From Chitinophaga niabensis (GTDB lineage Bacteria; Bacteroidota; Bacteroidia; Chitinophagales; Chitinophagaceae), in assembly GCF_039545795.1 (NCBI RefSeq), contig NZ_CP154260.1, positions 3,043,001-3,107,000 on the forward strand: a DNA stretch of 64,000 nucleotides, in the 5' to 3' direction. Positions 1 through 64,000 of this stretch are shown in pieces. Under the pieces are notes generated by a model that ran no database searches, had not been told where the DNA came from, and saw nothing but the letters and a program-made list of their open reading frames with translations. The position numbers and the translations under genes are program-made. Each line of letters opens with the position of its first letter. The stretch's first letter is position 1.

Positions 1-624
1 CAGGACCCCGCCAATAATCTATACTGGGGATGTGGTTATGGCGTTAAAACCTTCCTGAAAAAGCAGCCTGAATGGCAGCTCACAAAGCTGATCAAACAGC
101 CTGCACCCTATATTCATGAACGCCTTGTTTTCAAACACCGTACGCTTCAGAACGTTTACCTGGTTGCCGATGCTTATGATGGCGCCCGTATGAAAGAGAC
201 GATCACTTCCTTTTTACAGTATGCCTCAGGGCGTAATGCTTTTGATATCCAATTAGATAAAGATACCCTGCCTGCAGGCGGAAATGCCCGTTTGATCTGT
301 TTTGTAGGGCACAATGGCCTTATGGATGCAGCCTTGCCCTCTTATCCTGAAAAGTCGGATAACCGTGCCCGTGATGTAGCCATCTTTGCCTGTGCCAGTA
401 AGCAATACTTCTCGGCACCTATTCGCAGAACAGGTGCCAATCCCTTGATCTGGACCACACACCTGATGTCTCCGGAGGCATATACCCTGGATGCGATGAT
501 AGACAGCTGGCTGCAAAAGGAAAAGCCTGCTATTACCCATGAAAAGGTAGCCCAGGCTTATCATCAATACCAGCGTTGTGGGTTGAAGGGGGCAAGGAGG
601 CTTTTTGCTACGGGGTATAATTGA
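1..624 (+). CDS. Conserved hypothetical protein, 5' end outside window
   Basis: The reading frame is open from base 1 (QDPANNLYWGCGYG...) and runs 207 codons to the stop at 624, so the start lies left of the window. An internal ATG at 190 is not the real start, because the frame upstream codes equally well. The visible part is soluble, with no membrane segment. It has a run rich in small hydrophobics (RLICFVGHNGLMD) followed by a cysteine motif (FACASKQYF) and a C-terminal helix. I do not recognise a characterised family. The DPxNNLYWG opening looks like a conserved Bacteroidota family of unknown function. No neighbour in the window informs its role. Confidence 0.75.
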   Translation, partial: QDPANNLYWGCGYGVKTFLKKQPEWQLTKLIKQPAPYIHERLVFKHRTLQNVYLVADAYDGARMKETITSFLQYASGRNAFDIQLDKDTLPAGGNARLICFVGHNGLMDAALPSYPEKSDNRARDVAIFACASKQYFSAPIRRTGANPLIWTTHLMSPEAYTLDAMIDSWLQKEKPAITHEKVAQAYHQYQRCGLKGARRLFATGYN

Positions 625-1080
625 TCAGGAGTTTTTCTTTGTTATGTTATTATAGCGTTGAAAAGCCTGAGCGTAGGTATATTTAAACGAAGTTTGAGGC
701 GCCGTGAGGGGCTAAAGTGATAAAGGTTTTTTGTTTATGCAAAGCAGAGCAATCCCGTACCAATCCCGTATCAATCCCGTATCAATCCCGTATCCATCCC
801 GTATTAACCCGGGGTACCTGACAAAAAAACATGCTCAAATCTCCTCAAATGACACCAATTCCATCATAAACCCTCTATTCCCGCAAAACACATCAATTCC
901 TGCAAAATCCACTTAAAAACCTCAAAAACCACCCGCTGATTTTTCCTGCTTGTATTCCCAATTTACTTTTGTTCTATCGGCACCGAATACATGTAAACCG
1001 GGAAGTCATTCTTTGTAACAAAGCGAAAGGAATTAGTTTTCGCAATAGCTCTTTGAAACGAAAACAATTTTAAATCCCCC
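625..1080. other. Intergenic region with tandem repeat, no gene seen
   Basis: The 456 bases between the first gene and the convergent PKD gene hold an 11-bp tandem repeat (see 750-804) and A/C-rich sequence. A 61-codon frame from TTG at 731 exists only because the repeat lacks stops, and I do not accept it as a gene. No clear terminator hairpin with a T-run was found. Confidence 0.6.
750..804. repeat. 11-bp tandem repeat, five copies
   Basis: Five head-to-tail copies of CAATCCCGTAT: copy 1 ends in C, copies 2-4 are perfect and copy 5 reads CCATCCCGTAT. A decayed sixth start (TAACCCGG) follows. The unit is not a multiple of three, so it is unlikely to be a protein repeat. Such arrays change length by slippage. 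No obvious function. Confidence 0.85.
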
Positions 1081-4000
1081 CTACTTAATCAACGTCACCG
1101 TCCCCCTAAACAGAAAACTAGTCCCATCCTCACAAATCGTCTCAATAGCATACACATAATTCCCCATAGGCGCTATCGAACCCTTCCAGTTCCCATCCCA
1201 CCCTGCACTCGCAATGTTCATCTGGAAATGCGTTTTCTCAAACACCAAACTCCCCCATCTATCATAAATGCGCAATGACGCTACTTCTTTAATCCCACGC
1301 CCTTTAGGATAGAACCATTCATTCGTCCCATCCCTGTTAGGTGTAAAGGCAGTCGGCAGGAACACCGCTCCCCTGTCACAGGTCACCATCACCACTACTT
1401 CATCCGTAGCCTTACAACCATAGCGGTTCTCCACCTCTACTTTGTACTTAGTGGACAAGTTTGGTGAGGCCAAAGGTTTAGGACAAGTAGCACAGTCCAA
1501 CTGATCCGGTGGTGACCATTTCCATTTTACAATATCCGGACTCCCCTGTCCCTGCAAGGTCACAGGCATTCCCGTCATTCTTATACGATCCGGCCCCGCA
1601 CTAACGAAAGGTGCCGGGTAAACACTTGCTATCAGCGATGTATCATGCGTAAAGCAACCATCAGCATCATAACCTGTTACAGTATAGGTATAGAAACCCT
1701 GCGTTTTAATAGTAGCCCGCGGATTAGGAATGTTAGCAGCATCCAGCCCCTCTCCCTTCCATACATAATGATCTGCGCCTTTTACCCACAGTGGTAATAC
1801 ATACCCTAAGCACATGGTAGTATCCGGCGTGGCTTGTATCCTGAATGGCTCTGCCACGCGGATACTTACGTTATCTGTATTACTGCAGCCATTAGCATCA
1901 GTAACGGCCACCTGGTAAGTAGTACTTACCCTGGGAGCCGCAACAGGATCCGGCGCTTGTGGATTGCTTAAATCCAGCGCCGGTGACCATAGATAAGTAA
2001 CCCCGCCACCTGCGCTCAATGTTGTGCTTTTGCCCTGGCATATAACAGCAGAGGCCGCAGCAGCATTGATCACCGGTTTAGGTTGTATGGTTATACTATG
2101 AAGCGCCGTATCCTTGCAACCATCCTGGCTGGCAACGATAAGCTGTACTTCAGAAAGTCCCGGTTTGCTATATGCCAGCTGAGGAGGCTCCTGCACATTG
2201 CCTGTACTGCCATTACCAAAATCCCATTTCCAGGTAACATCATTCACTTTGCTCACCGCTCCGCTGAAGCTTACCGGCACATCCTGGCAAGCCTGCAATG
2301 GTGCGGTAATAATTGCTACGGGTTTGGGATAGGCGGATATCGTTTTACTCACGGTTTGCGTGCAGCCATAGGCGGTAGTAGTGGTCAGCGTAAAATTGAA
2401 TGCCTGTATTTTATCCAGGAAAAAACGAGGTGTGGCAGTGGCATCATCTTCTACCTGCAGCCCTGCATCAAATGTCCATTTGTATTCCGCCTCTTCTTTC
2501 AGTTCATCAATGGAGTAACTATTGAATGTAGGCGCAAAAGTGATCCAGCCTTCGTCACATATAAATTCCGGCGTTGCGGCCAGCTTCACATCCAGCTTGT
2601 CTATAACAATAGGATCCTGCAGGAAGGCCGTACCCTTACAGCCCGCCTGATCTGAGAGGATGAGGCGCGGTTTGTAAATGCCGGGTTCTTTGAAAGTATG
2701 TTTAATGATGCTCTCGGTTGTGGTGATAACATTACCATCCGTAAAATCCCAGGCAAAATCAATAGCATTCAGGGCACTTACCTGGAACTCGATTTCTTTA
2801 GAGAGGCAACCGCCTTTGGAAGAGGTTGTGATAGTAGCATAAGGTCCTTTAACTTCTACTGCTTCCTCATATTCATCTTCAGTGCCTGCATCACCTACTA
2901 CTTTCAGTTTCACTTTGTATTTCCCTGCATAGGTATAAGTATGAGAAGGATTGCTGATGGTAGCAAAACTCCCGTCACCGAAATCCCAATAGGAACTGCT
3001 GGCGTTAACGGATGTATTAGTAAAACGGGCTATCACCGGCGGGCAGCCGCTATTATTTACAAACGAAGTGCTGACCGTAAAACTTGCGCTTACACTGGAT
3101 ACCTTGATCTGTTTCTTAGCACTGTCTGAACAACCGTTGTTGTCCTTTACCAGCAGCTTCACGGTGTAAACGCCTTTATCAGGATAGGATTTGGAAGGAC
3201 TGTTCTGTGCTGAGAAAGTATTATCTCCGAAGTCCCACTGGTAAGTAGGGTAACCACCTGTTTCACTGGTATAGTTATAGAACCATACCGTACCGCCCGG
3301 CCGTATCAGTGTAGAGCTGGGTGAAAAATCCGCATTAGGGCCGTTCACCTGGAGATAGTTGCCGACAGCAGAACTGGTACAACCATCCTGATCAGTGACG
3401 GTGAGCCTGGGATAGAAAGCGCCTGCTTTATTGTAGGTGTATTTGAAAGGAGGTGCCGTATATACTTTTGTAGGAGTGCCATCGCCAAAATCAAATGCCC
3501 AGGTTTTTATGGGCTTTCCTTTGGAAACATCTGTCTGATCCGTAAAGGTCAGTTCCGTACCGCGGCATTCCAGCACCGGCGGTGAGAGAAATTTAGCCAG
3601 GGGGCCGTGCACATCCACAACAACCCCGTTACTGGTATCCGTGCATCCCTGGAAGTTATACGCTACCATGCGGATGGTATCCTTGCCGGGTTTCAGGTTG
3701 GTAAAAGTAACCGCATCATAACCGTAGTTATACCAGTAAGCGGGCGTACCATCTGAAGAGCGCCAGGAATAACTATACGAGGAGGGATATATAGATGCGT
3801 TAATGGATAATAAGGTGGCCTTAAGTGTTTCGTTACCACAGAGCGATATTTTGTCTGTGGTAATGGTAATGGGCGATGGCGCATACACATTGATGTTCAG
3901 TGAATCAGAACTGGTACATGTTCCGTCTGTAACAGTCAGCTTTACCTTGTAGGCGCCTGTTTTGTCGTATTTATGTGTAGGATTTGTTTTTGTCGTGTAA

Positions 4001-5958
4001 GTATCTTCCTTTCCATCTCCCCAACTCCATTTCCAACTGGTAATGGTACCGATGGATTGGTCCTCAAAGCCGATCTCTGTGCGGTTATCACATTTAATGG
4101 GCTGCATGGCGAAACGCGGAAAAGGGTTCACGGCTTTGATATAGGCCGTTTTGATAATCGTTTCGCTGGCGCAACTGTAATTTGAAACGGTGAGGCTTAC
4201 CGTATAAGTGCCGGGCTGCCTGTAGCTATGCATAGGATTCTGACCAAAGTCACCATAACCGTCACCGAAATTCCAGGTCCAGGTGTAGCCCACATCTGTA
4301 GTACCATTGAAATGCACCCAGTTATTACCACAGATCTGGGGAGCTTCCGGAGATGAAAAATCAGGCTTTGGTTTTTTATATACCCGGATATGATTAAAGG
4401 TATTCAGGCTCACTGTTCCTTTACAGCCATTGGCGGTTGTATAGCTTAGCTTTACCTGGTATGTGCCCTCCTTGTTATAGGTATGCGAAGGTTTGGCCGC
4501 AGTGGATACAGGGCTACCATCGCCAAAATCCCATTCATAAGCTACAATGGCATCTCCGGGATCCACATAGGTGCTAAAAGAAGGGGTTAAACCTTCACAG
4601 CCCTCAGAAGTACTTGCGTATGCCAGGATTGTTGGTTTCCTCACATCTATATAACGTTCTGATACGCTGGAGCAGCCGGATGCATTGCTGGCTGTAAGTT
4701 TTATGTTGAAATATCCCAGGCTGTTGTAGGTAACAGAAGGATTTTGCTGGGTGGACGATTGCCCGTTGCCGAAGGTCCAGCTCCAGCTGGTAGCGCCCTG
4801 CGATTTGTCTGTAAATTTAACAGTAGCAGGTACATCGCAGATAGCAGTCTGATCGCTCACAAAATCGGCCCTTGGCGCAGGCTTCACTTCAAGTTCTTTG
4901 ATCACTGATTCACGGCAGCTGCCATAGTCCGCCGTCATGGTCACTTTTACGATACCGGTACCTGCAGGATAATAAGAAGCAGAAGTGCCATAGTAAAAAC
5001 TGATGTAACCTTTGTCAACGCCCCAGGTAATATTATTTGCCTGCGGACTGGTGGCAGCGGTGAAGGTCGTGCCGGTAACATTCTCGCAAATATTGGCCGG
5101 CATCTGAAAATCCGTCTTAAAGTTGGCTACATTGATGTCTTCGGAGGTTTTGGTGGCGGTACAACCTTTATCGCTGGTAACAGTGAGTTTTACTTTGTAA
5201 ACACCCTTGGCAGTATAAGTATGTGGGGCAGGACTGGCTTCCGAAGCAGTACCGCCATCGCCAAAATCCCATTGATAAGTAAGCGTACCGGGACCAGTAG
5301 TACTATTGGTGATGGTCAATGCTCCAGGAGCAGAACAAAGGAATTTATCAGACACGGTAAAATTAGGAACCAGGGACGCAGCTGCATCCACTATATTACT
5401 GATCTGCTTGGATGCCGTACAACCATTGCTATTCGTAACGGTGAGGGTAACTGTGGGCGACAAGACGTTGTTGTAAGTATGCACAGGCGCACTGCCGGAA
5501 CCGGTTGTACCATCCCCGAAATCCCAGCTATAGGTAGAGATAGTACCGTTCACCGGATTGGACTTATCCGTAAAAGTAACATTGAAGGGAATACAGCCTT
5601 TGGCTGGGCTGGCAGTAAAATCCGGTTGGGGTTTTTCCCATACGGTCACAGACTTTTCTATGCTGCTGGTAGCACCGGCAGCGTTCTTCACAGTGAGTTT
5701 CACTTTGTAAGTGCCGGCAGCTGTGTAAGAAGCACTTGGGCTTTGTTGTGTAGAAGTGGAACCATTTCCCAGGTCCCATTGCCAGGAAACAGGGGTACCA
5801 GTTGAGTTATCAACGAATTTGGTGATCAGGCTTTCGCAATCGCTGGTTTTAGTGGGCGTAAATTCCGCTTTCAATTGCTGCGCATGCGCAGCAATGCTAA
5901 ACAGGAAAAATACAATACAGGTACAGGCTGCTTTGGTAATTAGGGACATGAAAAACAA
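1081..5958 (-). CDS. Giant PKD-repeat surface protein with T9SS type B sorting domain
   Basis: 1625 residues. Residues 1-26 form a signal peptide ending AAHAQQ. The body is a chain of about fifteen PKD-type immunoglobulin-like domains, recognisable by recurring W-x-F/W-G-D/N-G cores (WDFGDG, WTFGNG, WSWGDG) followed by a Y-x-x-x-G-x-Y-x-V-x-L strand. At least two are degenerate (around residues 290-360 and 735-790). Cysteines recur once or twice per repeat. The last ~90 residues (FLPTAFTPNRDGTNE ... RIYDRWG ... GNYVYAIE ... GTVTLIK) are the gliding-motility-associated C-terminal domain (CHU_C, type B), which targets proteins to the type IX secretion system. Expected role: secreted or surface-anchored adhesin or scaffold. 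It stands alone, separated from the upstream GH5 gene by 122 bp with a hairpin, and no PorP/SprF gene is adjacent. Substrate unknown. Confidence 0.9.
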   Translation of the reverse strand: MFFMSLITKAACTCIVFFLFSIAAHAQQLKAEFTPTKTSDCESLITKFVDNSTGTPVSWQWDLGNGSTSTQQSPSASYTAAGTYKVKLTVKNAAGATSSIEKSVTVWEKPQPDFTASPAKGCIPFNVTFTDKSNPVNGTISTYSWDFGDGTTGSGSAPVHTYNNVLSPTVTLTVTNSNGCTASKQISNIVDAAASLVPNFTVSDKFLCSAPGALTITNSTTGPGTLTYQWDFGDGGTASEASPAPHTYTAKGVYKVKLTVTSDKGCTATKTSEDINVANFKTDFQMPANICENVTGTTFTAATSPQANNITWGVDKGYISFYYGTSASYYPAGTGIVKVTMTADYGSCRESVIKELEVKPAPRADFVSDQTAICDVPATVKFTDKSQGATSWSWTFGNGQSSTQQNPSVTYNSLGYFNIKLTASNASGCSSVSERYIDVRKPTILAYASTSEGCEGLTPSFSTYVDPGDAIVAYEWDFGDGSPVSTAAKPSHTYNKEGTYQVKLSYTTANGCKGTVSLNTFNHIRVYKKPKPDFSSPEAPQICGNNWVHFNGTTDVGYTWTWNFGDGYGDFGQNPMHSYRQPGTYTVSLTVSNYSCASETIIKTAYIKAVNPFPRFAMQPIKCDNRTEIGFEDQSIGTITSWKWSWGDGKEDTYTTKTNPTHKYDKTGAYKVKLTVTDGTCTSSDSLNINVYAPSPITITTDKISLCGNETLKATLLSINASIYPSSYSYSWRSSDGTPAYWYNYGYDAVTFTNLKPGKDTIRMVAYNFQGCTDTSNGVVVDVHGPLAKFLSPPVLECRGTELTFTDQTDVSKGKPIKTWAFDFGDGTPTKVYTAPPFKYTYNKAGAFYPRLTVTDQDGCTSSAVGNYLQVNGPNADFSPSSTLIRPGGTVWFYNYTSETGGYPTYQWDFGDNTFSAQNSPSKSYPDKGVYTVKLLVKDNNGCSDSAKKQIKVSSVSASFTVSTSFVNNSGCPPVIARFTNTSVNASSSYWDFGDGSFATISNPSHTYTYAGKYKVKLKVVGDAGTEDEYEEAVEVKGPYATITTSSKGGCLSKEIEFQVSALNAIDFAWDFTDGNVITTTESIIKHTFKEPGIYKPRLILSDQAGCKGTAFLQDPIVIDKLDVKLAATPEFICDEGWITFAPTFNSYSIDELKEEAEYKWTFDAGLQVEDDATATPRFFLDKIQAFNFTLTTTTAYGCTQTVSKTISAYPKPVAIITAPLQACQDVPVSFSGAVSKVNDVTWKWDFGNGSTGNVQEPPQLAYSKPGLSEVQLIVASQDGCKDTALHSITIQPKPVINAAAASAVICQGKSTTLSAGGGVTYLWSPALDLSNPQAPDPVAAPRVSTTYQVAVTDANGCSNTDNVSIRVAEPFRIQATPDTTMCLGYVLPLWVKGADHYVWKGEGLDAANIPNPRATIKTQGFYTYTVTGYDADGCFTHDTSLIASVYPAPFVSAGPDRIRMTGMPVTLQGQGSPDIVKWKWSPPDQLDCATCPKPLASPNLSTKYKVEVENRYGCKATDEVVVMVTCDRGAVFLPTAFTPNRDGTNEWFYPKGRGIKEVASLRIYDRWGSLVFEKTHFQMNIASAGWDGNWKGSIAPMGNYVYAIETICEDGTSFLFRGTVTLIK

Positions 5959-6006
5959 ATTCGGCCTGAAAAGTACGCATTAATTTCAATCCCGGCAATG
6001 CAAAAC

Positions 6007-6053
6007 CCGGCCTGGATAAGAGATCTGCCTGAACTCATTCAAAACCAGGCCGG
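6007..6053 (-). terminator. Possible terminator after the GH5 gene
   Basis: Inverted repeat CCGGCCTGG / CCAGGCCGG with a long loop. On the minus strand it is followed by GTTTTG. It lies between the GH5 stop (6081) and the PKD gene start (5958), so it would separate the polysaccharide locus from the PKD gene. The long loop makes it a weak candidate. Confidence 0.4.
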
Positions 6054-6080
6054 TTCTGATAATTAATTTTTATGTTTCGT

Positions 6081-7289
6081 TTATTTCGCACCTGCCATGA
6101 GGGCATCGATTGTTTGTTTATCAAGTACCGTATTATTTCGCCTGTCCAAAGCCCCGCCTGTATCCCAGAAAAATGGTTTAATTCCATTCGCTATTGCCTG
6201 TTTGGTTACATACGTCAGCCAATGATCCACCGCATTATTGTGAGTGTTCAGGTCTTTCGGAACATTGGTACCACCGTTGCGCCTGTAAGCGCCATATTCA
6301 CCCATTATCACAGGTATTTGCTTATCAGTGAATTTCGTTTTCATTCTGCCGAAGGAAGTGTTGACATCACTCTCCTCTCCCCAGCTGGCATTACGATCAG
6401 GTTCAATTGTTGAATGATATCCGGCACCCCAGTAATAGAACATTTTACCCCAACTGGCATCACCATCCATTAAGCAGAACTGGTAAGGCGTATAATAATG
6501 CACCTCAACCATCATGCGATCCTTCGCAACATCCCCGGGAAGGCTATTCATCAGGTTATTGGTTTTATCGATGTCCGTGGACGGCCCCTGCACTACAAGT
6601 ACCCTGTAACTGTTGCGCCCACCGGTGGCCCTTACTGTATTGACGAAGGTCTGATGATAACTGCTGAGTATTTCCATCTGTTCTGCATTGTCTGCCGGAG
6701 GTTCGTTAGCGCTTGCAAACAGCAGGTGTTCATCAAAATCGCGCATAGCGGTGGCAATCTGTTCCCAGAATGCTTTTTGTTTGGCATTCACTGAGTCCTG
6801 TTTTGCCTTGTTGATATTGTGATCCAGCCAGCCCCCGTCCCAGTGGATATTAAGCAGAACATACATATCGTTTTTAACGCAGTACTGCACTACCTCTTTC
6901 ACCCTGTTGAGCCATGCGTCATGGATCTTAGCGGTTGCTTTGTCCGAATGCTGGTCCCAGGAACAAGGCAGGCGAATAGCATTAAATCCCTGTTGTTTTA
7001 CAAACCGGATATAACTTTCGCTGATCAAGGGATTCCCCCAGGCAGTTTCGCCTCCGATAGCTTCCAGTGTATTTCCAACGTTCCAGCCCAGGCTGAATCT
7101 GGAAGCGAGTTGCACGGCCGTACTCCCCATACCGGTTGCATCAGGTGGTACAGGAGAAGTGTTATAGTCCGGGTATAAACCACGGGCCTTTAGGGGTATG
7201 GACACGTTCTTTTTGCCGCAGTATGCACACATAACGGCTGCAATGGCAATGCCGGTAAGCACATGCCAGCTTCTGGTCTTCATATTCAT
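6081..7289 (-). CDS. Glycoside hydrolase family 5 endoglucanase-like enzyme
   Basis: 402 residues with a hydrophobic N-terminus containing Cys21 and Cys24 (IAIAAVMCAYCGKK), so probably exported and possibly lipidated. GH5 TIM-barrel hallmarks in order: FSLGWNVGNTLE (66-77), AIRLPCSW (104-111), LLNIHWDGG (145-153), the acid/base motif N195-E196-P197, VHYYTPY (263-269), and the nucleophile in MGEYG with Glu331. This is a retaining beta-glycanase. The motif set is closest to the cellulase/xyloglucanase-like subfamilies (GH5_4 type), but the subfamily is my inference. It is the last gene of the susC-susD-SGBP series, 22 bp after the surface glycan-binding protein. It is the only enzyme in the locus, so it likely makes the first cut in a soluble or cell-wall beta-glucan, xyloglucan or glucomannan outside the cell. 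Confidence 0.9.
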   Translation of the reverse strand: MNMKTRSWHVLTGIAIAAVMCAYCGKKNVSIPLKARGLYPDYNTSPVPPDATGMGSTAVQLASRFSLGWNVGNTLEAIGGETAWGNPLISESYIRFVKQQGFNAIRLPCSWDQHSDKATAKIHDAWLNRVKEVVQYCVKNDMYVLLNIHWDGGWLDHNINKAKQDSVNAKQKAFWEQIATAMRDFDEHLLFASANEPPADNAEQMEILSSYHQTFVNTVRATGGRNSYRVLVVQGPSTDIDKTNNLMNSLPGDVAKDRMMVEVHYYTPYQFCLMDGDASWGKMFYYWGAGYHSTIEPDRNASWGEESDVNTSFGRMKTKFTDKQIPVIMGEYGAYRRNGGTNVPKDLNTHNNAVDHWLTYVTKQAIANGIKPFFWDTGGALDRRNNTVLDKQTIDALMAGAK

Positions 7290-7311
7290 GCTATTTGGTT
7301 AAAAATCTGTT

Positions 7312-8526
7312 CTACCTGATCTTCACTACCCTGATATTATCAATTGCCGCTTTTAAACCAGAAGCTGAAGGTGAAGATGAAAAGTTTTTGGTTTGAATAT
7401 TTACGGAACCCATGCCTGAACTACCCAGCAAAGCGGATAAGTTTGCAGCTGCTGTACCTTTGCCCTCATTGGTCCTGAACATATTCAAAGGAATGGTTAC
7501 TGTACGCCAGCCTTTTGTGGTATAGGGAGAAATAGTACCATTTGTGCCTTGCCACGGTTCATAGCGGGCCAGGTAGTCAAACGCGTAACCTTTTATTACA
7601 TAGATAGAAGTACCGGTCCATGTGTCGGCAACGCTGATCTCAAACTTAAGGCCATATGCATCCATGGGAAGACTTAAACTGTCTGCAGGTACCCACTGTA
7701 CATCGTTTGTATTGATACTTCTTTGCCAGTCCCACCAGTTACCATCTCCTGCCGGCAGGATGCCATTGCTTAACACGGCATAGGTGCCCTTGTTGCCGGG
7801 AAAATTAACGCTGCTGTTGTCTGTACCGGTGCCCCAGTTTAAGGTATTGATATCATCAAAATTGCAGAGCATACCGCTGGTAACATCGTTTACATTAAAG
7901 GCGGTGGAAACGGTCCCTGATTTTGTAGTAACAACTACAGGCCCGCTCCGGGTAAGCGCCGGCAATACAAATCTGATGGCTGTACCATCACCCGCTGTGG
8001 AATATTTGGTGACCGGCGTTCCGGCAAAAGTGATCTCCTCAATAAAAAATAAATTCAGCCCATAGATGTAAACAGAATCCCCCTGGTTGGCATTTTCATT
8101 TGAAATGGAAGTGATGGTGGGCGGCGGGGCAGCAATATTGAATGTAAAAGTGGTAACTCCCTGCCGGGTAACATAGCGGATAGTATTCAGCTCTTCTGCA
8201 GGTACAGATGGAAATGGTATCACATCAGGTATCTGTACTGTTGCGCTGGTGTCTGAGAACATTACGCTGTTGATGGTAGCAGGTATGCCATTGAAAGAGA
8301 TCTGTACAGCATCTTTTAAGTTATGCCCGATCAGCACCACCCATTGGCCGGTAGTGATGGAATTCACAAGCGTATCAGCAGGTGAAGCTGCATAATTTCT
8401 AACGCTTGTTATAACAGGTGCCCTTTCTGTTGCATCTTTCTTACAGGCGGATTGCGTGAATGCAAAGGCAGCAAGGAAAATAAACAGTGAATTGTTATAG
8501 ATCCGGTTGAATATGATATTATTCAC
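7312..8526 (-). CDS. IPT/TIG surface glycan-binding lipoprotein (SGBP-B type)
   Basis: 404 residues with a lipoprotein signal (AAFAFTQSACKKD, Cys28). Two IPT/TIG immunoglobulin-like domains follow (about 37-130 and 133-212; the second begins PPPTITSISNENANQGDSV). The C-terminal ~185 residues start LCNFDD and contain several tryptophans (GNWWDWQRS, WVPADSL, YEPWQGTNG, GWRTVTIPL). This layout matches the surface glycan-binding protein B family, whose C-terminal domain binds xyloglucan in characterised examples. The position directly after susD and before the GH5 enzyme is the usual SGBP place. Likely role: capture of the polysaccharide at the cell surface for GH5 cleavage and SusCD import. The ligand is inferred from family and context. 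Confidence 0.85.
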   Translation of the reverse strand: MNNIIFNRIYNNSLFIFLAAFAFTQSACKKDATERAPVITSVRNYAASPADTLVNSITTGQWVVLIGHNLKDAVQISFNGIPATINSVMFSDTSATVQIPDVIPFPSVPAEELNTIRYVTRQGVTTFTFNIAAPPPTITSISNENANQGDSVYIYGLNLFFIEEITFAGTPVTKYSTAGDGTAIRFVLPALTRSGPVVVTTKSGTVSTAFNVNDVTSGMLCNFDDINTLNWGTGTDNSSVNFPGNKGTYAVLSNGILPAGDGNWWDWQRSINTNDVQWVPADSLSLPMDAYGLKFEISVADTWTGTSIYVIKGYAFDYLARYEPWQGTNGTISPYTTKGWRTVTIPLNMFRTNEGKGTAAANLSALLGSSGMGSVNIQTKNFSSSPSASGLKAAIDNIRVVKIR

Positions 8527-8545
8527 AGTATGATCTTTTTAATTT

Positions 8546-10123
8546 TTAATAATATGGTATCGGAGGCTCAGACAATTTCGGGTTGGCAGTAACCTCAGAA
8601 GAAGGTATTGGGAAAGAGAAACTTTGAATAGTTGCCGGAGTAACAATACCAAATGGATCAGCAGGCGTTAAAACACCATTAGCGAAGGAGAATGTTACAC
8701 GTTTTTCCCCGTTTAACTTGCTGATGGCTTTGGTAGGATTATAATAAGACAACCTTACAAGATCTATCCAGTATTGTCCTTCTCCTGCCAGTTCAATCCT
8801 TCTTTCGTTAAGTACCGTATCAATATCTATCTTATCGGTTGGAAGCAGCCCGGCCCTTGCACGAACTTTATTAAAATAGAGCAGCGCCTCGGCATCACTG
8901 CTGGCAGCACCGTTTCCAAGTATAGCTTCAGCGTAAATGAGATAAACATCAGCCAATCTTAATAAAGCATTATGCTCTGTAGAAGAAGTCAGGGTCATCG
9001 TGGGTGCATTATTATCCTTATTCGTACCGATAATATGTTTCTTCAATCCACAATCACCGGTAAATCTATAACCACCGCCGGCTGCATTCAGCTCCGGATA
9101 ATAATCACCATTCAGCATAAAAGTGGCCTTCCGCCTGATGGTATCTTTGGGAGAGTAAAGCAGGTACATATCTACGGTTGGGCGAATGCCAAACCAGCCC
9201 GCCTGGCCATTGGCTGATATTTCCGTACCACCGGGCGAATAGATCTGCAACATATTTCCTTCAAGCCAGGCACTGCCCGGCGCCCATTGTAAGGCAAACA
9301 ACGACTCCGGGTTATCGTTAAACTGGGTCTTAAAAAGATCAGGATAATTGGACACGAGTGCTAATCCGCTATTCTTACATACATTTCCGGCGTATTTTTT
9401 TGCACTATCCAGGAAGGACTGATTCCTTCCTCCCCCACTCTGATTTAAACCGGCTGCCGTCAGGTAAACCTTGCTCAACATGCCTTGCGCAGACCATGTG
9501 GTAAGCCTTCCGGGGGCATCAGTAACCGGAAGGTTTTGGGTAGCATACGTCAGGTCATTGACAACAAACTTAAATACATCTTCTGTTTTTATCCGGTTTA
9601 TCAAAGGTGATATGATCAGCTTACTGTTATCTTCAATAACGGGCACAGCGCCCCACAACACCGCTAAATTATAGTATGCAAACCCGCGGATAAACCGGGC
9701 TTCAGCAATAGCTGCCTTTTTGTCCTTATCAGGAATTGTATTGGATGCTTTTGTTGTAATGGCATTAATGGTAACATTACAGTACGCTATGATATTATAC
9801 ATAGCTTTCCAGTTGGAGATCATGATCCCGTTTAGACCTGTAATTGTAAATGTATTAAGCTGTACCGCATCTCCCCAGTAACCAACAGCCATATTGCCGC
9901 TAAGCACTTCACCAACAGGTAAATAACAATTATAATTCCAGTCTCCCCAGGGCGAACCAGCATACAATGCAGCGGTTGCGAGCCTGAGATCGTTGGGTGT
10001 CTGATAGAAGTTATCGGCGCTTATTTGCGACAATGGCGGACGATCCAGAAAACTTTTTGAGCACCCTGCCATAACTATTATAATGAGCAGGAAGGCAAGC
10101 ATCTTATTCAATATTGACGCCAT
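8546..10123 (-). CDS. SusD/RagB-family outer-membrane lipoprotein
   Basis: 525 residues. The lipobox is VMAGC with Cys21, followed by the typical SFLDRPP start of mature SusD proteins. Conserved SusD-type segments are present: EARFIRGFAYYNLAVLWGAVP (about 143-163), the TPR-like helices, NALLRLADVYLIYAEAI, and RRIELAGEGQYWIDLVRLSYY near the C-terminus, ending PIPYY. SusD forms the lid of the SusCD nutrient importer and binds oligosaccharide at the cell surface. It starts 27 bp after susC and ends 19 bp before the glycan-binding protein, so it is co-transcribed with them. Confidence 0.95.
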   Translation of the reverse strand: MASILNKMLAFLLIIIVMAGCSKSFLDRPPLSQISADNFYQTPNDLRLATAALYAGSPWGDWNYNCYLPVGEVLSGNMAVGYWGDAVQLNTFTITGLNGIMISNWKAMYNIIAYCNVTINAITTKASNTIPDKDKKAAIAEARFIRGFAYYNLAVLWGAVPVIEDNSKLIISPLINRIKTEDVFKFVVNDLTYATQNLPVTDAPGRLTTWSAQGMLSKVYLTAAGLNQSGGGRNQSFLDSAKKYAGNVCKNSGLALVSNYPDLFKTQFNDNPESLFALQWAPGSAWLEGNMLQIYSPGGTEISANGQAGWFGIRPTVDMYLLYSPKDTIRRKATFMLNGDYYPELNAAGGGYRFTGDCGLKKHIIGTNKDNNAPTMTLTSSTEHNALLRLADVYLIYAEAILGNGAASSDAEALLYFNKVRARAGLLPTDKIDIDTVLNERRIELAGEGQYWIDLVRLSYYNPTKAISKLNGEKRVTFSFANGVLTPADPFGIVTPATIQSFSFPIPSSEVTANPKLSEPPIPYY

Positions 10124-10150
10124 AATTATTGATATTAATAGATGAATATT

Positions 10151-13100
10151 TTATTTGGACAGCTTGATATTTGCACCAATGGTAAATACCCGGGGCTGCG
10201 GATAAAAACCACCGTCAATACCAGCACTTAAGGGATCCCACGACCCGATCTCCGGATCCATTCCTGAATACTTTGTAAGCACGAAAGCATTTGAAACATT
10301 AAAGTAAATTCTCAGGTACTGAACGTGGGCCCTGGCAAGCAACTTTTCAGGAAAAGCATACCCCAGGGAAATGTTCTTGCATCGCAGAAAACTTCCATCT
10401 TCTACAAACTTGTCCGAGTTCCTGTTATTATCGTTTGTATTATCGTTTCTGATACCGGCAATCCTTGTATCAGGGTTGGTTACGTATACATTATTGATAT
10501 CAGTCGCAGATCCGTTCGGGTCTCTCAATGCCAGTTTTGCATAATTCTTCAGTGACCTGAAATACCCAAAGCTTGTACCCGGGTATTCTCCGTTTATACG
10601 AAGCTGATTGTATACCTTATTACCAATGTTTGCCACAAAAAACACATTCAGATCAAAATTCTTATAAGAGAAGGTGTTGTTTAATCCAACCTGGTACCTG
10701 GGTATGGGGGAACCAAGGAACGTTTGATCGTGCTCATCAATATCCCCGTCACCATCAAAGTCTTTGAACTTCAGATCGCCATACCAGATACTGCCCCCGG
10801 CGGCACCTACGGGGAGGCGCACACCATTTTTAGTGGGTAATGCATGGGTTTTAAAATCTTCGCTCGTTGCAAATACACCTCCGTCCACAACGTATCCGTA
10901 AAACTCACCAATTGACCTGCCCACTACGGTTTTGTTGTATTGCCTGTTCAGCGAAGCACCATCCGTATTAAGCTTCAGCACTTCATTGATGTTACGGGAA
11001 ACGGTCAGATCAGTTTTCCACGTTAAATTTTTGCTTTTAATATTGGTGGAACTGATCCTGAAGTCAAAGCCTTTGTTATTAACCGTTCCTACGTTTACAT
11101 ATGGCGCATCAAGCGAGCCGGGAGACCATCCGATAGAAGTACCGGAATATAAAGGCAGAGGGATCTGCATAACAAGACCATCAGTTCTGCGATTATAAAA
11201 ATCCACGGAGAAGTTCAATCTCCAGTTAAAAAGGGTACCATCCAGCCCTATATTGGTATACTTTGTTTTTTCCCACTCCACATATGGATTCCCGACATTT
11301 AAGGTAAGTTGTGCTATGCCCGTGAGACCGGTAGCAACAGTAGCCAGTGTGGAGGTGTATGCATAATCCCGGATATTCTGGTTATTCGTTAACCCGTAAC
11401 CCAGGCGCAGCTTCAATTCATTGATATCTTCTACTTTCTGCAGAAATCCTTCATTCTTCAATTTCCAGGCAAATGCTCCTGAGTAGGTAGTTACCCATCG
11501 GTTTTCAGGAGCGAACTTCGAAGACCCATCCGCCCTCACATTGACAGTTAACAAATACTTGTCGTTAAGCCCAAAATTCATACGGCCAAAGTATGATTCC
11601 TGGGCACTTTGCCCTTTGGTACCGGCATTCGTTGCCGTGGTGGGATCACCGCTGCTGATCACCTGAACATTGTTGGAAGGGAAGTTAGACCTGCCTGCAC
11701 TGGAAAGCTCACTTGTGCTTAATTGCGCTTCATGCCCCAATAGTACATTTACATTGTACTTCCCTTTAAACAGATGTGAGTAGGTCAGGAAGTTTCTTAT
11801 AGTTGTAAACAGGTTTTGTGAAGAACTATAAGACGCGCTGTTATTATTGTTCTTTACCAGCCCAAATGTATAAGATGGATTGAAGCGATCTTCCGTTGCT
11901 GTTGAAAAGGTGGCAGTTGCTTCATTTCTCAGGCTCAGGTCTTTAGTAAAAGAGATTTCTGCATAGCCATTGCCAAAAAGCTGGTACCTGGTTGCCTGGT
12001 CTTTATTAATAAGGGCTATAGCATATGGGTTCACCGTACTATTGACCCAGCCATTCGGGTTATAAGCTCCTCCCCAGCTTCCATCCTCATTTTTCACCGC
12101 TATATCCGGGGTTTGACTTAACGCCGTATTGATTACATTCGAACTGGAAGAATTTACGTTTTCTTTGATATTAACAAGTTGCAGGCTGGTGCCGATCTTT
12201 AACCAGCTGGTAGTTTTATTGTCGAGGTTCAGTCTTAATGATATCCTCCGGAAATCTGATCCAAGGGCAATACCTTCCTGTTTAAAATAGGAGCCGGACA
12301 GCAGGTACTGTGTTCTTGCATCGCCCCCATTTATGGTTAAAGTATGGTTATACATCGGTGCATTTCTAAAAAGCTCTTTTTGCCAGTTAGTGCCTTCACC
12401 CAGGTATTTGGGATTTACAAATTCCGGCCGGGTATCAAATCCCCAGCCTAAACCTCCGTTCCTTTCATTTATAAAGGTTGCATATTCCCTTAAATTCATC
12501 ACAGGCAGCCTTTTTGCTATTTGCTGATACCCTGCATACATGTCATAGGTAACACTTGGCGGAGCAACCTGCCCCCTCCTGGTGGTTATTACAATTACGC
12601 CATTTGTTGCCTGCGAGCCATAAATTGCCGTTGCAGATGCATCTTTCAAAACATCCACAGATTCAATTTCAGAAGGATTGATACCTGCCAGAGGATTAAC
12701 GCCGGTACCTAATGCGGCTGTATTGCCAATAATAACCCCATCTATTACATACATGGGCGAACTTCCACCAAAAGAAGACAGGCCCCGGATCTGTACGGAC
12801 ACTGCTCCGCCCGGCTGACCTGATATTTGTTGCGCCACCAGCCCGGGAACTTTCCCCTGCAAGGCCTGATCGAGTGTGACCGGTTGTGTTTTACGGATCT
12901 CATCTCCGCTTACAGAAGATATAGCACCGGTAACGTCTTTCCGTTTTGTTTTACCGTAACCGATAACTACCACATCTTCCAGCTGTGAAATATTTTCGGT
13001 CAGCTTCACCTCAATGGAACTGTTTTGACCAACCGGCACTTCTTTTTTCTGAAAACCAATCATTGTAATTATCAGGGTGTTCCCCGCTGAAGCGTCAATA

Positions 13101-13309
13101 GTGAACCGTCCCGCTTCATCCGTAACAGCAAAACGATTGGTGTTCTTTACGGCAACCGATGCTCCGGGAACCGGGCTGGAGTTAGCTTGATTAGTGATGG
13201 TACCTTTTATCTTGATTGTTTGTGCAGAAACGTGGATGCTGAGAAGGAATGTAAAAAGGATACTCCATGGTAACAATATTCGCAAGCGAATCATTTTGGT
13301 TGAATACAT
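10151..13309 (-). CDS. SusC/RagA TonB-linked outer-membrane importer
   Basis: The frame could start at 13366, but the start at 13309 (MYSTKMIRLRILLPW) or 13294 places a normal signal peptide (to SIHVSAQ) at the N-terminus, so I chose 13309. Order of parts: signal peptide; carboxypeptidase-regulatory-like domain (IKGTITNQANSSPVPGASVAV); a TonB-box-like stretch (DVVVIGYG); plug domain with LQGKVPGLV, MYVIDGVI and IESVDVLKDASATAIYG; then a long beta-barrel ending in FTIGANIKLSK. With SusD it imports oligosaccharides using TonB energy. It lies downstream of its likely regulator and starts the SusC-SusD-SGBP-GH5 operon. Confidence 0.95.
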   Translation of the reverse strand: MYSTKMIRLRILLPWSILFTFLLSIHVSAQTIKIKGTITNQANSSPVPGASVAVKNTNRFAVTDEAGRFTIDASAGNTLIITMIGFQKKEVPVGQNSSIEVKLTENISQLEDVVVIGYGKTKRKDVTGAISSVSGDEIRKTQPVTLDQALQGKVPGLVAQQISGQPGGAVSVQIRGLSSFGGSSPMYVIDGVIIGNTAALGTGVNPLAGINPSEIESVDVLKDASATAIYGSQATNGVIVITTRRGQVAPPSVTYDMYAGYQQIAKRLPVMNLREYATFINERNGGLGWGFDTRPEFVNPKYLGEGTNWQKELFRNAPMYNHTLTINGGDARTQYLLSGSYFKQEGIALGSDFRRISLRLNLDNKTTSWLKIGTSLQLVNIKENVNSSSSNVINTALSQTPDIAVKNEDGSWGGAYNPNGWVNSTVNPYAIALINKDQATRYQLFGNGYAEISFTKDLSLRNEATATFSTATEDRFNPSYTFGLVKNNNNSASYSSSQNLFTTIRNFLTYSHLFKGKYNVNVLLGHEAQLSTSELSSAGRSNFPSNNVQVISSGDPTTATNAGTKGQSAQESYFGRMNFGLNDKYLLTVNVRADGSSKFAPENRWVTTYSGAFAWKLKNEGFLQKVEDINELKLRLGYGLTNNQNIRDYAYTSTLATVATGLTGIAQLTLNVGNPYVEWEKTKYTNIGLDGTLFNWRLNFSVDFYNRRTDGLVMQIPLPLYSGTSIGWSPGSLDAPYVNVGTVNNKGFDFRISSTNIKSKNLTWKTDLTVSRNINEVLKLNTDGASLNRQYNKTVVGRSIGEFYGYVVDGGVFATSEDFKTHALPTKNGVRLPVGAAGGSIWYGDLKFKDFDGDGDIDEHDQTFLGSPIPRYQVGLNNTFSYKNFDLNVFFVANIGNKVYNQLRINGEYPGTSFGYFRSLKNYAKLALRDPNGSATDINNVYVTNPDTRIAGIRNDNTNDNNRNSDKFVEDGSFLRCKNISLGYAFPEKLLARAHVQYLRIYFNVSNAFVLTKYSGMDPEIGSWDPLSAGIDGGFYPQPRVFTIGANIKLSK

Positions 13310-13691
13310 ATAAATATCTTTAACTTGATTTTGACAGTTTGTTCCAGGGGATGATATGCTACGCAAGGCCGGACCTACTTAAAGAATTACAGGACCTTTA
13401 TTGAGCACCATTTTTTTGCCGGGAACCGGAGAATGTGAACGGGTAAACAGGTAAGCTGCGTCGGCAAAACCATTAAAAACTGAGATATTGGCAGATAGCA
13501 CTACCATTAAGACATTCAATAACGCAGAAGTCAACAGACTAAGCAGTAGCAATTGGAATATCATATACGTGGATTAGATACCTGTAAAGCTATTGCCAGC
13601 GTATCACAAACGGGGTAGCGAAATGTTTCAACCTGGGGTATTAAATGTTACAAATAGCTGATTTTCATAGTTATTTACTTAGCAAAAGGGG
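13310..13691 (-). other. susC leader region with a doubtful 61-codon ORF
   Basis: This gap between the regulator and susC should hold the susC promoter. It contains one minus-strand frame at 13379-13564 (MIFQLLLLSLLTSALL...), with a hydrophobic N-terminus and no recognisable family. It may be a chance frame and I do not call it a gene. I could not place a convincing TTTG/TAnnTTTG pair. A binding site for the AraC-type output domain of the regulator is expected here but is not identifiable by eye. Confidence 0.4.
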
Positions 13692-16600
13692 CTAGCTATC
13701 CTTGTTTCTGTTATTTGCCATGTATTGTGAAGGCAGGATGTTAAACTCTTCTTTGAAAGATTTAGTGAAAACCTTGGGATCATTAAATCCAACCCGGTAT
13801 GCGATCTCTGAAACAGACAATCCACTTTTATCCAATAGCTGAGCAGCCCTCTTTAAGCGGATAGAACGGATAAAATCCAGGGGGGACCTGCCGGTGAGGG
13901 AAACTATCTTTCTATATAATGTAACCCGGCTCATGTGCATCTCACGACTGAGGTCCTCCACCGAAAAGTCCGGGTTATCTATTTGCTTTTCAACAACTTC
14001 CAGGGCCTGTTTCAGGAATTTTTCGTCCACCGGCGTTATGGTAACCTCCCCGGGATTGACCTCTAACTGCGCCTGGAACCTTTTCTGCAATATTTTTTGC
14101 TGTGCCAGCAAATTCCTGATCCGCGAAGCCAGGATCTCAAAAGTGAAGGGTTTGGTAATGTAGTCGTTCACCCCTGCCCTTAAACCCTCCAGCTGCTTTT
14201 CCTCACTTCCCATGGCTGTAAGCAAAATAACGGGGATATGAGCCGTTAAAGTTTCTGTTTTGATCTTCCTGGCCAGTTCCACCCCGTCCATTAAAGGCAT
14301 CATAATGTCGCTTACCACCAGGTCAGGATTTATCAATTTTATTTTATCCCAGCCCTCCTTTCCGTTTGTCGCTTCTTCTATATGATATTGCCCCTTCAGG
14401 TTATCCTTTAAATAAAAGCGCAGGTCTTCATTGTCTTCTACTATTACAATTGTTTTTTTTCTGCCGCTCTTTTTACTTTCTTCAGATATGATCTGTTCCG
14501 CATTTTCTGCCGATATCAGGTTGCTTACAGTCCGTACAGAAGGTTCATAAATTTTCTTTGCAGGAAGTATCACGGTAAAACAGGTACCCTGTTCAGGTTC
14601 GCTTTTTACGGTGATGATCCCGTTATGCAATCTCACAAATTCTTTTGTAATGGAGAGGCCAATACCTGTCCCCTGATTCACCATGCTTTCCGGTACTTCC
14701 GTTTGAAAAAACCGTTCGAATATCTTCTCATGCTGATCAGCCGGAATGCCAATACCAGTATCTTTCACTTCAATGGTAAGCGTTCCATCTCCTTCATTAT
14801 TTGCCGGCGGATCATATACCAGGTTAATGCTAACCACCCCATCATCATGCGTATATTTAAAAGCATTTGAAAGCAGGTTGAACAGGATCTTTTCAATTTT
14901 ATCCTTGTCAAAATAGATCTCCAGGCTTTCAATGCTGGAGGAAAATGAGAACTGGATCTTCTTCTTTTCCGCAATATCCATAAATGACTGGCTGATATCT
15001 GCACTGAACCGGATAATGTCGCCTATTGAAGGGTGTAACTTCACTTCCTGCACCTCTAACTTTCTGAAATCGAGTAACTGGTTTACCAGGTTCAGCAAGC
15101 GCTTTGCATTCCGTTGTACGAGTCCTAATTGCTTTTTCTGTTCTTTATCGGCGGTTTGTTTAATGATCCTGTCTAATGGCGCAATGATAAGGCTTAAAGG
15201 GGTACGGAATTCATGGCTGACATTTGTAAAGAATTTCGTTTTTAGCTGGTCCATTGCGTGTGCCCTTTCAGCTTCCCTCCTCTGTTGCTGTACTTCAAAG
15301 CGCATCCGGATCCTTTCCAAAACAATACGCCGGCCAAGTAAAAACAATCCTGCAATGATCGAGATGTATATGATATATGCAAGAGGAGTTTTCCAGAATG
15401 GGGGCTCAATATTGATCTGCAAAGTTTTAATATTACTCCAGGAGCCATCCCTGTCCAAAACTTTTACTTTAAAAACATAATGCCCGGGGTTGAGGTTGGT
15501 GTAAGTAGCTCTTCTTTGATCACCATCAGTATAAAACCAATCAGTATTAAAGCCTTCCAGCATGTATGCATACTTATCATGGGTGCTCCGGCCAAAATCG
15601 AGTGAAGCAAATTCAATGGAGAAAACATTCTCTTTGTACTTAAGATCAATATGCTCCAGTTTTGATAAAGACCTTGGAAGCAGTATCCTGTTATTGATCA
15701 GTTCCCCTGGTTCAACATCCTTATTTAATACCTGCAAACCGGTGAAAACAATTTTGGGATGATAAGCGTACCTTTTAATTTCATCCGGGTTAATGATATT
15801 AAAGCCGAAAGGGCCGCCAAAGATCAATTCGCCGGATCCTGTTTTGAGCGCCGCATTGTCGTTAAACTCACGGTTCTGCAAATTATTCGTTTCATCATAA
15901 TTAATAACAGAGAAGGTAAGGCCCTTATTACTGTTTTGAGGAATGGCATTACAAAGCCCATCAGGTGTGGAAAGCCAGATGGTATGATGATCGTCTTCAA
16001 GAATATTCAGGATCAAATTACCAGGCAGGCCATCCTGAGTAGTGAATACCTGAAATTCCTTTGTTTCCCCGTTAAACAAATTCAAACCTTCCGGGGTGCC
16101 CAGCCAGATCCGGCCCTTGCTGTCTTCTAAAAGACAGGTAACTGCATTGCTGCTCAAACTGCCTTTATCGTTTGTATGCCCGTAAGAGGCCTGGATATTT
16201 TTATCCTTATCAATAACAGTTACACCTGCATTGGTCCCAACCCATAAATTGCCTTTTTTATCCTGCAGGATAGCAAAAATATAACCGGGAAGTGAAGAAC
16301 CTGTGCTATTGTTGAAGTGATCAAACTTGTTGGTTTTTCTGTTAAAACGGTCTAAACCACCGCCCAAAGTACCTACCCATAAATTATGCTCCTTATCTTC
16401 AAATATTTCCCAAACCCTGTCATCTGCCAAACTGGATGAGTCAGCATCATTATGCCTGTAGTGTGAGAACTTAGACCCCTCCAAACTATTGAGTCCTCCC
16501 ATGTAAGTTCCGATCCAGAGCACATCTTTATGATCGATCCACAAGCTTACCACTACATTGTTACTCAGGCTGTTTTTGTTGTTCGGATCGTGTAAGTATT

Positions 16601-17795
16601 GTTTGAAAGTATTGTTTTTCCTGTCAAAATAAATCAATCCTCCACCATTGGTTCCAATCCAGATATTTCCCAACCTGTCTTCAACAAAACGGTTTACATC
16701 ATTATATTGAAGGCTTTTCGTATTTAGCTCCTGGTAATGATAATATGGAAACTGAACGATGTTACTGTTTAAATAATTTACACCCTGCTTATAGGTCCCC
16801 AGCCAGATAATCCCATCAACATCCTTATAAATCGTTGTGATACTATTTTGGCTGAGGCTCTTAGGAGCTTTTGGATCATTCAGCAGATAACCCGTTCGGA
16901 AATTATTCTTTTTATCGATCAGTGTTACGCCGCCATGGTCCGTCCCTACCCAGATCAGCCCCCTATTATCCTGAACTATCTGACTGACCATTTCCGAATT
17001 CAACTTTGAGGGAGAGGTATTTTTATTAAACTGCCTGATGGTATTATCCTGCGGATGAAAAAGAAAAACGCCGCATGTATAACACCAGAGCCAGATATCG
17101 CCATCGTTGTCTATAAAAAGATTATCAGGATTATCCCCTTTAAGCTGCTCCTGCAAAGCAGTGCTGGAAAATATTACTTTGTCCAACGCGATGTCATATT
17201 CCTGCAGAAAACCATTTTCATATACCAGCCATAACTTCCCGTCTTTTGCTTCCCTGACGGAAGTGATCTTTACAGAAGGATCTATGGATTCCTGTCTCCT
17301 GAACGGTTTTGCACTTTTGTCTGCAGCTGAATACAGGAATAGCCCCTTATCGTTGTACAGGAACCAGTATCTGCCATTATTTCCTTTTATGATATGCTCA
17401 ATCATGCCGGAAGGTAAACCCAGGAGATGCAAATATTTATAATAGTCTGCATCGAATTTTTCCGTATCCGGGTTGTAAATACAAGGTCCTCCCCTTGTAG
17501 ATACCCACATCTTTCTATCAGGAAGTTCATACAGCGCCAGCACATTATTATCCATTAGCGAAGAGCTGTCGTTATGGTTTTTACGAAATATCCTATACGA
17601 ATACCGGTCATAACGATTGAGGCCGGACATGGTAGCGAACCACAAAAAACCATCAGGGTCTTTTAACACTGCATTCACCTGGTTGTGGGAAAGACCGGTA
17701 TGTATATCGAGCCTGGAGAAATTATAATATTCACTTTGGGCAAAGGTAGCGAGCGACTGCAGTAGTAAAATGATCCAAATACAAAAACGCATCAC
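13692..17795 (-). CDS. Hybrid two-component system sensor/regulator of the polysaccharide locus
   Basis: 1367 residues. Signal peptide 1-19 (MMRFCIWIILLLQSLATFA). Two seven-bladed propellers of Reg_prop repeats follow to about residue 690, with many copies of I/L-W-x-G-T (FLWFATMSG, IWVGTDHGG, IWLGTYKQG). Next come a Y_Y_Y domain (about 715-785), one membrane helix (PLAYIIYISIIAGLFLLG), a histidine kinase with phospho-acceptor His861 in NVSHEFRTPL, an ATPase domain (NLLSNAFKYT, DTGIGIP, GTGIGLS), a receiver domain with phospho-acceptor Asp1163 in VVSDIMMPLMDG, and a C-terminal AraC-type helix-turn-helix (about 1260-1360). This is the standard layout of a polysaccharide-utilisation regulator that binds an oligosaccharide in the periplasm and activates the neighbouring susC operon in one polypeptide. 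It points the same way as susC, 382 bp upstream. Confidence 0.97.
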   Translation of the reverse strand: MMRFCIWIILLLQSLATFAQSEYYNFSRLDIHTGLSHNQVNAVLKDPDGFLWFATMSGLNRYDRYSYRIFRKNHNDSSSLMDNNVLALYELPDRKMWVSTRGGPCIYNPDTEKFDADYYKYLHLLGLPSGMIEHIIKGNNGRYWFLYNDKGLFLYSAADKSAKPFRRQESIDPSVKITSVREAKDGKLWLVYENGFLQEYDIALDKVIFSSTALQEQLKGDNPDNLFIDNDGDIWLWCYTCGVFLFHPQDNTIRQFNKNTSPSKLNSEMVSQIVQDNRGLIWVGTDHGGVTLIDKKNNFRTGYLLNDPKAPKSLSQNSITTIYKDVDGIIWLGTYKQGVNYLNSNIVQFPYYHYQELNTKSLQYNDVNRFVEDRLGNIWIGTNGGGLIYFDRKNNTFKQYLHDPNNKNSLSNNVVVSLWIDHKDVLWIGTYMGGLNSLEGSKFSHYRHNDADSSSLADDRVWEIFEDKEHNLWVGTLGGGLDRFNRKTNKFDHFNNSTGSSLPGYIFAILQDKKGNLWVGTNAGVTVIDKDKNIQASYGHTNDKGSLSSNAVTCLLEDSKGRIWLGTPEGLNLFNGETKEFQVFTTQDGLPGNLILNILEDDHHTIWLSTPDGLCNAIPQNSNKGLTFSVINYDETNNLQNREFNDNAALKTGSGELIFGGPFGFNIINPDEIKRYAYHPKIVFTGLQVLNKDVEPGELINNRILLPRSLSKLEHIDLKYKENVFSIEFASLDFGRSTHDKYAYMLEGFNTDWFYTDGDQRRATYTNLNPGHYVFKVKVLDRDGSWSNIKTLQINIEPPFWKTPLAYIIYISIIAGLFLLGRRIVLERIRMRFEVQQQRREAERAHAMDQLKTKFFTNVSHEFRTPLSLIIAPLDRIIKQTADKEQKKQLGLVQRNAKRLLNLVNQLLDFRKLEVQEVKLHPSIGDIIRFSADISQSFMDIAEKKKIQFSFSSSIESLEIYFDKDKIEKILFNLLSNAFKYTHDDGVVSINLVYDPPANNEGDGTLTIEVKDTGIGIPADQHEKIFERFFQTEVPESMVNQGTGIGLSITKEFVRLHNGIITVKSEPEQGTCFTVILPAKKIYEPSVRTVSNLISAENAEQIISEESKKSGRKKTIVIVEDNEDLRFYLKDNLKGQYHIEEATNGKEGWDKIKLINPDLVVSDIMMPLMDGVELARKIKTETLTAHIPVILLTAMGSEEKQLEGLRAGVNDYITKPFTFEILASRIRNLLAQQKILQKRFQAQLEVNPGEVTITPVDEKFLKQALEVVEKQIDNPDFSVEDLSREMHMSRVTLYRKIVSLTGRSPLDFIRSIRLKRAAQLLDKSGLSVSEIAYRVGFNDPKVFTKSFKEEFNILPSQYMANNRNKDS

Positions 17796-17974
17796 AGTGT
17801 GTTTAGCTTAGAAAAGATTTCAGCATCTCTTCCAATAAGGGTATGCTAACCCAAAATCACATTAATATACAACAAATTACCGGCAACGTATGCGTAGGAA
17901 TAACGATGCGAATTTTCTTGTATGCAGCGTGAGCCCAATGCATTGAACCCTGGGTTTGCCATATAATTCGCTTC

Positions 17975-18337
17975 CTACGATCCACGCAGGATCTTCTCCA
18001 TCTTTCTGCCCTTAGCCAGCTCATCTACCAGTTTATCCAGGTACCTGGCCTTCTGGGTCAAAGGATTCTCGATCTCTTCTACACGATAGCCACAGATCAC
18101 CCCGGTTATAAGACCTGCATTAGGATTTAGGGTAGCTTGCTGGAAGAAGGCTTCAAAAGTCACCCTTTCTTTTATGAGTTCATGCAGCTTTTTATGATTG
18201 AAACCTGTCAGCCACATTATAACCTCATCTAATTCTTCTTTTGTTCTGCCTTTCTTCTCTACTTTTTCTACATACATGGGATAGACTGAGGCAAAGATCA
18301 TCTTGGCGATACGTTCATTGTGTTTGCTGGTATCCAT
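17975..18337 (-). CDS. DUF2200 family protein
   Basis: 120 residues, start [37 protein letters not shown]. The pattern FASVYPMY...[21 protein letters not shown] matches the DUF2200 family, small cytoplasmic proteins of unknown function found across bacteria. Length is normal for the family. It has no operon partner: the next minus-strand gene starts 86 bp upstream and is unrelated. No catalytic motif is evident. Confidence 0.85.
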
Positions 18338-18423
18338 ACCTTTAAAGTTTAGAGGGTCCGGGGAATGTTATTAGCATTTAAAATTACACTAAGAAAGTAA
18401 TATCCTGAAGGTAAATTTGATCA

Positions 18424-19320
18424 TTAATGCTCCGTGATACGATTCTGCTGGCGGTCTTTCAGATGCACCATAATATGTTTGGGCAAGAGAGGGCTGTTCA
18501 GTGCGAGGTCCACAGATACTTTCTGGAAATCCTTCACATGTGCCACCCGGTCAAAGATCTCGTACAATGCAATCGGCTCCTCATTAAAACTCACGCAGGT
18601 ACTGATAAAGTTCAATTCATTGATAACATATCCCGGCGTTTTCATTTTATCCTCTATATCCTTTAACCGGCCTATAAAATGCCGCTGCCGGATAAATGTA
18701 GTGCTGTTCATAATAATGAAAATATAGTTCGCATAGGATGTTATTTTACCATAGTACATATGATTGTCTTTCCCCGTACGCTCTACCAGGTATTCATCTC
18801 CTGATTTATAGATCTCCAGGGCAGACCGCCAGATGCGTTCTTCTGTTTCCTGTTCAGCTCTGAAGGGCAGATTTCGGTTATAGCAATACCAATAACCTAC
18901 CAGGTGTTCCAGCAGCTCAGTATTCACAGTGGCAAGCGGAATGTTGATCTTCAGCTCATGGAAGCTGAAGCTTTCCGTGGAATTGTTGATAAAATCGATA
19001 TAGTTGTTATACCCCAGAGCTCCAACAATGATATTCAGTTTAGTGAAGTTCGGACTGCTGATGGAGGCAATGGCCTTGCGGCTTTTCCAGGGTTTGAGTT
19101 TCCTGATCACCAGGTGCTCGTAAAAATAATTGTCGCCCAGCACTAAAGGATCGATACTGATCTTTTTAGCTTTCTGCTGTTTTTTGAGCAACACGTTAAA
19201 TTCCCCTGAAATATGCGTCCATTCTATCTTTGAAACATCCTCCCATTTCCTTTTCTTCAGAAAATGATGCGCAATATAGTTCATCAGCCGTTCCAGGTTC
19301 TGGAGTTCTTCCTTAGTCAT
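18424..19320 (-). CDS. Hypothetical protein, 298 residues
   Basis: Start MTKEELQNLERLMNYIAHHFLKKRKWEDVS. The N-terminal third is charged and helical (KLKPWKSRKAIASISSPNFTKLNIIVGALGYNNYIDFINNS), resembling a small DNA- or protein-interaction module. The remainder (about 125-298) looks like a mixed alpha/beta domain with repeated aromatic strands (YWYCYNRNLPF, YEIFDRVAHV). No signal peptide or membrane helix. I do not recognise a family; similar proteins seem to recur in Chitinophagaceae. It is divergent from the GRDP-like gene, with 84 bp between starts. Confidence 0.65.
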   Translation of the reverse strand: MTKEELQNLERLMNYIAHHFLKKRKWEDVSKIEWTHISGEFNVLLKKQQKAKKISIDPLVLGDNYFYEHLVIRKLKPWKSRKAIASISSPNFTKLNIIVGALGYNNYIDFINNSTESFSFHELKINIPLATVNTELLEHLVGYWYCYNRNLPFRAEQETEERIWRSALEIYKSGDEYLVERTGKDNHMYYGKITSYANYIFIIMNSTTFIRQRHFIGRLKDIEDKMKTPGYVINELNFISTCVSFNEEPIALYEIFDRVAHVKDFQKVSVDLALNSPLLPKHIMVHLKDRQQNRITEH

Positions 19321-19404
19321 GATAATACGATTATAATACGAATATAAGGCTTAATAATATTACTGCAAGATTTTCGTATTGTGGCATTATGTCATCTTTG
19401 TTTT

Positions 19405-20118
19405 ATGATAGATTATTCCAAAGATCCACTCTGGCAAAGGATCAACGATTTTAGTCCGGATGACCCGGAAGCCCTTATCCCCTTCTCCGGCAAACTGGCC
19501 AGGGAGCAGAACTGGAGTGCAACCTTTACCCAAAGAGCTATCCATGAATACAAACGGTTTGTTTACCTCTGCTGCGTATCTCCCACCGGCGCCTCCCCTT
19601 CCCAGATCGTTGACGAAGTATGGCATCTTCACCTCGAATACACCCAAAACTACTGGGAGGACTTCTGTGATAAAACGCTGGGCAGAAAATTACACCACCA
19701 CCCTTCCAAAGGAGGGCCACACGAAAAGAAGAAGTACGCACACTGGCTGAAAGACACGCTCAAAACCTATAAGCAGGTTTTCAGAAAAAATCCTCCGGAT
19801 GATATCTGGAAGAAATACTCCGCTTTTGGTTTGCCCCGCGAACGATCAGTTCCCTTTTCAAGCTGGCACCTTGTATTCCTGTTCTTTTCAGGTATCGTTC
19901 TGCTCACAGGCTGCAACTCAGGGCCGGTTACGATAACAATAGTGGTATTGTTTGGTTTCTTTGCCCTGCTCACTATTTCAAGCTCGCTTGCGAAAGGAGG
20001 AAAGAAAGGAACTGACAATAACTCCTGCAGCGGTGGTGGATGTGGAAGCGGATGTAGCAGCGGCAGTGGTGGATGCGGAAGTGGATGCGGAGGCGGGTGC
20101 GGAGGATGTGGGGGATAA
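19405..20118 (+). CDS. GRDP-like glycine-rich-domain protein with Cys/Gly tail
   Basis: I start at ATG 19405 (MIDYSKDPLWQRI) rather than the in-frame GTG at 19381. 237 residues. The N-terminal domain carries VDEVWHLHLEYTQNYWEDFC (69-88) and LGRKLHHHPSKGG (92-104), the signature of the glycine-rich-domain-containing (GRDP-like, PF07173-type) family also known from plants and fungi. Two membrane segments follow (about 153-169 and 176-192). The last 30 residues are nearly all Gly, Cys and Ser, with eight Cys in GC/CG spacing. Function unknown. The His/Asp/Glu cluster could bind metal, and the tail could form disulfides or bind metal outside the membrane; both are inference. Confidence 0.75.
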   Translation: MIDYSKDPLWQRINDFSPDDPEALIPFSGKLAREQNWSATFTQRAIHEYKRFVYLCCVSPTGASPSQIVDEVWHLHLEYTQNYWEDFCDKTLGRKLHHHPSKGGPHEKKKYAHWLKDTLKTYKQVFRKNPPDDIWKKYSAFGLPRERSVPFSSWHLVFLFFSGIVLLTGCNSGPVTITIVVLFGFFALLTISSSLAKGGKKGTDNNSCSGGGCGSGCSSGSGGCGSGCGGGCGGCGG

Positions 20119-20217
20119 TTGATAGAACATGTAAAACACTGAAGTGAAGGCTTTTCTTTCGGCTGCTATTCGAATCCCGTAGTCGGGTTAGCACTTCACT
20201 TTAAAAACACTATTAGA

Positions 20218-21066
20218 ATGGAACAATTCGTAAACCCAATCGGTGTACCAGCGCTTAGCAGCATATTTCTTGGGATTGTAAGACTGGTATTGGTCATTTG
20301 TTTGTTAGGTGCAGACCCTGTATCACGGGGATTCGGAAATATCTGTATCATTTTATACTGCGTTGCTGTTGCCCGGCATCTTCTGTTTTACTTTACGGAA
20401 CCGGTACCGGATAATATCTACAACTTCCTGCTTGACCTGATCACGCCTTGTTTATATGGATTCCTGCTGTATCATATCTTATCCATATACGAGTCAGATT
20501 TTTTAGTGCTGTTGGTCAGCCTGTTTTTGCCTGCCTTCATGTATACCTTCTTATTTGCACGGGAACCAGATCAGGGAATGAGTAAAAGAACTTTGTGGGC
20601 AGGGATCTTTGGATATATATTATTTCTTCTGCTTGTATTAAATTATTCGTTTGATCGATCCAATCCTGCATTGGAGCAATATTTCCTGGCAAAAAAATTC
20701 TCCGTAACTACCGGATCTGATGCTGCGGGGGATAAAGGAGAAAGTTTCCATTTTAACCTTATCCATATAGACAGCATTCCTTCATCTGCCAACTGGGTGG
20801 CGATAGATCAGAAAGCCTGCCAATACTATCATAATAGCTGGATGTATAAAACGATTGAACTTGAAAATGAAACATTCATGGTACTGGACAAAAAGACTTT
20901 TTCAAATCACATGCATCAGTGTTCTTTGTTGCTGCAAAAGATCAATGGCCCTGTTCAATCAAGGGTGATCACTGAATTGCAATACGCTCAGTTTGAAAAA
21001 GGAGATACTTTCCATATTGAAAAACATAAAGGTGCTTTGGGAATAACATGGTTGACTTATTACTAA
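20218..21066 (+). CDS. Multi-pass membrane protein of unknown function
   Basis: 282 residues. Four or five hydrophobic helices fill residues 15-150 (LSSIFLGIVRLVLVICLLG, FGNICIILYCVAVARHLLFYF, LVLLVSLFLPAFMYTFLF, LWAGIFGYILFLLLVLNY). A soluble C-terminal domain of about 130 residues follows, without a known motif. It follows the GRDP-like gene by 99 bp and overlaps the end of the convergent SGNH gene by 4 bp. No family recognised. Confidence 0.65.
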   Translation: MEQFVNPIGVPALSSIFLGIVRLVLVICLLGADPVSRGFGNICIILYCVAVARHLLFYFTEPVPDNIYNFLLDLITPCLYGFLLYHILSIYESDFLVLLVSLFLPAFMYTFLFAREPDQGMSKRTLWAGIFGYILFLLLVLNYSFDRSNPALEQYFLAKKFSVTTGSDAAGDKGESFHFNLIHIDSIPSSANWVAIDQKACQYYHNSWMYKTIELENETFMVLDKKTFSNHMHQCSLLLQKINGPVQSRVITELQYAQFEKGDTFHIEKHKGALGITWLTYY

Positions 21067-22019
21067 AGTCTGAAACTGCCAAGCAGGAAGGTTCTGTTCA
21101 ATAAATCCTTTGCAGAGATACGAAAATAACGGTATTTCGCCACTCCATCTACGTCCAGATTATAATCCTTTACCTGTACCGTGGTACCGGCTGCTTTTAT
21201 CCGTCCGGCGTCCATCCACTGAACGGAGTCTTTACTGGCCTGTATCCTGAAACTATCGATATATCTTTCTCCGCCCGTACGCCAGTGCAGGCCTTTTGCT
21301 GTTTGATCAACAGATAACAATTTCACAGGCCCTCTCCGTACAGTATCCATAATATTTTTTTCTGCCACGCGCTCAAACAGAATGCGGTGCCCTGGTATAT
21401 TCAGATGGATACCATCCTGATCATATTGCTTATTGATAGTATAATCAGCATTGGCAAAGGGCTCCCAGAAATTAATTACTTTATTGCCATATGTAGCCAG
21501 CAGCCAGTCCCGCATCTGTGGCAATGTATTACGCGAACGTCCGAAAGTATTGGTACGTGGCTGGGTAGTGGTTACCCACACAGGAATATTTTTATCTGTT
21601 GCGGCTTGTATGATCGTACGAAAATTAGCCTTCTGCTCTTCCAGGCTATAACCAGCAGCCGCGTCATTGGTGGGTAGATTGAGAATGATAGCATCCGGAT
21701 GAAAGCTAAGTGCTTTGGTAATATTTCTTTTTTCGTCCGGCTCCGGCCGGCCTTCTTTCCTGGTGCCGGTGGGCATTACTTCGTAAGTAGAATAGCCAGT
21801 CTTCGAGATGTTCCGCACCGCTACTTCCGGTCCCAGTGAATGGGCAAAGCGGTTAACCCAGCAGCTGTCTTTTGGCTTGATGCCGTATCCTTCTGCTGTA
21901 GAAGAGCCCACTACAACGATTGTATACCGGTGATTATCCAACGTATTTTTGCAGCCAGCGGTCAGCAACAAGCACATGATCGCCGCTGACAATTGAGCGG
22001 CCGCCGTATTTCTTCGCAT
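21063..22019 (-). CDS. SGNH/GDSL hydrolase lipoprotein
   Basis: The frame reaches a GTG at 22103 overlapping the porP stop, but the ATG at 22019 gives a proper lipoprotein signal (MRRNTAAAQLSAAIMCLLLTAGCKN), so I use 22019. SGNH blocks: block I VVVGSSTAEGYG with nucleophile Ser; block III LNLPTNDAAAG with Asn; block V DGIHLNIPGH with the catalytic Asp/His. A C-terminal beta domain of about 90 residues ends the protein. Probably a surface- or periplasm-facing esterase or acetyl-hydrolase. It is 80 bp downstream of porP and could be co-transcribed with it. Confidence 0.85.
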   Translation of the reverse strand: MRRNTAAAQLSAAIMCLLLTAGCKNTLDNHRYTIVVVGSSTAEGYGIKPKDSCWVNRFAHSLGPEVAVRNISKTGYSTYEVMPTGTRKEGRPEPDEKRNITKALSFHPDAIILNLPTNDAAAGYSLEEQKANFRTIIQAATDKNIPVWVTTTQPRTNTFGRSRNTLPQMRDWLLATYGNKVINFWEPFANADYTINKQYDQDGIHLNIPGHRILFERVAEKNIMDTVRRGPVKLLSVDQTAKGLHWRTGGERYIDSFRIQASKDSVQWMDAGRIKAAGTTVQVKDYNLDVDGVAKYRYFRISAKDLLNRTFLLGSFRL

Positions 22020-22099
22020 GAGCGAATAGATTATAAGATGGAGGAATAAAAAGTAAGATAATTTATTTTCCGGAAAAACAGTGATCATAATACGGCAAA

Positions 22100-23062
22100 T
22101 CACCAGCCCATTTTAGGCATTCCGGACTGATCATCTCTCAAAAACTTAAACCCAATACTTAGCACATGGCTACCTTTGCTGTAAGATGATACATACGAAC
22201 TAACTCCCCACTCGTATAAATAACTGAATGAAATATTCTTGAGGAAATTAAGGCCCAGACCGGCACCCAATGCATCATTCTTTCTATACGTGCCTCCTAT
22301 CCAGAGCAGATCCCTGTACCAGAACTTTGCATTTAAATCATAGCGGAGGGGATTAGCAAAATCAGATTTGACGATACCAGACAGCCAGAGGCTGGTAGCC
22401 TCATCATTAAACCGGAAAACGTACCCGAGAGATCCCAGTAGCTGTCCTTTGTATTTCGACTCACTCTTAGGCGCATCAATAAATCTGGAGGGGATGATCT
22501 GCATAAACGATACACCTCCAAAAAAGTTTTTCCCGTTCAATTGTAACCCTGCATTCAGATCAGGAGAATATTTTTTTGACAGGGATGCCTGCCCGGCCGT
22601 TGCAGGATCAACAGGCTGGTCCGGGTTAACGCTTTTAGAAATATCATATTGGGTACGGTGCAGCCCGCCTGCAAATCCGGCGGACAAAACCAGGCCCTGG
22701 GATAAAGGCAAATGATAAGCATAGCCAACATTCAGATTTACGCTGGCATAAGGCCCTATCTTATCATAATAAAGATTAAAACCGATACCATGGCCTTTGC
22801 TGACAATGGAATCCGATAGTTCATCTACATCTGTCCGTAACCGCATTTCGCCATTCAGCCATGCAGTAGCAGGAGCACCATCGATACCTACCCATTGCCT
22901 GTGCAAGCCCATCCGAAACTGGCCATAATCTTCTATACCGGTGGCAGCAGGATTAAGGAATGAAGGATTCAGGTTGAACATCGATTGTTGTGGCCGTGTT
23001 TGTGCAATGCCTTCATAACTGAGGGTCATTGCGAGCAAAAACGTTATTATAAATTGTTTCAT
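22100..23062 (-). CDS. PorP/SprF family T9SS outer-membrane protein
   Basis: 320 residues with a signal peptide (MKQFIITFLLAMTLSYEGIAQ). The family signature follows: QSMFNLNPSFLNPAATGIEDYGQFRMGLHRQW near the start of the mature protein, then alternating beta strands and a C-terminal barrel-like segment. PorP/SprF proteins are 14-strand outer-membrane proteins that work with the type IX secretion system. SprF is needed for export of the adhesin SprB in Flavobacterium. It lies 60 bp downstream of, and in line with, the MBG-repeat type B protein, so the two probably form a substrate/partner pair. Confidence 0.9.
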   Translation of the reverse strand: MKQFIITFLLAMTLSYEGIAQTRPQQSMFNLNPSFLNPAATGIEDYGQFRMGLHRQWVGIDGAPATAWLNGEMRLRTDVDELSDSIVSKGHGIGFNLYYDKIGPYASVNLNVGYAYHLPLSQGLVLSAGFAGGLHRTQYDISKSVNPDQPVDPATAGQASLSKKYSPDLNAGLQLNGKNFFGGVSFMQIIPSRFIDAPKSESKYKGQLLGSLGYVFRFNDEATSLWLSGIVKSDFANPLRYDLNAKFWYRDLLWIGGTYRKNDALGAGLGLNFLKNISFSYLYEWGVSSYVSSYSKGSHVLSIGFKFLRDDQSGMPKMGW

Positions 23063-23122
23063 GTAATTATTTTTTGAACATCAAACTTCAAGACGATTAA
23101 TGATTAATGGCTATTTAAAAAC

Positions 23123-26100
23123 TCACCTTACCAGGTTCAACCATCCTGTAACAGGCGCTTCACCGGGAGCCTTAATAATGCGGTAGAAATAAACACCGGC
23201 AGGCAGGTCTCTACCTGCATTCCTTCCATCCCAGCGGGTAAAATTCTTTGAATTAAATACAACCTGTCCATCACGGTTCACTACTGCCACATCAGCCTGC
23301 TGATAATTGGCCAGTTCCGGAATAGTCCAGTAATCATTAATACCATCGCCATTAGGTGAAAAAGTATTAGGAATGTTAAAGGTCTGTATATTTACCTGCA
23401 GGGTAAAACGGCTGCTACAACCCTGCTGGTTGGTAACAGTTACGGAGTAATTATCGGATACTCTTACGGTGATCGCATTCGTAGTCTCGCCTTTGCCCCA
23501 TAAATAGCTGGCCCCGGTCGGTGCTGTCAGCTGATATGCCCCTGCTCCTGCCGGGCTTTGCGTTATACTACCTGAAGGCGCCTGCAATACTGTTAGCTGG
23601 CCGCTTACATAACTGAAACTATAGTTTGTGGCAGATCCCCCGGAAGGAGTTAAGGGATAATTACCTGCTGCCGTGTGGGATGGTATATTAACAACCGGCG
23701 CACTGCTTAGGGCAGAAGCATTCTCTCCGTTTTTAAACCCTGTATAGCTCAGAGGCACCGATGCAAGCACATCTGCAGGACAGATCGTTTTATCACCTGC
23801 TGTGGCTGTGAGTACAGCTTTGCTGATCACCAGGTTAGCCGGGCTGTAATTAAGCACATAGTTACTATTCAATGCCAGCGTATTTTGTGCTATAACATAA
23901 CTGCCTGCATTCTCACCTGCTGCTCTGCCCAATGCACCTGTAAATGCATCACCGGCAATAAGTGCAGGTGAAAAAGTATAGGTCAATACAGGATCAGCAT
24001 CGCCATACACTTTGCTTTTCGCCTCAGCAGTAACGGTGATCGGTTTTCCTGTAACAGTTAAATTGTTACCTGTATAAGAAATTGCATAATTGCTGTTCAA
24101 TGCCAATGTTCCCTGGTTAATGGCATACACACCGGTATTCTCTCCGGTTGCCCTGCTTAATGCACCGGTAAATGCATCGCCAGCTGCCAGAGCAGGAGAC
24201 ACGGTATAGGTCAATACCGGATCAGCGCTGCCATAAACTTTGCTTTTTGCCTCAGCAGTAACGGTGATCGCTTTTGCTGTAATGGTTAAACTGGCACTTG
24301 TATAAGAAATTGTGTAATTGCTGCTCAATGCCAGTGTTCCCTGGTTAATGGTATATGCTCCGGCGTACTCTCCGGCGGGCCTGCTTAATGCACCCGTAAA
24401 TGCATCACCAGTTACCAGTGCAGGTGAAAAAGTATAGGTCAATGCAGGATCAGCATTACCATATACTTTGCTTTTCGTCTCAGCAGTAACGGTGATCACT
24501 TTCGCTGTAATAGCTAAGTTATTCCCTGCATAAGAAACTGCATAATTACTGTTCAATGCCAATGTCCCCTGGTTAATGGCATACACTCCGGTATTCTCTC
24601 CGATAACCCTGCTTAATGAACCTGTAAATGCATCACCAGCTACCAGCGCAGGAGAAACAGTATACGTCAATGCCGGATCAGCACTGCCATATATTTTGCT
24701 TTTTGACTCAGCTGTAACAGTTATGTTTCTGGGGTTTACTACCAGTGCATGACCAATGGGGGCAGCGGGAAGATAATTTCCGTCACCGGCCTGGGAAGCT
24801 GTAATAGTAGTAGTGCCGGCACCAACAATATGTACATGGCCGCCAACAATTGTTGCTACGCTATGATCGCTGCTGGTATAGGTAATAGCTAATGTTGAAC
24901 TGCTTGAAGCACCAGGATTAAAATCAGGATCACCATAAGTTTTAGACAGTAGCGTACTACCATTAAACGTAATGGTCTGCGGAACCGGGTTGTGGATCTT
25001 AACACCTGCAGCAGGTGAGATATTGTTAAGTGTAGTGGTGGAATTGCAGCCATGTGTACTTTCAATAATGGCACCATTGAGGTTTAGGCTGCTGCCAACT
25101 GAAATACCATCCGGGTCCTGATCTGTAGCGGTTACAGTGTATTGGAATATTAGTGAAGATGAACCGCTGCCTGAAATATAAGTTGCCTGAACAGTTCCCC
25201 CGGTATTCAGTGTAACAGGAACAGAAGGAACTCCTCCTGTAGTATTTACAACCACATCCTCCGTATAATCTACTTTAAAATTCAGCGGATCATTACCATG
25301 ATAGGTTGCATCTGCAGGAACTGTTACAGCAGCAACAACCGGTGTTGGATTTACCGTTATCGTAAAATTAGTTGGAGTACCAATGCAGGTACCAGCAACA
25401 GGTGTAACGGTGAAGATTACATTTACCGGTGTATGAGTTGTATTCGTCAATGCACCACTGATATTACCTGAACCGGAAGCTGTAATACCTGTTACGGATG
25501 CGGTGTTGTTCCTCGTCCAATTGAATGCGGTTACGCCGGCTGATCCTCCCGGTACGATGGGCGTGATATTACTACCCGAACAAATTGTTTGCGTAAGAGT
25601 TGTTGGCGAAGTAACCGATGCTTTATTCTTCACCTCTACTGTAACCGTGATGGGAGGGGTTGTACAACCATCCACTGTAGAAGTAATGGTAAAGGTGACT
25701 ATTACCGGTGATGCAGTGGTATTAACGAGCACACCACTAATATCTCCGGTGCCGCTTGCTGCCATACCTGTTACTTCAGTGGTATTATCACGGGTCCAGT
25801 TGAAGGTAGCTGCTCCCGAAGCCGGATTCGTTAATGCAATCGTGGTGATAGACGCCCCGGAGCAAATAGATTGTGAAGAAGGGGTAGCCTGGGCCGCACC
25901 AGGATCTGTTACTGTAAATGTTGCTGTTCGCTGATGCGCACATCCATATGGATCTGTATAATCGTACCAAATTACCTGTGTACCAACAGCCGGATCAAAG
26001 AGCCCGCCGGAAACACCAGTCCCGGAATAAGTTCCGCCTGCTGGTGATCCTGTAGTCAATACAATAGGAGCTGAATTGGAACAAATAACCGATGGTGCCG

Positions 26101-27085
26101 TAAAACTAATGGGGTTGGCAGGACAGACAACCGTAATTGAATACGCCCTTGATCCCGAGCATCCGCTTGCATCAGATGTTGTAACGGTAAAATTAAAAGT
26201 ACCTGTTGCTGTAGGTGTTCCGGATATAGTACCACTAGCGGAGAGGATAAGGCCCGGAGGTAATGCGCCGGCAGTAATGGTGTATCCCGGAGCCCCTAAT
26301 GCGCCGGTCTGCGACAATGATCGATTATATGCCGAACCTGCTACACCACCAGTTAAGGTCGATGGGTTAACGGTGAGTACCGGACATACATATGGTGTAT
26401 AAGTTACTTCATCAACGCCAATATAGTCACTGTTTGCTCCGCTAGGGCCGCCATTTGTAACAAAATACCGGAATGCGATGCGCCCGGAAGTAGGAGCCGG
26501 CAATCCGGATATGGTGATGGTATATAACGTCCAGGTCTGCGGATATACGTTTGTCACCAGTGTAGGGTTAATAGACAGCAGGGTGGTAGTAAAATCACCA
26601 AATCCGAAAGCGGTGGTCCCTACGTTGGTACTGGCCCCGTTAGTACTTAACCGCACTTCCAGCCGGTCAGGAAAATCAGTCATGGTAGGTCCAATAAGGG
26701 ACTTACGTGTATAGAATGTAAAAACATCTCCGTTACGCAATGTTCGGTTTGGTGTTACCAGCCAGTTGCTGATCGTTCCTGTGCCTCCTGTTGTGCTGGC
26801 GAAGCTGGCAGCTATGTATGCATTATCAACGCCGGCATAAGCATCGAAAGGTCCAGCGTCAGGGAATGCAGAAGTTGGAGTTCCCTGAAACCATCTGTTT
26901 GGGCCTAATGGGCTACTGTTGTTTTGTAAAAACCAACCTGATCCGGGAAGGGTAGTGATATCATTAAAACTTTCCGTGTATCCCTGCGCGTAGCCGGCAT
27001 TAAACCGCATCAGGAATGTTAGTGAAAGGAGTAACCAGCTTTTCCAGGTAAATACAAAGCTATAAGCTCGGGATTTTCGTTTCAT
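23123..27085 (-). CDS. Large MBG-repeat surface protein with T9SS type B sorting domain
   Basis: 1320 residues. Signal peptide to about residue 33 (ending AGYAQG). Order of parts: a jelly-roll choice-of-anchor-J-like domain (about 35-230); a putative Ig domain with YNRSLSQTGALGAPGYTI and LPPGLILSASGTISGTP; PKD-like and Ig-like domains; a bacterial Ig-like segment (TYGDPDFNPGA...); four tandem 76-residue MBG repeats (about 785-1088, each with K-S-K-x-Y-G-x-A-D-P-x-L-T-Y); a short Ig-like domain; and a CHU_C type B tail (IPNTFSPNGDGINDYW ... RWDGRNAGRDLPAGVYFYRI ... WLNLVR). Predicted to be exported by the T9SS and displayed as an adhesin. The porP/sprF gene follows directly. Confidence 0.9.
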   Translation of the reverse strand: MKRKSRAYSFVFTWKSWLLLSLTFLMRFNAGYAQGYTESFNDITTLPGSGWFLQNNSSPLGPNRWFQGTPTSAFPDAGPFDAYAGVDNAYIAASFASTTGGTGTISNWLVTPNRTLRNGDVFTFYTRKSLIGPTMTDFPDRLEVRLSTNGASTNVGTTAFGFGDFTTTLLSINPTLVTNVYPQTWTLYTITISGLPAPTSGRIAFRYFVTNGGPSGANSDYIGVDEVTYTPYVCPVLTVNPSTLTGGVAGSAYNRSLSQTGALGAPGYTITAGALPPGLILSASGTISGTPTATGTFNFTVTTSDASGCSGSRAYSITVVCPANPISFTAPSVICSNSAPIVLTTGSPAGGTYSGTGVSGGLFDPAVGTQVIWYDYTDPYGCAHQRTATFTVTDPGAAQATPSSQSICSGASITTIALTNPASGAATFNWTRDNTTEVTGMAASGTGDISGVLVNTTASPVIVTFTITSTVDGCTTPPITVTVEVKNKASVTSPTTLTQTICSGSNITPIVPGGSAGVTAFNWTRNNTASVTGITASGSGNISGALTNTTHTPVNVIFTVTPVAGTCIGTPTNFTITVNPTPVVAAVTVPADATYHGNDPLNFKVDYTEDVVVNTTGGVPSVPVTLNTGGTVQATYISGSGSSSLIFQYTVTATDQDPDGISVGSSLNLNGAIIESTHGCNSTTTLNNISPAAGVKIHNPVPQTITFNGSTLLSKTYGDPDFNPGASSSSTLAITYTSSDHSVATIVGGHVHIVGAGTTTITASQAGDGNYLPAAPIGHALVVNPRNITVTAESKSKIYGSADPALTYTVSPALVAGDAFTGSLSRVIGENTGVYAINQGTLALNSNYAVSYAGNNLAITAKVITVTAETKSKVYGNADPALTYTFSPALVTGDAFTGALSRPAGEYAGAYTINQGTLALSSNYTISYTSASLTITAKAITVTAEAKSKVYGSADPVLTYTVSPALAAGDAFTGALSRATGENTGVYAINQGTLALNSNYAISYTGNNLTVTGKPITVTAEAKSKVYGDADPVLTYTFSPALIAGDAFTGALGRAAGENAGSYVIAQNTLALNSNYVLNYSPANLVISKAVLTATAGDKTICPADVLASVPLSYTGFKNGENASALSSAPVVNIPSHTAAGNYPLTPSGGSATNYSFSYVSGQLTVLQAPSGSITQSPAGAGAYQLTAPTGASYLWGKGETTNAITVRVSDNYSVTVTNQQGCSSRFTLQVNIQTFNIPNTFSPNGDGINDYWTIPELANYQQADVAVVNRDGQVVFNSKNFTRWDGRNAGRDLPAGVYFYRIIKAPGEAPVTGWLNLVR
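23818..24730 (-). repeat. Four 228-bp coding repeats (MBG domains)
   Basis: The string TAACGGTGAT recurs at 24031, 24259 and 24487, and its variant TAACAGTTAT at 24715, an exact 228-bp period (76 codons). The units are highly similar at DNA level, so copy number may vary by recombination without breaking the frame. Confidence 0.85.
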
Positions 27086-27870
27086 GGAGAGGAATATGTT
27101 GCTTAATTTTTAAAACGTAGGATTGAATGAACAGCGGTATGTTAGTCCTGAGGACTAATGAAGCTATTCAGCGGTTGGCTATACTAAAAATATAAGCCGC
27201 CTGGTGAAAGATTTTCTGAAGAGAAATAGCAGGAAAAATGCCTTTCAAAAAGTAAATAATAGTTCATTCGTGTTGTTTTTTCACAAGGTAAAAGGGATCA
27301 GCTAAAATGAGGTTACTGCCAACCTCGTGTCTAAAGCCAGTGCAATGTAATAGATTCAGTCTAAAAAAGTAGTGAAAAAATATCATATTAAAAAAAGTTT
27401 ATTAATAACAGTAACATACAGAGTTAGTTAACTAACCTGACCGCTACCTAAACAACCACCCTATTTCTATTTTTTACCTATGCTGCAAATAAAAATCTAC
27501 TATTTTGTACTCCCTAACACCCCCACTATAAATAGTATGAAATTCAATCGTTTCAGCATAAAGATCCCAACGCTGCTATTATTGACGATCACCACCTGAA
27601 CTTCCTGGTGTACATTGGTAATAATTATTACGAAATAGCACTGGAAGCCGGGAAGGAGTATATCGTTAACTATACTGCTTATTAAGAACAAATGTGGCCA
27701 CTGCATTTGTTGGTACATTCAAGCCACCTGTAACAACGGTCTTTACAATTGACTAACAACCGGGAACCCCGGTTACCTGCTGCTCAATAGATCAAAGGAA
27801 TTAAGGCACAGGACTATTATTGTGATTATGTTAGCATTATAATAAAAAAAGGATACTTATCTTTATTAGC
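27086..27870. other. Long A+T-rich intergenic region with palindromes
   Basis: 785 bases between divergent genes. It holds two palindromes with a shared half-site, TTAGTCC-TGA-GGACTAA (27142-27158) and GTTAGTTAACTAAC (27423-27436), a small hairpin GAGGTT-N6-AACCTC near 27310, and a degraded gene tail at 27536-27685. A near-consensus -7 element for the minus-strand gene (TACGTTTT) lies at 27111-27118. No complete gene is seen. Confidence 0.5.
27536..27685 (+). pseudogene. Remnant of a small gene (C-terminal 49 codons)
   Basis: After a TAG at 27533, the frame reads YEIQSFQHKDPNAAIIDD, then LNFLVYIGNNYYEIALEAG, and ends KEYIVNYTAY with TAA. There is no start codon, but residue composition and the alternating beta-strand pattern look like real protein rather than chance. 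A different frame starts at ATG 27538 and stops after 20 codons, as if an N-terminus and C-terminus were out of register. I read it as the tail of a decayed small gene. Family not recognised. Confidence 0.4.
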
Positions 27871-28407
27871 ATGATACGGACGATCCTTTTTGCTGCTATT
27901 TTGATGTCGGGTGTAGCTGTAAAGGCACAGGTGGTTTCACCTTTCGGAGCTGTTAATGCTACGGAATCTGACTTTAGGCATCCTCTGCAGGTAAGCGATA
28001 CCAACAAGATCCATAAGAAATGGTTTGTTACAAAATACGCAGGCATTTCTTCCGGCTTTCTGGTATCCGGAGGGAGAGGTAACTCCTTCCTGTCCGTACC
28101 TTTGGCATTGCAGGTTAACCGCCAGCTGACCAATAACCTGTACGCCTTCGGAGGTGTATCTGTGGCTCCTTATATTTTCCCTGATACCAGAGCCCCCTAT
28201 CAAACCATGATTAGCAAGAACAAGAGCTTCCTGCAGTCCAACAACTTTACTACCTATTCAGATGCGAAAATAGGCATGATGTATATCAACACTGAAAGAA
28301 CATTCTCCATTTCCGGTAGCATTGGCGTAAGCAGAGGCAATTTCAACAGCTATTCTCCCCTTTATACGCCGGTGTTTTCTCCTGTGCGGGGAAATACCCG
28401 CTTTTAA
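27871..28407 (+). CDS. Small exported outer-membrane-type protein, unknown function
   Basis: 178 residues with a signal peptide (MIRTILFAAILMSGVAVKAQ). The mature part alternates hydrophobic and polar residues (KWFVTKYAGISSGFLV, FLSVPLALQVNRQLTNNLYAFGGVSVAP, FSISGSIGVSRGNF), as in a short beta-barrel or lipocalin-like envelope protein. The sequence FLSVPLALQVNRQLTNNLYAFGG has the look of a conserved Bacteroidota family without assigned function. A near-consensus -7 element (TATCTTTA) lies about 10 bp before the start. Confidence 0.7.
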   Translation: MIRTILFAAILMSGVAVKAQVVSPFGAVNATESDFRHPLQVSDTNKIHKKWFVTKYAGISSGFLVSGGRGNSFLSVPLALQVNRQLTNNLYAFGGVSVAPYIFPDTRAPYQTMISKNKSFLQSNNFTTYSDAKIGMMYINTERTFSISGSIGVSRGNFNSYSPLYTPVFSPVRGNTRF

Positions 28408-28563
28408 TCTCCCAATTCCAACATCCCGGTAACGATTCAGGACTTAGCATGTTATTCACTCATTCATTTCCGGGAATTGCTCATTCTTCTTTTTACCGTG
28501 AGGGTATTATCATTAACATTGAAGCTATAATAAACAGCCTTCAATATGCTTACTCACAACCGG

Positions 28564-29052
28564 ATGCATGGCAAATTGTCCTGGTATTTTATACTCTTAA
28601 CCGGGTCATTCCTTTTCATTTCCTGTAAAAAAGAAGGCCCCATGGGACCTCCGGGCAATGCCAATGTACGCTCGGGTACAGTTGCTCTGACCAATGCCGA
28701 TTGGAAATGGGGTTCATCCTGGGCATTAACTACCAGTACCGGGTCTTCTACCATCTATTACACAAGATATGCGGAGATCAGCACAGAGCTGATCACACAG
28801 GAAATTGCAGACAAAGGTTCAGTGCAGGTTTTCTTTAAGCCTGATAATAAAGGATGGGTGCCATTTCCTTATATATTCCTGGATGTTACCCGCAATTATT
28901 TTTTCAATTTCATGTACGAGTATATGCCGGGGAAAATTCGCCTTCATTACTTTTGGAGCTCCAATACAACGGGTGCCGGCGTTCCTACCGGGCTGAATAC
29001 TTACCCCCTTCCTGATTACACGTTCAAATATGTGATCACCGCCGCCCAATGA
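28564..29052 (+). CDS. Lipoprotein with short collagen-like motif
   Basis: I start at the second ATG (28564), which gives MHGKLSWYFILLTGSFLFISCKKEG, a clear lipoprotein signal. Immediately after the lipidated Cys comes KKEGPMGPPGNANV, a two-to-three-unit Gly-x-Pro collagen-like linker common in Bacteroidota lipoproteins. The following ~130 residues form a beta-rich domain (ADWKWGSSWALT, VQVFFKPDNKGWVPFPY, KIRLHYFWSSN). No enzyme motif; probably a surface or periplasmic binding domain. Convergent with the ThuA-like gene. Confidence 0.75.
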   Translation: MHGKLSWYFILLTGSFLFISCKKEGPMGPPGNANVRSGTVALTNADWKWGSSWALTTSTGSSTIYYTRYAEISTELITQEIADKGSVQVFFKPDNKGWVPFPYIFLDVTRNYFFNFMYEYMPGKIRLHYFWSSNTTGAGVPTGLNTYPLPDYTFKYVITAAQ

Positions 29053-29079
29053 GAAAGCAAAGGCACCCAATATATCCGG

Positions 29080-29832
29080 TTATTTTTTTGACTGTTTTGC
29101 AGACCACTCAATGGCCTGCCGTACCAGCCTGCGGAAATTAGGATTAGAATAACCGGAGGGTCCGTGGCCCAATTGTATGTAAACGACATCAGAATTTCCG
29201 TAATGATTGATCCAGGCGAGATAGCGCATGCTTTTGGGATGCGTGGTGCTGAGCAGGGGTTTGACACGCGGCAATATTTCAACGTTACCATACACCTCAT
29301 CAACTATTTCAAAATCGCTGATACCGCGTGTCACCGGATGCTTTTTGTCTTCCACTTTCACGGGAATGTTCACATCATGTTCGTAGTTGGCCTTCAGGGT
29401 ATCGCCATTTACTATCACGGGATCAGTATGGTATTGTCCGCCCAGTATCTTTATGAATTCAGGCCATTTCTGGTAAGACACCAGTGCATGATGAAGGAAG
29501 ATCATGGATGTGCCTTTATTGAGCAAGCTGATATAGGCCTTTTGTTGTTCGGGAGAGATGGGATCGAACATATCGTAAAACACGAGCACATCATAGCTGT
29601 TTGCTTCGGGAGAAGCGATGAGTGCATTCGCCTGTGGCTGAACCAGGGTATCGTATGTAATGGAAGGGATGGAATCAAAAATATTATAAAAAGGTTTGCG
29701 TGCAAATCCATGTCCCCCGCTTACAATAAGCACCCTAATCTTTTTCTGCTGCGCGAAAGAAAAATGAACACATCCTGAAAGGATCAAAAGTAGCATGAAG
29801 GTTGTTGCCGGGAAAAAGGAGATTTTCTTCAT
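29080..29832 (-). CDS. ThuA-like domain protein, exported
   Basis: 250 residues with a signal peptide (LILSGCVHFSFAQQ; a lipobox-like LSGC is also present at about residue 21). The rest matches the ThuA/trehalose-utilisation fold: RVLIVSGGHGF, YDVLVFYDMF, a stretch with FLHHALVSYQKWPEF, HPVTRGISDFEIVDEVYG, and WINHYGNSDVVYIQLGHG. This family has a glutamine-amidotransferase-like fold and is linked to carbohydrate metabolism in Bacteroidota, with catalytic activity rarely shown. No sugar operon is adjacent. Confidence 0.85.
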   Translation of the reverse strand: MKKISFFPATTFMLLLILSGCVHFSFAQQKKIRVLIVSGGHGFARKPFYNIFDSIPSITYDTLVQPQANALIASPEANSYDVLVFYDMFDPISPEQQKAYISLLNKGTSMIFLHHALVSYQKWPEFIKILGGQYHTDPVIVNGDTLKANYEHDVNIPVKVEDKKHPVTRGISDFEIVDEVYGNVEILPRVKPLLSTTHPKSMRYLAWINHYGNSDVVYIQLGHGPSGYSNPNFRRLVRQAIEWSAKQSKK

Positions 29833-29988
29833 ACAGTTAAATTACAAATTTTCGTTTGCTTAAAAGGCAAGCTTTTCAGGGTGTTTTTTGGGGAAGTCAT
29901 CCGGATAATGATAGGATCAGAAGGCTGCTTTTGAGGCCTTTTGTAAAAAGCGAAAGGTCCGCCGAAGCGAACCTTTATAGATCATTGT

Positions 29989-30071
29989 GCCCAGAACAGG
30001 AATCGAACCTGCACTCCGTTGCCGAAACAAGATTTTGAGTCTAGCGCGTCTACCAATTCCGCCATCTGGGC
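29989..30071 (-). tRNA. tRNA-Leu (anticodon CAA)
   Basis: 83 nt. The acceptor stem GCCCAGA / TCTGGGC pairs fully. The D-arm region GGCGGAATTGGTAGACGC is typical of class II tRNA-Leu, the variable arm is long (GTTTCGGCAACGGAGT) and the T-arm is GCAGG-TTCGATT-CCTGT. The anticodon loop CTCAAAA gives CAA, reading UUG. One T-T mismatch is visible in the anticodon stem (CTAGA/TCTTG). The CCA end is not encoded. Lies 6 bp from the stop of the HscB-like gene, same strand. Confidence 0.93.
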
Positions 30072-30077
30072 AACGAT

Positions 30078-30419
30078 TCAGGACTTAAATACCTGATCGC
30101 GGGATGCAAATGTAGATAATCTCTCAATAATCCGCAACAAATATTTTCTCGATACGTAAAACTCCTTTAACTGTACTACATCCCCTACCGTAGCATTCCC
30201 CGCAAGGTACATATCTATCACCGGCTGTATCCTGCTGCAAAGCTGCTGCTCCAATCCATTCAGCTGCTCACGAAGTTTAGCGATAGCCGCAGCATCCGGC
30301 GCCAGCTCTAACTGCATCAATTTCTCATTCACTACCAGCATCTCCATTAAAAAAAGCTGAGGTAAAGGCTGCCGCTCTCCCTGCCCCAGGATCTCTTTCA
30401 GTATTAATTCGTAGTCCAT
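30078..30419 (-). CDS. HscB C-terminal domain protein without J-domain
   Basis: 113 residues from ATG 30419 (MDYELILKEILGQGE). The longer frame to 30677 runs antisense through the start of the divergent dehydrogenase gene and is not credible. Residues 19-103 follow the C-terminal helical domain of the co-chaperone HscB: LPQLFLMEMLVVNEKL, then AKLREQL, and QLKEFYVSRKYLLRIIERL. In E. coli HscB the equivalent part reads AFLMEQLELREEL and binds the scaffold IscU. The J-domain with its HPD motif, normally the first ~75 residues, is absent. It may be a degenerate or specialised Fe-S helper. No HscA or IscU gene lies in the window. Confidence 0.55.
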   Translation of the reverse strand: MDYELILKEILGQGERQPLPQLFLMEMLVVNEKLMQLELAPDAAAIAKLREQLNGLEQQLCSRIQPVIDMYLAGNATVGDVVQLKEFYVSRKYLLRIIERLSTFASRDQVFKS

Positions 30420-30473
30420 CCTTATTTTGCTGAAAAGCAAATTTACAGTAATGTTGTGTACCCAAGAACAATC

Positions 30474-31709
30474 ATGACAAATACAATTCACATTGGCCTC
30501 ATAAGGGAAGAAAAAATACCACTGGATAACCGCGTAGCTTTTACGCCGCTGCAATGCCAGTGGATCCTTACCCACTACCCTAACGTTCAGATCACGGTAC
30601 AGCCCTCGCCGCACCGCTGTTATAAAGATGAAGAATACCGGGCTGCCGGTATTAATATGGCAGAAGACCTCTCCCATTGCAGCATCCTGCTGGGGATTAA
30701 GGAAGTTCCGGTAAACAGTCTGTTACCCGGTAAAACATACCTCTTCTTCTCCCATACCAAAAAGAAACAGCCGCAGAACCAGGCCATGCTGCAGAACATC
30801 CTCAAAAAGAACATCCGGCTCATTGACTATGAATGCCTGGTACATGAAGATGGCCAGCGCATCCTGGGCTTCGGGTTCTTTGCCGGCGTGGTAGGTGCAC
30901 ATAACGGACTGCTGGAATATGGCCGCAGAACTGGCCTGTTCAACTTCAAGCGGGTACACGAGTGCCACGACTTCCAGGAACTGATCACGCACTACTTCGG
31001 CGTAAAACTGCCTCCCCTGAAGATAGTGGCTACCGGCTCCGGCCGCGTTACCGCAGGCATACTGGAGGTAATGGGGCTGCTGGCCATCAAGTACATCCCG
31101 CCTGAAGAGTTTATGATCAACTCCTACGCCTACCCTGTGTACACACAGCTGAAGGCAGGGGAATTGTATTTAAGGAAGACGGATAAAACCTACAGCCGGG
31201 AAGACTTCCACGCCAACCCTGGTAAATATGACTGCAAGTTCCTCCCCTATGTTACCTGCAGTGATGTACTCATGAATGGCATCTATTGGGACAAGAGCAT
31301 AGAACCCCTCTTCACCTGGGACGATCTTACCAAAGATAACTTCCGCATACAGGTAATAGCAGACATCACAGATGATCAGAACGGCTCCATTCCCTGCAAT
31401 ATAGAAGACGCAACCATCGAGGAGCCCGTTTATGGCGTAAACCGCTATAACAGGCAGAAAACGGCCCCTTATGAAGCGGATTCTGTTACCATGATGTGCG
31501 TGAGCAACCTCCCTAATGAACTTCCCCGGGATGCCTCCCAGTTCTTTGGCGATCAATTAATGAAATATGTGTTTGATGAATTGATGAAAGGAGATACAAC
31601 CATGATCGAAAAGGCCACCATTACCCGTGATGGTGTATTGACGGAAAGGTATTCCTACATGGAAGATTATGCTAAAGGTAAAGGTAGTACTGTTGAAGCA
31701 ACGCACTGA
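30474..31709 (+). CDS. Saccharopine/alanine dehydrogenase-like NAD(P)-dependent oxidoreductase
   Basis: 411 residues from ATG 30474 (MTNTIHIGLIREEKIPLDNRV); the frame could extend to GTG 30456. The N-terminal domain (IGLIREEK..DNRVAFTP, HRCYKDEEYRAAG, ILLGIKEVP, YLFFSHTKKKQPQN) is that of the alanine dehydrogenase/transhydrogenase N-terminal family. The Rossmann segment PLKIVATGSGRVTAGILEVM (about 184-203) keeps GxGxVxxG-like spacing. Related fungal enzymes are NAD-dependent saccharopine dehydrogenases of lysine metabolism. The substrate here is not set by context. Convergent with trmN6, with a 38-bp overlap at the 3' ends. Confidence 0.8.
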   Translation: MTNTIHIGLIREEKIPLDNRVAFTPLQCQWILTHYPNVQITVQPSPHRCYKDEEYRAAGINMAEDLSHCSILLGIKEVPVNSLLPGKTYLFFSHTKKKQPQNQAMLQNILKKNIRLIDYECLVHEDGQRILGFGFFAGVVGAHNGLLEYGRRTGLFNFKRVHECHDFQELITHYFGVKLPPLKIVATGSGRVTAGILEVMGLLAIKYIPPEEFMINSYAYPVYTQLKAGELYLRKTDKTYSREDFHANPGKYDCKFLPYVTCSDVLMNGIYWDKSIEPLFTWDDLTKDNFRIQVIADITDDQNGSIPCNIEDATIEEPVYGVNRYNRQKTAPYEADSVTMMCVSNLPNELPRDASQFFGDQLMKYVFDELMKGDTTMIEKATITRDGVLTERYSYMEDYAKGKGSTVEATH

Positions 31710-32370
31710 ACTCCGGGGTATAATTCCGCTGTGCATCGTAGATAGCTATTTCAGTGGTATTTAAACCACCTGAAGGGCCAAAGATCCCTACTGCCCTGAA
31801 ATAGTTATGTGCAGGTGTTTGGCGTACCAGTAGCAATTCACGCAGTGTAAAATCAACAGCCAGTTCCCTGAACCGCTGAAACCCTTCATAGGGCAGTAAT
31901 ATGGAGAAAGAACCATCACTGGTCAACAGGCGTTTTACAGCAGCCAGCAATTCCTCATAGCCGAGAGAAACAGCATGCATCGCCGCATTCCGCGTATGAG
32001 AAGGGCTCTTCAGATCGTTCTCGTAAAAAGGAGGATTGGTGATGATGAAGGGATACTTAACGCCAGCAAACTCACGTACATCTTCTTTAAAAACGTTTAA
32101 ACGATCCCTCCAGGGTGAAGCCTCAAAGTTGGCAGCAGCCTGCAACGCAGCCTGTTCATCCAGCTCAATGGCATCTATGGATGCAGCAGACTGCTGTGCC
32201 AGCATCAGGCTCAGCAACCCGGTACCTGTGCCAATATCCAGCACCCGCGATACAGCAGGCATATGTGCAGCCGTAAAGGCCCCCTGGATACAGGCATCCG
32301 TACAGACTTTCATGGCAGTCTTATCCTGGTGTACCTTAAACTGCTTAAATTCAAAAAATGTATTCGCCAT
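31672..32370 (-). CDS. trmN6: tRNA1(Val) (adenine(37)-N6)-methyltransferase
   Basis: 232 residues. Class I SAM-dependent methyltransferase: motif I RVLDIGTGTGLLSLMLAQ (about 42-59), acidic loop AIELDEQA, and catalytic motif IITNPPFYEND (NPPF, about 109-119) typical of N6-adenine methyltransferases. The short N-terminus (ANTFFEFKQFKVHQDKTAMKVCTDACIQGAF) matches TrmN6/YfiC. It methylates A37 of tRNA-Val. The start overlaps the GH29 stop by one base, so it is the last gene of a tight minus-strand run starting at 36755. Its 3' end overlaps the convergent dehydrogenase by 38 bp. Confidence 0.9.
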   Translation of the reverse strand: MANTFFEFKQFKVHQDKTAMKVCTDACIQGAFTAAHMPAVSRVLDIGTGTGLLSLMLAQQSAASIDAIELDEQAALQAAANFEASPWRDRLNVFKEDVREFAGVKYPFIITNPPFYENDLKSPSHTRNAAMHAVSLGYEELLAAVKRLLTSDGSFSILLPYEGFQRFRELAVDFTLRELLLVRQTPAHNYFRAVGIFGPSGGLNTTEIAIYDAQRNYTPEFSALLQQYYLYL

Positions 32371-34466
32371 TACAAACGGATCATCAAACTGGGTAAACGC
32401 ATATCCCTGTGCGGAGATACAGGCTGATATAATTTCACTTCCAGGTCACTGTAAACACTCTTCTCCCCGAAACTTATGTTCAATGGCTGCTCGTATAATT
32501 CCTGCGGAACATCCTTATCAATAGAAAACGCTGTTTTCTCTGCAAAGCGGTTATGGAACTTAACTACGAGCTGGTTCTTACCTTCACGCAAATTCAGCAA
32601 CAGGTACTCCTTTTGCAAGGTACCACGTTCAGGATTGTTATGCACCGTTTGCTCTTCGCCGTTCAATAACACCTGTATACCATCTCCGCTGGTTAAACGA
32701 ATAATGTAAGGCGTTGCTTTAGCAGCATTGATCTCCTGCAAAACATAATAGGAATGATCTGGTGCTGCCTCCAGTTCATACTGTTCACCATTCTTCCAGG
32801 CAGGCTGGGCCGTCCAGACATGACCATTCTGTTTAGGCCAGTATTGTGAAGGATCTATATTATGCAGGTCTCCAATGTTCCAGCCAATGCCGCACCAGTA
32901 AGGGCCGTTCAAAAACATTTGTCCAAAACTTACAGCTACCGGATCAATCTTCACCACACTCCCATTCAGCAATACTTGTTGCTCATTGCCATTCAGGTTT
33001 ACTAAAATAGTCTTTCCCTTTTCCTGCTCCGTATAGGATAGCACCGGAGGCTTCACCCTTCCTCCTTTAAAATGCCAGGAATAGGCTACAGTACTGCGGT
33101 AATAACTGTTATAATCTACACCGGAGATGCTGTAATGCTTCACAGCATTATCCCTGCTCAGTACCGGAACATCTATACCTTTATTCGTTTCTATATAAAC
33201 AGACTTTGCATGCGGGAAATGTAAAACCTTTACTTCTTCCAATGTAAAGTCCGCAGGCAAAAGGATCTGCTTGCCTTCTTTGGTGTCCTTTGTTGCAAAA
33301 CGTTTACCGGCATTATCCGTTACTTTAATGGGGCCAAATACACCTTTCAGATCAAGTACTCTGTCCGCAGGCAGTTTCGTTACAAACAGGTAAACCACAT
33401 CATTTTTAGTGGTTACCTCACCCCACTCAAAAGTATGATCGAAAGGGTTGGCAGATGCACCATAAATCCCTTCTCCGTTTGCTTTCAGCCATTCTCCGTT
33501 ACGCAGCAATATATCCCTTTCAAACGCTACTACTGACCCATCTCCACGGGGTCCGATATTCAGCAGGTAATTACCACCACGGCTCACTACTTTAATTAGG
33601 CCCAGCAATTTTTCATGTGCTTTATCTTCCATTTTACCATGCTCCTGCCAGGAACGGTAACCCCATGTTTCATCATACACAGAGGCTGGCGTTTGCCAGG
33701 GCGTAGCTATTTTATAATCAGGATAAGAATTATCTCCCATCACACAGAAATCCCCGGCATCATTGCCCAGGCGGCCGCTTACCATGCAATCCGGTTGCAG
33801 TTTATGCACCAGCTTCGCTATTTCATAACTTTGCGCGGATGTTAAGGAACCCATATCAAACCAGAGTTCCGATATAGGCCCGTAATTGGTTAGTAATTCT
33901 GTTACCTGGTTTAAGTTATACTGATGATGCTCAGGTGTAATAGGATCACTGTTACTGGAAGAAATAGGAGAAGCCTGCGGGTAATTCCAATCTATCAGGG
34001 AGAAGTAAAGCCCCATCTTCAGGCCATTCCTTTTGCAGGCCTCAGAAAGTTCTTTGATCACATCTTTTTTATATGGCGTGGCATCTACGACATTGAATTT
34101 TGTGTAGGCCGATTTAAACATGCAAAAGCCATCGTGGTGTTTGGAAGTGATCACCACACTCTTCATCCCCGCTGCTTTAGCAAGCAGCACAATAGAATCC
34201 GGGTTCCATAAAGAAGGGTTAAAACGTTTGGCCACAGCAGCATAGTTATCGCTATAGATACCTCCGTGATGCGCACGGATCTGTTCACTTAATCCACGGC
34301 TCACCTTCTCTCCTTCCCACATACCGCCCAGCGTTGAATAAATAGCACCCCAGTGAATGAACATGGAATACTTCTGATCTTTCCATTCCTGTAAGGCCTT
34401 AGACTGAGACATAGCACCATGGGTAAAACACAGCACAACAATTGCGAGGATAGTTCTTTTCATCAT
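32370..34466 (-). CDS. Alpha-L-fucosidase, GH29
   Basis: 698 residues with a signal peptide (LAIVVLCFTHGAMSQ). GH29 hallmarks: KYSMFIHWGAIYS (32-44), VVITSKHHDGFCMF (104-117), GLYFSLIDW (152-160), nucleophile Asp204 in ELWFDMGS, and NYLLNIGPRGDG (about 305). The C-terminal ~350 residues form beta-sandwich domains, one of them probably carbohydrate-binding (YWCGIGWNIGDLHNIDPSQYW). It should release alpha-L-fucose from glycans in the periplasm or outside. It lies 11 bp downstream of tsaD and overlaps trmN6 by one base, an odd place for a glycan enzyme; no sugar importer is adjacent. Confidence 0.93.
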   Translation of the reverse strand: MMKRTILAIVVLCFTHGAMSQSKALQEWKDQKYSMFIHWGAIYSTLGGMWEGEKVSRGLSEQIRAHHGGIYSDNYAAVAKRFNPSLWNPDSIVLLAKAAGMKSVVITSKHHDGFCMFKSAYTKFNVVDATPYKKDVIKELSEACKRNGLKMGLYFSLIDWNYPQASPISSSNSDPITPEHHQYNLNQVTELLTNYGPISELWFDMGSLTSAQSYEIAKLVHKLQPDCMVSGRLGNDAGDFCVMGDNSYPDYKIATPWQTPASVYDETWGYRSWQEHGKMEDKAHEKLLGLIKVVSRGGNYLLNIGPRGDGSVVAFERDILLRNGEWLKANGEGIYGASANPFDHTFEWGEVTTKNDVVYLFVTKLPADRVLDLKGVFGPIKVTDNAGKRFATKDTKEGKQILLPADFTLEEVKVLHFPHAKSVYIETNKGIDVPVLSRDNAVKHYSISGVDYNSYYRSTVAYSWHFKGGRVKPPVLSYTEQEKGKTILVNLNGNEQQVLLNGSVVKIDPVAVSFGQMFLNGPYWCGIGWNIGDLHNIDPSQYWPKQNGHVWTAQPAWKNGEQYELEAAPDHSYYVLQEINAAKATPYIIRLTSGDGIQVLLNGEEQTVHNNPERGTLQKEYLLLNLREGKNQLVVKFHNRFAEKTAFSIDKDVPQELYEQPLNISFGEKSVYSDLEVKLYQPVSPHRDMRLPSLMIRL

Positions 34467-34477
34467 ACAGTAAAAAT

Positions 34478-35485
34478 TTATTCAAAAGCAGCACGGGCGC
34501 TGGGTATAGTATCTAACGGACTGAAGGCTCCGGCCAGGTATTTATAATGTGCCGTCATAGCTATCATGGCAGCATTATCTGTGCAGTATTCAAATTTAGG
34601 GATGTATACGTTCCACTGATGCTTTTCTCCATACTCCTTCAAACCCTGGCGCAAGCCTGAATTAGCACTCACGCCACCGGCTATACTGATCTCCCGCACA
34701 CCTGTTTCCTGCGATGCTTTCACCAGTTTGTTCAACAGGATGGTTACAATGCGATGCTGAATGGAAGCACAGATATCACGCAGGTTGGCTTCCACAAAAT
34801 CAGCCTGTTTTGCACGATTGTCCTGTAAGAAATATAAGATCGCCGTTTTCAGTCCGCTGAAACTGAAGTTCAGTCCGGGTATCTGTGGCTCCGGGAATTT
34901 AAACTTAAAAGGATCACCTTCTTTCGCATACTTATCGATCAGCGGCCCTCCGGGATAAGGAAGCCCCAGTAACTTGGCGCTTTTATCAAAGGCCTCTCCT
35001 GCCGCATCGTCTGTAGTTTCCCCGATCACCCGCATCTGCAAAGGGCTTTCGCACAATACGATCTGCGTATGGCCGCCGGATACGGTTAAGCAAAGAAAAG
35101 GGAAGGCCGGTTTCGGATCTTCAATGAAATTAGCCAGCACATGCGCCTGCATATGATGCACTGCTATCAGCGGCACATCCAGGGCCAGGGCCATGGACTT
35201 GGCAAAACAACTGCCTACCAGCAGGGAACCTATTAAACCCGGGGATTGGGTGAAGGCAATGGCATTCAGATCAGCTGGCACCATGCCTGCTTTCTTCAAA
35301 GCGGCATCCACCACAGGTACGATATTCTCCTGGTGAGCACGGGAGGCCAGTTCAGGTACTACACCCCCATATTGTTCATGTACGGATTGATTGGCGATGA
35401 TATTGGACAAAACCTTTCCATCCGCTATCACAGCGGCGCTTGTTTCATCGCATGAAGACTCTATTGCTAAAATATTAACCGGCAT
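34478..35485 (-). CDS. tsaD: tRNA N6-adenosine threonylcarbamoyltransferase TsaD
   Basis: 335 residues from ATG 35485 (MPVNILAIESSCDETSAAV); the longer frame to 35524 adds only an unconserved leader. ASKHA-fold motifs: AIESSCDETSAAV, QYGGVVPELASRAHQENI, metal-binding HHMQAHVLAN, SGGHTQIV, GEAFDKSAKLLGLPYPGGP, GLNFSFSGLKTA, and GGVSANSGLRQ. Full length. TsaD with TsaB/TsaE makes t6A37 in ANN-reading tRNAs and is essential in most bacteria. Lies 19 bp after the ABC permease and 11 bp before the GH29 gene. Confidence 0.97.
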   Translation of the reverse strand: MPVNILAIESSCDETSAAVIADGKVLSNIIANQSVHEQYGGVVPELASRAHQENIVPVVDAALKKAGMVPADLNAIAFTQSPGLIGSLLVGSCFAKSMALALDVPLIAVHHMQAHVLANFIEDPKPAFPFLCLTVSGGHTQIVLCESPLQMRVIGETTDDAAGEAFDKSAKLLGLPYPGGPLIDKYAKEGDPFKFKFPEPQIPGLNFSFSGLKTAILYFLQDNRAKQADFVEANLRDICASIQHRIVTILLNKLVKASQETGVREISIAGGVSANSGLRQGLKEYGEKHQWNVYIPKFEYCTDNAAMIAMTAHYKYLAGAFSPLDTIPSARAAFE

Positions 35486-35504
35486 AATTGGGCGCAAAAA
35501 TACG

Positions 35505-36755
35505 CTAATTGCTGCGGATCGCAACTACCGGGTTCAGTCTGCTGGCAGAAAAAGCAGGGATAAATCCAGCCAGTACACCTACTATAGCGGATATGGACAA
35601 TCCCAGGATAATATTCCCTGTAGACAGGGCTATCTCAAAACCGGAGAACATATTCTGGGCCAGTTTGGCCGAGCCAAATACCATCAGCAGCCCCAATCCC
35701 CCGCCAATCATGCAAAGCATCACGGCTTCAAAGAGAAATTCCAGCAGGATGATACCCGGCCGTGCGCCGATAGCCTTTTTCAGACCTATGATATTGGTTC
35801 TTTCTTTAACAGTTACAAACATGATATTCGCGATCCCGAAACCACCTACGATCAGTGCAAAACCTGCAATGATCCAGCCGCCCAGGTTGATCACGCCAAA
35901 GATACTTTCCAGTTCATCCTGCGCTGTGGTGATCTCGTTCAGGGCAAAATCATTGTCCTGCCCGGGTTTCAAACGGTGTATAGCCCGCATGGCGCCAGTG
36001 AGGTCGTCTTTCAGCTGCCCTACGGCTACACCCTCTCTTGCGCGGATCATGTAAAAAGGATCCGCAAAACGGCGCTCGTCTATAATGGTCCTGGCAAACA
36101 GGTAAGGCATCAGGATGGTATTATCACCAAATACTCCGCCTAACATACTGTCGCCTTTTTTCTTCAATGCCCCTACCACCTTACAGTTCCTTCCCGCAAA
36201 ACGCACCACCTTTCCCAGTGCAGCCTCGGGGGTAAAGAACAGGCCTTCCCATACGTTGGCTCCCAGTACGATCACGTTGGAACCTGCTATCAGTTCAGAA
36301 GGACTGAAATACCGGCCCATGGCTATGTCCACAGACTGCATCTTTTCAAGGTCCATGGTCACGGCCAGCAGCTCTACGTTTTCCATGTAATCGATCCCGT
36401 ATTCTATCTTACGGCCGCTGGAGCTGAAGAGGTAAGTAACGGCGTCTGCTGAGGCCACCTTGTCTTTAATCTGCTTCATCTCAGAATACTGCGGCTCAGG
36501 GCGGTTGATATACTTCCACCAGTCCCCATCTCCATCCCATGGCCATTTCTGCAAATAGATCACATTGGTACCCATGGACTTCAGGTCTTTCCTGATACTG
36601 GATTCCATACTGTCTGTTACCGTGAGTACGGCTATGATACAGAAGATACCAATGGTAATACCCAGCAGCGAAAGAAAGGTGCGCAGTTTATTCACCCGTA
36701 ATTCGGACAAGGCCATACCAAGGCTGCTCCATAAGATCTTGAGGGTTGAAAGCAT
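35505..36755 (-). CDS. MacB-like ABC transporter permease
   Basis: 416 residues. An N-terminal membrane helix (LRTFLSLLGITIGIFCIIAVLTV, about 25-47) is followed by a periplasmic MacB_PCD domain with SMGTNVIYLQKWPW and GRYFSPSELIAGSNVIVLG. An FtsX-type domain of three helices ends the protein (GWIIAGFALIVGGFGIANIMFVTVKER, EAVMLCMIGGGLGLLMVFG, ISAIVGVLAGFIPAFSASRLNP). The motif TNIIGLKKAIGARPGII is the coupling helix that contacts the ATPase. No ATPase gene is adjacent. Export substrate unknown (antibiotic, peptide or lipoprotein type). First gene of the minus-strand run permease-tsaD-GH29-trmN6. Confidence 0.92.
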   Translation of the reverse strand: MLSTLKILWSSLGMALSELRVNKLRTFLSLLGITIGIFCIIAVLTVTDSMESSIRKDLKSMGTNVIYLQKWPWDGDGDWWKYINRPEPQYSEMKQIKDKVASADAVTYLFSSSGRKIEYGIDYMENVELLAVTMDLEKMQSVDIAMGRYFSPSELIAGSNVIVLGANVWEGLFFTPEAALGKVVRFAGRNCKVVGALKKKGDSMLGGVFGDNTILMPYLFARTIIDERRFADPFYMIRAREGVAVGQLKDDLTGAMRAIHRLKPGQDNDFALNEITTAQDELESIFGVINLGGWIIAGFALIVGGFGIANIMFVTVKERTNIIGLKKAIGARPGIILLEFLFEAVMLCMIGGGLGLLMVFGSAKLAQNMFSGFEIALSTGNIILGLSISAIVGVLAGFIPAFSASRLNPVVAIRSN

Positions 36756-36837
36756 ATTTCAAATTTACTATATAAAGCAATGCAACCAAGGGGTTTGTGA
36801 CCAATGGCTGTAAACCCTTATTTCGGGAGAAAAAATG

Positions 36838-36845
36838 TACCTTTG
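36838..36845 (+). promoter_or_regulatory. Likely -7 element of prfC
   Basis: TACCTTTG fits the Bacteroidota -7 consensus TAnnTTTG and lies 21 bp before the prfC ATG. No TTTG -33 box at the usual 19-21 nt spacing is evident, so only the -7 box is supported. Confidence 0.5.
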
Positions 36846-36866
36846 CCCCCATTTTATTAAAGACGG

Positions 36867-38450
36867 ATGAAATACGAAAACGAGATCAACAAAAGGAAGT
36901 CATTTGCCATCATCGCTCACCCGGATGCCGGAAAAACAACCCTCACGGAAAAGTTCCTCCTCTTCGGGGGCGCTATCCAAACGGCGGGCGCGGTAAAATC
37001 CAATAAGATCAAGAAACATACTACTTCAGACTTCATGGAAATTGAACGCCAGAGAGGTATCTCTGTGGCCACTTCCGTGATGACCTTTGAATACAGGGAT
37101 ATTCTTGTGAACCTGCTGGATACCCCCGGTCACAAGGACTTTGCCGAAGATACCTACCGCACCCTTACAGCAGTAGACAGCGTTGTGCTGGTGATTGACT
37201 GTGTAAAGGGGGTGGAAGAGCAAACCAAAAAACTCATGGAAGTTTGCCGCATGCGCGATACGCCGGTGATCATCTTCGTGAACAAACTGGACCGCGATGG
37301 CAAAAACCCCTTCGACCTGCTGGATGAACTGGAAGAACTCCTCAACATCCGCGTACGCCCGCTGAGCTGGCCTATCAATATGGGTAAGGACTTCAAAGGC
37401 GTATTCAACCTCTACGATAAGAGCTTTGTTTCCTTTGCTGCCAACAGGAAAGCAACGGATGATGATATTGTACCGCTGCAGGACCTCAGCAGTGCTGAGG
37501 TGGATGAACTCTTCAACCCCACCGATGCCAAACAACTGCGCAACGATGTGGAGCTGATTGAAGGGGTGTACGATCAGTTTGATAAAGAAGCTTACCTGGA
37601 AGGGAAACTGGCCCCTGTGTTCTTCGGCTCTGCCGTAAACAACTTTGGCGTAAAAGACCTGCTGGATACTTTCGTGGAAATTGCCCCCACGCCACGTGAC
37701 CGGCAATCCACTACGCGGGAAGTGAAAGTAAACGAACCTAAATTCTCCGGTTTCATTTTCAAGATCCACGCTAACCTGGATCCCCGCCACCGCGACCGGA
37801 TTGCCTTCCTCCGTGTTTGCTCCGGTAAGTTTGAAAGAAATAAATACTTCCACCACGTAAGGCTGGATAAGGATGTGCGTTTCGCGAACCCTTACAGCTT
37901 CCTTGCACGGGAAAAGAATATCATCGATGATGCTTATCCCGGAGACGTGGTAGGTTTATTCGATACCGGTAACTTCAAGATCGGCGATACTTTAACGGAA
38001 GGAGAAAACTTCTACTTCACCGGCATTCCCAGCTTCTCCCCTGAGTTGTTCAAGGAACTGGTGAATAAAGACCCGATGAAAACAAAACAACTGGAAAAAG
38101 GGATCAACCAGTTAACAGACGAAGGAGTAGCACAGCTCTTCACGCAGCACAACGGTAACCGTAAGATCATCGGTTGCGTGGGAGATCTGCAGTTTGAAGT
38201 GATACAATACCGGCTGTTACAGGAATATGGTGCATCCTGCCAGTTCAATACCTTACCTTTCTACAAAGCCTGCTGGATCACAGGGCCTAAACAGAAGCTG
38301 GAAGAATTCACCCGCTTTAAAGGCGCTAACGTAGTACAGGATAAAGACGGTCACCTGGTGTACCTCGCACAATCAGAATGGTACCTCAATACAGAACGGG
38401 CCAATAACCCGGAGATTGAGTTTCACTTTACTTCAGAGATCCACAAATAA
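36867..38450 (+). CDS. prfC: Peptide chain release factor 3
   Basis: 527 residues. Translational GTPase: P-loop AHPDAGKTT (17-25), switch region [15 protein letters not shown]3 DTPGHKDF, and G4 [18 protein letters not shown]. The residues after the G domain (domain II with [25 protein letters not shown], then domain III with [12 protein letters not shown]) identify RF3 rather than EF-G. RF3 recycles RF1/RF2 after peptide release. Its own transcript is suggested by the upstream -7 box and a strong terminator 90 bp downstream. Confidence 0.97.
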
Positions 38451-38540
38451 ATTAAGATCGGTAATAGCTGGTACTACTTTCTGCCCACAGACCTCTGTAC
38501 AGCTGAATGTACAATTTGATAATTATAACAACCAATAATA

Positions 38541-38568
38541 AACGGCGCCCTGAAAAAGGCGCCGTTTT
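38541..38568 (+). terminator. Intrinsic terminator of prfC
   Basis: Perfect 9-bp stem AACGGCGCC / GGCGCCGTT with loop CTGAAAAA, followed by TTTT. It lies 90 bp after the prfC stop. Confidence 0.9.
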
Positions 38569-38696
38569 CATGTACGACCAACTCAATTATTGCGTGAAAG
38601 ACTTTTGCTTGTTAGGGCAAATTCCGCAGCAAAAGTAATTGAATGCGTACCGCGTTATTTATGGATTTGGAAATTAGATTTACGCAATGCGGAAAA

Positions 38697-40622
38697 CTAC
38701 AGGGCAACTACTGCCCCATCTCCATAGATCTGTTGTTTGTACTTTAAAGACGGCGAAACAATAAAAGGCCCCAGGTTCAGCGTACTCCATTTCTCATCTA
38801 TCTTTTTAATGGTAGCATCGTCTGCCACGATAATGTTCGGCCAGTCCCGCTGAAAATCATCATGTGCTTTTGTTTTAATGGTACCATCCAGTCCCAGGCA
38901 GGCCGTCACCAGGTGAGCGTCCTTACCGGAAGGCCTTTCCGTGAGGATGTTATCCCGCTTAGGATCCAGGTTATTACAGAAACGCCAGAGTGCGGAAGGC
39001 AGGTCCTGCGGATCTACCGTATGCTCTACATACAGGATCATTTTAACCCCTTCCATGCCCTGTTCTGCTACCAGCCGGGGATGCAGCTCCCGCACATGAT
39101 TACGGCGCGATTTCTCTACCGCTATGATCAGGCAGGGAATATCCATTTGCAGTAAAGCGGTGTTCACACCTTTTACTTCAGGGTATGCAGCCTGTAATGC
39201 TGTGGCGTTCACGTTGGGTTTGAATACCGTCCGGTCAAAACGGTCATCTCTTTCTTCCGGCAGTTTGCCGGTTCCGTCAATACACATCTTACCGCCAAAT
39301 CCCATCCTGGAGCAGGAATGGTCCAGCACGTCCATCGGCCCCTGGCTGAAATAAACATCCGTGGCAGGGTTCAGGTCTTTAAATGCATATTGCGCCAGTG
39401 ATTTATAGTCTGTGATCTTTGTGCCGGTATCGGTAACCGCCAGTATCTTGTTAAACATCATCTGCCCGGCACCCCACATAGCATTCATCACTTTTTGTGC
39501 CTGGCCGGGATAATCTTTGTGGATCTGCGCAATCACCAGGTTATGGAAAACACCTTCCACCGGCATTTCCATATCCACAATTTCCGGCACCAGCGTCATT
39601 TTGATCGGTGCGAGGAAGATCCTTTCGGTGGCTTTACCGATCCAGGCATCTTCCTGCGGAGGAATACCTACGATGGTAGAAGGATACACGGCATCTTTAC
39701 GATGGGTGATAGCGGTAACATGGAAACGGGGGTACCAGTCCGCCAGGGAATAATAACCGGTATGGTCCCCGAAAGGCCCTTCCCAGATCAGTTCTTCTCC
39801 CGGTTCAACATACCCTTCTATTACAAAGTCCGCATCTGCCGGCACTTCAATATCCGGTTGCGTGATACATTTTACAAGCTCTACTTTTTTCTTCCGGAGG
39901 AAACCCGCCAGCATGTATTCATCCACATTCTCCGGTAAGGGAGCGGTAGCAGAATAGGTGTATACGGGATCGCCGCCCAGGGCTACAGCCACAGGCATGC
40001 GTTTATTGAGCTTCTTATATTCAGAGAAATGTTTGGCGGATACTTTGTGCATGTGCCAGTGCATGCCCGTCATGTCTTTTTCAAATACCTGCATGCGGTA
40101 CATACCCACATTGCGGGAACCGGTGTTAGGGTCTTTGGTATGAATAACAGGGAGGGTGATAAAAGGCCCGCCATCTTTAGGCCAGCAGGTCATTACCGGC
40201 AATTTGCCCAGGTCAGGATTATTGATCACCACTTCCTGGCAGGCGCCGCGGCCGGAGATCACTTTGGGCATCCAGGAAGCGAACTGGCTCAGCTTAGGCA
40301 GCAGCGCCAGTTTATCGAGGATGCTTTCCTTAGGTTTTGAAAGCATTTTGAAAAGCCCTTCTATCTCACGGGCCACATCATCCAGCTCCTGCACGCCCAG
40401 CGCCATGCACATCCTGCGGTAACTGCCCATGGAATTGATCAGCACAGGGAAATCATATCCTGTGTTCTCAAATAACAGGGCCTTGCCGCCATCGGGAGAT
40501 TTGCTGATCCGGTCCGTTATCTCTGCTATTTCCAGGTGAGGATCCACATAAGTGCTGATGCGCACCAGTTCCCCCGCTTTTTCCAGCGTATCTATAAAGT
40601 GCCTGAGATGCTTATATGCCAT
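38697..40622 (-). CDS. UbiD-family decarboxylase
   Basis: 641 residues from ATG 40622 (MAYKHLRHFIDTLEKAGELVRI); a longer frame to 40652 lacks conserved sequence and would overlap the -7 box. UbiD hallmarks: EIAEITDRISK, INSMGSYRRMCMALGV, the central prenylated-FMN region VGMYRMQVFEKDMTGMHWH, the KATERIFLAPIKMTLVPEI strand, and FHNLVIAQIHKDYPGQAQKVM. The family uses prenylated FMN made by UbiX. In Bacteroidota the chain is usually assigned to menaquinone (futalosine or classical) or aromatic-acid decarboxylation. Which reaction applies here cannot be told from context: no other quinone gene is near. Confidence 0.88.
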   Translation of the reverse strand: MAYKHLRHFIDTLEKAGELVRISTYVDPHLEIAEITDRISKSPDGGKALLFENTGYDFPVLINSMGSYRRMCMALGVQELDDVAREIEGLFKMLSKPKESILDKLALLPKLSQFASWMPKVISGRGACQEVVINNPDLGKLPVMTCWPKDGGPFITLPVIHTKDPNTGSRNVGMYRMQVFEKDMTGMHWHMHKVSAKHFSEYKKLNKRMPVAVALGGDPVYTYSATAPLPENVDEYMLAGFLRKKKVELVKCITQPDIEVPADADFVIEGYVEPGEELIWEGPFGDHTGYYSLADWYPRFHVTAITHRKDAVYPSTIVGIPPQEDAWIGKATERIFLAPIKMTLVPEIVDMEMPVEGVFHNLVIAQIHKDYPGQAQKVMNAMWGAGQMMFNKILAVTDTGTKITDYKSLAQYAFKDLNPATDVYFSQGPMDVLDHSCSRMGFGGKMCIDGTGKLPEERDDRFDRTVFKPNVNATALQAAYPEVKGVNTALLQMDIPCLIIAVEKSRRNHVRELHPRLVAEQGMEGVKMILYVEHTVDPQDLPSALWRFCNNLDPKRDNILTERPSGKDAHLVTACLGLDGTIKTKAHDDFQRDWPNIIVADDATIKKIDEKWSTLNLGPFIVSPSLKYKQQIYGDGAVVAL

Positions 40623-40649
40623 ACTGTTTGCTGCTTTTCGTTCAGTAGG

Positions 40650-40657
40650 CAAAAGTA
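40650..40657 (-). promoter_or_regulatory. -7 element of the UbiD-family gene
   Basis: On the minus strand this reads TACTTTTG, a perfect TAnnTTTG, 27 bp upstream of the chosen ATG. It supports the start at 40622, since the longer start (40652) would fall inside the promoter. Confidence 0.55.
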
Positions 40658-40672
40658 CGCCAATAAAGACAT

Positions 40673-40699
40673 AAAAAAAGGCCCCGACAGATCGGAGCC
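40673..40699 (-). terminator. Intrinsic terminator of the His/Pro-rich protein gene
   Basis: On the minus strand the hairpin GGCTCCGA-TCTG-TCGGGGCC (one mismatch) is followed by seven T. It sits 17 bp after the stop of the gene at 40716-41039 and just upstream of the UbiD-family promoter. Confidence 0.85.
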
Positions 40700-40715
40700 T
40701 TATTGAGTATACTAC

Positions 40716-41039
40716 CTAGTGATTAAATACAATTACACCAGATATCCTTGGCCTGCGCGGAGGCGGCGGTGGCGGAGGAGGATATGGATAACGTGGGCGA
40801 ACCACTACCACTCTCTCTCTGCAATCATCTCTCCGGTAGTCGCGGCCCCGGTACTTTTTGTGTTTGTAATGTCCTCTTCCCCTTCTGTCATCATCATAAT
40901 AATCATCGTCATAGTGGTGATCTACTACAACAACCGGACGTGGTGGTGGCGGCGGGTAATGATGGTGACGGCTGCGTTGCGCTTGCGTAGCATAGGATGC
41001 TCCAATTACCAGGAGCGACATCAAAAGAAGCTTTTTCAT
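40716..41039 (-). CDS. Small exported His/Pro/Arg-rich protein
   Basis: 107 residues with a signal peptide (MKKLLLMSLLVIGASYATQAQ). The mature part is low-complexity: RSRHHHYPPPPPRP, DHHYDDDYYDDD, RGRGHYKHKKYRGRDYRRDD, and PYPPPPPPPPRRPR, ending ISGVIVFNH. There is one Cys. Alternating His/Asp and basic tracts suggest metal or cell-wall/nucleic-acid interaction, but no function is known. Own terminator downstream. Confidence 0.75.
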   Translation of the reverse strand: MKKLLLMSLLVIGASYATQAQRSRHHHYPPPPPRPVVVVDHHYDDDYYDDDRRGRGHYKHKKYRGRDYRRDDCRERVVVVRPRYPYPPPPPPPPRRPRISGVIVFNH

Positions 41040-41165
41040 AGCCTGCTGTTTTAATTTGTCTTTCTATCCGTTGTCCCCTTTTGCCATTGGCGGACGGACT
41101 CGTGATAGTAAATTCAAGAAGCATGCCAATTCCTGTAACTACGTTTATACCAATACGTTAGGCAC

Positions 41166-41205
41166 AAAAAAAGACAGTTCCGCTTTTCAGCAGAACTGTC
41201 TTTTT
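41166..41205. terminator. Bidirectional intrinsic terminator
   Basis: Stem GACAGTTC / GAACTGTC with an inner GC pair beyond one mismatch and a loop of Ts. It is flanked by seven A on one side and five T on the other, so it works on both strands. It lies 67 bp after the stop of the outer-membrane protein at 41273 (minus). Confidence 0.9.
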
Positions 41206-41272
41206 ACTTTTCTATTTGGACTTGATTGGGGGATGAATGCATTTGTAAATGCAACCATCATGCCAAAATTAT

Positions 41273-42133
41273 TTACATCTTAAAACACTTCGAGAAGTTG
41301 GTGCTGCGGCGGCCATCAGAGCCTCCGCCTATACGGTACATAATAGTCAGCCCGGTAAATGTATACCAGTCTTTATACTTTGCAGAACCTCTCTGTGCAC
41401 CATCCTGCGGGTAAGTTCCGGGGATACCTTTTGTATCAGGTTCATCACCACGATAAGCATAATCTACTGCCAGCTGGCCTCTTTCTGCCAGCAAAGTATT
41501 CTGATCAACGTAAGTGGTACTTACATCATCCAGGTAATCCGTGAAAGTAGCACGAAGGCCTATTTCAAACCCAAGCGTTAAACGGTCTGTAAAAAGATAT
41601 TTAAAACCGGCACCGAATGGAATAGATACCTGGTAAAGACTATATTGATTACCTCTTTCAGGATACTGCGGCAATCCCTGCCCTTCTGTACTGAGGCGGC
41701 GTAATCTTATTTTATTACCTAAAGAATCTTTTGCGGTAGGATAAAAACTGAACAGCGCCACACCTCCGAAGAGATAAGGCGTAAATCCTTTTTCATCAAT
41801 ATCAAAGAAGTTTAACTCTGCTCCCAGGTGTCCCTCCCAGATAGGAGAACTGAAACTGAGGTTACGGCTTTGCAGGGCAATGCTGCTATTCGTTCTGTCA
41901 TTAGCTGCTACCATGCCAAAGGTACCTCCTGCACGCAGCGTGAGATAACGGTTGATGTCCTTTTTCACAAACAGCCCGATCATGGGACGCGTGTAACCAA
42001 AATCGACCCTCTTTTCTGAAAGGTCTCCGCTATAGTTACTAATACCGGCAGTAGCGCCTACATGCCAATCCTGAGCAATGCAGCATAAAGGGGTAGAGAT
42101 CATTATAACAAACCCAAGGATCTTCTTTTTCAA
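41273..42133 (-). CDS. Outer-membrane beta-barrel protein (DUF6089-like)
   Basis: 286 residues with a signal peptide (ILGFVIMISTPLCCIAQ). Mature start DWHVGATAGISNYSGDLSEKRVDFGYTRPMIGLFVKKDINRYLTLRAG, then ELNFFDIDEKGFTPYLFGGVALF, SIPFGAGFKYLFTDRLTLGFEIGLRATFTDYLDDVS, and WYTFTGLTIMYRIG. These are the amphipathic strands of the DUF6089 outer-membrane barrel family, common in Bacteroidota and of unknown role. Divergent from tamB across a 234-bp region with two inverted repeats. Confidence 0.85.
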   Translation of the reverse strand: MKKKILGFVIMISTPLCCIAQDWHVGATAGISNYSGDLSEKRVDFGYTRPMIGLFVKKDINRYLTLRAGGTFGMVAANDRTNSSIALQSRNLSFSSPIWEGHLGAELNFFDIDEKGFTPYLFGGVALFSFYPTAKDSLGNKIRLRRLSTEGQGLPQYPERGNQYSLYQVSIPFGAGFKYLFTDRLTLGFEIGLRATFTDYLDDVSTTYVDQNTLLAERGQLAVDYAYRGDEPDTKGIPGTYPQDGAQRGSAKYKDWYTFTGLTIMYRIGGGSDGRRSTNFSKCFKM

Positions 42134-42190
42134 GGTTGATGGTTTTAATAGGTTACCGATAATAAAACGTTGCGTATAAGAGAATTAGTA

Positions 42191-42217
42191 TTCGCCACGA
42201 CTATAATCGTGTACGAA
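42191..42217. promoter_or_regulatory. Inverted repeat, possible operator
   Basis: TTCGC-CACGA, then CTATAA, then TCGTG-TA-CGAA: perfect 5-bp inner arms and 4-bp outer arms with slightly unequal spacers. It lies in the divergent region between the DUF6089-like gene and tamB. Confidence 0.35.
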
Positions 42218-42268
42218 ATTATACATTTTTCTCATTTATTACAATTATAATCATATGATAATAAAAGC

Positions 42269-42305
42269 CTTTTGGCCCACAGTAGGGCCTAAAGCCTTAT
42301 TTTTG
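42269..42305 (+). promoter_or_regulatory. Candidate tamB promoter with inverted repeat
   Basis: CTTTTGGCCC-ACAGTA-GGGCCTAAAG is a 10-bp inverted repeat with one mismatch (42269-42294). The -7 box TATTTTTG follows at 42298-42305. A TTTG inside the left arm is 23 nt from the -7 box, a little longer than usual. The repeat therefore occupies the -33 to -7 interval, where a repressor or an RNA hairpin could act. Confidence 0.45.
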
Positions 42306-42367
42306 CCGCAGGTACGATATTTGAGCAGCCTGTTTAACCATTTACCATATAAAAAAGTAATTACTAA

Positions 42368-45300
42368 GTGAGTAGTCCCCGCCGGAAAAAAATTATACGC
42401 TGGATCTTTGGTAGTATAATAGCCTTGCTGCTGCTGCCCGTTCTGTTACTAATCCTACTGCAACTACCTGTGGTACAGAACTTCGTGCGTGCCAAGGCAG
42501 AGTCTTACCTGCAAAAACAATTAAAAACAGATGTAAGGATCGGCGGGCTGCGTTTCTCCTGGTGGAATTCCATGACCCTGAAGCAGGTATATGTTGGCGA
42601 TACCCGGAAAGACACGCTCCTGTCCAGCGGAGAACTGTCTGTGAAATACAACCTGCTGGCCCTCATGAGCAATGAACTAAAGATCCACACCCTCCATTGG
42701 GAGGATGCTGTGGTCAATATCTACCGGCCGGCAAAAGATTCTTCTTTCAATTACCAGTTTGTGATCGATGCATTCAGCTCCCCTGCCGCAGAGAAGGATA
42801 CGCTGATTGAAGAATCGGGCACTACCCTCAGCTATCATATCGGCAACGTTCAGCTGGAAAGAATGAACATCCGTTTTAACGACTCACTCGGCGGCATGCT
42901 CGCATCTGTAACCCTTAAAAACCTGGAAGTACTGCCGGATACCCTCCAGCCGGACAATGGTACTTACTATATAAAAAATTTCCTGGCGGACGGTTTACAA
43001 GCCTCTATCGTGCAGCAATACCGGCCATCAGTGAAAGCCCCCGTTGCTGAAAGCACGGGAGCGCCCACGCCGTTTGATCTTGCCGTAAAAGAACTCACCA
43101 TCCGCAACACGCAATGGAGCTATAGCGATGAAGCCAGCGGATTATCCACTGAAGGCAGTATCGGCCAGCTGGCATCCCGCCGTTTACATTTCGATCTCGT
43201 CAAAACCCTCATCACCACAGACCTGCTTTCCCTGGAAAAGTCAAGAGCTACCCTCGATTTCCGGAAAGCGATGGATACCACCAACGTAGGGGAAGATACC
43301 AGCACTGCACCCAATACCTGGAAGGTACTGGCTAAATCGTTACAGGCAAAGGAAGTGGATTTTGCCATGAGCAACCACCTCGCTCCGCGCCTTTCCTACA
43401 AACAGGCGGTCGATTATAACCATCTCAACATTAAACACCTGCTGCTGGATGCCAGCGATATTGCATATAGTGCAGACAGTACCACCGCTACCCTGCTGGC
43501 CGGTTCCGTGGAAGAACAAAGCGGCCTGCAATTAAAGCGCCTGAAAGGTAAAGTGCGTTACACCAACCAGGAAGCGCAATTATCAGACTTCATATTACAA
43601 ACCAGCGAAAGTAATATTGATGCAGACATTCATCTGAAAGTTCCCTCCTGGTCTACCATCTCTGAACAGTTAGGTTTACTGGAGATAAAAGCCAGCGTTA
43701 GGCCTTCTTCCCTCACCCTCAAAGAAGCACTGTTCTTTGTGCCGGACATGCGCAGCAATCCTTCTCTGCAGCCTATGTGGAGGAAACATCTCGCTATACA
43801 TGGAGAGATTACCGGTAGCCTCGCACAATTGAATGTACCCGGCCTGGAAGTAAAAGATAACGATCAGAATTACCTCTATGTAAAAGGAACTGCTTACCAG
43901 GTAACTGATCCTGAACGGATGGGTGCAGATCTTGTGACGGTGAAAATGCTGAGCAGCAAACGGGGCATTGAATCCTGGCTGCCTCCCAATACGCTCCCTT
44001 CTTCTATGCAGCTGCCGAATAAACTCATTCTGAATGGTGCTATCAGAGGCGGCATGCAGCAACTGAAGCCGGACCTGATGCTGAGCACCGATATGGGCAA
44101 TGCCAAACTGAAAGGAGAAGTAGCGGATTTTATGGACATGAAAAAGATCCGTTACAACATGACCCTCGATGCACAAAACCTGCAACTGGGCCGGATGCTG
44201 GGAGATACCGCCATGGGTAACCTGGATGGTACCGTAACGGCCAAAGGAAAAGGAGTTGATCCCCAAACGGCAGATGCACAGGCGAATATAGACATCCGCT
44301 CTTTCACGTATAACCGCTACACCTACCAGGACATTCAAATGGATGCAACCCTGCTAAAAGGCGCCTATACTGCCAAAGGAGGCATCAACGATCCCAATGC
44401 AAAAGCCGTTTTTGACCTGGCCGGCAAACTGGATTCACTCCACCCTGCCATCAGCGCAAAAATGGATATAGATAAATTTGATCTGCTGGCCACCCATTTT
44501 ACCACGGACCCGCTGATCGTAAAATCCTGCCTGGATGTACAGCTGGACAACCTGGCTCCGCGTAAATTAAACGGATACGCTGCCATACATAAGCTGCAGC
44601 TCTTAGACGATACACAGATGTATGCTATGGATAGCATCCTGCTAAGAGCCAGTGTGGAAGAAGGCCTGCAGAAACTCCGCCTTACCGGTCCCTTTGGATA
44701 CCTCAGCACTTCCGGCGATTTCAACTACCAGACCTTTGCCACCGCAGCAGGTAATCTTGTAACACGGCACCTGGAAGCAGTGTCCACACAGCCCACCGCT
44801 AAAACAGAAAGCCAGTGGATGCAATTTTCCGGAAGCATTTCCATTCCCAAATCATTACGCAAACTCTTCCCCGATATACAACTGGAGAAACCGCTTAGTT
44901 TGTATGGCAGGCTGAACACAGACAGCAGCTTCCTCGATGCGCATTTCTCCCTCCCCGCTATGCGGTACGATTCTTTTAAAGTAGATACACTCATTGCAGA
45001 TGTGATTGTAGACACCGCAAAAATGGATGCGAAAGTATTGCTGGCACATCTGCGGCACCCGCAGATACCATTGCGGCGCACCAGGATATCTGTAGTTGCC
45101 AGCAAAGGCCTGGTAGACTGGGACCTGCTGATGGGCAGGGAAAAATACAAAATAGGCGGCCTGGTACACTTCCTGCCTAACGACAGCATGCTCATCTCAC
45201 TGAAAAAGGACCTGATATTAAACCGGCAGGCATGGACAGTGAGCGGGGATAATAAATTACTGATCAGGAGCGGCGGTGTGGCATTTGCAGACATCGGCAT

Positions 45301-47377
45301 AGAAAAAAGCGGACAAGGTTTAAAGATCACAACGGTACCTCCGCCTGAACGAAGCAACTATACCTTACCCGATCTTAATGTTACGGTAAAGGACTTCCGC
45401 CTGAGCACCATTACCAGCCTCATAGAAAAAGATACAGCGCTGGCCGAAGGTATCACCAACGGCAGCATCACCGTCACCAACCTGGATGATAATCCGCTGA
45501 TAGATGGCAAGCTAACGATTGATAGTCTTGCCGCGATGGGCACCCCAGTTGGGCAATTGCAGCTGACCGCCAATACCACTGCAGAAAAAGCAGTGCAGCT
45601 GGATGCCACTATCCAGGGTAATGGAAATGATGTGCGTTTAAAAGGAACCTATGCTGAAGTAATGGACCTCACGCTGGATATCGCCAAACTGAATATGAAA
45701 AGTGCTGAAGCATTTACGTTTGGAAATGTAACCGCCATGAAAGGAGATGTGAATGGCAGGATAACCGTAAAAGGCACAACAGATAAACCCATCATACGCG
45801 GCAACCTGCATTTCGAAAAAGTAGCAGGCCGTATAACCATGATCAATAACTACCTGCAATTACCTTCAGAAGACCTGGTGCTCGATGATAACGGCATCCG
45901 TTTTAACCAGTTTGTAGTTGCAGACAGTTCCGGCAACGAGGCAGTGGTGAACGGACAGATCCTTACAAAAGACCTCGAAAAGTTCCAACTGCAACTGGAG
46001 GTGAATGCAGAAAACTTCATGGCATTGGGCCATGCAGATCCTAAAGATCCGGAGCAGTTCTATTACGGCCCTGCATATATAGATGTGCGTGCACGTGTGC
46101 GTGGAACACTGGATCTCCCCAGGGTGGAAATGAACCTGAAGCTGCGCGAAAAATCGCAGGTAACGGTGCTGCTGCCGGAAGAAGAACCCGGTATTGCCAG
46201 CAGGGAAGGTATTGTTGAATTCTTTGATCCCGCTGAATGGCAGGATACCACGCTGCGTATAAAAAAAGATACCATAGCCACCAGGCTCAAAGGCATTATT
46301 TTCTCCGGGGATATAGAAGTAACACCTGAATCCAGCCTGAAGCTGGTTATAGACCGGAACAACGGGGACTACCTGGAAGTAAAAGGAAATGCAACCCTTA
46401 ACCTTACCATGGACCCCAGCAGCAAGATGAGCCTCACCGGCCGGTATGAGATCAATGAAGGAAAGTACGCCATGTCCCTCAATCAGCTGATCAAAAGGGA
46501 ATTTAAGATAGTAAAAGGAAGTACCATCATCTGGAACGGCGATCCTTTGAGTGCGGATGTAAATATCAAAGCCAGGTATGATGTAAATGCGGTGGCCGGT
46601 GATCTGATACAGGACCAGATCAGCAGCTCCGATCCAACAAGAGGCCGGTATAATCAGAAAGTACCGGTGGAAGTATACCTGAAGATCACGGGAGAATTAA
46701 TGAAACCGGAAATAGCATTTGAACTGGATATGCCGGAAAAGGACCAGGGCGCATTGGATGGGCAGGTATACACCCGTATCAAACAGATCAACCAGGTACC
46801 TTCCGAACTGAATAAACAGGTAATGGGATTACTGGTGCTCAACCGCTTTATCTCCGAAAATCCATTCGATCAGCTGGATAGCCAGAGCGGCAGCGCAGCA
46901 GAAGATATTGCACGGAAGAGCGTGAGCAAGATTGTTTCCCAGCAGCTGAATAACCTTGCCGGCAGCCTGATCAAAGGCTTTGATGTAAACTTCGATCTGC
47001 AGAGTGAAAATGCTTATAACGATCAGGGCAGCAGATCAGAAACCACCAATCTGAAAGTAGATGTATCCAAACGTTTGTTCAGTGACCGGTTAACAGTAAG
47101 TGTGGGATCTAACATCGGCATTTCCGGTGCACAAACGCAGAACCAGAATGCCAGCTCCATCATCGGAGATGTATCTGCAGAATATACATTAACCAAAGAT
47201 GGCCGTTACCGCGTGAGAGCTTATCAACGTAACCTCACCGAAACCGTGGTGCAGGGCCAGATCGTAGAAACAGGCCTCACTTTTATGCTGGTAATGGACT
47301 ATAACGAATTCAGGGAGATCTTCAGGAGAGCCCCTAAAGAAAAGAAACAGGAACGCATTCGCAAGGACAATAAGTAA
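42368..47377 (+). CDS. tamB: Translocation and assembly module protein TamB
   Basis: 1669 residues; GTG start (MSSPRRKKIIRWIFGS). A membrane anchor at about 10-33 (IIRWIFGSIIALLLLPVLLLILLQLP) is followed by AsmA-like sequence (VVQNFVRAKAESYLQKQLKTDVRIGGLRFSWW). A very long repetitive beta (beta-helix or bridge) region spans the periplasm. The C-terminal TamB/DUF490 domain (about 1150-1655) includes KGTTDKPIIRGNLHFEKVAGRI, DLTLDI and the strand-rich end (SVGSNIGISGAQ, YTLTKDGRYRVRAYQRNLTE). TamB-like proteins move lipid or outer-membrane proteins across the periplasm. It is followed after 7 bp by tamL, the partner. Confidence 0.92.
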   Translation: MSSPRRKKIIRWIFGSIIALLLLPVLLLILLQLPVVQNFVRAKAESYLQKQLKTDVRIGGLRFSWWNSMTLKQVYVGDTRKDTLLSSGELSVKYNLLALMSNELKIHTLHWEDAVVNIYRPAKDSSFNYQFVIDAFSSPAAEKDTLIEESGTTLSYHIGNVQLERMNIRFNDSLGGMLASVTLKNLEVLPDTLQPDNGTYYIKNFLADGLQASIVQQYRPSVKAPVAESTGAPTPFDLAVKELTIRNTQWSYSDEASGLSTEGSIGQLASRRLHFDLVKTLITTDLLSLEKSRATLDFRKAMDTTNVGEDTSTAPNTWKVLAKSLQAKEVDFAMSNHLAPRLSYKQAVDYNHLNIKHLLLDASDIAYSADSTTATLLAGSVEEQSGLQLKRLKGKVRYTNQEAQLSDFILQTSESNIDADIHLKVPSWSTISEQLGLLEIKASVRPSSLTLKEALFFVPDMRSNPSLQPMWRKHLAIHGEITGSLAQLNVPGLEVKDNDQNYLYVKGTAYQVTDPERMGADLVTVKMLSSKRGIESWLPPNTLPSSMQLPNKLILNGAIRGGMQQLKPDLMLSTDMGNAKLKGEVADFMDMKKIRYNMTLDAQNLQLGRMLGDTAMGNLDGTVTAKGKGVDPQTADAQANIDIRSFTYNRYTYQDIQMDATLLKGAYTAKGGINDPNAKAVFDLAGKLDSLHPAISAKMDIDKFDLLATHFTTDPLIVKSCLDVQLDNLAPRKLNGYAAIHKLQLLDDTQMYAMDSILLRASVEEGLQKLRLTGPFGYLSTSGDFNYQTFATAAGNLVTRHLEAVSTQPTAKTESQWMQFSGSISIPKSLRKLFPDIQLEKPLSLYGRLNTDSSFLDAHFSLPAMRYDSFKVDTLIADVIVDTAKMDAKVLLAHLRHPQIPLRRTRISVVASKGLVDWDLLMGREKYKIGGLVHFLPNDSMLISLKKDLILNRQAWTVSGDNKLLIRSGGVAFADIGIEKSGQGLKITTVPPPERSNYTLPDLNVTVKDFRLSTITSLIEKDTALAEGITNGSITVTNLDDNPLIDGKLTIDSLAAMGTPVGQLQLTANTTAEKAVQLDATIQGNGNDVRLKGTYAEVMDLTLDIAKLNMKSAEAFTFGNVTAMKGDVNGRITVKGTTDKPIIRGNLHFEKVAGRITMINNYLQLPSEDLVLDDNGIRFNQFVVADSSGNEAVVNGQILTKDLEKFQLQLEVNAENFMALGHADPKDPEQFYYGPAYIDVRARVRGTLDLPRVEMNLKLREKSQVTVLLPEEEPGIASREGIVEFFDPAEWQDTTLRIKKDTIATRLKGIIFSGDIEVTPESSLKLVIDRNNGDYLEVKGNATLNLTMDPSSKMSLTGRYEINEGKYAMSLNQLIKREFKIVKGSTIIWNGDPLSADVNIKARYDVNAVAGDLIQDQISSSDPTRGRYNQKVPVEVYLKITGELMKPEIAFELDMPEKDQGALDGQVYTRIKQINQVPSELNKQVMGLLVLNRFISENPFDQLDSQSGSAAEDIARKSVSKIVSQQLNNLAGSLIKGFDVNFDLQSENAYNDQGSRSETTNLKVDVSKRLFSDRLTVSVGSNIGISGAQTQNQNASSIIGDVSAEYTLTKDGRYRVRAYQRNLTETVVQGQIVETGLTFMLVMDYNEFREIFRRAPKEKKQERIRKDNK

Positions 47378-47384
47378 AAGCATC

Positions 47385-49706
47385 ATGATCAGATCAGTAC
47401 GATACATACCATTTGTAATCAGCATATTGCTCCTGGCAGCATGCTCTACAACACGTACAGTACCGGAGGGAGACAGACTGTATACAGGCGCAGACGTAAA
47501 GTGGCAGGATACTATTGTAAAGAAAAAACCAAAGGACTACAGCACGCTCAAAACCGGTATGGAAGAACGGATCAGGCCTTTGCCGAACCGCAGGTTCCTG
47601 GGCATGCCCATTAAGTTGTGGTTATATAACCTGGGTAATGAACCCAAAGGAAAAGGCCTGAATTACCTGCTGCGTAAGAAATGGGGCGAAGCGCCGGTAT
47701 TACTAAGCCAGGTGAAAGTGGAGAGAACGGATGATATCCTTACCAGTTACCTGGAAGACAACGGATACTTTAATGCAGATGTAGCTCATGCTGTAAAAAA
47801 TAAAGGTAAAAAGAAAGCAAGCCTCAGCTTCACCGCCTTTCCTGATTACCGCTATACGATCCGCCGCGTGCGGTTTGATACGGACACCGGCCTGCTGGGG
47901 CATCATATCATGCTGACCACCCGCCAAACATTATTGAAACCCAATGATAATTACAGTCTTGATAAAATAGTAGGGGAAAGAGAAAGGATCCATGACTTCC
48001 TGAAGGAAAATGGTTTCTATTACTTCACACCGGATTATCTGCTGATACGTATAGATAGTGCGTTGGGAAAACACCAGGTGGACCTTTATCTTACCACCAA
48101 AAAAACCACTCCCCCCACAGCTCTGCGGCAATATTACATGAAGAGTGTGGAACTGTTCACCAATTACGATCTTGCAAAAGATAGTGCGCAGCAATTCAGC
48201 AAAGGTATACAGTATCAGAATTTCACCATTATAGATCCGGACTCCCTGTTTAAACCCATTGTGTTCGACAGAACGGTATTCCTGCAAAGGGACAGTATGT
48301 ACCGCCTGAGTTCGCATAACATCACTTTACAACGGCTGGTGAACCTGGGTACTTTTAAATTTGTGCGGGGAAACTTCAGGCCGGCAAGGGATAGCAGCCT
48401 GCTCTATGCACGTTTCTTCCTAACCCCCTACCCTAAACGGTCTTTACAGGTAGAAGTTTCCGGCACCTCCAAATCCAACAGTTTTGTTGGTTCACAATTG
48501 AAGATCTCTGCCAAGAACAGGAACTTCCAACGGAAAGCCAATTTACTGGAGATCTCCCTCGGCGGAGGTTTTGAAACACAGGTAGGCGGCAAAACCACAC
48601 AGGTATCTACCAATGCGTATAGCCTTAATGGTGAGGTATCCATTACCATTCCGCGGTTCTTTACCCCTGTTATCAAGTTTAACCCGCGTACACCTTATGT
48701 GCCCAGGACCAGGTTCAGTCTTGGTTATGAAATGCTGAGCAGGCCTAACCTGTACAACCTCAACGCATTCAACCTTCAATATGGTTATATCTGGAAGCAG
48801 ACTAAATTCCTGGATCATGCATTGTACCCCGTAGCCATTACATATGTATTGCCTTCCAGTGAATCAGATGAATTCCTTGAACAGAAAAAGCTGGACCCCG
48901 CGCTTGCGCAATCCATCTCCAAACAGTTTATCCTGGGAAGCAATTATACACTCACCTACAATAATCAATCCCCGGAAAAATACCATAGCTTCTATGCATA
49001 TTTTAATACCGATGTAGCCGGTAACCTCGTAGGGCTGTTTGCTAAAAAGCAAGCGGATGGTAAAAAGACCATTATCAATAACGACTTCTCCCAGTACATA
49101 AGGTTCTCGGTAGACGGCCGTCATTATTTCAAATTAAGTGAAAAACTGCGCTGGGTGAACCGTTTATTTGCAGGATACGGGATTGCATACGGTAACTCTA
49201 CCACACTGCCATTTGTAAAACAGTTCTTTAATGGCGGAAGTAATAGTTTACGTGCTTTCCGTGCCCGTACATTAGGCCCCGGTTCTTACAGGGATGCCCC
49301 TGATGATCCTAATGATCCCACCAGAAAGAACCTCCTGCTGGCCAATGCTGCCGGAGATATCAAACTGGAAGGCAATACGGAATTACGGTTTAAACCTACC
49401 AAGCTATTAGAATTCGCCGCCTTTGTGGATGCAGGTAATATCTGGCTGGGGAAAACAGACTCTGTTTCACAGCAACCCAAAGTATTTAAAACCAACCGCT
49501 TCCTGAAAGAACTGGCGGTAGGTACCGGTCTGGGTATTCGTATAGATGCTTCCATCCTCCTGGTGCGGTTCGATATTTCCTTCCCCCTCCGCAAGCCATG
49601 GCTGCCTGAAAAGGAACGCTGGGTATTCAAACAGATTGCCTTTGGCGACGCGGATTGGAGGAAAGAAAACCTCATCCTGAACATTGCCATCGGGTATCCC
49701 TTCTAA
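47385..49706 (+). CDS. tamL: Omp85-family lipoprotein TamL (TamA-like)
   Basis: 773 residues. Lipoprotein signal with lipobox LLAAC (Cys20), then STTRTVPEGDRLYTGADVKW. POTRA-like domains (about 95-240, e.g. QVKVERTDDILTSYLEDNGYFNADV, IVGERERIHDFLKENGFYYF) precede an Omp85 beta-barrel with RFRA-like FNGGSNSLRAFRARTLGPG and the C-terminal strand LILNIAIGYPF. In Bacteroidota the TamA counterpart is a lipoprotein, called TamL. Its start lies 7 bp after tamB, so the pair is co-transcribed and should form an outer-membrane assembly complex. Confidence 0.92.
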   Translation: MIRSVRYIPFVISILLLAACSTTRTVPEGDRLYTGADVKWQDTIVKKKPKDYSTLKTGMEERIRPLPNRRFLGMPIKLWLYNLGNEPKGKGLNYLLRKKWGEAPVLLSQVKVERTDDILTSYLEDNGYFNADVAHAVKNKGKKKASLSFTAFPDYRYTIRRVRFDTDTGLLGHHIMLTTRQTLLKPNDNYSLDKIVGERERIHDFLKENGFYYFTPDYLLIRIDSALGKHQVDLYLTTKKTTPPTALRQYYMKSVELFTNYDLAKDSAQQFSKGIQYQNFTIIDPDSLFKPIVFDRTVFLQRDSMYRLSSHNITLQRLVNLGTFKFVRGNFRPARDSSLLYARFFLTPYPKRSLQVEVSGTSKSNSFVGSQLKISAKNRNFQRKANLLEISLGGGFETQVGGKTTQVSTNAYSLNGEVSITIPRFFTPVIKFNPRTPYVPRTRFSLGYEMLSRPNLYNLNAFNLQYGYIWKQTKFLDHALYPVAITYVLPSSESDEFLEQKKLDPALAQSISKQFILGSNYTLTYNNQSPEKYHSFYAYFNTDVAGNLVGLFAKKQADGKKTIINNDFSQYIRFSVDGRHYFKLSEKLRWVNRLFAGYGIAYGNSTTLPFVKQFFNGGSNSLRAFRARTLGPGSYRDAPDDPNDPTRKNLLLANAAGDIKLEGNTELRFKPTKLLEFAAFVDAGNIWLGKTDSVSQQPKVFKTNRFLKELAVGTGLGIRIDASILLVRFDISFPLRKPWLPEKERWVFKQIAFGDADWRKENLILNIAIGYPF

Positions 49707-49723
49707 GGGATACATATATTTAT

Positions 49724-49756
49724 TTTGTTTATTAATAAATTTATTTAATATATTTG
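49724..49756 (+). promoter_or_regulatory. Bacteroidota-type promoter for the type B/porP pair
   Basis: A -33 box TTTG (49724-49727), a 21-nt A+T spacer and a -7 box TATATTTG (49749-49756), matching TTTG-N19-21-TAnnTTTG. About 63 bp upstream of the ATG at 49820. One of the best promoter matches in the window. Confidence 0.75.
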
Positions 49757-49819
49757 TATTAAGCGGGTCCTCCATAAGAGGGCCTTTAGCAGCCCTATAC
49801 ATCAAAAAACCTATCCTAG

Positions 49820-50500
49820 ATGAAAACATTTTTACCCTTTACCAAAAAGGTGGTACAAGTGCTGGTATGCATGGCTTTTGCCATAATGCTGCAGGTTCCT
49901 TTAGCAAGGGCAGGCCAGATCCCCACCATACTTCAGCTGGACATCTCCCACATCCATGAGAACAATACCATCGGTCAGGTGATCGGCAGTTTTGCCACGG
50001 ATCCGCAATCCGGTGTATGTACTTATAGCCTCGCGGAAGGAGCAGATGATACGGACAATGACTACTTCACCATCACCGGAAATGCCCTGAAAGCCAAGGT
50101 GGTATTTGATTATGAAACAAAGGAGAACTACTTCATCCGTGTTAGATGTACAGACGGTAGCGGAGGTTTCCTGGAAAGATCATTCCTGATACTGGTGGTG
50201 GATGTATATGAAGTGACCAACAGTGTGGAAGCTACCAACCTTGTTACACCTAACGGAGATGGTAAAAACGATAAATGGATCATCCGCAATCTTCCCACAC
50301 ACGGTAATAATGAAGTGCGCATCCTGGACCGTTCCGGCCGCGTGGTATATTATAAGAAGAACTATAGCAATGAATGGGATGGCAGAACCTCCAGCGGAGA
50401 ATTACTGGCAGAAGGTGTTTACTTCTACGTAATAGATTTCGGGGCGGGGCTCAACCTGTTCAAAGGCACCATTACCCTGATCAGGGACCGCAACCGATGA
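49820..50500 (+). CDS. Cadherin-like protein with T9SS type B sorting domain
   Basis: 226 residues with a signal peptide to ARAGQ. The first ~105 mature residues have cadherin-repeat strands (LQLDISHIHENNTIGQVIGSFATDP, YSLAEGADDTDNDYFTITGNALKAKVVFDYET, YFIRVRCTDGSGGF), with the acidic DxxDND motif of calcium-binding cadherins. The C-terminal ~85 residues (ATNLVTPNGDGKNDKWII ... VRILDRSGRVVYYKKNY ... WDGRTSSGELLAEGVYFYVIDFG ... FKGTITLIRD) are a CHU_C type B tail. Short for this group: essentially one cadherin module plus the export signal. Followed by porP after 34 bp. Confidence 0.88.
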   Translation: MKTFLPFTKKVVQVLVCMAFAIMLQVPLARAGQIPTILQLDISHIHENNTIGQVIGSFATDPQSGVCTYSLAEGADDTDNDYFTITGNALKAKVVFDYETKENYFIRVRCTDGSGGFLERSFLILVVDVYEVTNSVEATNLVTPNGDGKNDKWIIRNLPTHGNNEVRILDRSGRVVYYKKNYSNEWDGRTSSGELLAEGVYFYVIDFGAGLNLFKGTITLIRDRNR

Positions 50501-50534
50501 TAAACCTATAACTGTAACACTAATCCCATACCGG

Positions 50535-51455
50535 ATGAAAACATATTTCTACAAACTCACCCTTATACTTTTGCCCGCACTGTTACCAGTGCTCACAAAA
50601 GCACAATCTTTTGGCAATGGTAATGCACAGCAGGACCCATTAGCCTCCCAGTATTTCCTTAATCCTTTCCTTGGCAATCCCGCCATGGCTGGGCTGGACA
50701 CTGGTCTCAACATTAACATCAGCTACCGCAAACAATGGACGGAAGTAAAGGATGGGCCTGTTACCAAACTGATCACGGCAGACTACCAGATTGATAAAAA
50801 GATGGGCCTCGGGCTCACCGTATTCAATGATCAGGCAGGTATCCTCGACCGCACACGCGTGGGGATCACCTATGCTTATCACGTTGCATTGAGTGAAGCA
50901 AACAACGAATACCTCCACCTGGGTTTAACCATGGCGCTGGATAATAAACGCGCGATCCCCTCCAAAGTAATAGGTGATATGGACGATCCATCCATCCCCC
51001 GTTATAACAGCCGGGATAACTTCTTTGAATCAGACTTCGGTTTAACGTATGCGAACGACCGTTTCACTTTACAGGCTGCTATGCCTAATATGGTGAGCAT
51101 GTTCCAGAATAAGAATGATGTGGAAACACGCAACACTTCTACATTCTATGCAGCTGCCAGTTACAAGATCGGTACCGGCCACCCGCAGATCAACTCATTT
51201 GAACCAATGATCGCTTTCCGCGGTGTAAGAGGTTATAAGAGCATTATAGATATTGGTGGTAATGTGAAAATGGCCAAAGGTTTCGCAAGCCTGTTCGCGA
51301 TGTACCATACCAGTAAAAGTTTTACGGCAGGCGTTGGCTTCCAGTTCAAGAACACAGTGGAAGTACAAGCCAGCTATACATCGCAGACAGCCGGCATCAA
51401 AACCAATGTGGATGGCAACTTTGGGCTGAGTATGAAGATCCGTTTATTTAAGTAG
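50535..51455 (+). CDS. PorP/SprF family T9SS outer-membrane protein
   Basis: 306 residues with a signal peptide (LLPALLPVLTKAQ). The mature start QQDPLASQYFLNPFLGNPAMAGLDTGLNINISYRKQW carries the family signature NPAMAG.....ISYRKQW, and the barrel ends GLSMKIRLFK. It forms a pair with the type B protein 34 bp upstream, the same layout as at 22-27 kb. The 3' end overlaps the convergent moeA-like gene by 8 bp. Confidence 0.9.
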   Translation: MKTYFYKLTLILLPALLPVLTKAQSFGNGNAQQDPLASQYFLNPFLGNPAMAGLDTGLNINISYRKQWTEVKDGPVTKLITADYQIDKKMGLGLTVFNDQAGILDRTRVGITYAYHVALSEANNEYLHLGLTMALDNKRAIPSKVIGDMDDPSIPRYNSRDNFFESDFGLTYANDRFTLQAAMPNMVSMFQNKNDVETRNTSTFYAAASYKIGTGHPQINSFEPMIAFRGVRGYKSIIDIGGNVKMAKGFASLFAMYHTSKSFTAGVGFQFKNTVEVQASYTSQTAGIKTNVDGNFGLSMKIRLFK

Positions 51456-52593
51456 TCAGCTGATGATCTGCCCAGGGATAAAATGGGACCAGTGAGCCTG
51501 GCTCAAGGTGACCTGTATCTGTACTGTGCAGAAAAATACCATCTGTACGCGAAGCAGCAATAATGTCTCCTGCGCCGGATGCGTGTGCAGCTCTTATCCT
51601 TAAACCATTTTTATTGGTCAGGATAGCTGGCACGATATCATCTAATGTATGCACCGCAGCCCGGTAATCCAGGAAAGGTAAAAGCCATGGTTTTACCATG
51701 GGCAGGTTCCAACAGGCACGGATATAGGATTCAAGGAATAATTTAGCGCCGGCCTCAACGGAAAATGCATTGGCAGGAAATAACATCACCCTTGTTTTGG
51801 TAGGGCTATAACCAAACCAGAAAGGTTTGCATGGTTTTGCCCTTACCCGGTGGAACACCTGCTCCACACCACAATCCTGCAGCACCTTTGGCAATACCGG
51901 TGTATCCACTGTGGTTAAACCGGCACTGATCAATAAAAGGTCCGCATCCAGCGATTCAATGACCGTTTGCTCCAGAGCAGGCTCCTGCACAACAAACCGC
52001 GATACCGGCTGTATACCATACTGTGCCAGCAAACCCGCAAAAATATAACTATTCGCATCCCGCAATTCATTCCCCACAGAAATGATCACCACCCTGGGCG
52101 GGCGATGGACCGTGATATGATGAATACCCAGTGCTGCTAAAAGTCCGATATGCTGAAATTGTATCCTGCAGCCCGGTTCCAGTAAAAGATCTCCTTCTGC
52201 TGCATCTGTTCCTTTACGGATCACATGCTGATGAACTTTCACCCGGTCATTGGAAACAGATACATTTCCTTTCTTTTCTTCCACGTCCTCCCCTCCTATC
52301 ACTGTGTCCATTTCAGGTGGCAGGATGTCGCCGTTCTGAATACGGATCACATGCCCCTGTAATGCTTCTTCAACTGAGCTGATAGGAAATAATTTCTTTT
52401 TAGCGGCGGTATAATCACTGATGCGGATGGCAAATCCATCCCGGAGAGAACGGTTAAAGGGTGGATAATCTCTGTCTGCTGATATGGGTGCTGCTAGTAC
52501 ACGGCCGATAGCTTGTTCTAATGGTATGCGCTCTATACCCCAGCTTGTACGGCAAGCTGCAATCTGCTGTATGGCAGCGGTGACACTAATCAT
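51448..52593 (-). CDS. Divergent MoeA-like molybdopterin molybdenumtransferase
   Basis: 381 residues, slightly shorter than typical MoeA (~400-410). The MoeA layout is recognisable: RDYPPFNRSLRDGFA (41-55, with Asp52 of the DG[YF]A motif), NGDILPPEMDTVI (87-99), RKGTDAAEGDLLLEPG, and RPPRVVIISVGNEL (164-177), where the usual GDEL is GNEL. SAGLTTVD (223-230) stands in place of SGG-type sequence but keeps Asp230. AKPCKPFWFG (252-261) keeps both lysines. LFPANAFS (271-278) replaces the conserved GLPGNP loop. So part of the active site is altered. MoeA inserts molybdate into molybdopterin. No other molybdenum-cofactor gene is in the window. Confidence 0.8.
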   Translation of the reverse strand: MISVTAAIQQIAACRTSWGIERIPLEQAIGRVLAAPISADRDYPPFNRSLRDGFAIRISDYTAAKKKLFPISSVEEALQGHVIRIQNGDILPPEMDTVIGGEDVEEKKGNVSVSNDRVKVHQHVIRKGTDAAEGDLLLEPGCRIQFQHIGLLAALGIHHITVHRPPRVVIISVGNELRDANSYIFAGLLAQYGIQPVSRFVVQEPALEQTVIESLDADLLLISAGLTTVDTPVLPKVLQDCGVEQVFHRVRAKPCKPFWFGYSPTKTRVMLFPANAFSVEAGAKLFLESYIRACWNLPMVKPWLLPFLDYRAAVHTLDDIVPAILTNKNGLRIRAAHASGAGDIIAASRTDGIFLHSTDTGHLEPGSLVPFYPWADHQLTT

Positions 52594-52915
52594 AATCTAT
52601 CACATACAATATTTAATAATATTTATATTCCGAGGGAGGTAAAATACATTTCTTTATTATTATTTCATACTTGTTTAATATTTCATTATTATTTATGAAT
52701 ATGAACAGATTAGATTGATATATTTATCATATTGATTTATTTAACATTCAATTTTTATTATATCTTATTAACAAATGGAAGCGCCATGTTAATGTTAAGT
52801 GGTTGTTAACAACTTTTCTTAAATTTAATTATCCAATCTAACTTATAGTCAACATCTGTGTAGAATATTCAGCTGAAATAATCGGCTTGTAGTCCTATTT
52901 CATCACGAGTAAACT
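52594..52915. other. A+T-rich divergent intergenic region
   Basis: 322 bases, strikingly A+T-rich, between the moeA-like gene and the terpene synthase. It should carry promoters for both. Only near matches to TAnnTTTG are seen (for example TACATTTC near 52647). No hairpin with T-run and no ORF of note. Confidence 0.5.
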
Positions 52916-53905
52916 ATGTCAAAAATGCATCAAGATCTTAAGGAACGCCCACGTTTATATTATCCCTGGCCGGACCTGATCAGTCCTTATGTTGATGAAC
53001 TGGAAGAGGAGATAAATTACTGGTTGTTACATTCTTACAGATGTATCCCTCCGGACATCAAGCGGAAGTATGAAAAGACCCAATTGGGCCACATTACCGC
53101 GCGCTTTTTCCCTATGGCCAGCCGGGAAAGGTTAACCCCTTTAAACATGAATTCACTCTGGGGCATTGCTTTTGATGACTACCATGAACATTGTACCATT
53201 GATCAGTTAAGAAGACTGAAACACCGGGTGGAAGACATCCTGATCGGCGCACCGCCTTTAAAAGAAGAGAATGATATCTTCTGGCAGCTGGCAGTTATGC
53301 GGGACTCATTTGCACAATTCATGCCTACCAACTGGCTGGCCCGGTTCTCTAATAGTATGGGAGAATATGTACAGGGCATGGTGGAAGAAGCACCTTTTAA
53401 ACAAAGGCTCATTTCCCCGAGCCTCAGCGAATACATGGAAATACGCATGAAAGCAGTGGATGTATACCCGCTGGTTTCATTTGCGGAAGTAGTGATCGGT
53501 TACACCTTTCCCCGGGAAGTGATCTACCACCCGCTTATGCGCCGCCTCGCAGATCTTACCTGCCGCATTGTAGCATGGTGTAATGATTATTTCTCTATCT
53601 GGAAAGAAGAAGATAAAGATATCATGAACATCATCATGGTCGTGCAACATGAATATGATATATCAAGGGAAGAAGCTTTTGCAGAAGCCGTAAGGATCCA
53701 CCAGGCTGATGTAGACGAATACATCAACCTCTGCAATCATATGCCGCATTTCGGCATCCATAATGAAAAAGTAAAGGAATTCATCCATCACAATAACCTG
53801 ATGATCCAGGGACACAAATCATGGTACGAAAAGGATACGCAACGGTATAAACCGGGCGGGCATCCTGAAGCTGACCAGTTCAGAGGGGTTGAAGTAGTTG
53901 TGTGA
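52916..53905 (+). CDS. Class I terpene synthase (bacterial terpene cyclase)
   Basis: 329 residues. All class I terpene cyclase motifs are present with canonical spacing: metal-binding D87-D88-Y-H-E91; pyrophosphate-sensor Arg177 exactly 46 positions before the NSE triad; NSE triad N223-D224-Y-F-S227-I-W-K-E231; and the C-terminal R310-Y311 pair. Length is typical. The enzyme would ionise a prenyl diphosphate (farnesyl or geranylgeranyl) and cyclise it to a volatile or oily terpene. Chain length and product cannot be read from sequence. There is no cytochrome P450, prenyltransferase or methyltransferase beside it, so it stands alone. The gene is preceded by an A+T-rich region. Terpene synthases are known from Chitinophaga. 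Confidence 0.95.
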   Translation: MSKMHQDLKERPRLYYPWPDLISPYVDELEEEINYWLLHSYRCIPPDIKRKYEKTQLGHITARFFPMASRERLTPLNMNSLWGIAFDDYHEHCTIDQLRRLKHRVEDILIGAPPLKEENDIFWQLAVMRDSFAQFMPTNWLARFSNSMGEYVQGMVEEAPFKQRLISPSLSEYMEIRMKAVDVYPLVSFAEVVIGYTFPREVIYHPLMRRLADLTCRIVAWCNDYFSIWKEEDKDIMNIIMVVQHEYDISREEAFAEAVRIHQADVDEYINLCNHMPHFGIHNEKVKEFIHHNNLMIQGHKSWYEKDTQRYKPGGHPEADQFRGVEVVV

Positions 53906-53974
53906 TTGTTCTGCAGGCCGGTAATTTTGCCGGCCTGTTGGTTTAATATGCTGTAATCAGCGCATGTTATTTTA

Positions 53975-54295
53975 TCAAAGTTTTTCAACATCCCATCCAT
54001 CATACAGATCCACATTACAATGCGCTGCCAATGCATTGAAGGCAATATTCCTTTTATGCAGCTTTTCAGCTGTTAAAATATCCACTTTACTCACTTGCAG
54101 TGTCCATTCTTCATCGTCTGATTCTAGCTTCTCCATCAGATAGCCGTGATCTTTCAATTCATCAAATACACGCTCCAAACCTTCTTTATTATCATTAACA
54201 AAGAAAAAGCCCCATTTAAGTTCTTTACTGGTATCAAATCCTCCCTTGTGTATCTTTTCAAATAAGATCAGCAGGTTATCTAAATCAGGTAGCAT
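53975..54295 (-). CDS. RraB-like ribonuclease E inhibitor family protein
   Basis: 106 residues. WGFFFVNDNKEGLERVFDELKDHGYLMEKLE and the ending LHKRNIAFNALAAHCNVDLYDGWDVEKL match the RraB family (regulator of RNase E activity B), with its typical F-x-V-x-x-x-x-K and YDGW[DE]V end. In gamma-proteobacteria RraB binds RNase E; in Bacteroidota the partner is unknown, and members often occur as accessory or immunity-like genes. Third gene of the tail-fibre-like, DUF3592, RraB run; 7 bp after the previous stop. Confidence 0.75.
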   Translation of the reverse strand: MLPDLDNLLILFEKIHKGGFDTSKELKWGFFFVNDNKEGLERVFDELKDHGYLMEKLESDDEEWTLQVSKVDILTAEKLHKRNIAFNALAAHCNVDLYDGWDVEKL

Positions 54296-54302
54296 TAAAT
54301 GA

Positions 54303-54740
54303 TCAGTTTGAAAGGAATTGCCTAATGGCTATTATTATCATCACACATCCCACTACAAAACATAACAGGGGTACTATTGTACCTAAATCATCTCCCTTAA
54401 TTAAAAAGGAACTGGGCCTGTTCTTATCGTAGACAACGGTTACTTCATCACCCTTTTTAAAGGAAGCCAAAAAACCACCGGTTCCGTAAGTCAGTTTAAT
54501 ACGCTTACCTTCCTTTGTGCTGAATTGAACAACAGGAAATCTGCTCAGGCTTTGAGCACCGAACCGGATTTTAAACCCTACGATCTCGCCAATTACGGCA
54601 ATGCCTCCTGAAAGGATCTTCTTCCTTTTTATATAAGAAGCAATGCCATTTCCAATCACAACGCCGGCTATGATCAGGTAAAAGATCGCCTCGGGATTAA
54701 AGTACCTCGCCCATTTCAATAACTCATTTAGCGTACTCAA
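54303..54740 (-). CDS. DUF3592 membrane protein
   Basis: 145 residues. Two membrane helices, at about 18-36 (AIFYLIIAGVVIGNGIASYI) and 122-140 (GTIVPLLCFVVGCVMIIIAI), flank a beta domain with SRFPVVQFSTKEGKRIKLTYGTGG and FKKGDEVTVVYDKNRPSSFLI, the DUF3592 pattern (VxYDPxxP-like motif). Function unknown; often small membrane accessory proteins. Starts 1 bp after the stop of the tail-fibre-like gene, so translation is probably coupled. Confidence 0.8.
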   Translation of the reverse strand: MSTLNELLKWARYFNPEAIFYLIIAGVVIGNGIASYIKRKKILSGGIAVIGEIVGFKIRFGAQSLSRFPVVQFSTKEGKRIKLTYGTGGFLASFKKGDEVTVVYDKNRPSSFLIKGDDLGTIVPLLCFVVGCVMIIIAIRQFLSN

Positions 54741-54741
54741 G

Positions 54742-55686
54742 TTATTTGTGCTTTAGGGAATTCACCTGCTGCTTTAATTCCTTCACTACTTCCTCCAGCT
54801 TCTTACGCTGCTTCTGCTCTTCAATCAAATATAATGTCAGCTCCTCTACTTTCAGCAACAGCTTACTGTTCATCTCTCCTATATCATGCCCGCCCTGTTC
54901 GACCTGGTTGGCTGAAGGAATGCCAGGAAGATGTTTCTTATCTTCAATAAATTTCGCTACTTCTGAGAGGTCTGGTAAAGGGTAACCTTCTTCAAATACA
55001 AAATCAGGCCAGCCGGTGGCAAGCACTTTTACTTTTTTTGCAGTAATAGTACCAGCTACAGATAATTCTGATTGCGGGTTCCTCGTTCCAACACCCACAT
55101 ATCCGTTTTCTTTGACGTTTAATGCAGCTACAGCAGAATTAGCTGTAACAGGATTACCCACATACAGGCTCCATTCATTTGTCATTGGCTGTAATTTTGT
55201 GACGGTAAGATCGTTTCCAGTAACGGACAATGGTACCCAGCCCGCATTTATATTAATTGATCTTACCTTAATGTTAACAGTGAGAGGGTCGGTAGTAATA
55301 CCCAGGGTATTGATGGCACGTATCCTGAAGCGGGCATTACCATATTCGGTATTACAATCCACTGTAAAATTTCGTTGTGTTGCCAGAATATATCCATTAT
55401 TGTTCACCATTCCCGTTTCACGCCAAACGGCAGGATTTGCATGAGAAATGCTGGCCCGATGGGTAGCTGCGGCAGCTATATTGCCCCGGGTATAGGATAT
55501 AGAAATATCATAGTATCCGGAGGCGGCCGCATCTATAGGCAGGACTCTCAGAAATTCGATATAATCTCCTACTACATAACCTGCGGGGAAAGTCACGTAG
55601 ATAGAGTATTCGTCACTGACGTTAGGAGATGCAAAGCTGAACACGCTTAACAAAGCGAACATAGGTAACAGGATGAATTTTTTCAT
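54742..55686 (-). CDS. Exported tail-fibre-like protein with coiled-coil C-terminus
   Basis: 314 residues with a signal peptide (MKKFILLPMFALLSVFSFASPNVSDEYSIYVTFPAGY). A beta-rich middle (DISISYTRGNIAAAATHRAS, GNARFRIRAINTLGI) leads to the recurrent Bacteroidota tail-fibre motif: GYVGVGTRNPQSELSVAGTI, then TAKKVKVLATGWPDFVFEEGY, PLPDLSEVAKFIEDKKHLPG and IPSANQVEQGGHDIGEMNSKLLLKVEELTLYLIE. A basic coiled coil (about 280-314, EEQKQRKKLEEVVKELKQQV) ends it. The motif resembles the C-terminal self-assembly part of phage-like fibres. Close relatives sit next to Rhs-type genes in other Bacteroidota, and a truncated copy of this gene's start lies beside the Rhs region at 62.5 kb. Confidence 0.8.
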   Translation of the reverse strand: MKKFILLPMFALLSVFSFASPNVSDEYSIYVTFPAGYVVGDYIEFLRVLPIDAAASGYYDISISYTRGNIAAAATHRASISHANPAVWRETGMVNNNGYILATQRNFTVDCNTEYGNARFRIRAINTLGITTDPLTVNIKVRSININAGWVPLSVTGNDLTVTKLQPMTNEWSLYVGNPVTANSAVAALNVKENGYVGVGTRNPQSELSVAGTITAKKVKVLATGWPDFVFEEGYPLPDLSEVAKFIEDKKHLPGIPSANQVEQGGHDIGEMNSKLLLKVEELTLYLIEEQKQRKKLEEVVKELKQQVNSLKHK

Positions 55687-55817
55687 GGGTGATCGGGGTT
55701 TTTATGAGTCCTGCAAAATAAGCATATTTCAATGGATTGCATAGTCAATTTGTTGATATAGATCAACTTTTTGAAAGATCATATTCCGTAAATTGGATTT
55801 CACCAAAACTCAATCTT

Positions 55818-56639
55818 ATGGCATTGCAAGATGGAATTATTACTTTAACAGGTTCACTCGGCGAAATCGTTGGGTACAAACGAAAAGGAAAGCTCTGCTT
55901 CCGCCGCAAAGCAAAACATGTACGGAGAAGTGAAGCCACCAAAGAGTCCGCTACCGACTTTGGCGCAGCCAGTAAGGCAGGAAAACTGATCCGCCAGGGA
56001 GTACGCCAGGGGCTGAACATCCGCACAGATCACCAACTCGTCAACCGCCTGAATAAGGAACTGCTGAAAGTCCTTTATGCCAGCAGTGAACAAAGGGGCT
56101 TTAGAGGCTTTAAGCGGGAAGAAATTGCTGCATTAGCAGGCTTCAGCTTTAACAAGGAAACAAGGCTAGACCGGCTATTGAACTTCAGGCCTAAAGTGGT
56201 GCAAAGCAAAGAGGGTCTCCGCATTGCCCTGCCGGCATTAACTGCCCGGGATATCCGCCATGCAAAGAATACCACACACATTGAGATCAAAGTGATCGCT
56301 GTGGGAGTAAACTTTAATGGCGGCGATTACCAGGATGCCGTGACGGACAAGGTCATGATCGATTTCAGGGAACCTGCTGCTGCAAAGGAACTGATACTTC
56401 CTTTTAAAGCAGGTGAAGAAGAAACGATTGTCGTGCTGCAGATCACTGCATACCATGAGTGGAATGGCAGCATGTATAAGTTAGATAACCTGAAATACTT
56501 TGCTGCAGATATCATTGATGTGATACCATCGTTACCGCAGGAAGAGGAGGTTAACATGGTGCACCAAACGAAAACTGAAAGGAAACCACTCTTTCAGCTG
56601 CTGGGAGATCACACTTACGCCGTACCTCAAAGAGAATAA
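55818..56639 (+). CDS. Conserved hypothetical cytoplasmic protein
   Basis: Start at ATG 55818 (MALQDGIITLTGSLGEIVGYKRKGK), 273 residues; the frame could extend to 55737. N-terminal strand-rich start, a basic helical part (FRRKAKHVRRSEATKES), then ATDFGAASKAGKLIRQGVRQGLNI and a middle beta domain. No signal peptide or membrane helix. The opening matches a recurring but unnamed Bacteroidota family (QDGI.TLTG..G....YK). Function unknown. Divergent from the tail-fibre-like gene. Confidence 0.7.
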   Translation: MALQDGIITLTGSLGEIVGYKRKGKLCFRRKAKHVRRSEATKESATDFGAASKAGKLIRQGVRQGLNIRTDHQLVNRLNKELLKVLYASSEQRGFRGFKREEIAALAGFSFNKETRLDRLLNFRPKVVQSKEGLRIALPALTARDIRHAKNTTHIEIKVIAVGVNFNGGDYQDAVTDKVMIDFREPAAAKELILPFKAGEEETIVVLQITAYHEWNGSMYKLDNLKYFAADIIDVIPSLPQEEEVNMVHQTKTERKPLFQLLGDHTYAVPQRE

Positions 56640-57035
56640 AACAAGGCGAGGCGGTCAAACATCTGACGGAAAGTATTACTCCCGCCAGGAAAACTATGCC
56701 TGCAAACCAAAATCAGCACGTAATTTGCCGTAAATTTGTACAATGAAAGCTTCTTCTCACAGAATATTTATACTTCATAGCTCCAAAAGAGTGATTATAT
56801 CCCGCGAAAGCATCTAAACCTCTCCTTCACCTCCCCTCCATATCCGGTACACATCCGCTCCATATATAGTCCACCATTCTCCCGTCTTTCTCTTATCAAT
56901 CCCTTATCAGCTAATCATTACACGCCCATGGTATAAGCCAAACACTGTAATAGAAAGGTTCTTCTATAAACGCTCCATACCAAACTGCGGCAGATCAGAA
57001 TAATTATTTACTTTAGCTGGGAAAATCGCAGGGAA
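56640..57035. other. Intergenic region, no gene seen
   Basis: 396 bases. A TAAATTTG (-7-like) lies 5 bp before an ATG at 56743 that opens only 24 codons; spacing makes it unlikely to be used. The rest is C/T-rich and A/T-rich sequence without hairpins. Confidence 0.5.
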
Positions 57036-57377
57036 TTGCTCAACTACGCTCCGGACATATCTTTCAAAGGCAGGTTTCGTATTATCTTATTGTTAGTACT
57101 GAGCCTGTGCTCCTGCGTATCTTACATTCTCCCTTCCGGCCCCGGCCAGGGTTATCTCCAGGAATCACCACTTTATGAAAATGAAAACCAGGAAGCCTGC
57201 AAACTTAGCCTTGGCATAGAAACTACAGTAAAGAATAAACGCACTTTCAACAAACAGCAGTTTCCGCGGGTTTATAATACCGTTACCCACAACAATAACA
57301 ACCATAAATACTTCCGCCTGGCCTCCTGGATGAGGCCCGCGTATTATATTTTCCTTTACCGGTTCAGTCTTTTTTGA
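57036..57377 (+). CDS. Possible small lipoprotein, doubtful
   Basis: 113 codons from TTG. A hydrophobic stretch (RIILLLVLSLCSCVSYILPSG) could be a lipoprotein signal, followed by YLQESPLYENENQEACKLSLGIETTVKNKR, which looks coding. The C-terminus (YNTVTHNNNNHKYFRLASWMRPAYYIFLYRF) is odd. No good start codon or ribosome site. May be a decayed gene. Confidence 0.25.
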   Translation: MLNYAPDISFKGRFRIILLLVLSLCSCVSYILPSGPGQGYLQESPLYENENQEACKLSLGIETTVKNKRTFNKQQFPRVYNTVTHNNNNHKYFRLASWMRPAYYIFLYRFSLF

Positions 57378-57472
57378 TCTCCTCCTTTTTGCCGCACACG
57401 AATTGCCGCATGTTTCCTGCCGGGAACAAGCCATTGTATTTTTATTTCCGTAAATTATAAACTCAAGTACTG

Positions 57473-57718
57473 ATGAAATGTCCAAATTGCAGCGAAACGC
57501 TGCTCATGACACAGCGGAACAATGTTGAGATCGACTATTGCCCGAAATGCCGCGGCATCTGGCTGGATAAAGGAGAGCTGGACAAACTGCTGGAATATGA
57601 CAACAAACGCAGCAACGATGAGCACCACCGGTATGACAACGACCATGATCATGACCGCCATAAACAACATCCCAGGAAAAAACGAGGCTTCCTTGGCGAC
57701 TTTTTTGATTTCGATTAA
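57473..57718 (+). CDS. zf-TFIIB zinc-ribbon protein
   Basis: 81 residues. The zinc ribbon is CPNC (3-6) and CPKC (23-26) in MKCPNCSETLLM and IDYCPKCRGIWLDKGELDKLLEYD, the PF13453-type zf-TFIIB signature. A His/Asp/Arg-rich linker and a hydrophobic GFLGDFFDFD end follow. Function unknown; perhaps nucleic-acid or protein binding. terC follows after 18 bp, likely co-transcribed. A truncated second copy lies at 62145. Confidence 0.88.
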   Translation: MKCPNCSETLLMTQRNNVEIDYCPKCRGIWLDKGELDKLLEYDNKRSNDEHHRYDNDHDHDRHKQHPRKKRGFLGDFFDFD

Positions 57719-57736
57719 TGCTTAAAAACTCAGATA

Positions 57737-58513
57737 ATGGAATTTATTATTCCCGATTTCGCCGACGCTTCCGTCTGGATCAGCCTGATCACACTTTGTT
57801 TCCTTGAAGTAGTGCTGGGCATTGACAATATCATCTTCATATCCATCGTGGCAGGGAAACTGCCGGAACACCAGCAGCGCAAAGCCCGGAACATCGGGTT
57901 GGGGCTGGCCATGTTGTTCAGGGTAGGCCTGTTATTATGCATCAACTGGATCATTGGTCTCAAAGACCCCGTGATTAATTTCAAATGGCTGAACGGTACG
58001 GTGATCCCACTCAGTTGGAAGGATATCATCCTGCTGGCAGGCGGCCTTTTCCTGATCGTTAAAAGCACACTGGAGATACATCATAAGTTGCAGACAGATG
58101 CAGAAGAGGGACATAAAAAGACCCGTGCACCCCATAGCCTGGCTTCCGTGCTATTACAGATAGTGCTGGTAGATGCCGTCTTTTCCTTTGATTCTATCCT
58201 AACTGCAGTAGGTCTTGTGGACAATGTGCTGGTGATGATCATTGCAGTAGTAGTGTCTATCCTGATCATGATGCTGTTTGCAGGGCCCGTTACAAAGGTC
58301 ATCAACAAGCAGCCCACGCTGCAAATGCTGGCGCTTACATTCCTGATAGTAATAGGTGTGGTACTGATTGCCAGTGGTTTCCACCAGGAGATCAGCAAGA
58401 GTATCATTTATTCCTGTTTGGGCTTCTCATTGATCGTGGAACTACTGAATATACGGCTGAGAGGGAAAAATGCGAAGAATATTGAATTGAATACGCCGAG
58501 GGACGTTAAATAG
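57737..58513 (+). CDS. TerC family integral membrane protein
   Basis: 258 residues. Seven to eight membrane helices, starting SVWISLITLCFLEVVLGIDNIIFISIVAGKLP with the TerC signature GIDN (about 29-32), a matching acidic motif VLVDAVFSFDSILTAVGLV (about 143-162), and a C-terminal helix AIIYSCLGFSLIVELLNIR-like. TerC proteins are linked to tellurium resistance and to Mn or Ca export or metallation of exported proteins. The two Asp/Asn motifs sit in the middle of the membrane as in the family. Confidence 0.92.
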   Translation: MEFIIPDFADASVWISLITLCFLEVVLGIDNIIFISIVAGKLPEHQQRKARNIGLGLAMLFRVGLLLCINWIIGLKDPVINFKWLNGTVIPLSWKDIILLAGGLFLIVKSTLEIHHKLQTDAEEGHKKTRAPHSLASVLLQIVLVDAVFSFDSILTAVGLVDNVLVMIIAVVVSILIMMLFAGPVTKVINKQPTLQMLALTFLIVIGVVLIASGFHQEISKSIIYSCLGFSLIVELLNIRLRGKNAKNIELNTPRDVK

Positions 58514-58578
58514 TTATTTATGCAACCAGGGCAGCCTTTTATGCGACAGCAGCAGAAAGGTTTCTTATAAAAGAAAAT

Positions 58579-58604
58579 AAACCCCGGCATATAGCCGGGG
58601 TTTT
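58579..58604 (+). terminator. Intrinsic terminator after terC
   Basis: Perfect 10-bp stem AAACCCCGGC / GCCGGGGTTT, loop ATATA, T-run. Also a possible stop for the minus-strand gene ending at 58636. Confidence 0.9.
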
Positions 58605-58635
58605 ATGCTAAGGTCTTGTAAATATGAGAACTGCA

Positions 58636-59047
58636 TTAAACAGTATCGCGCTGCATTTTATTGTCCTTTCTCTTGAAGGAATTCACCAGGTATTTACCAT
58701 TAATAATAAGGAATGTGACAAATACAAGTAAAGACCAGGGCTGTACGTATGGGGTAGAGATCTCCCGCCCTGCTATTGATATAAAAAAGGCCTCTGACCA
58801 GATCTCATAGGTAATGGCAGCCAGATCAAAAGTAGCTAATAATAATAATATGCCCGTTATCAATGTTGAATATCTGAAGCTGAAAAAAAAAAGTAATTAG
58901 CGCTATAATAAACAACACCGCAGCTATCAGATGCCTGTATCGTCCTGCATGACTAACAAACATAATTTCCTTCCATGTAAATATCATCATCACTACTACG
59001 ATAATAAAAGGAATCAAACGTATAATCTTCATTTTTCCCATCTTCAA
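58636..59047 (-). pseudogene. Frameshifted four-helix membrane protein
   Basis: Two minus-strand frames (58826-59047 and 58636-58863) join into one protein if one T is removed from a run of ten T (plus-strand A run 58883-58892). The joined product would be ~136 residues: MKMGKMKIIRLIPFIIVVVM, a strand with WKEIMFVSHAGRYRHLIAAV, then FSFRYSTLITGILLLLATFD and IWSEAFFISIAGREIST. The halves are homologous (W-x-E-x-x-F-x-S-x-A-G-R ...), an internal duplication that supports one original gene. Either a true frameshift, a phase-variable switch, or a sequencing error in the homopolymer. Function unknown. Confidence 0.7.
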
Positions 59048-59096
59048 TATTTATAAGTTCTGTAATATATTGACTCGAAATGATATTATACAATTA

Positions 59097-59609
59097 TCAA
59101 TTATTAAGCCCTTTACTATAAAACTCCGAAGCCTCCCTGATATCTTTTTCAAGAATAGGATAAACATTCAAAATAGACTCGTTATTCCTAACACGATATG
59201 GAAAATTATGCAGCGTGTTATTATACCTGATAATAAAATCTGTTTCCCCGTTTGTCAATCCCAGGTTCATGGGAACAGATCTTGTTTCAACAGGAATTAC
59301 CCTGACAGTATCCCTTACAAATATCTTCCTGTCATCCTGCAGATACTCATAATCGATGGTATATTTTTCACTGGCATTGTAAAGAGCTGCCTCATCTCTT
59401 TCAAAGTTAACAAGATATCCTTTACTGATCTTAGCGTTAAAGAAATCATTGCCTGTAATATGTTTTGAAGGATAGAAGATCATGTTCCTGTTAAAGAACA
59501 CCAGGTAACCTGTTCGTTTATGGTAAATATTGTCCTTATACACGAATAATCTGTAATTACAGGAACTCATAGCAATAGAAAACGTTATAAAAAAGAATAC
59601 AGTTTTCAT
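59097..59609 (-). CDS. Hypothetical lipoprotein
   Basis: 170 residues. Lipoprotein-like signal (MKTVFFFITFSIAMSSCNYRL, Cys17), then a beta-rich domain (GYLVFFNRNMIFYPS, KISKGYLVNFERDEAALYNASEKYTI). No recognised family. A 31-codon minus-strand gene lies 8 bp upstream. The local sequence is A+T-rich, as in the whole 58.6-64 kb stretch. Confidence 0.6.
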   Translation of the reverse strand: MKTVFFFITFSIAMSSCNYRLFVYKDNIYHKRTGYLVFFNRNMIFYPSKHITGNDFFNAKISKGYLVNFERDEAALYNASEKYTIDYEYLQDDRKIFVRDTVRVIPVETRSVPMNLGLTNGETDFIIRYNNTLHNFPYRVRNNESILNVYPILEKDIREASEFYSKGLNN

Positions 59610-59617
59610 ATGTATGA

Positions 59618-59713
59618 TTATTTCTTGTCCTTAAAATCTCCGTGTTCATCCAGGTCCTCCACAACACTATCAACAAAAAATATGGCAATACTGCCAATAA
59701 AGATCTTTTTCAT
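59618..59713 (-). CDS. Tiny ORF, 31 residues
   Basis: ATG at 59713 reads MKKIFIGSIAIFFVDSVVED and ends LDEHGDFKDKK. The basic start and short hydrophobic run look like a very short membrane peptide. It precedes the lipoprotein gene by 8 bp. Could be a real small peptide or the stump of a longer gene. Confidence 0.3.
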   Translation of the reverse strand: MKKIFIGSIAIFFVDSVVEDLDEHGDFKDKK

Positions 59714-60077
59714 AGATACGTTTATCCAAGGTTAAAAATTATACCCCAGCCTAAATTTTCCGGGTCCATCCCTGGCACTTGGGAATTAGCCAAGAAATCA
59801 TACAACAAAACATCGTATTCCCTTTCAACTTATTATTCCAGCCTAAAAGCAATATCATATTATTCAACACTATTGGATTGGGCTTTTACTTATCCTTGTC
59901 CACTACAATACTGTATGAAAAATGCCTCGCCTGTCCTCCAGCTATTCTATAAAATCCTTTTTTGTATCCTTGTCTGAAGAATAGTCATAAAGTACTTATC
60001 GATCTCTATGAAAAACTCTCAATTAGAGACGCTGAATAAAGCAAAAATGGATCTCATTATTAATAAACAAACATTAA
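59714..60077. other. A+T-rich region with possible gene debris
   Basis: 364 bases without an intact gene. A minus-strand frame near 59733-59785 ends in KFRLGYNF-stop, like the last strand of an outer-membrane barrel, but a stop codon lies close upstream; a possible remnant. Nothing else is clear. Confidence 0.35.
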
Positions 60078-60725
60078 TTACTCATAATTTTCTATTCTAA
60101 GCCGTACCTTTTCCCCATCTTTTAGATTATGTATTTGTTTTGCCAAATCAGCATAATAAAGAAGAAATTTAGGGAAGGCGCTTGCATAAAAATTCTTCAT
60201 TTCATATTCGCCTCCTATAACAAATGGCACCTTAGGTACCAATCTTTGATTGTAGTGAAATGAATTAACCTCACACCAACTTTTAACAAATCCATTTCCT
60301 GTTAGATAATCCAAATTTTCAATCAGATATTTTAACCAGCCCTCAAAATCATCTGACAACCTCTCTCTATCGCCAGTTTCAACATTAAAAAGAACTATGC
60401 TACCATCGCTTTTATCGAAAGCAAACTGATTCCCAAATACTTCCTGTCCAAAAGAAAATAACCCTTCAAACAAATATCCAAACTCCTTACTTAGGACATC
60501 ATTTACTAATTGAATATTGGAAAAATCACTAGTAGAAATAAAAGAATATATATGTAATGATTGATTGAAGAAAAAGCCTCCATTACCAATCGATTTGATA
60601 AAATCAAAATACTGATCATCCTTTAAAATTTCCTTATAACTGATGAGCAATGTTTGATCTACATTATTATCTAACATCGTCTCACTCTTGTTGTTTAAGA
60701 AGACAGATATTTCATTCTTTATCAT
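60078..60725 (-). CDS. SMI1/KNR4 (SUKH)-type predicted immunity protein
   Basis: 215 residues. KSIGNGGFFFNQSLHIYSF and, further on, FGQEVFGNQFAFDKSDGSIVLFNVETGDRERLSDDFEGWLKYLIEN show the SUKH/SMI1-KNR4 pattern (G-G-x-x-F early, then FGxxxFGxxFAFD, then W near an acidic helix). Such proteins protect cells against polymorphic toxins, often nucleases. It lies downstream of the displaced Rhs cassette and its neighbour immunity gene, on the same strand. Lower G+C than the housekeeping genes. Which toxin it counters is not known. Confidence 0.7.
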   Translation of the reverse strand: MIKNEISVFLNNKSETMLDNNVDQTLLISYKEILKDDQYFDFIKSIGNGGFFFNQSLHIYSFISTSDFSNIQLVNDVLSKEFGYLFEGLFSFGQEVFGNQFAFDKSDGSIVLFNVETGDRERLSDDFEGWLKYLIENLDYLTGNGFVKSWCEVNSFHYNQRLVPKVPFVIGGEYEMKNFYASAFPKFLLYYADLAKQIHNLKDGEKVRLRIENYE

Positions 60726-60835
60726 TATTGTTTAGGTTTTAAATTTACCGGAGGAGAATAGAAAATTTATCCTCAACCTCCTCGATATGGCACTCAGGGA
60801 TTTTAAAGCAAAAAAAGCACATAACCAGTAACAAT

Positions 60836-60861
60836 AAAGCCTCCGCAGTCGCGGGGTCTTT
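60836..60861. terminator. Terminator after the predicted immunity gene at 60887
   Basis: AAAG-C-CTCCGC-AGTC-GCGGGG-T-CTTT: a 6-bp stem with one G-U pair plus four A-T/G-C pairs beyond a mismatch, with T-rich sequence on both sides. It lies 25 bp after the stop of the gene at 60887-61303. Confidence 0.6.
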
Positions 60862-60886
60862 GTTGTTGAAAGATGATAGATACAAT

Positions 60887-61303
60887 TTATGTAAGTATGT
60901 TTATCGAATCAACCATTTCTTTAACGATATCCTTTTCTACAAGTCGATCGCTAAAGTTACAATTGTATGTTCCAAATACAGCTTTATTGTTTTTGTATAA
61001 TACCCAGTACTTCCAGTAATATTGCCCTTCAAGTACAAACTCTTTCTCTTCATAATTATCAGCACTTACCTGGGCAAGCAAATTTTCTGCATTATTCGCA
61101 TTTTCGTTGGATGATACAAAATCTGACAGCTCCATACCAACATCAAAATTATACGTAGCTGGGATGACATACGCAGATAAATTTATTGCGCCAACCCCAT
61201 TTTTATCATCAGTTATACTTATTGTATTTCCGCCTTCTTCAATCAAATAACTAGCTGGAACTTTAATTGAAAATATATTTGATTTAGATTTATATTCATT
61301 CAT
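60887..61303 (-). CDS. Predicted immunity protein of the displaced Rhs cassette
   Basis: 138 residues, MNEYKSKSNIFSIKVPASYLIEEGGNTISITD... A compact alpha/beta domain without signal peptide, resembling small DUF3805-like proteins that accompany Rhs-type toxins in Bacteroidota (inference by pattern, not certain). Its start is 9 bp downstream of the stop (61313) of the restored Rhs tip frame, the usual toxin-immunity spacing. A+T-rich. Followed by a hairpin terminator. Confidence 0.55.
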   Translation of the reverse strand: MNEYKSKSNIFSIKVPASYLIEEGGNTISITDDKNGVGAINLSAYVIPATYNFDVGMELSDFVSSNENANNAENLLAQVSADNYEEKEFVLEGQYYWKYWVLYKNNKAVFGTYNCNFSDRLVEKDIVKEMVDSINILT

Positions 61304-61312
61304 ACAAAACGT

Positions 61313-62087
61313 TTAAGGATTAGGTTTGGTTACCGGTTTAGTTGGATCATAATAAATCACACGCCCATTACTCCCTCGGCATTGGCAGTAACGGTACAGT
61401 TGTTAAATTAGCTCCTCCCGCTGGCACTGGCAATTCCTTGAGAATATCAATTGCTTTATCAACGACCATCACTATTCCCGCCGCTGCTCCTCCTGCAATA
61501 ATCCCCTCCGCAATTGCTTCCCCAATAAAAGGTAAAGCAGGACAGATAGGGCATTTACCATCTGGATCGCTAAACCGTATTGGATTGTTATATGAGAAGT
61601 GATATGGGCTGATTGCTTCCTGACCACCCTCATCCGTAAACGGATCTATTTGTAAAAATCTTCCCGTCTGCTGATCATAGGTTCTTGCATTAAAATCATA
61701 CCAAGCTAGTCCGCTACCATCAGTAAACTCCTTCTGCTGAAGCTCATTTCCATTAAATAGTATTTTGTTTTCTAACTTACCAACAGCACTTGAACTGATC
61801 CCACTCATGGTGAGCCCAAATGGATAATAGTGTGTTTCCTCTAATACAGGCCCTGTAATATGATCCAGTATCACATTGTCAAAGAACACATCCTGCGGAC
61901 TCTCATTGCTGGTATAAATATACAAAAAACCACTTTCCTTTACCACCATCTTATCCTGTGCCAGTGTCTGCAGCTGATCTGGCTCTGCTTTCACCTGCTT
62001 CACCCCACCGTTCTCTTCCACCATCTTAAACTGCTCATTGAACAACACGAAGTTCAAATAAGCTTAGGTCTGCCGGTCAGATCTACT
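61313..62087 (-). pseudogene. Displaced Rhs C-terminal cassette with two frameshifts
   Basis: The main frame (61368-62057) reads LNFVLFNEQFKMVEENGG, then ESGFLYIYTSNESPQDVFFDN, ETHYYPFGLTMSGISSSAVGKLEN and WYDFNARTYDQQTGRFLQIDPFTDEG: the RHS-repeat-associated core. There is no start codon: homology begins abruptly at about 62087 (VDLTGRPK), one base short of frame at 62064-62067 (AAGC where AAAGC would join RPK to AYLNF). At the other end, the tip after the core (ALPFIGEAIAEGIIAGGAAAG) stops at 61368, but a one-base shift in a GGG run gives SNGRVIYYDPTKPVTKPNP ending at 61313, 9 bp before the next gene. An orphan, probably silent Rhs-CT module. Confidence 0.75.
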
Positions 62088-62144
62088 GTTTATCCTTCTC
62101 TTTTAAATGCTCGTATTGCTTGTTATAAAAGTCTGAAGTGAAGG
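62083..62144 (-). pseudogene. C-terminal stump of an unknown gene
   Basis: Minus-strand frame ending TSDFYNKQYEHLKEKDKQ-stop at 62083. Upstream it is cut at 62145, where the zf-TFIIB copy begins, and the Rhs fragment starts where this stump stops. Composition (K/E/Y-rich end) is that of a real protein, perhaps a lost immunity gene. Family unknown. Confidence 0.4.
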
Positions 62145-62352
62145 GCGGAACAACGTTGAGATCGATTATTGCCCGAAATGCCGTGGCATCTGGCTGGATA
62201 AAGGTGAACTGGACAAGCTGCTGGAACATGACAACAAACGCAGCAGCGATGAATACCGCCGGTATGATGACGACCATGGCCACGACCGCCATAAACATCA
62301 ACATCCCAGGAAAAAGAAAGGCTTCCTTGGCGACTTTTTTGATTTCGATTAA
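62145..62352 (+). pseudogene. Truncated second copy of the zf-TFIIB gene
   Basis: Matches 57514-57718 from GCGGAACAA through the stop codon, with the first ~14 codons (including the first CPNC) missing. The frame is intact: NNVEIDYCPKCRGIWLDKGE ... LLEHDNKRSSDEYRRYDDDHGHDRHKHQHP ... GFLGDFFDFD. There are many synonymous changes, a few residue changes and one extra codon in the His-rich linker. No start codon, so it should not be expressed. Confidence 0.9.
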
Positions 62353-62371
62353 TTCTTAAAAACCTCAGATA

Positions 62372-62466
62372 ATGGAATTTATTATTCCCGATTTCGCCGA
62401 TGCTTCCGTATGGATCAGCCTGATCACCCTTTGCTTCCTGGAAGTAGTACTGGGTATTGACAATAT
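62372..62466 (+). pseudogene. Truncated second copy of terC (first 31 codons)
   Basis: Matches 57737-57831. Encodes MEFIIPDFADASVWISLITL and CFLEVVLGIDN identically to the intact terC, while seven bases differ, all silent. The match ends abruptly at 62466, where the tail-fibre-like fragment begins in the opposite orientation. The spacing to the zf copy is also kept. Confidence 0.95.
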
Positions 62467-62597
62467 TCGATATAATCTCCTACTACATAACCGGCGGGGA
62501 AAGTCACGTAGATAGAGTATTCGTCACTGACGTTAGGAGATGCAAAGCTGAACACGCTTAACAAAGCGAACATAGGTAACAGGATAAGTTTTTTCAT
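62465..62597 (-). pseudogene. Truncated second copy of the tail-fibre-like gene (first 44 codons)
   Basis: Matches 55554-55686 over ~133 bp with only three differences: MKKLILLPMFALLSVFSFAS... in place of MKKFILL. It is cut at the junction with the terC copy after VGDYIEF. The junction shares only AT with both parents. Confidence 0.95.
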
Positions 62598-62640
62598 GAT
62601 CTGGGTAACTATTTTTTATGTTCTATTAAGAAATATTTGA

Positions 62641-62653
62641 ACGGCGAAGCCGT
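62641..62653 (-). terminator. Short hairpin after the predicted immunity gene at 62663
   Basis: ACGGC-GAA-GCCGT, a perfect 5-bp stem with a 3-nt loop, 9 bp after the stop of the gene at 62663-62914. On the minus strand it is followed by TTCAAATATTTC, only moderately T-rich; a weak terminator candidate. Confidence 0.4.
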
Positions 62654-62662
62654 AACAGATAA

Positions 62663-62914
62663 CTATAAATATTTCTCAAAGATATTCTCTCCTTTATAAA
62701 AAACACTGTACAAACTGTTTTCATCTAAAATTGAAATTACAGCTTTACCACTGTCAATAAATACCTTCAACTGAATGCTTTCTTCACAAGAATCTGTTTC
62801 AACTTTAATTTCTTCGTTAACAGGTAGTTTAAAAATAAAGCATTCAGGTTCGTGTATTATTTCCATTTCAGAATCTGAACTATTGAAAATTTTAAAACTT
62901 GTTTTTTGTTTCAT
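62663..62914 (-). CDS. Predicted immunity protein of the main Rhs toxin
   Basis: 83 residues, MKQKTSFKIFNSSDSEMEIIHEPE. Small acidic alpha/beta protein without signal peptide (IKVETDSCEESIQLKVFIDSGKAVISILDENSLYSVFY). The start lies 18 bp after the Rhs stop, the normal position for the cognate immunity gene. I do not recognise a named family. Assignment rests on position and size. Confidence 0.55.
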   Translation of the reverse strand: MKQKTSFKIFNSSDSEMEIIHEPECFIFKLPVNEEIKVETDSCEESIQLKVFIDSGKAVISILDENSLYSVFYKGENIFEKYL

Positions 62915-62932
62915 TTTTTTATTGTTCTAATT

Positions 62933-64000
62933 TCAAAAGAAAGTTCTTGCTAATTCCATGGCTTGATCCCTTCTAACTACTGCAGCGGCATTTTGTGATC
63001 CCATTTTCTGAGCTTTTACTATCTGATCATTATATGCTCTAGCCAATTTAACTAAGTTCTCCTTTGTCCATCCATTCTTTAACAATTCTTTCCTGCTAAA
63101 GTCTGAAATAGATTTTGTCAAATTTGTCTTACTCCCCCATCCAAAAAACTCAGCTGCTTCTTTTGTGTTTTTACCCAGAGATTCTAAAAAACGAGTTAAA
63201 GTTGTACCCCTGGCTTTAGTAACCACATTAGCTACAGGCGCCACCGTAGGGGAGTTAGCAGCTTTAGCAGGTAGCAGTTTTGCCATAGAAATGACCATAA
63301 ATCCCAAATTAGCTGCATTTCTACCTGCTTCCTCCTGCGACAATTCCTCATCCCATATTTTTGCTTTTACTAACGTATTTACAAACTGTTGATCCTCAAC
63401 TTCATCAAGTATCTTTTCTCCTGCCGCACTATACTTATGCCGTCCCTCTCCATATGACACCTGTGGGCTAACATTAAGAATACCATTTTCTCCCACTGAG
63501 GTTTTTGTCTTTAGCACATACCACTCTCCAAACTCGTTCTTATGCACTGCGCCACCATTAAACAAAGAGTGTAACATTGCTCCAACCCTTGTCTTAAAAT
63601 CACCTAAAGGATCAACTTCGTTAACAGGGTTATTACCCATACTTTCATAGGGGGAAGAATTTGTCAATGATTCTGCTTCAGGGTCAATCTGCCACCATCT
63701 GCCTATCTGTGGATCCAATGTTCTATAAAAAGCATCGTATTGATTAAGATCTAAATCCTCCGTATGCTCTATTCCGTTAAAATGTTTCCTATTCTCCAGC
63801 TTCCCTGGTGCTTTTGAACTGATCCCATCCATCGTCAACCCAAACGGATAATAATGGGTCTCCTCCAACACCGGGCCTGTGATATGGTCAAGGATCAAAT
63901 TGTCAAAGAACACATCCTGCGGGCTTTCGTTGCTCGTATAAATATACAGAAAACCACTCTCCTTCACCACCATCTTGCCCTGCGCCAAGGTCTGTAATTG
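62933..64000 (-). CDS. Rhs-family protein, C-terminal part (runs past window end)
   Basis: The open frame continues beyond base 64000 upstream. Visible part: conserved pre-core (ESGFLYIYTSNESPQDVFFDN, ETHYYPFGLTMDGISS), then the core variant FNGIEHTEDLDLNQYDAFYRTLDPQIGRWWQIDPEAESL with NPVNEVDPLGDF marking the end of the core. About 220 residues of variable tip follow: KTRVGAMLHSLFNGG, YGEGRHKYSAAGEKILDEVED, AANLGFMVISMAKLLPAKAANS (a hydrophobic segment) and a C-terminal domain DFSRKELLKNGWTKENLVKLARAYNDQ ... NAAAVVRRDQAMELARTFF. The tip is presumably a toxin; I cannot name its fold. The predicted immunity gene follows 18 bp downstream. Confidence 0.85.
   Translation of the reverse strand, partial: QLQTLAQGKMVVKESGFLYIYTSNESPQDVFFDNLILDHITGPVLEETHYYPFGLTMDGISSKAPGKLENRKHFNGIEHTEDLDLNQYDAFYRTLDPQIGRWWQIDPEAESLTNSSPYESMGNNPVNEVDPLGDFKTRVGAMLHSLFNGGAVHKNEFGEWYVLKTKTSVGENGILNVSPQVSYGEGRHKYSAAGEKILDEVEDQQFVNTLVKAKIWDEELSQEEAGRNAANLGFMVISMAKLLPAKAANSPTVAPVANVVTKARGTTLTRFLESLGKNTKEAAEFFGWGSKTNLTKSISDFSRKELLKNGWTKENLVKLARAYNDQIVKAQKMGSQNAAAVVRRDQAMELARTFF

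Follow-up and report, generated by a model that had tools for sequence, protein, structure and literature searches.

A gene scar beside an orphan Rhs tip in Chitinophaga niabensis may record how Rhs toxin tips are swapped

Between two Rhs C-terminal cassettes of Chitinophaga niabensis, pieces of truncated housekeeping and tail-fibre-like genes lie directly against one another, and the locus raises the question of how they came to be there. The window analyzed here is a stretch of 64,000 nucleotides, bases 3043001 to 3107000 of the one-contig 7.2-Mb genome (G000); to the right of its end, reading was continued in extended window coordinates. From left to right the locus contains the tail-fibre-like gene T, a 300-aa gene, zf-TFIIB, terC, small genes that include a flank fossil, two putative immunity genes, an orphan Rhs tip (CT1) with its stub of Rhs core, the scar itself, imm1, and Rhs1. 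Beyond Rhs1 follow a large YD-type gene, a broken fibre-like fragment, a second orphan tip, Rhs2, its partner gene, an intact fibre-like gene, and a 479-aa gene (Table 1). Unless a family match is cited, YD-type, fibre-like, orphan tip, and immunity are names that we assigned. T has no Pfam match, and its PHROG matches are all nonsignificant. There is likewise no Pfam match for imm1; a homologue of imm1 adjoins a homologous tip in G013, at 70% DNA identity.

Table 1. Features of the terC-Rhs locus, in window coordinates or, where so marked, extended window coordinates
Feature	Position	Strand	Basis or remark
T, intact tail-fibre-like gene, parent of B	54742-55686	minus	ORFs, self-BLAST
Intact zf-TFIIB gene, local copy	57473-57718	plus	ORF; Pfam Zn_ribbon_TFIIB
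Intact terC, local copy	57737-58513	plus	ORF; Pfam TerC
Second flank fossil, right border of Rhs array	59648-59837 (parent 82292-82481 extended)	minus	
Putative immunity gene	60078-60725		SMI1/KNR4 family match
Putative immunity gene	60887-61303		no significant family
Orphan Rhs tip CT1 and ~450 bp of Rhs core	61368-62145	minus	ORFs, self-BLAST, alignment
A part 1, zf-TFIIB minus first 13 codons and most of codon 14	62145-62352	plus	
A part 2, terC codons 1-31, cut at joint J2	62372-62466	plus	
B, first 44 codons of T	62465-62598	minus	131/134 identical to T
Single-copy DNA downstream of imm1, contains most of stem-loop	62599-62662	minus	
imm1, putative immunity gene of current Rhs1 tip	62663-62914	minus	
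Rhs1 main gene, toxin tip and 3' core	62933-64000 in window	minus	extends to ~67.4 kb, beyond window
Large YD-type gene	67453-71172 extended		
Broken fibre-like fragment	71289-71706 extended (L006:7289-7706)		
Rhs2	73370-77818 extended		
Large partner gene of Rhs2	77822-81328 extended		
Intact fibre-like gene	81374-82357 extended		

Self-comparison of the window recovered the truncated genes that an earlier note on this DNA had described as abutting, with their orientations kept and with intact parents for zf-TFIIB, terC, and T. Piece A (62145-62466) matches 57514-57831 at 90.4% identity with gaps (E = 1.6e-122) and consists of the 3' part of zf-TFIIB and the first 95 nt of terC. Piece B (62465-62598) matches 55554-55687 at 97.8% identity (E = 4.4e-60). 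Both pieces keep their native orientation, and elsewhere in the genome each matches its parent gene only. The fourth fragment of the earlier description, the tail of an unknown minus-strand gene at 62083-62144, turned out to be the orphan's own truncated Rhs core; a separate gene there is ruled out by the alignment of the core with Rhs1 and Rhs2 up to 62145. By self-BLAST, the orphan core (61742-62145) is 80.8% identical to Rhs1 (63766-64171) and 79.3% identical to Rhs2, and its peptide PFTSDFYNKQYEHLKEKDKQ corresponds to PFTSDFYNNQYQHLKEKDKQ in both main Rhs proteins. Its frame is broken near 62060-62085 by a nonsense codon and two 1-nt gaps. The zf part of A carries an in-frame 3-bp insertion, and its frame is open as far as the stop. 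The zf remnant at 62161-62349 is present in the protein database as a 63-aa protein (P0002), which is likely an over-annotation.

The scar therefore consists of three joints. At J1, between the Rhs core and zf-TFIIB, there is a 1-bp overlap without homology. At J2, between terC and T, the overlap is the 2 bp (AT) reported earlier, also without homology, and a 57-aa frame spanning this joint found no homologue in a protein search. At J3, between T and the DNA downstream of imm1, homology to T stops 1 bp beyond the T start codon ATG; a continuation of T's own upstream region past B was rejected, its alignment score being matched by 252 of 500 shuffles. There is no second copy of 62590-62930 in the genome. 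A stem-loop at the 3' end of imm1 (62629-62676) has 10-bp perfect outer arms by eye. It was dropped as a candidate repeated element: it has a single genome copy, and 16 of 200 shuffles fold as well or better (z = -1.55). The ORFs of 48 to 64 kb, read by eye, include no recombinase, which agrees, for that range, with the earlier statement that no transposase or integrase in the window accounts for the remnant; neither a recombinase gene nor repeated inserted DNA, as would mark a transposon or repeated element, was found, and plasmids gave no match to 61800-62900 at the 'near' setting. An assembly artefact is highly improbable, given that the genome is a single 7.2-Mb contig. Moreover, A and B are 90% and 98% identical to their sole other matches in the genome, so they are not simply mis-joined local copies. 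In our view the chimera is real, its mechanism is uncertain, and for the most part the locus reflects ordinary Rhs-array decay. We claim no function for the scar.

The earlier note saw in the joint of terC (57831) to T (55554) the geometry of a tandem duplication arranged head to tail, or of a circle, formed from the local 55.55- to 57.83-kb unit; on this reading the rest of the unit would later have been lost. The geometry of J2, with both orientations kept, and its 2-bp overlap are what such an event would leave. In contrast, the divergence of the two pieces from their local parents is unequal. A differs from the local copy at 27 of 318 ungapped sites (8.5%; 291/318 identical), while B differs from local T at 3 of 134 sites (2.2%), which is a significant difference (Fisher p = 0.013). 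The contrast gains weight from the slower divergence of zf-terC relative to T between species: compared with G026 and G056, T is 74 to 75% identical and zf-terC is 91 to 92% identical. A recent local duplication should therefore have left A no further from its parent than B is from its own, and we did not find two local pieces of equal age. Site patterns point the same way. Among four sequences (A, the local copy, G026, and Chitinophaga sp. SYP-B3965, locus L008, whose alignments are those of G056), derived sites are shared by A and the local copy in 0 cases, by A and G026 in 6, and by A and SYP-B3965 in 3. These results disfavor a recent local duplication or circle, although they stop short of excluding it formally (see the tree comparison below), and we consider it very unlikely.

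A differs from G026 at 23 of 319 sites (296/319 identical), and the local copy differs from G026 at 26 of 318 sites, which is like A's distance from the local copy. In the best tree, built from ten rows, A groups with G026 (support 79/86); placing A beside the local copy costs 3.8 log units, gives a p-AU of 0.095, and is not formally rejected. The zf piece of A reads SSDEYRRYDDDH..KKKG, as in G026, while the local protein reads SNDEHHRYDNDH..KKRG; most of the SSDEYRRYDDDH..KKKG motif is also present in some database alleles. Among the best 120 of 1062 protein matches to the zf piece, the best foreign match is 93% identical, compared with 88% for the local protein. Of the 9 letters found in A alone, 8 occupy third codon positions (p = 0.001 against an expectation of 1/3). 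All 7 differences between the terC part of A and the local copy are also at third positions. The zf part shows 19 differences from the local copy, of which 11 fall at third positions and 8 at first or second ones. A codon-position pattern similar to A's separates the local copy from G026, and both of these are working genes. Judged on these substitution patterns, A is probably an allele from a sister lineage that was functional until it was recently broken, and not a copy of the local genes; the alternative is a second functional copy that was kept vertically. B appears to be local or nearly local. It is 98% identical to local T, and T is only 74 to 75% identical between species, so either a donor T had been recently exchanged or B is local.

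The alternative of vertical descent would have zf-terC, or the whole locus, duplicated at about the time of the split from G026, kept functional for long, and then trimmed, with B overwritten by gene conversion from local T. It accommodates A's nearly equal distance from the local copy and from G026, and the tree test does not reject descent on the local side. The array also holds more flank fossils. The fossil at 59648-59837 comprises the first codons of a fibre-like gene and the last codons of the 479-aa gene, with broken frames, and is identical to the intact right border at 154 of 188 ungapped sites; it is right-border sequence sitting at the left end of the array. The fragment at 71289-71706, the C-terminal part of a fibre-like gene, is 92.8% identical to the intact copy at L006:17419-17836; it lies upstream of the large gene that precedes Rhs1. 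However, an old duplication requires that two functional terC copies persisted through the whole species divergence without homogenization, and among the matches listed for 79 genomes only G000 has a second zf-terC pair. We regard such an old copy as distinctly unlikely. The fragment at 71289-71706 is unlike A, with substitutions at every codon position, an in-frame stop, and a change of frame. We considered a single import of the whole unit from the truncated zf-TFIIB to this fragment and do not claim it, given the different decay pattern.

In order to interpret the position of A, we compared the terC neighborhood in related genomes. A zf-TFIIB gene and terC lie to the left of an Rhs array, separated from it by no more than a few small genes, in G000, G026, and G056, which are the three genomes in which terC was found beside Rhs. 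The order in G026 is zf, terC, small gene, Rhs, large gene, fibre-like gene, 479-aa gene, and T; in G056 it is T, zf, terC, small genes, and Rhs arrays. The genome collection contains 26 terC loci, some with under 10 kb of flanking sequence; among them, only L008 (that is, G056) has at least 300 bases of matching Rhs core near terC, and L028 has a weak core match ~9 kb from terC. Since terC adjoins the array in three genomes, the sequence naturally expected downstream of an Rhs tip and its immunity genes is terC-zf. In the scar, terC-zf follows imm1 on its downstream side, oriented as in those genomes and separated from imm1 by B, so A is in keeping with flanking DNA from a second terC-Rhs junction of foreign origin. 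The position of T is variable: in G000 it lies on the left side of the 300-aa gene, in G056 a small ORF and zf-terC are found to its right, and in G026 it stands to the right of the whole Rhs array. Because T is to the right of terC in G026, a deletion in a locus of that order would yield the terC-T joint without a circle. T between terC and an immunity gene was seen in no genome, which leaves a gap in the argument for import. In G056 (L056 followed by L055, joined; 31265-31403 and 36850-36984), similar upstream regions precede T and a different, lipoprotein-like gene by eye. That lipoprotein-like gene adjoins the 300-aa gene, which looks like a gene swap behind one promoter region.

Based on the allele of A, its position, and the state of the displaced tip, we tentatively favor the explanation that the scar is the debris of an imported Rhs tip, which we regard as quite possible. 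A linear fragment from a sister species, carrying the 3' part of an Rhs core, a toxin tip, imm1, possibly T, terC, and zf in that order, would have entered the cell. One end would have recombined by homology in the resident Rhs core, and the other, lying inside zf, would have been joined illegitimately into the same core at J1, with its 1-bp overlap. The old tip CT1 and its core stub would thereby have been pushed downstream as an orphan, with the donor flank between the stub and the new imm1. Deletions, either later or already in the donor, would then have stripped most of terC and T, leaving J2 and J3; such trimming would be expected because second copies of these genes are not needed. We infer the import itself, as well as the donor, its linearity, a single event, and the order of the deletions.

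Import would explain in one step the displaced tip, the short core stub that ends at J1, and the donor flank that intervenes. It is consistent with the zf-terC order of A, its orientation, and its place beside imm1, which match the arrangement of terC, small genes, and Rhs in G026 and G056, and with the ~450 bp of core that the displaced tip keeps up to J1. Several observations weigh against it. No donor genome was found, and the nearest DNA matches to the Rhs1 tip, among the best 4 candidates per genome, are 70 to 73% identical (G013 and G050). B is discordant, being 98% identical to local T. The grouping of A with G026 is not significant (79/86; p-AU of 0.095 for the local pairing), and the share of zf differences at first or second positions (8 of 19) resembles that between the local copy and G026. 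A frameshift in the orphan core but not in A is awkward for a single event. The 3' cores of Rhs1 and Rhs2 are more alike than their 5' cores. We dropped this likeness as a sign of exchange, since the comparison with G056 shows the same trend and no crossover could be placed.

A rival reading is piecewise patching. Here A, from a sister species, and B, from local T or a clone-mate, would have been inserted separately and without relation to any import of the Rhs1 tip; in one variant, both are filler at end-joined breaks between the two Rhs cassettes. The unequal distances of A and B from their local parents (27/318 against 3/134, p = 0.013) favor separate insertions, and overlaps of only 1 and 2 bp at J1 and J2 are in keeping with them. 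Patching does not explain why the genes of A are arranged and oriented as the flank of an Rhs tip should be, nor why both pieces are in native orientation, and we consider it somewhat unlikely. If the scar did result from random patching, it would be ordinary genome decay.

In order to determine how common such scars are, we searched for the 601-base stretch 62060-62660 in 79 genomes of the genus, including C. niabensis itself, taking the best 7 candidates per genome. Some match was found in 29 of the 79, and the A-B joint was absent from the 78 other genomes among these candidates. In G056, the counterparts of A and B are neighbors in native order, ~0.7 kb apart. We also surveyed 18 further 60-kb Rhs loci, one per genome, and 40 kb each of G026 and G056 for DNA self-matches (E of 1e-6) with parents within the same stretch. 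The 18 loci were chosen by eye from the listed matches to the Rhs1 tip and are not a random sample. Pairs with both ends Rhs-, YD-, or fibre-like were removed; applied to G000, this filter dropped the B pair and recovered A. None of these 20 other loci yielded a clear case of a flanking housekeeping gene present as a truncated copy. Eight pairs in four loci (G053, G030, G005, and G044) were inspected, and two of these loci, G030 and G044, gave partial parallels; G053 and G005 gave no clear one. At G030:C1:3255413-3255680 (L102) there is a two-piece patch that matches two other places in the same Rhs array. In G044, a broken copy, part of it inverted, lies beside an Rhs gene and by eye is probably mobile DNA. 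Thus the broader proposal that Rhs regions capture and trim flanking DNA found no clear further case in this limited survey.

The arrangement can be compared with known orphan-tip arrays. In the available text of Jackson et al. 2009 (PMC2935791), tips are displaced by homologous recombination with circular intermediates that carry core, tip, and intervening genes, and the authors leave open how the circular intermediate arises. The locus studied here resembles the arrays in that text in having a main Rhs gene with its current tip and immunity gene and an older tip with a short core downstream: the CT1 core stub lies downstream of Rhs1 and imm1, and between Rhs1 and Rhs2 there is another orphan tip. 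It differs in that a probably foreign zf-terC flank stands between the core stub and the new immunity gene and in that the core joint lacks homology. In the same text, the dissociated tips of E. coli have a core identical to the resident core within the locus, in contrast to the 80.8% and 79.3% identity of the orphan core to Rhs1 and Rhs2. A circle formed by core-core recombination is not expected to carry terC. The joint could also have arrived ready-made with a donor array, and the circle model as given in that text (PMC2935791) is therefore not refuted.

For Salmonella Typhimurium LT2 (PLoS Genet 2014; PMC3967940), the accessible part of the paper proposes a rearrangement by duplication of the locus and recombination through the shared core. 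As described there, LT2 is like C. niabensis in carrying orphan tip fragments without initiation signals downstream of the main gene; it is unlike it in that the event is the activation of an orphan already in the strain, and a foreign flank scar is not among the features described in that part. The two-ended scheme that we infer for the Rhs core and J1 is the same as homology-facilitated illegitimate recombination, in which, according to the consulted portion of PMC3240628, linear DNA is integrated through homologous recombination of one end and illegitimate joining of the other. What is described there is an experimental phenomenon in a few species; in contrast, our case is read from a genome scar and involves further deletions. 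The low-homology end has its counterpart in the 1-bp overlap of J1. As to the homologous end, the 3' cores of Rhs1 and Rhs2 are the more alike, but both are likewise more alike to that of G056, so that no crossover could be placed. Formation of merodiploids by transformation is covered in the part of PMC3784515 that was available. The available texts of the literature that we consulted, including PMC2935791, PMC3967940, PMC3784515, and PMC3482391, contain no description of donor-flank scars, and literature on Chitinophaga, Rhs, and terC returned, in the parts available, unrelated papers only.

The point of specialist interest is the probably foreign flank allele at the joint of an orphan tip. 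How polymorphic toxins swap their tips without losing the old one is still unsettled, and a donor-flank scar exactly at the orphan-tip joint would favor a simpler route by linear DNA, which is testable in other toxin arrays. As a general statement, that linear DNA of a related species can displace Rhs tips, with core homology at one end and an illegitimate seal into the same core at the other, is unlikely on present evidence. If it is true, a linear route would take the place of the circular intermediate that has been postulated for displacing tips, each displaced orphan should bear a donor-flank scar on its upstream side, and the donors and order of past toxin swaps would be readable from such scars. 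The scar in C. niabensis may be one such record of how Rhs toxin tips get swapped.
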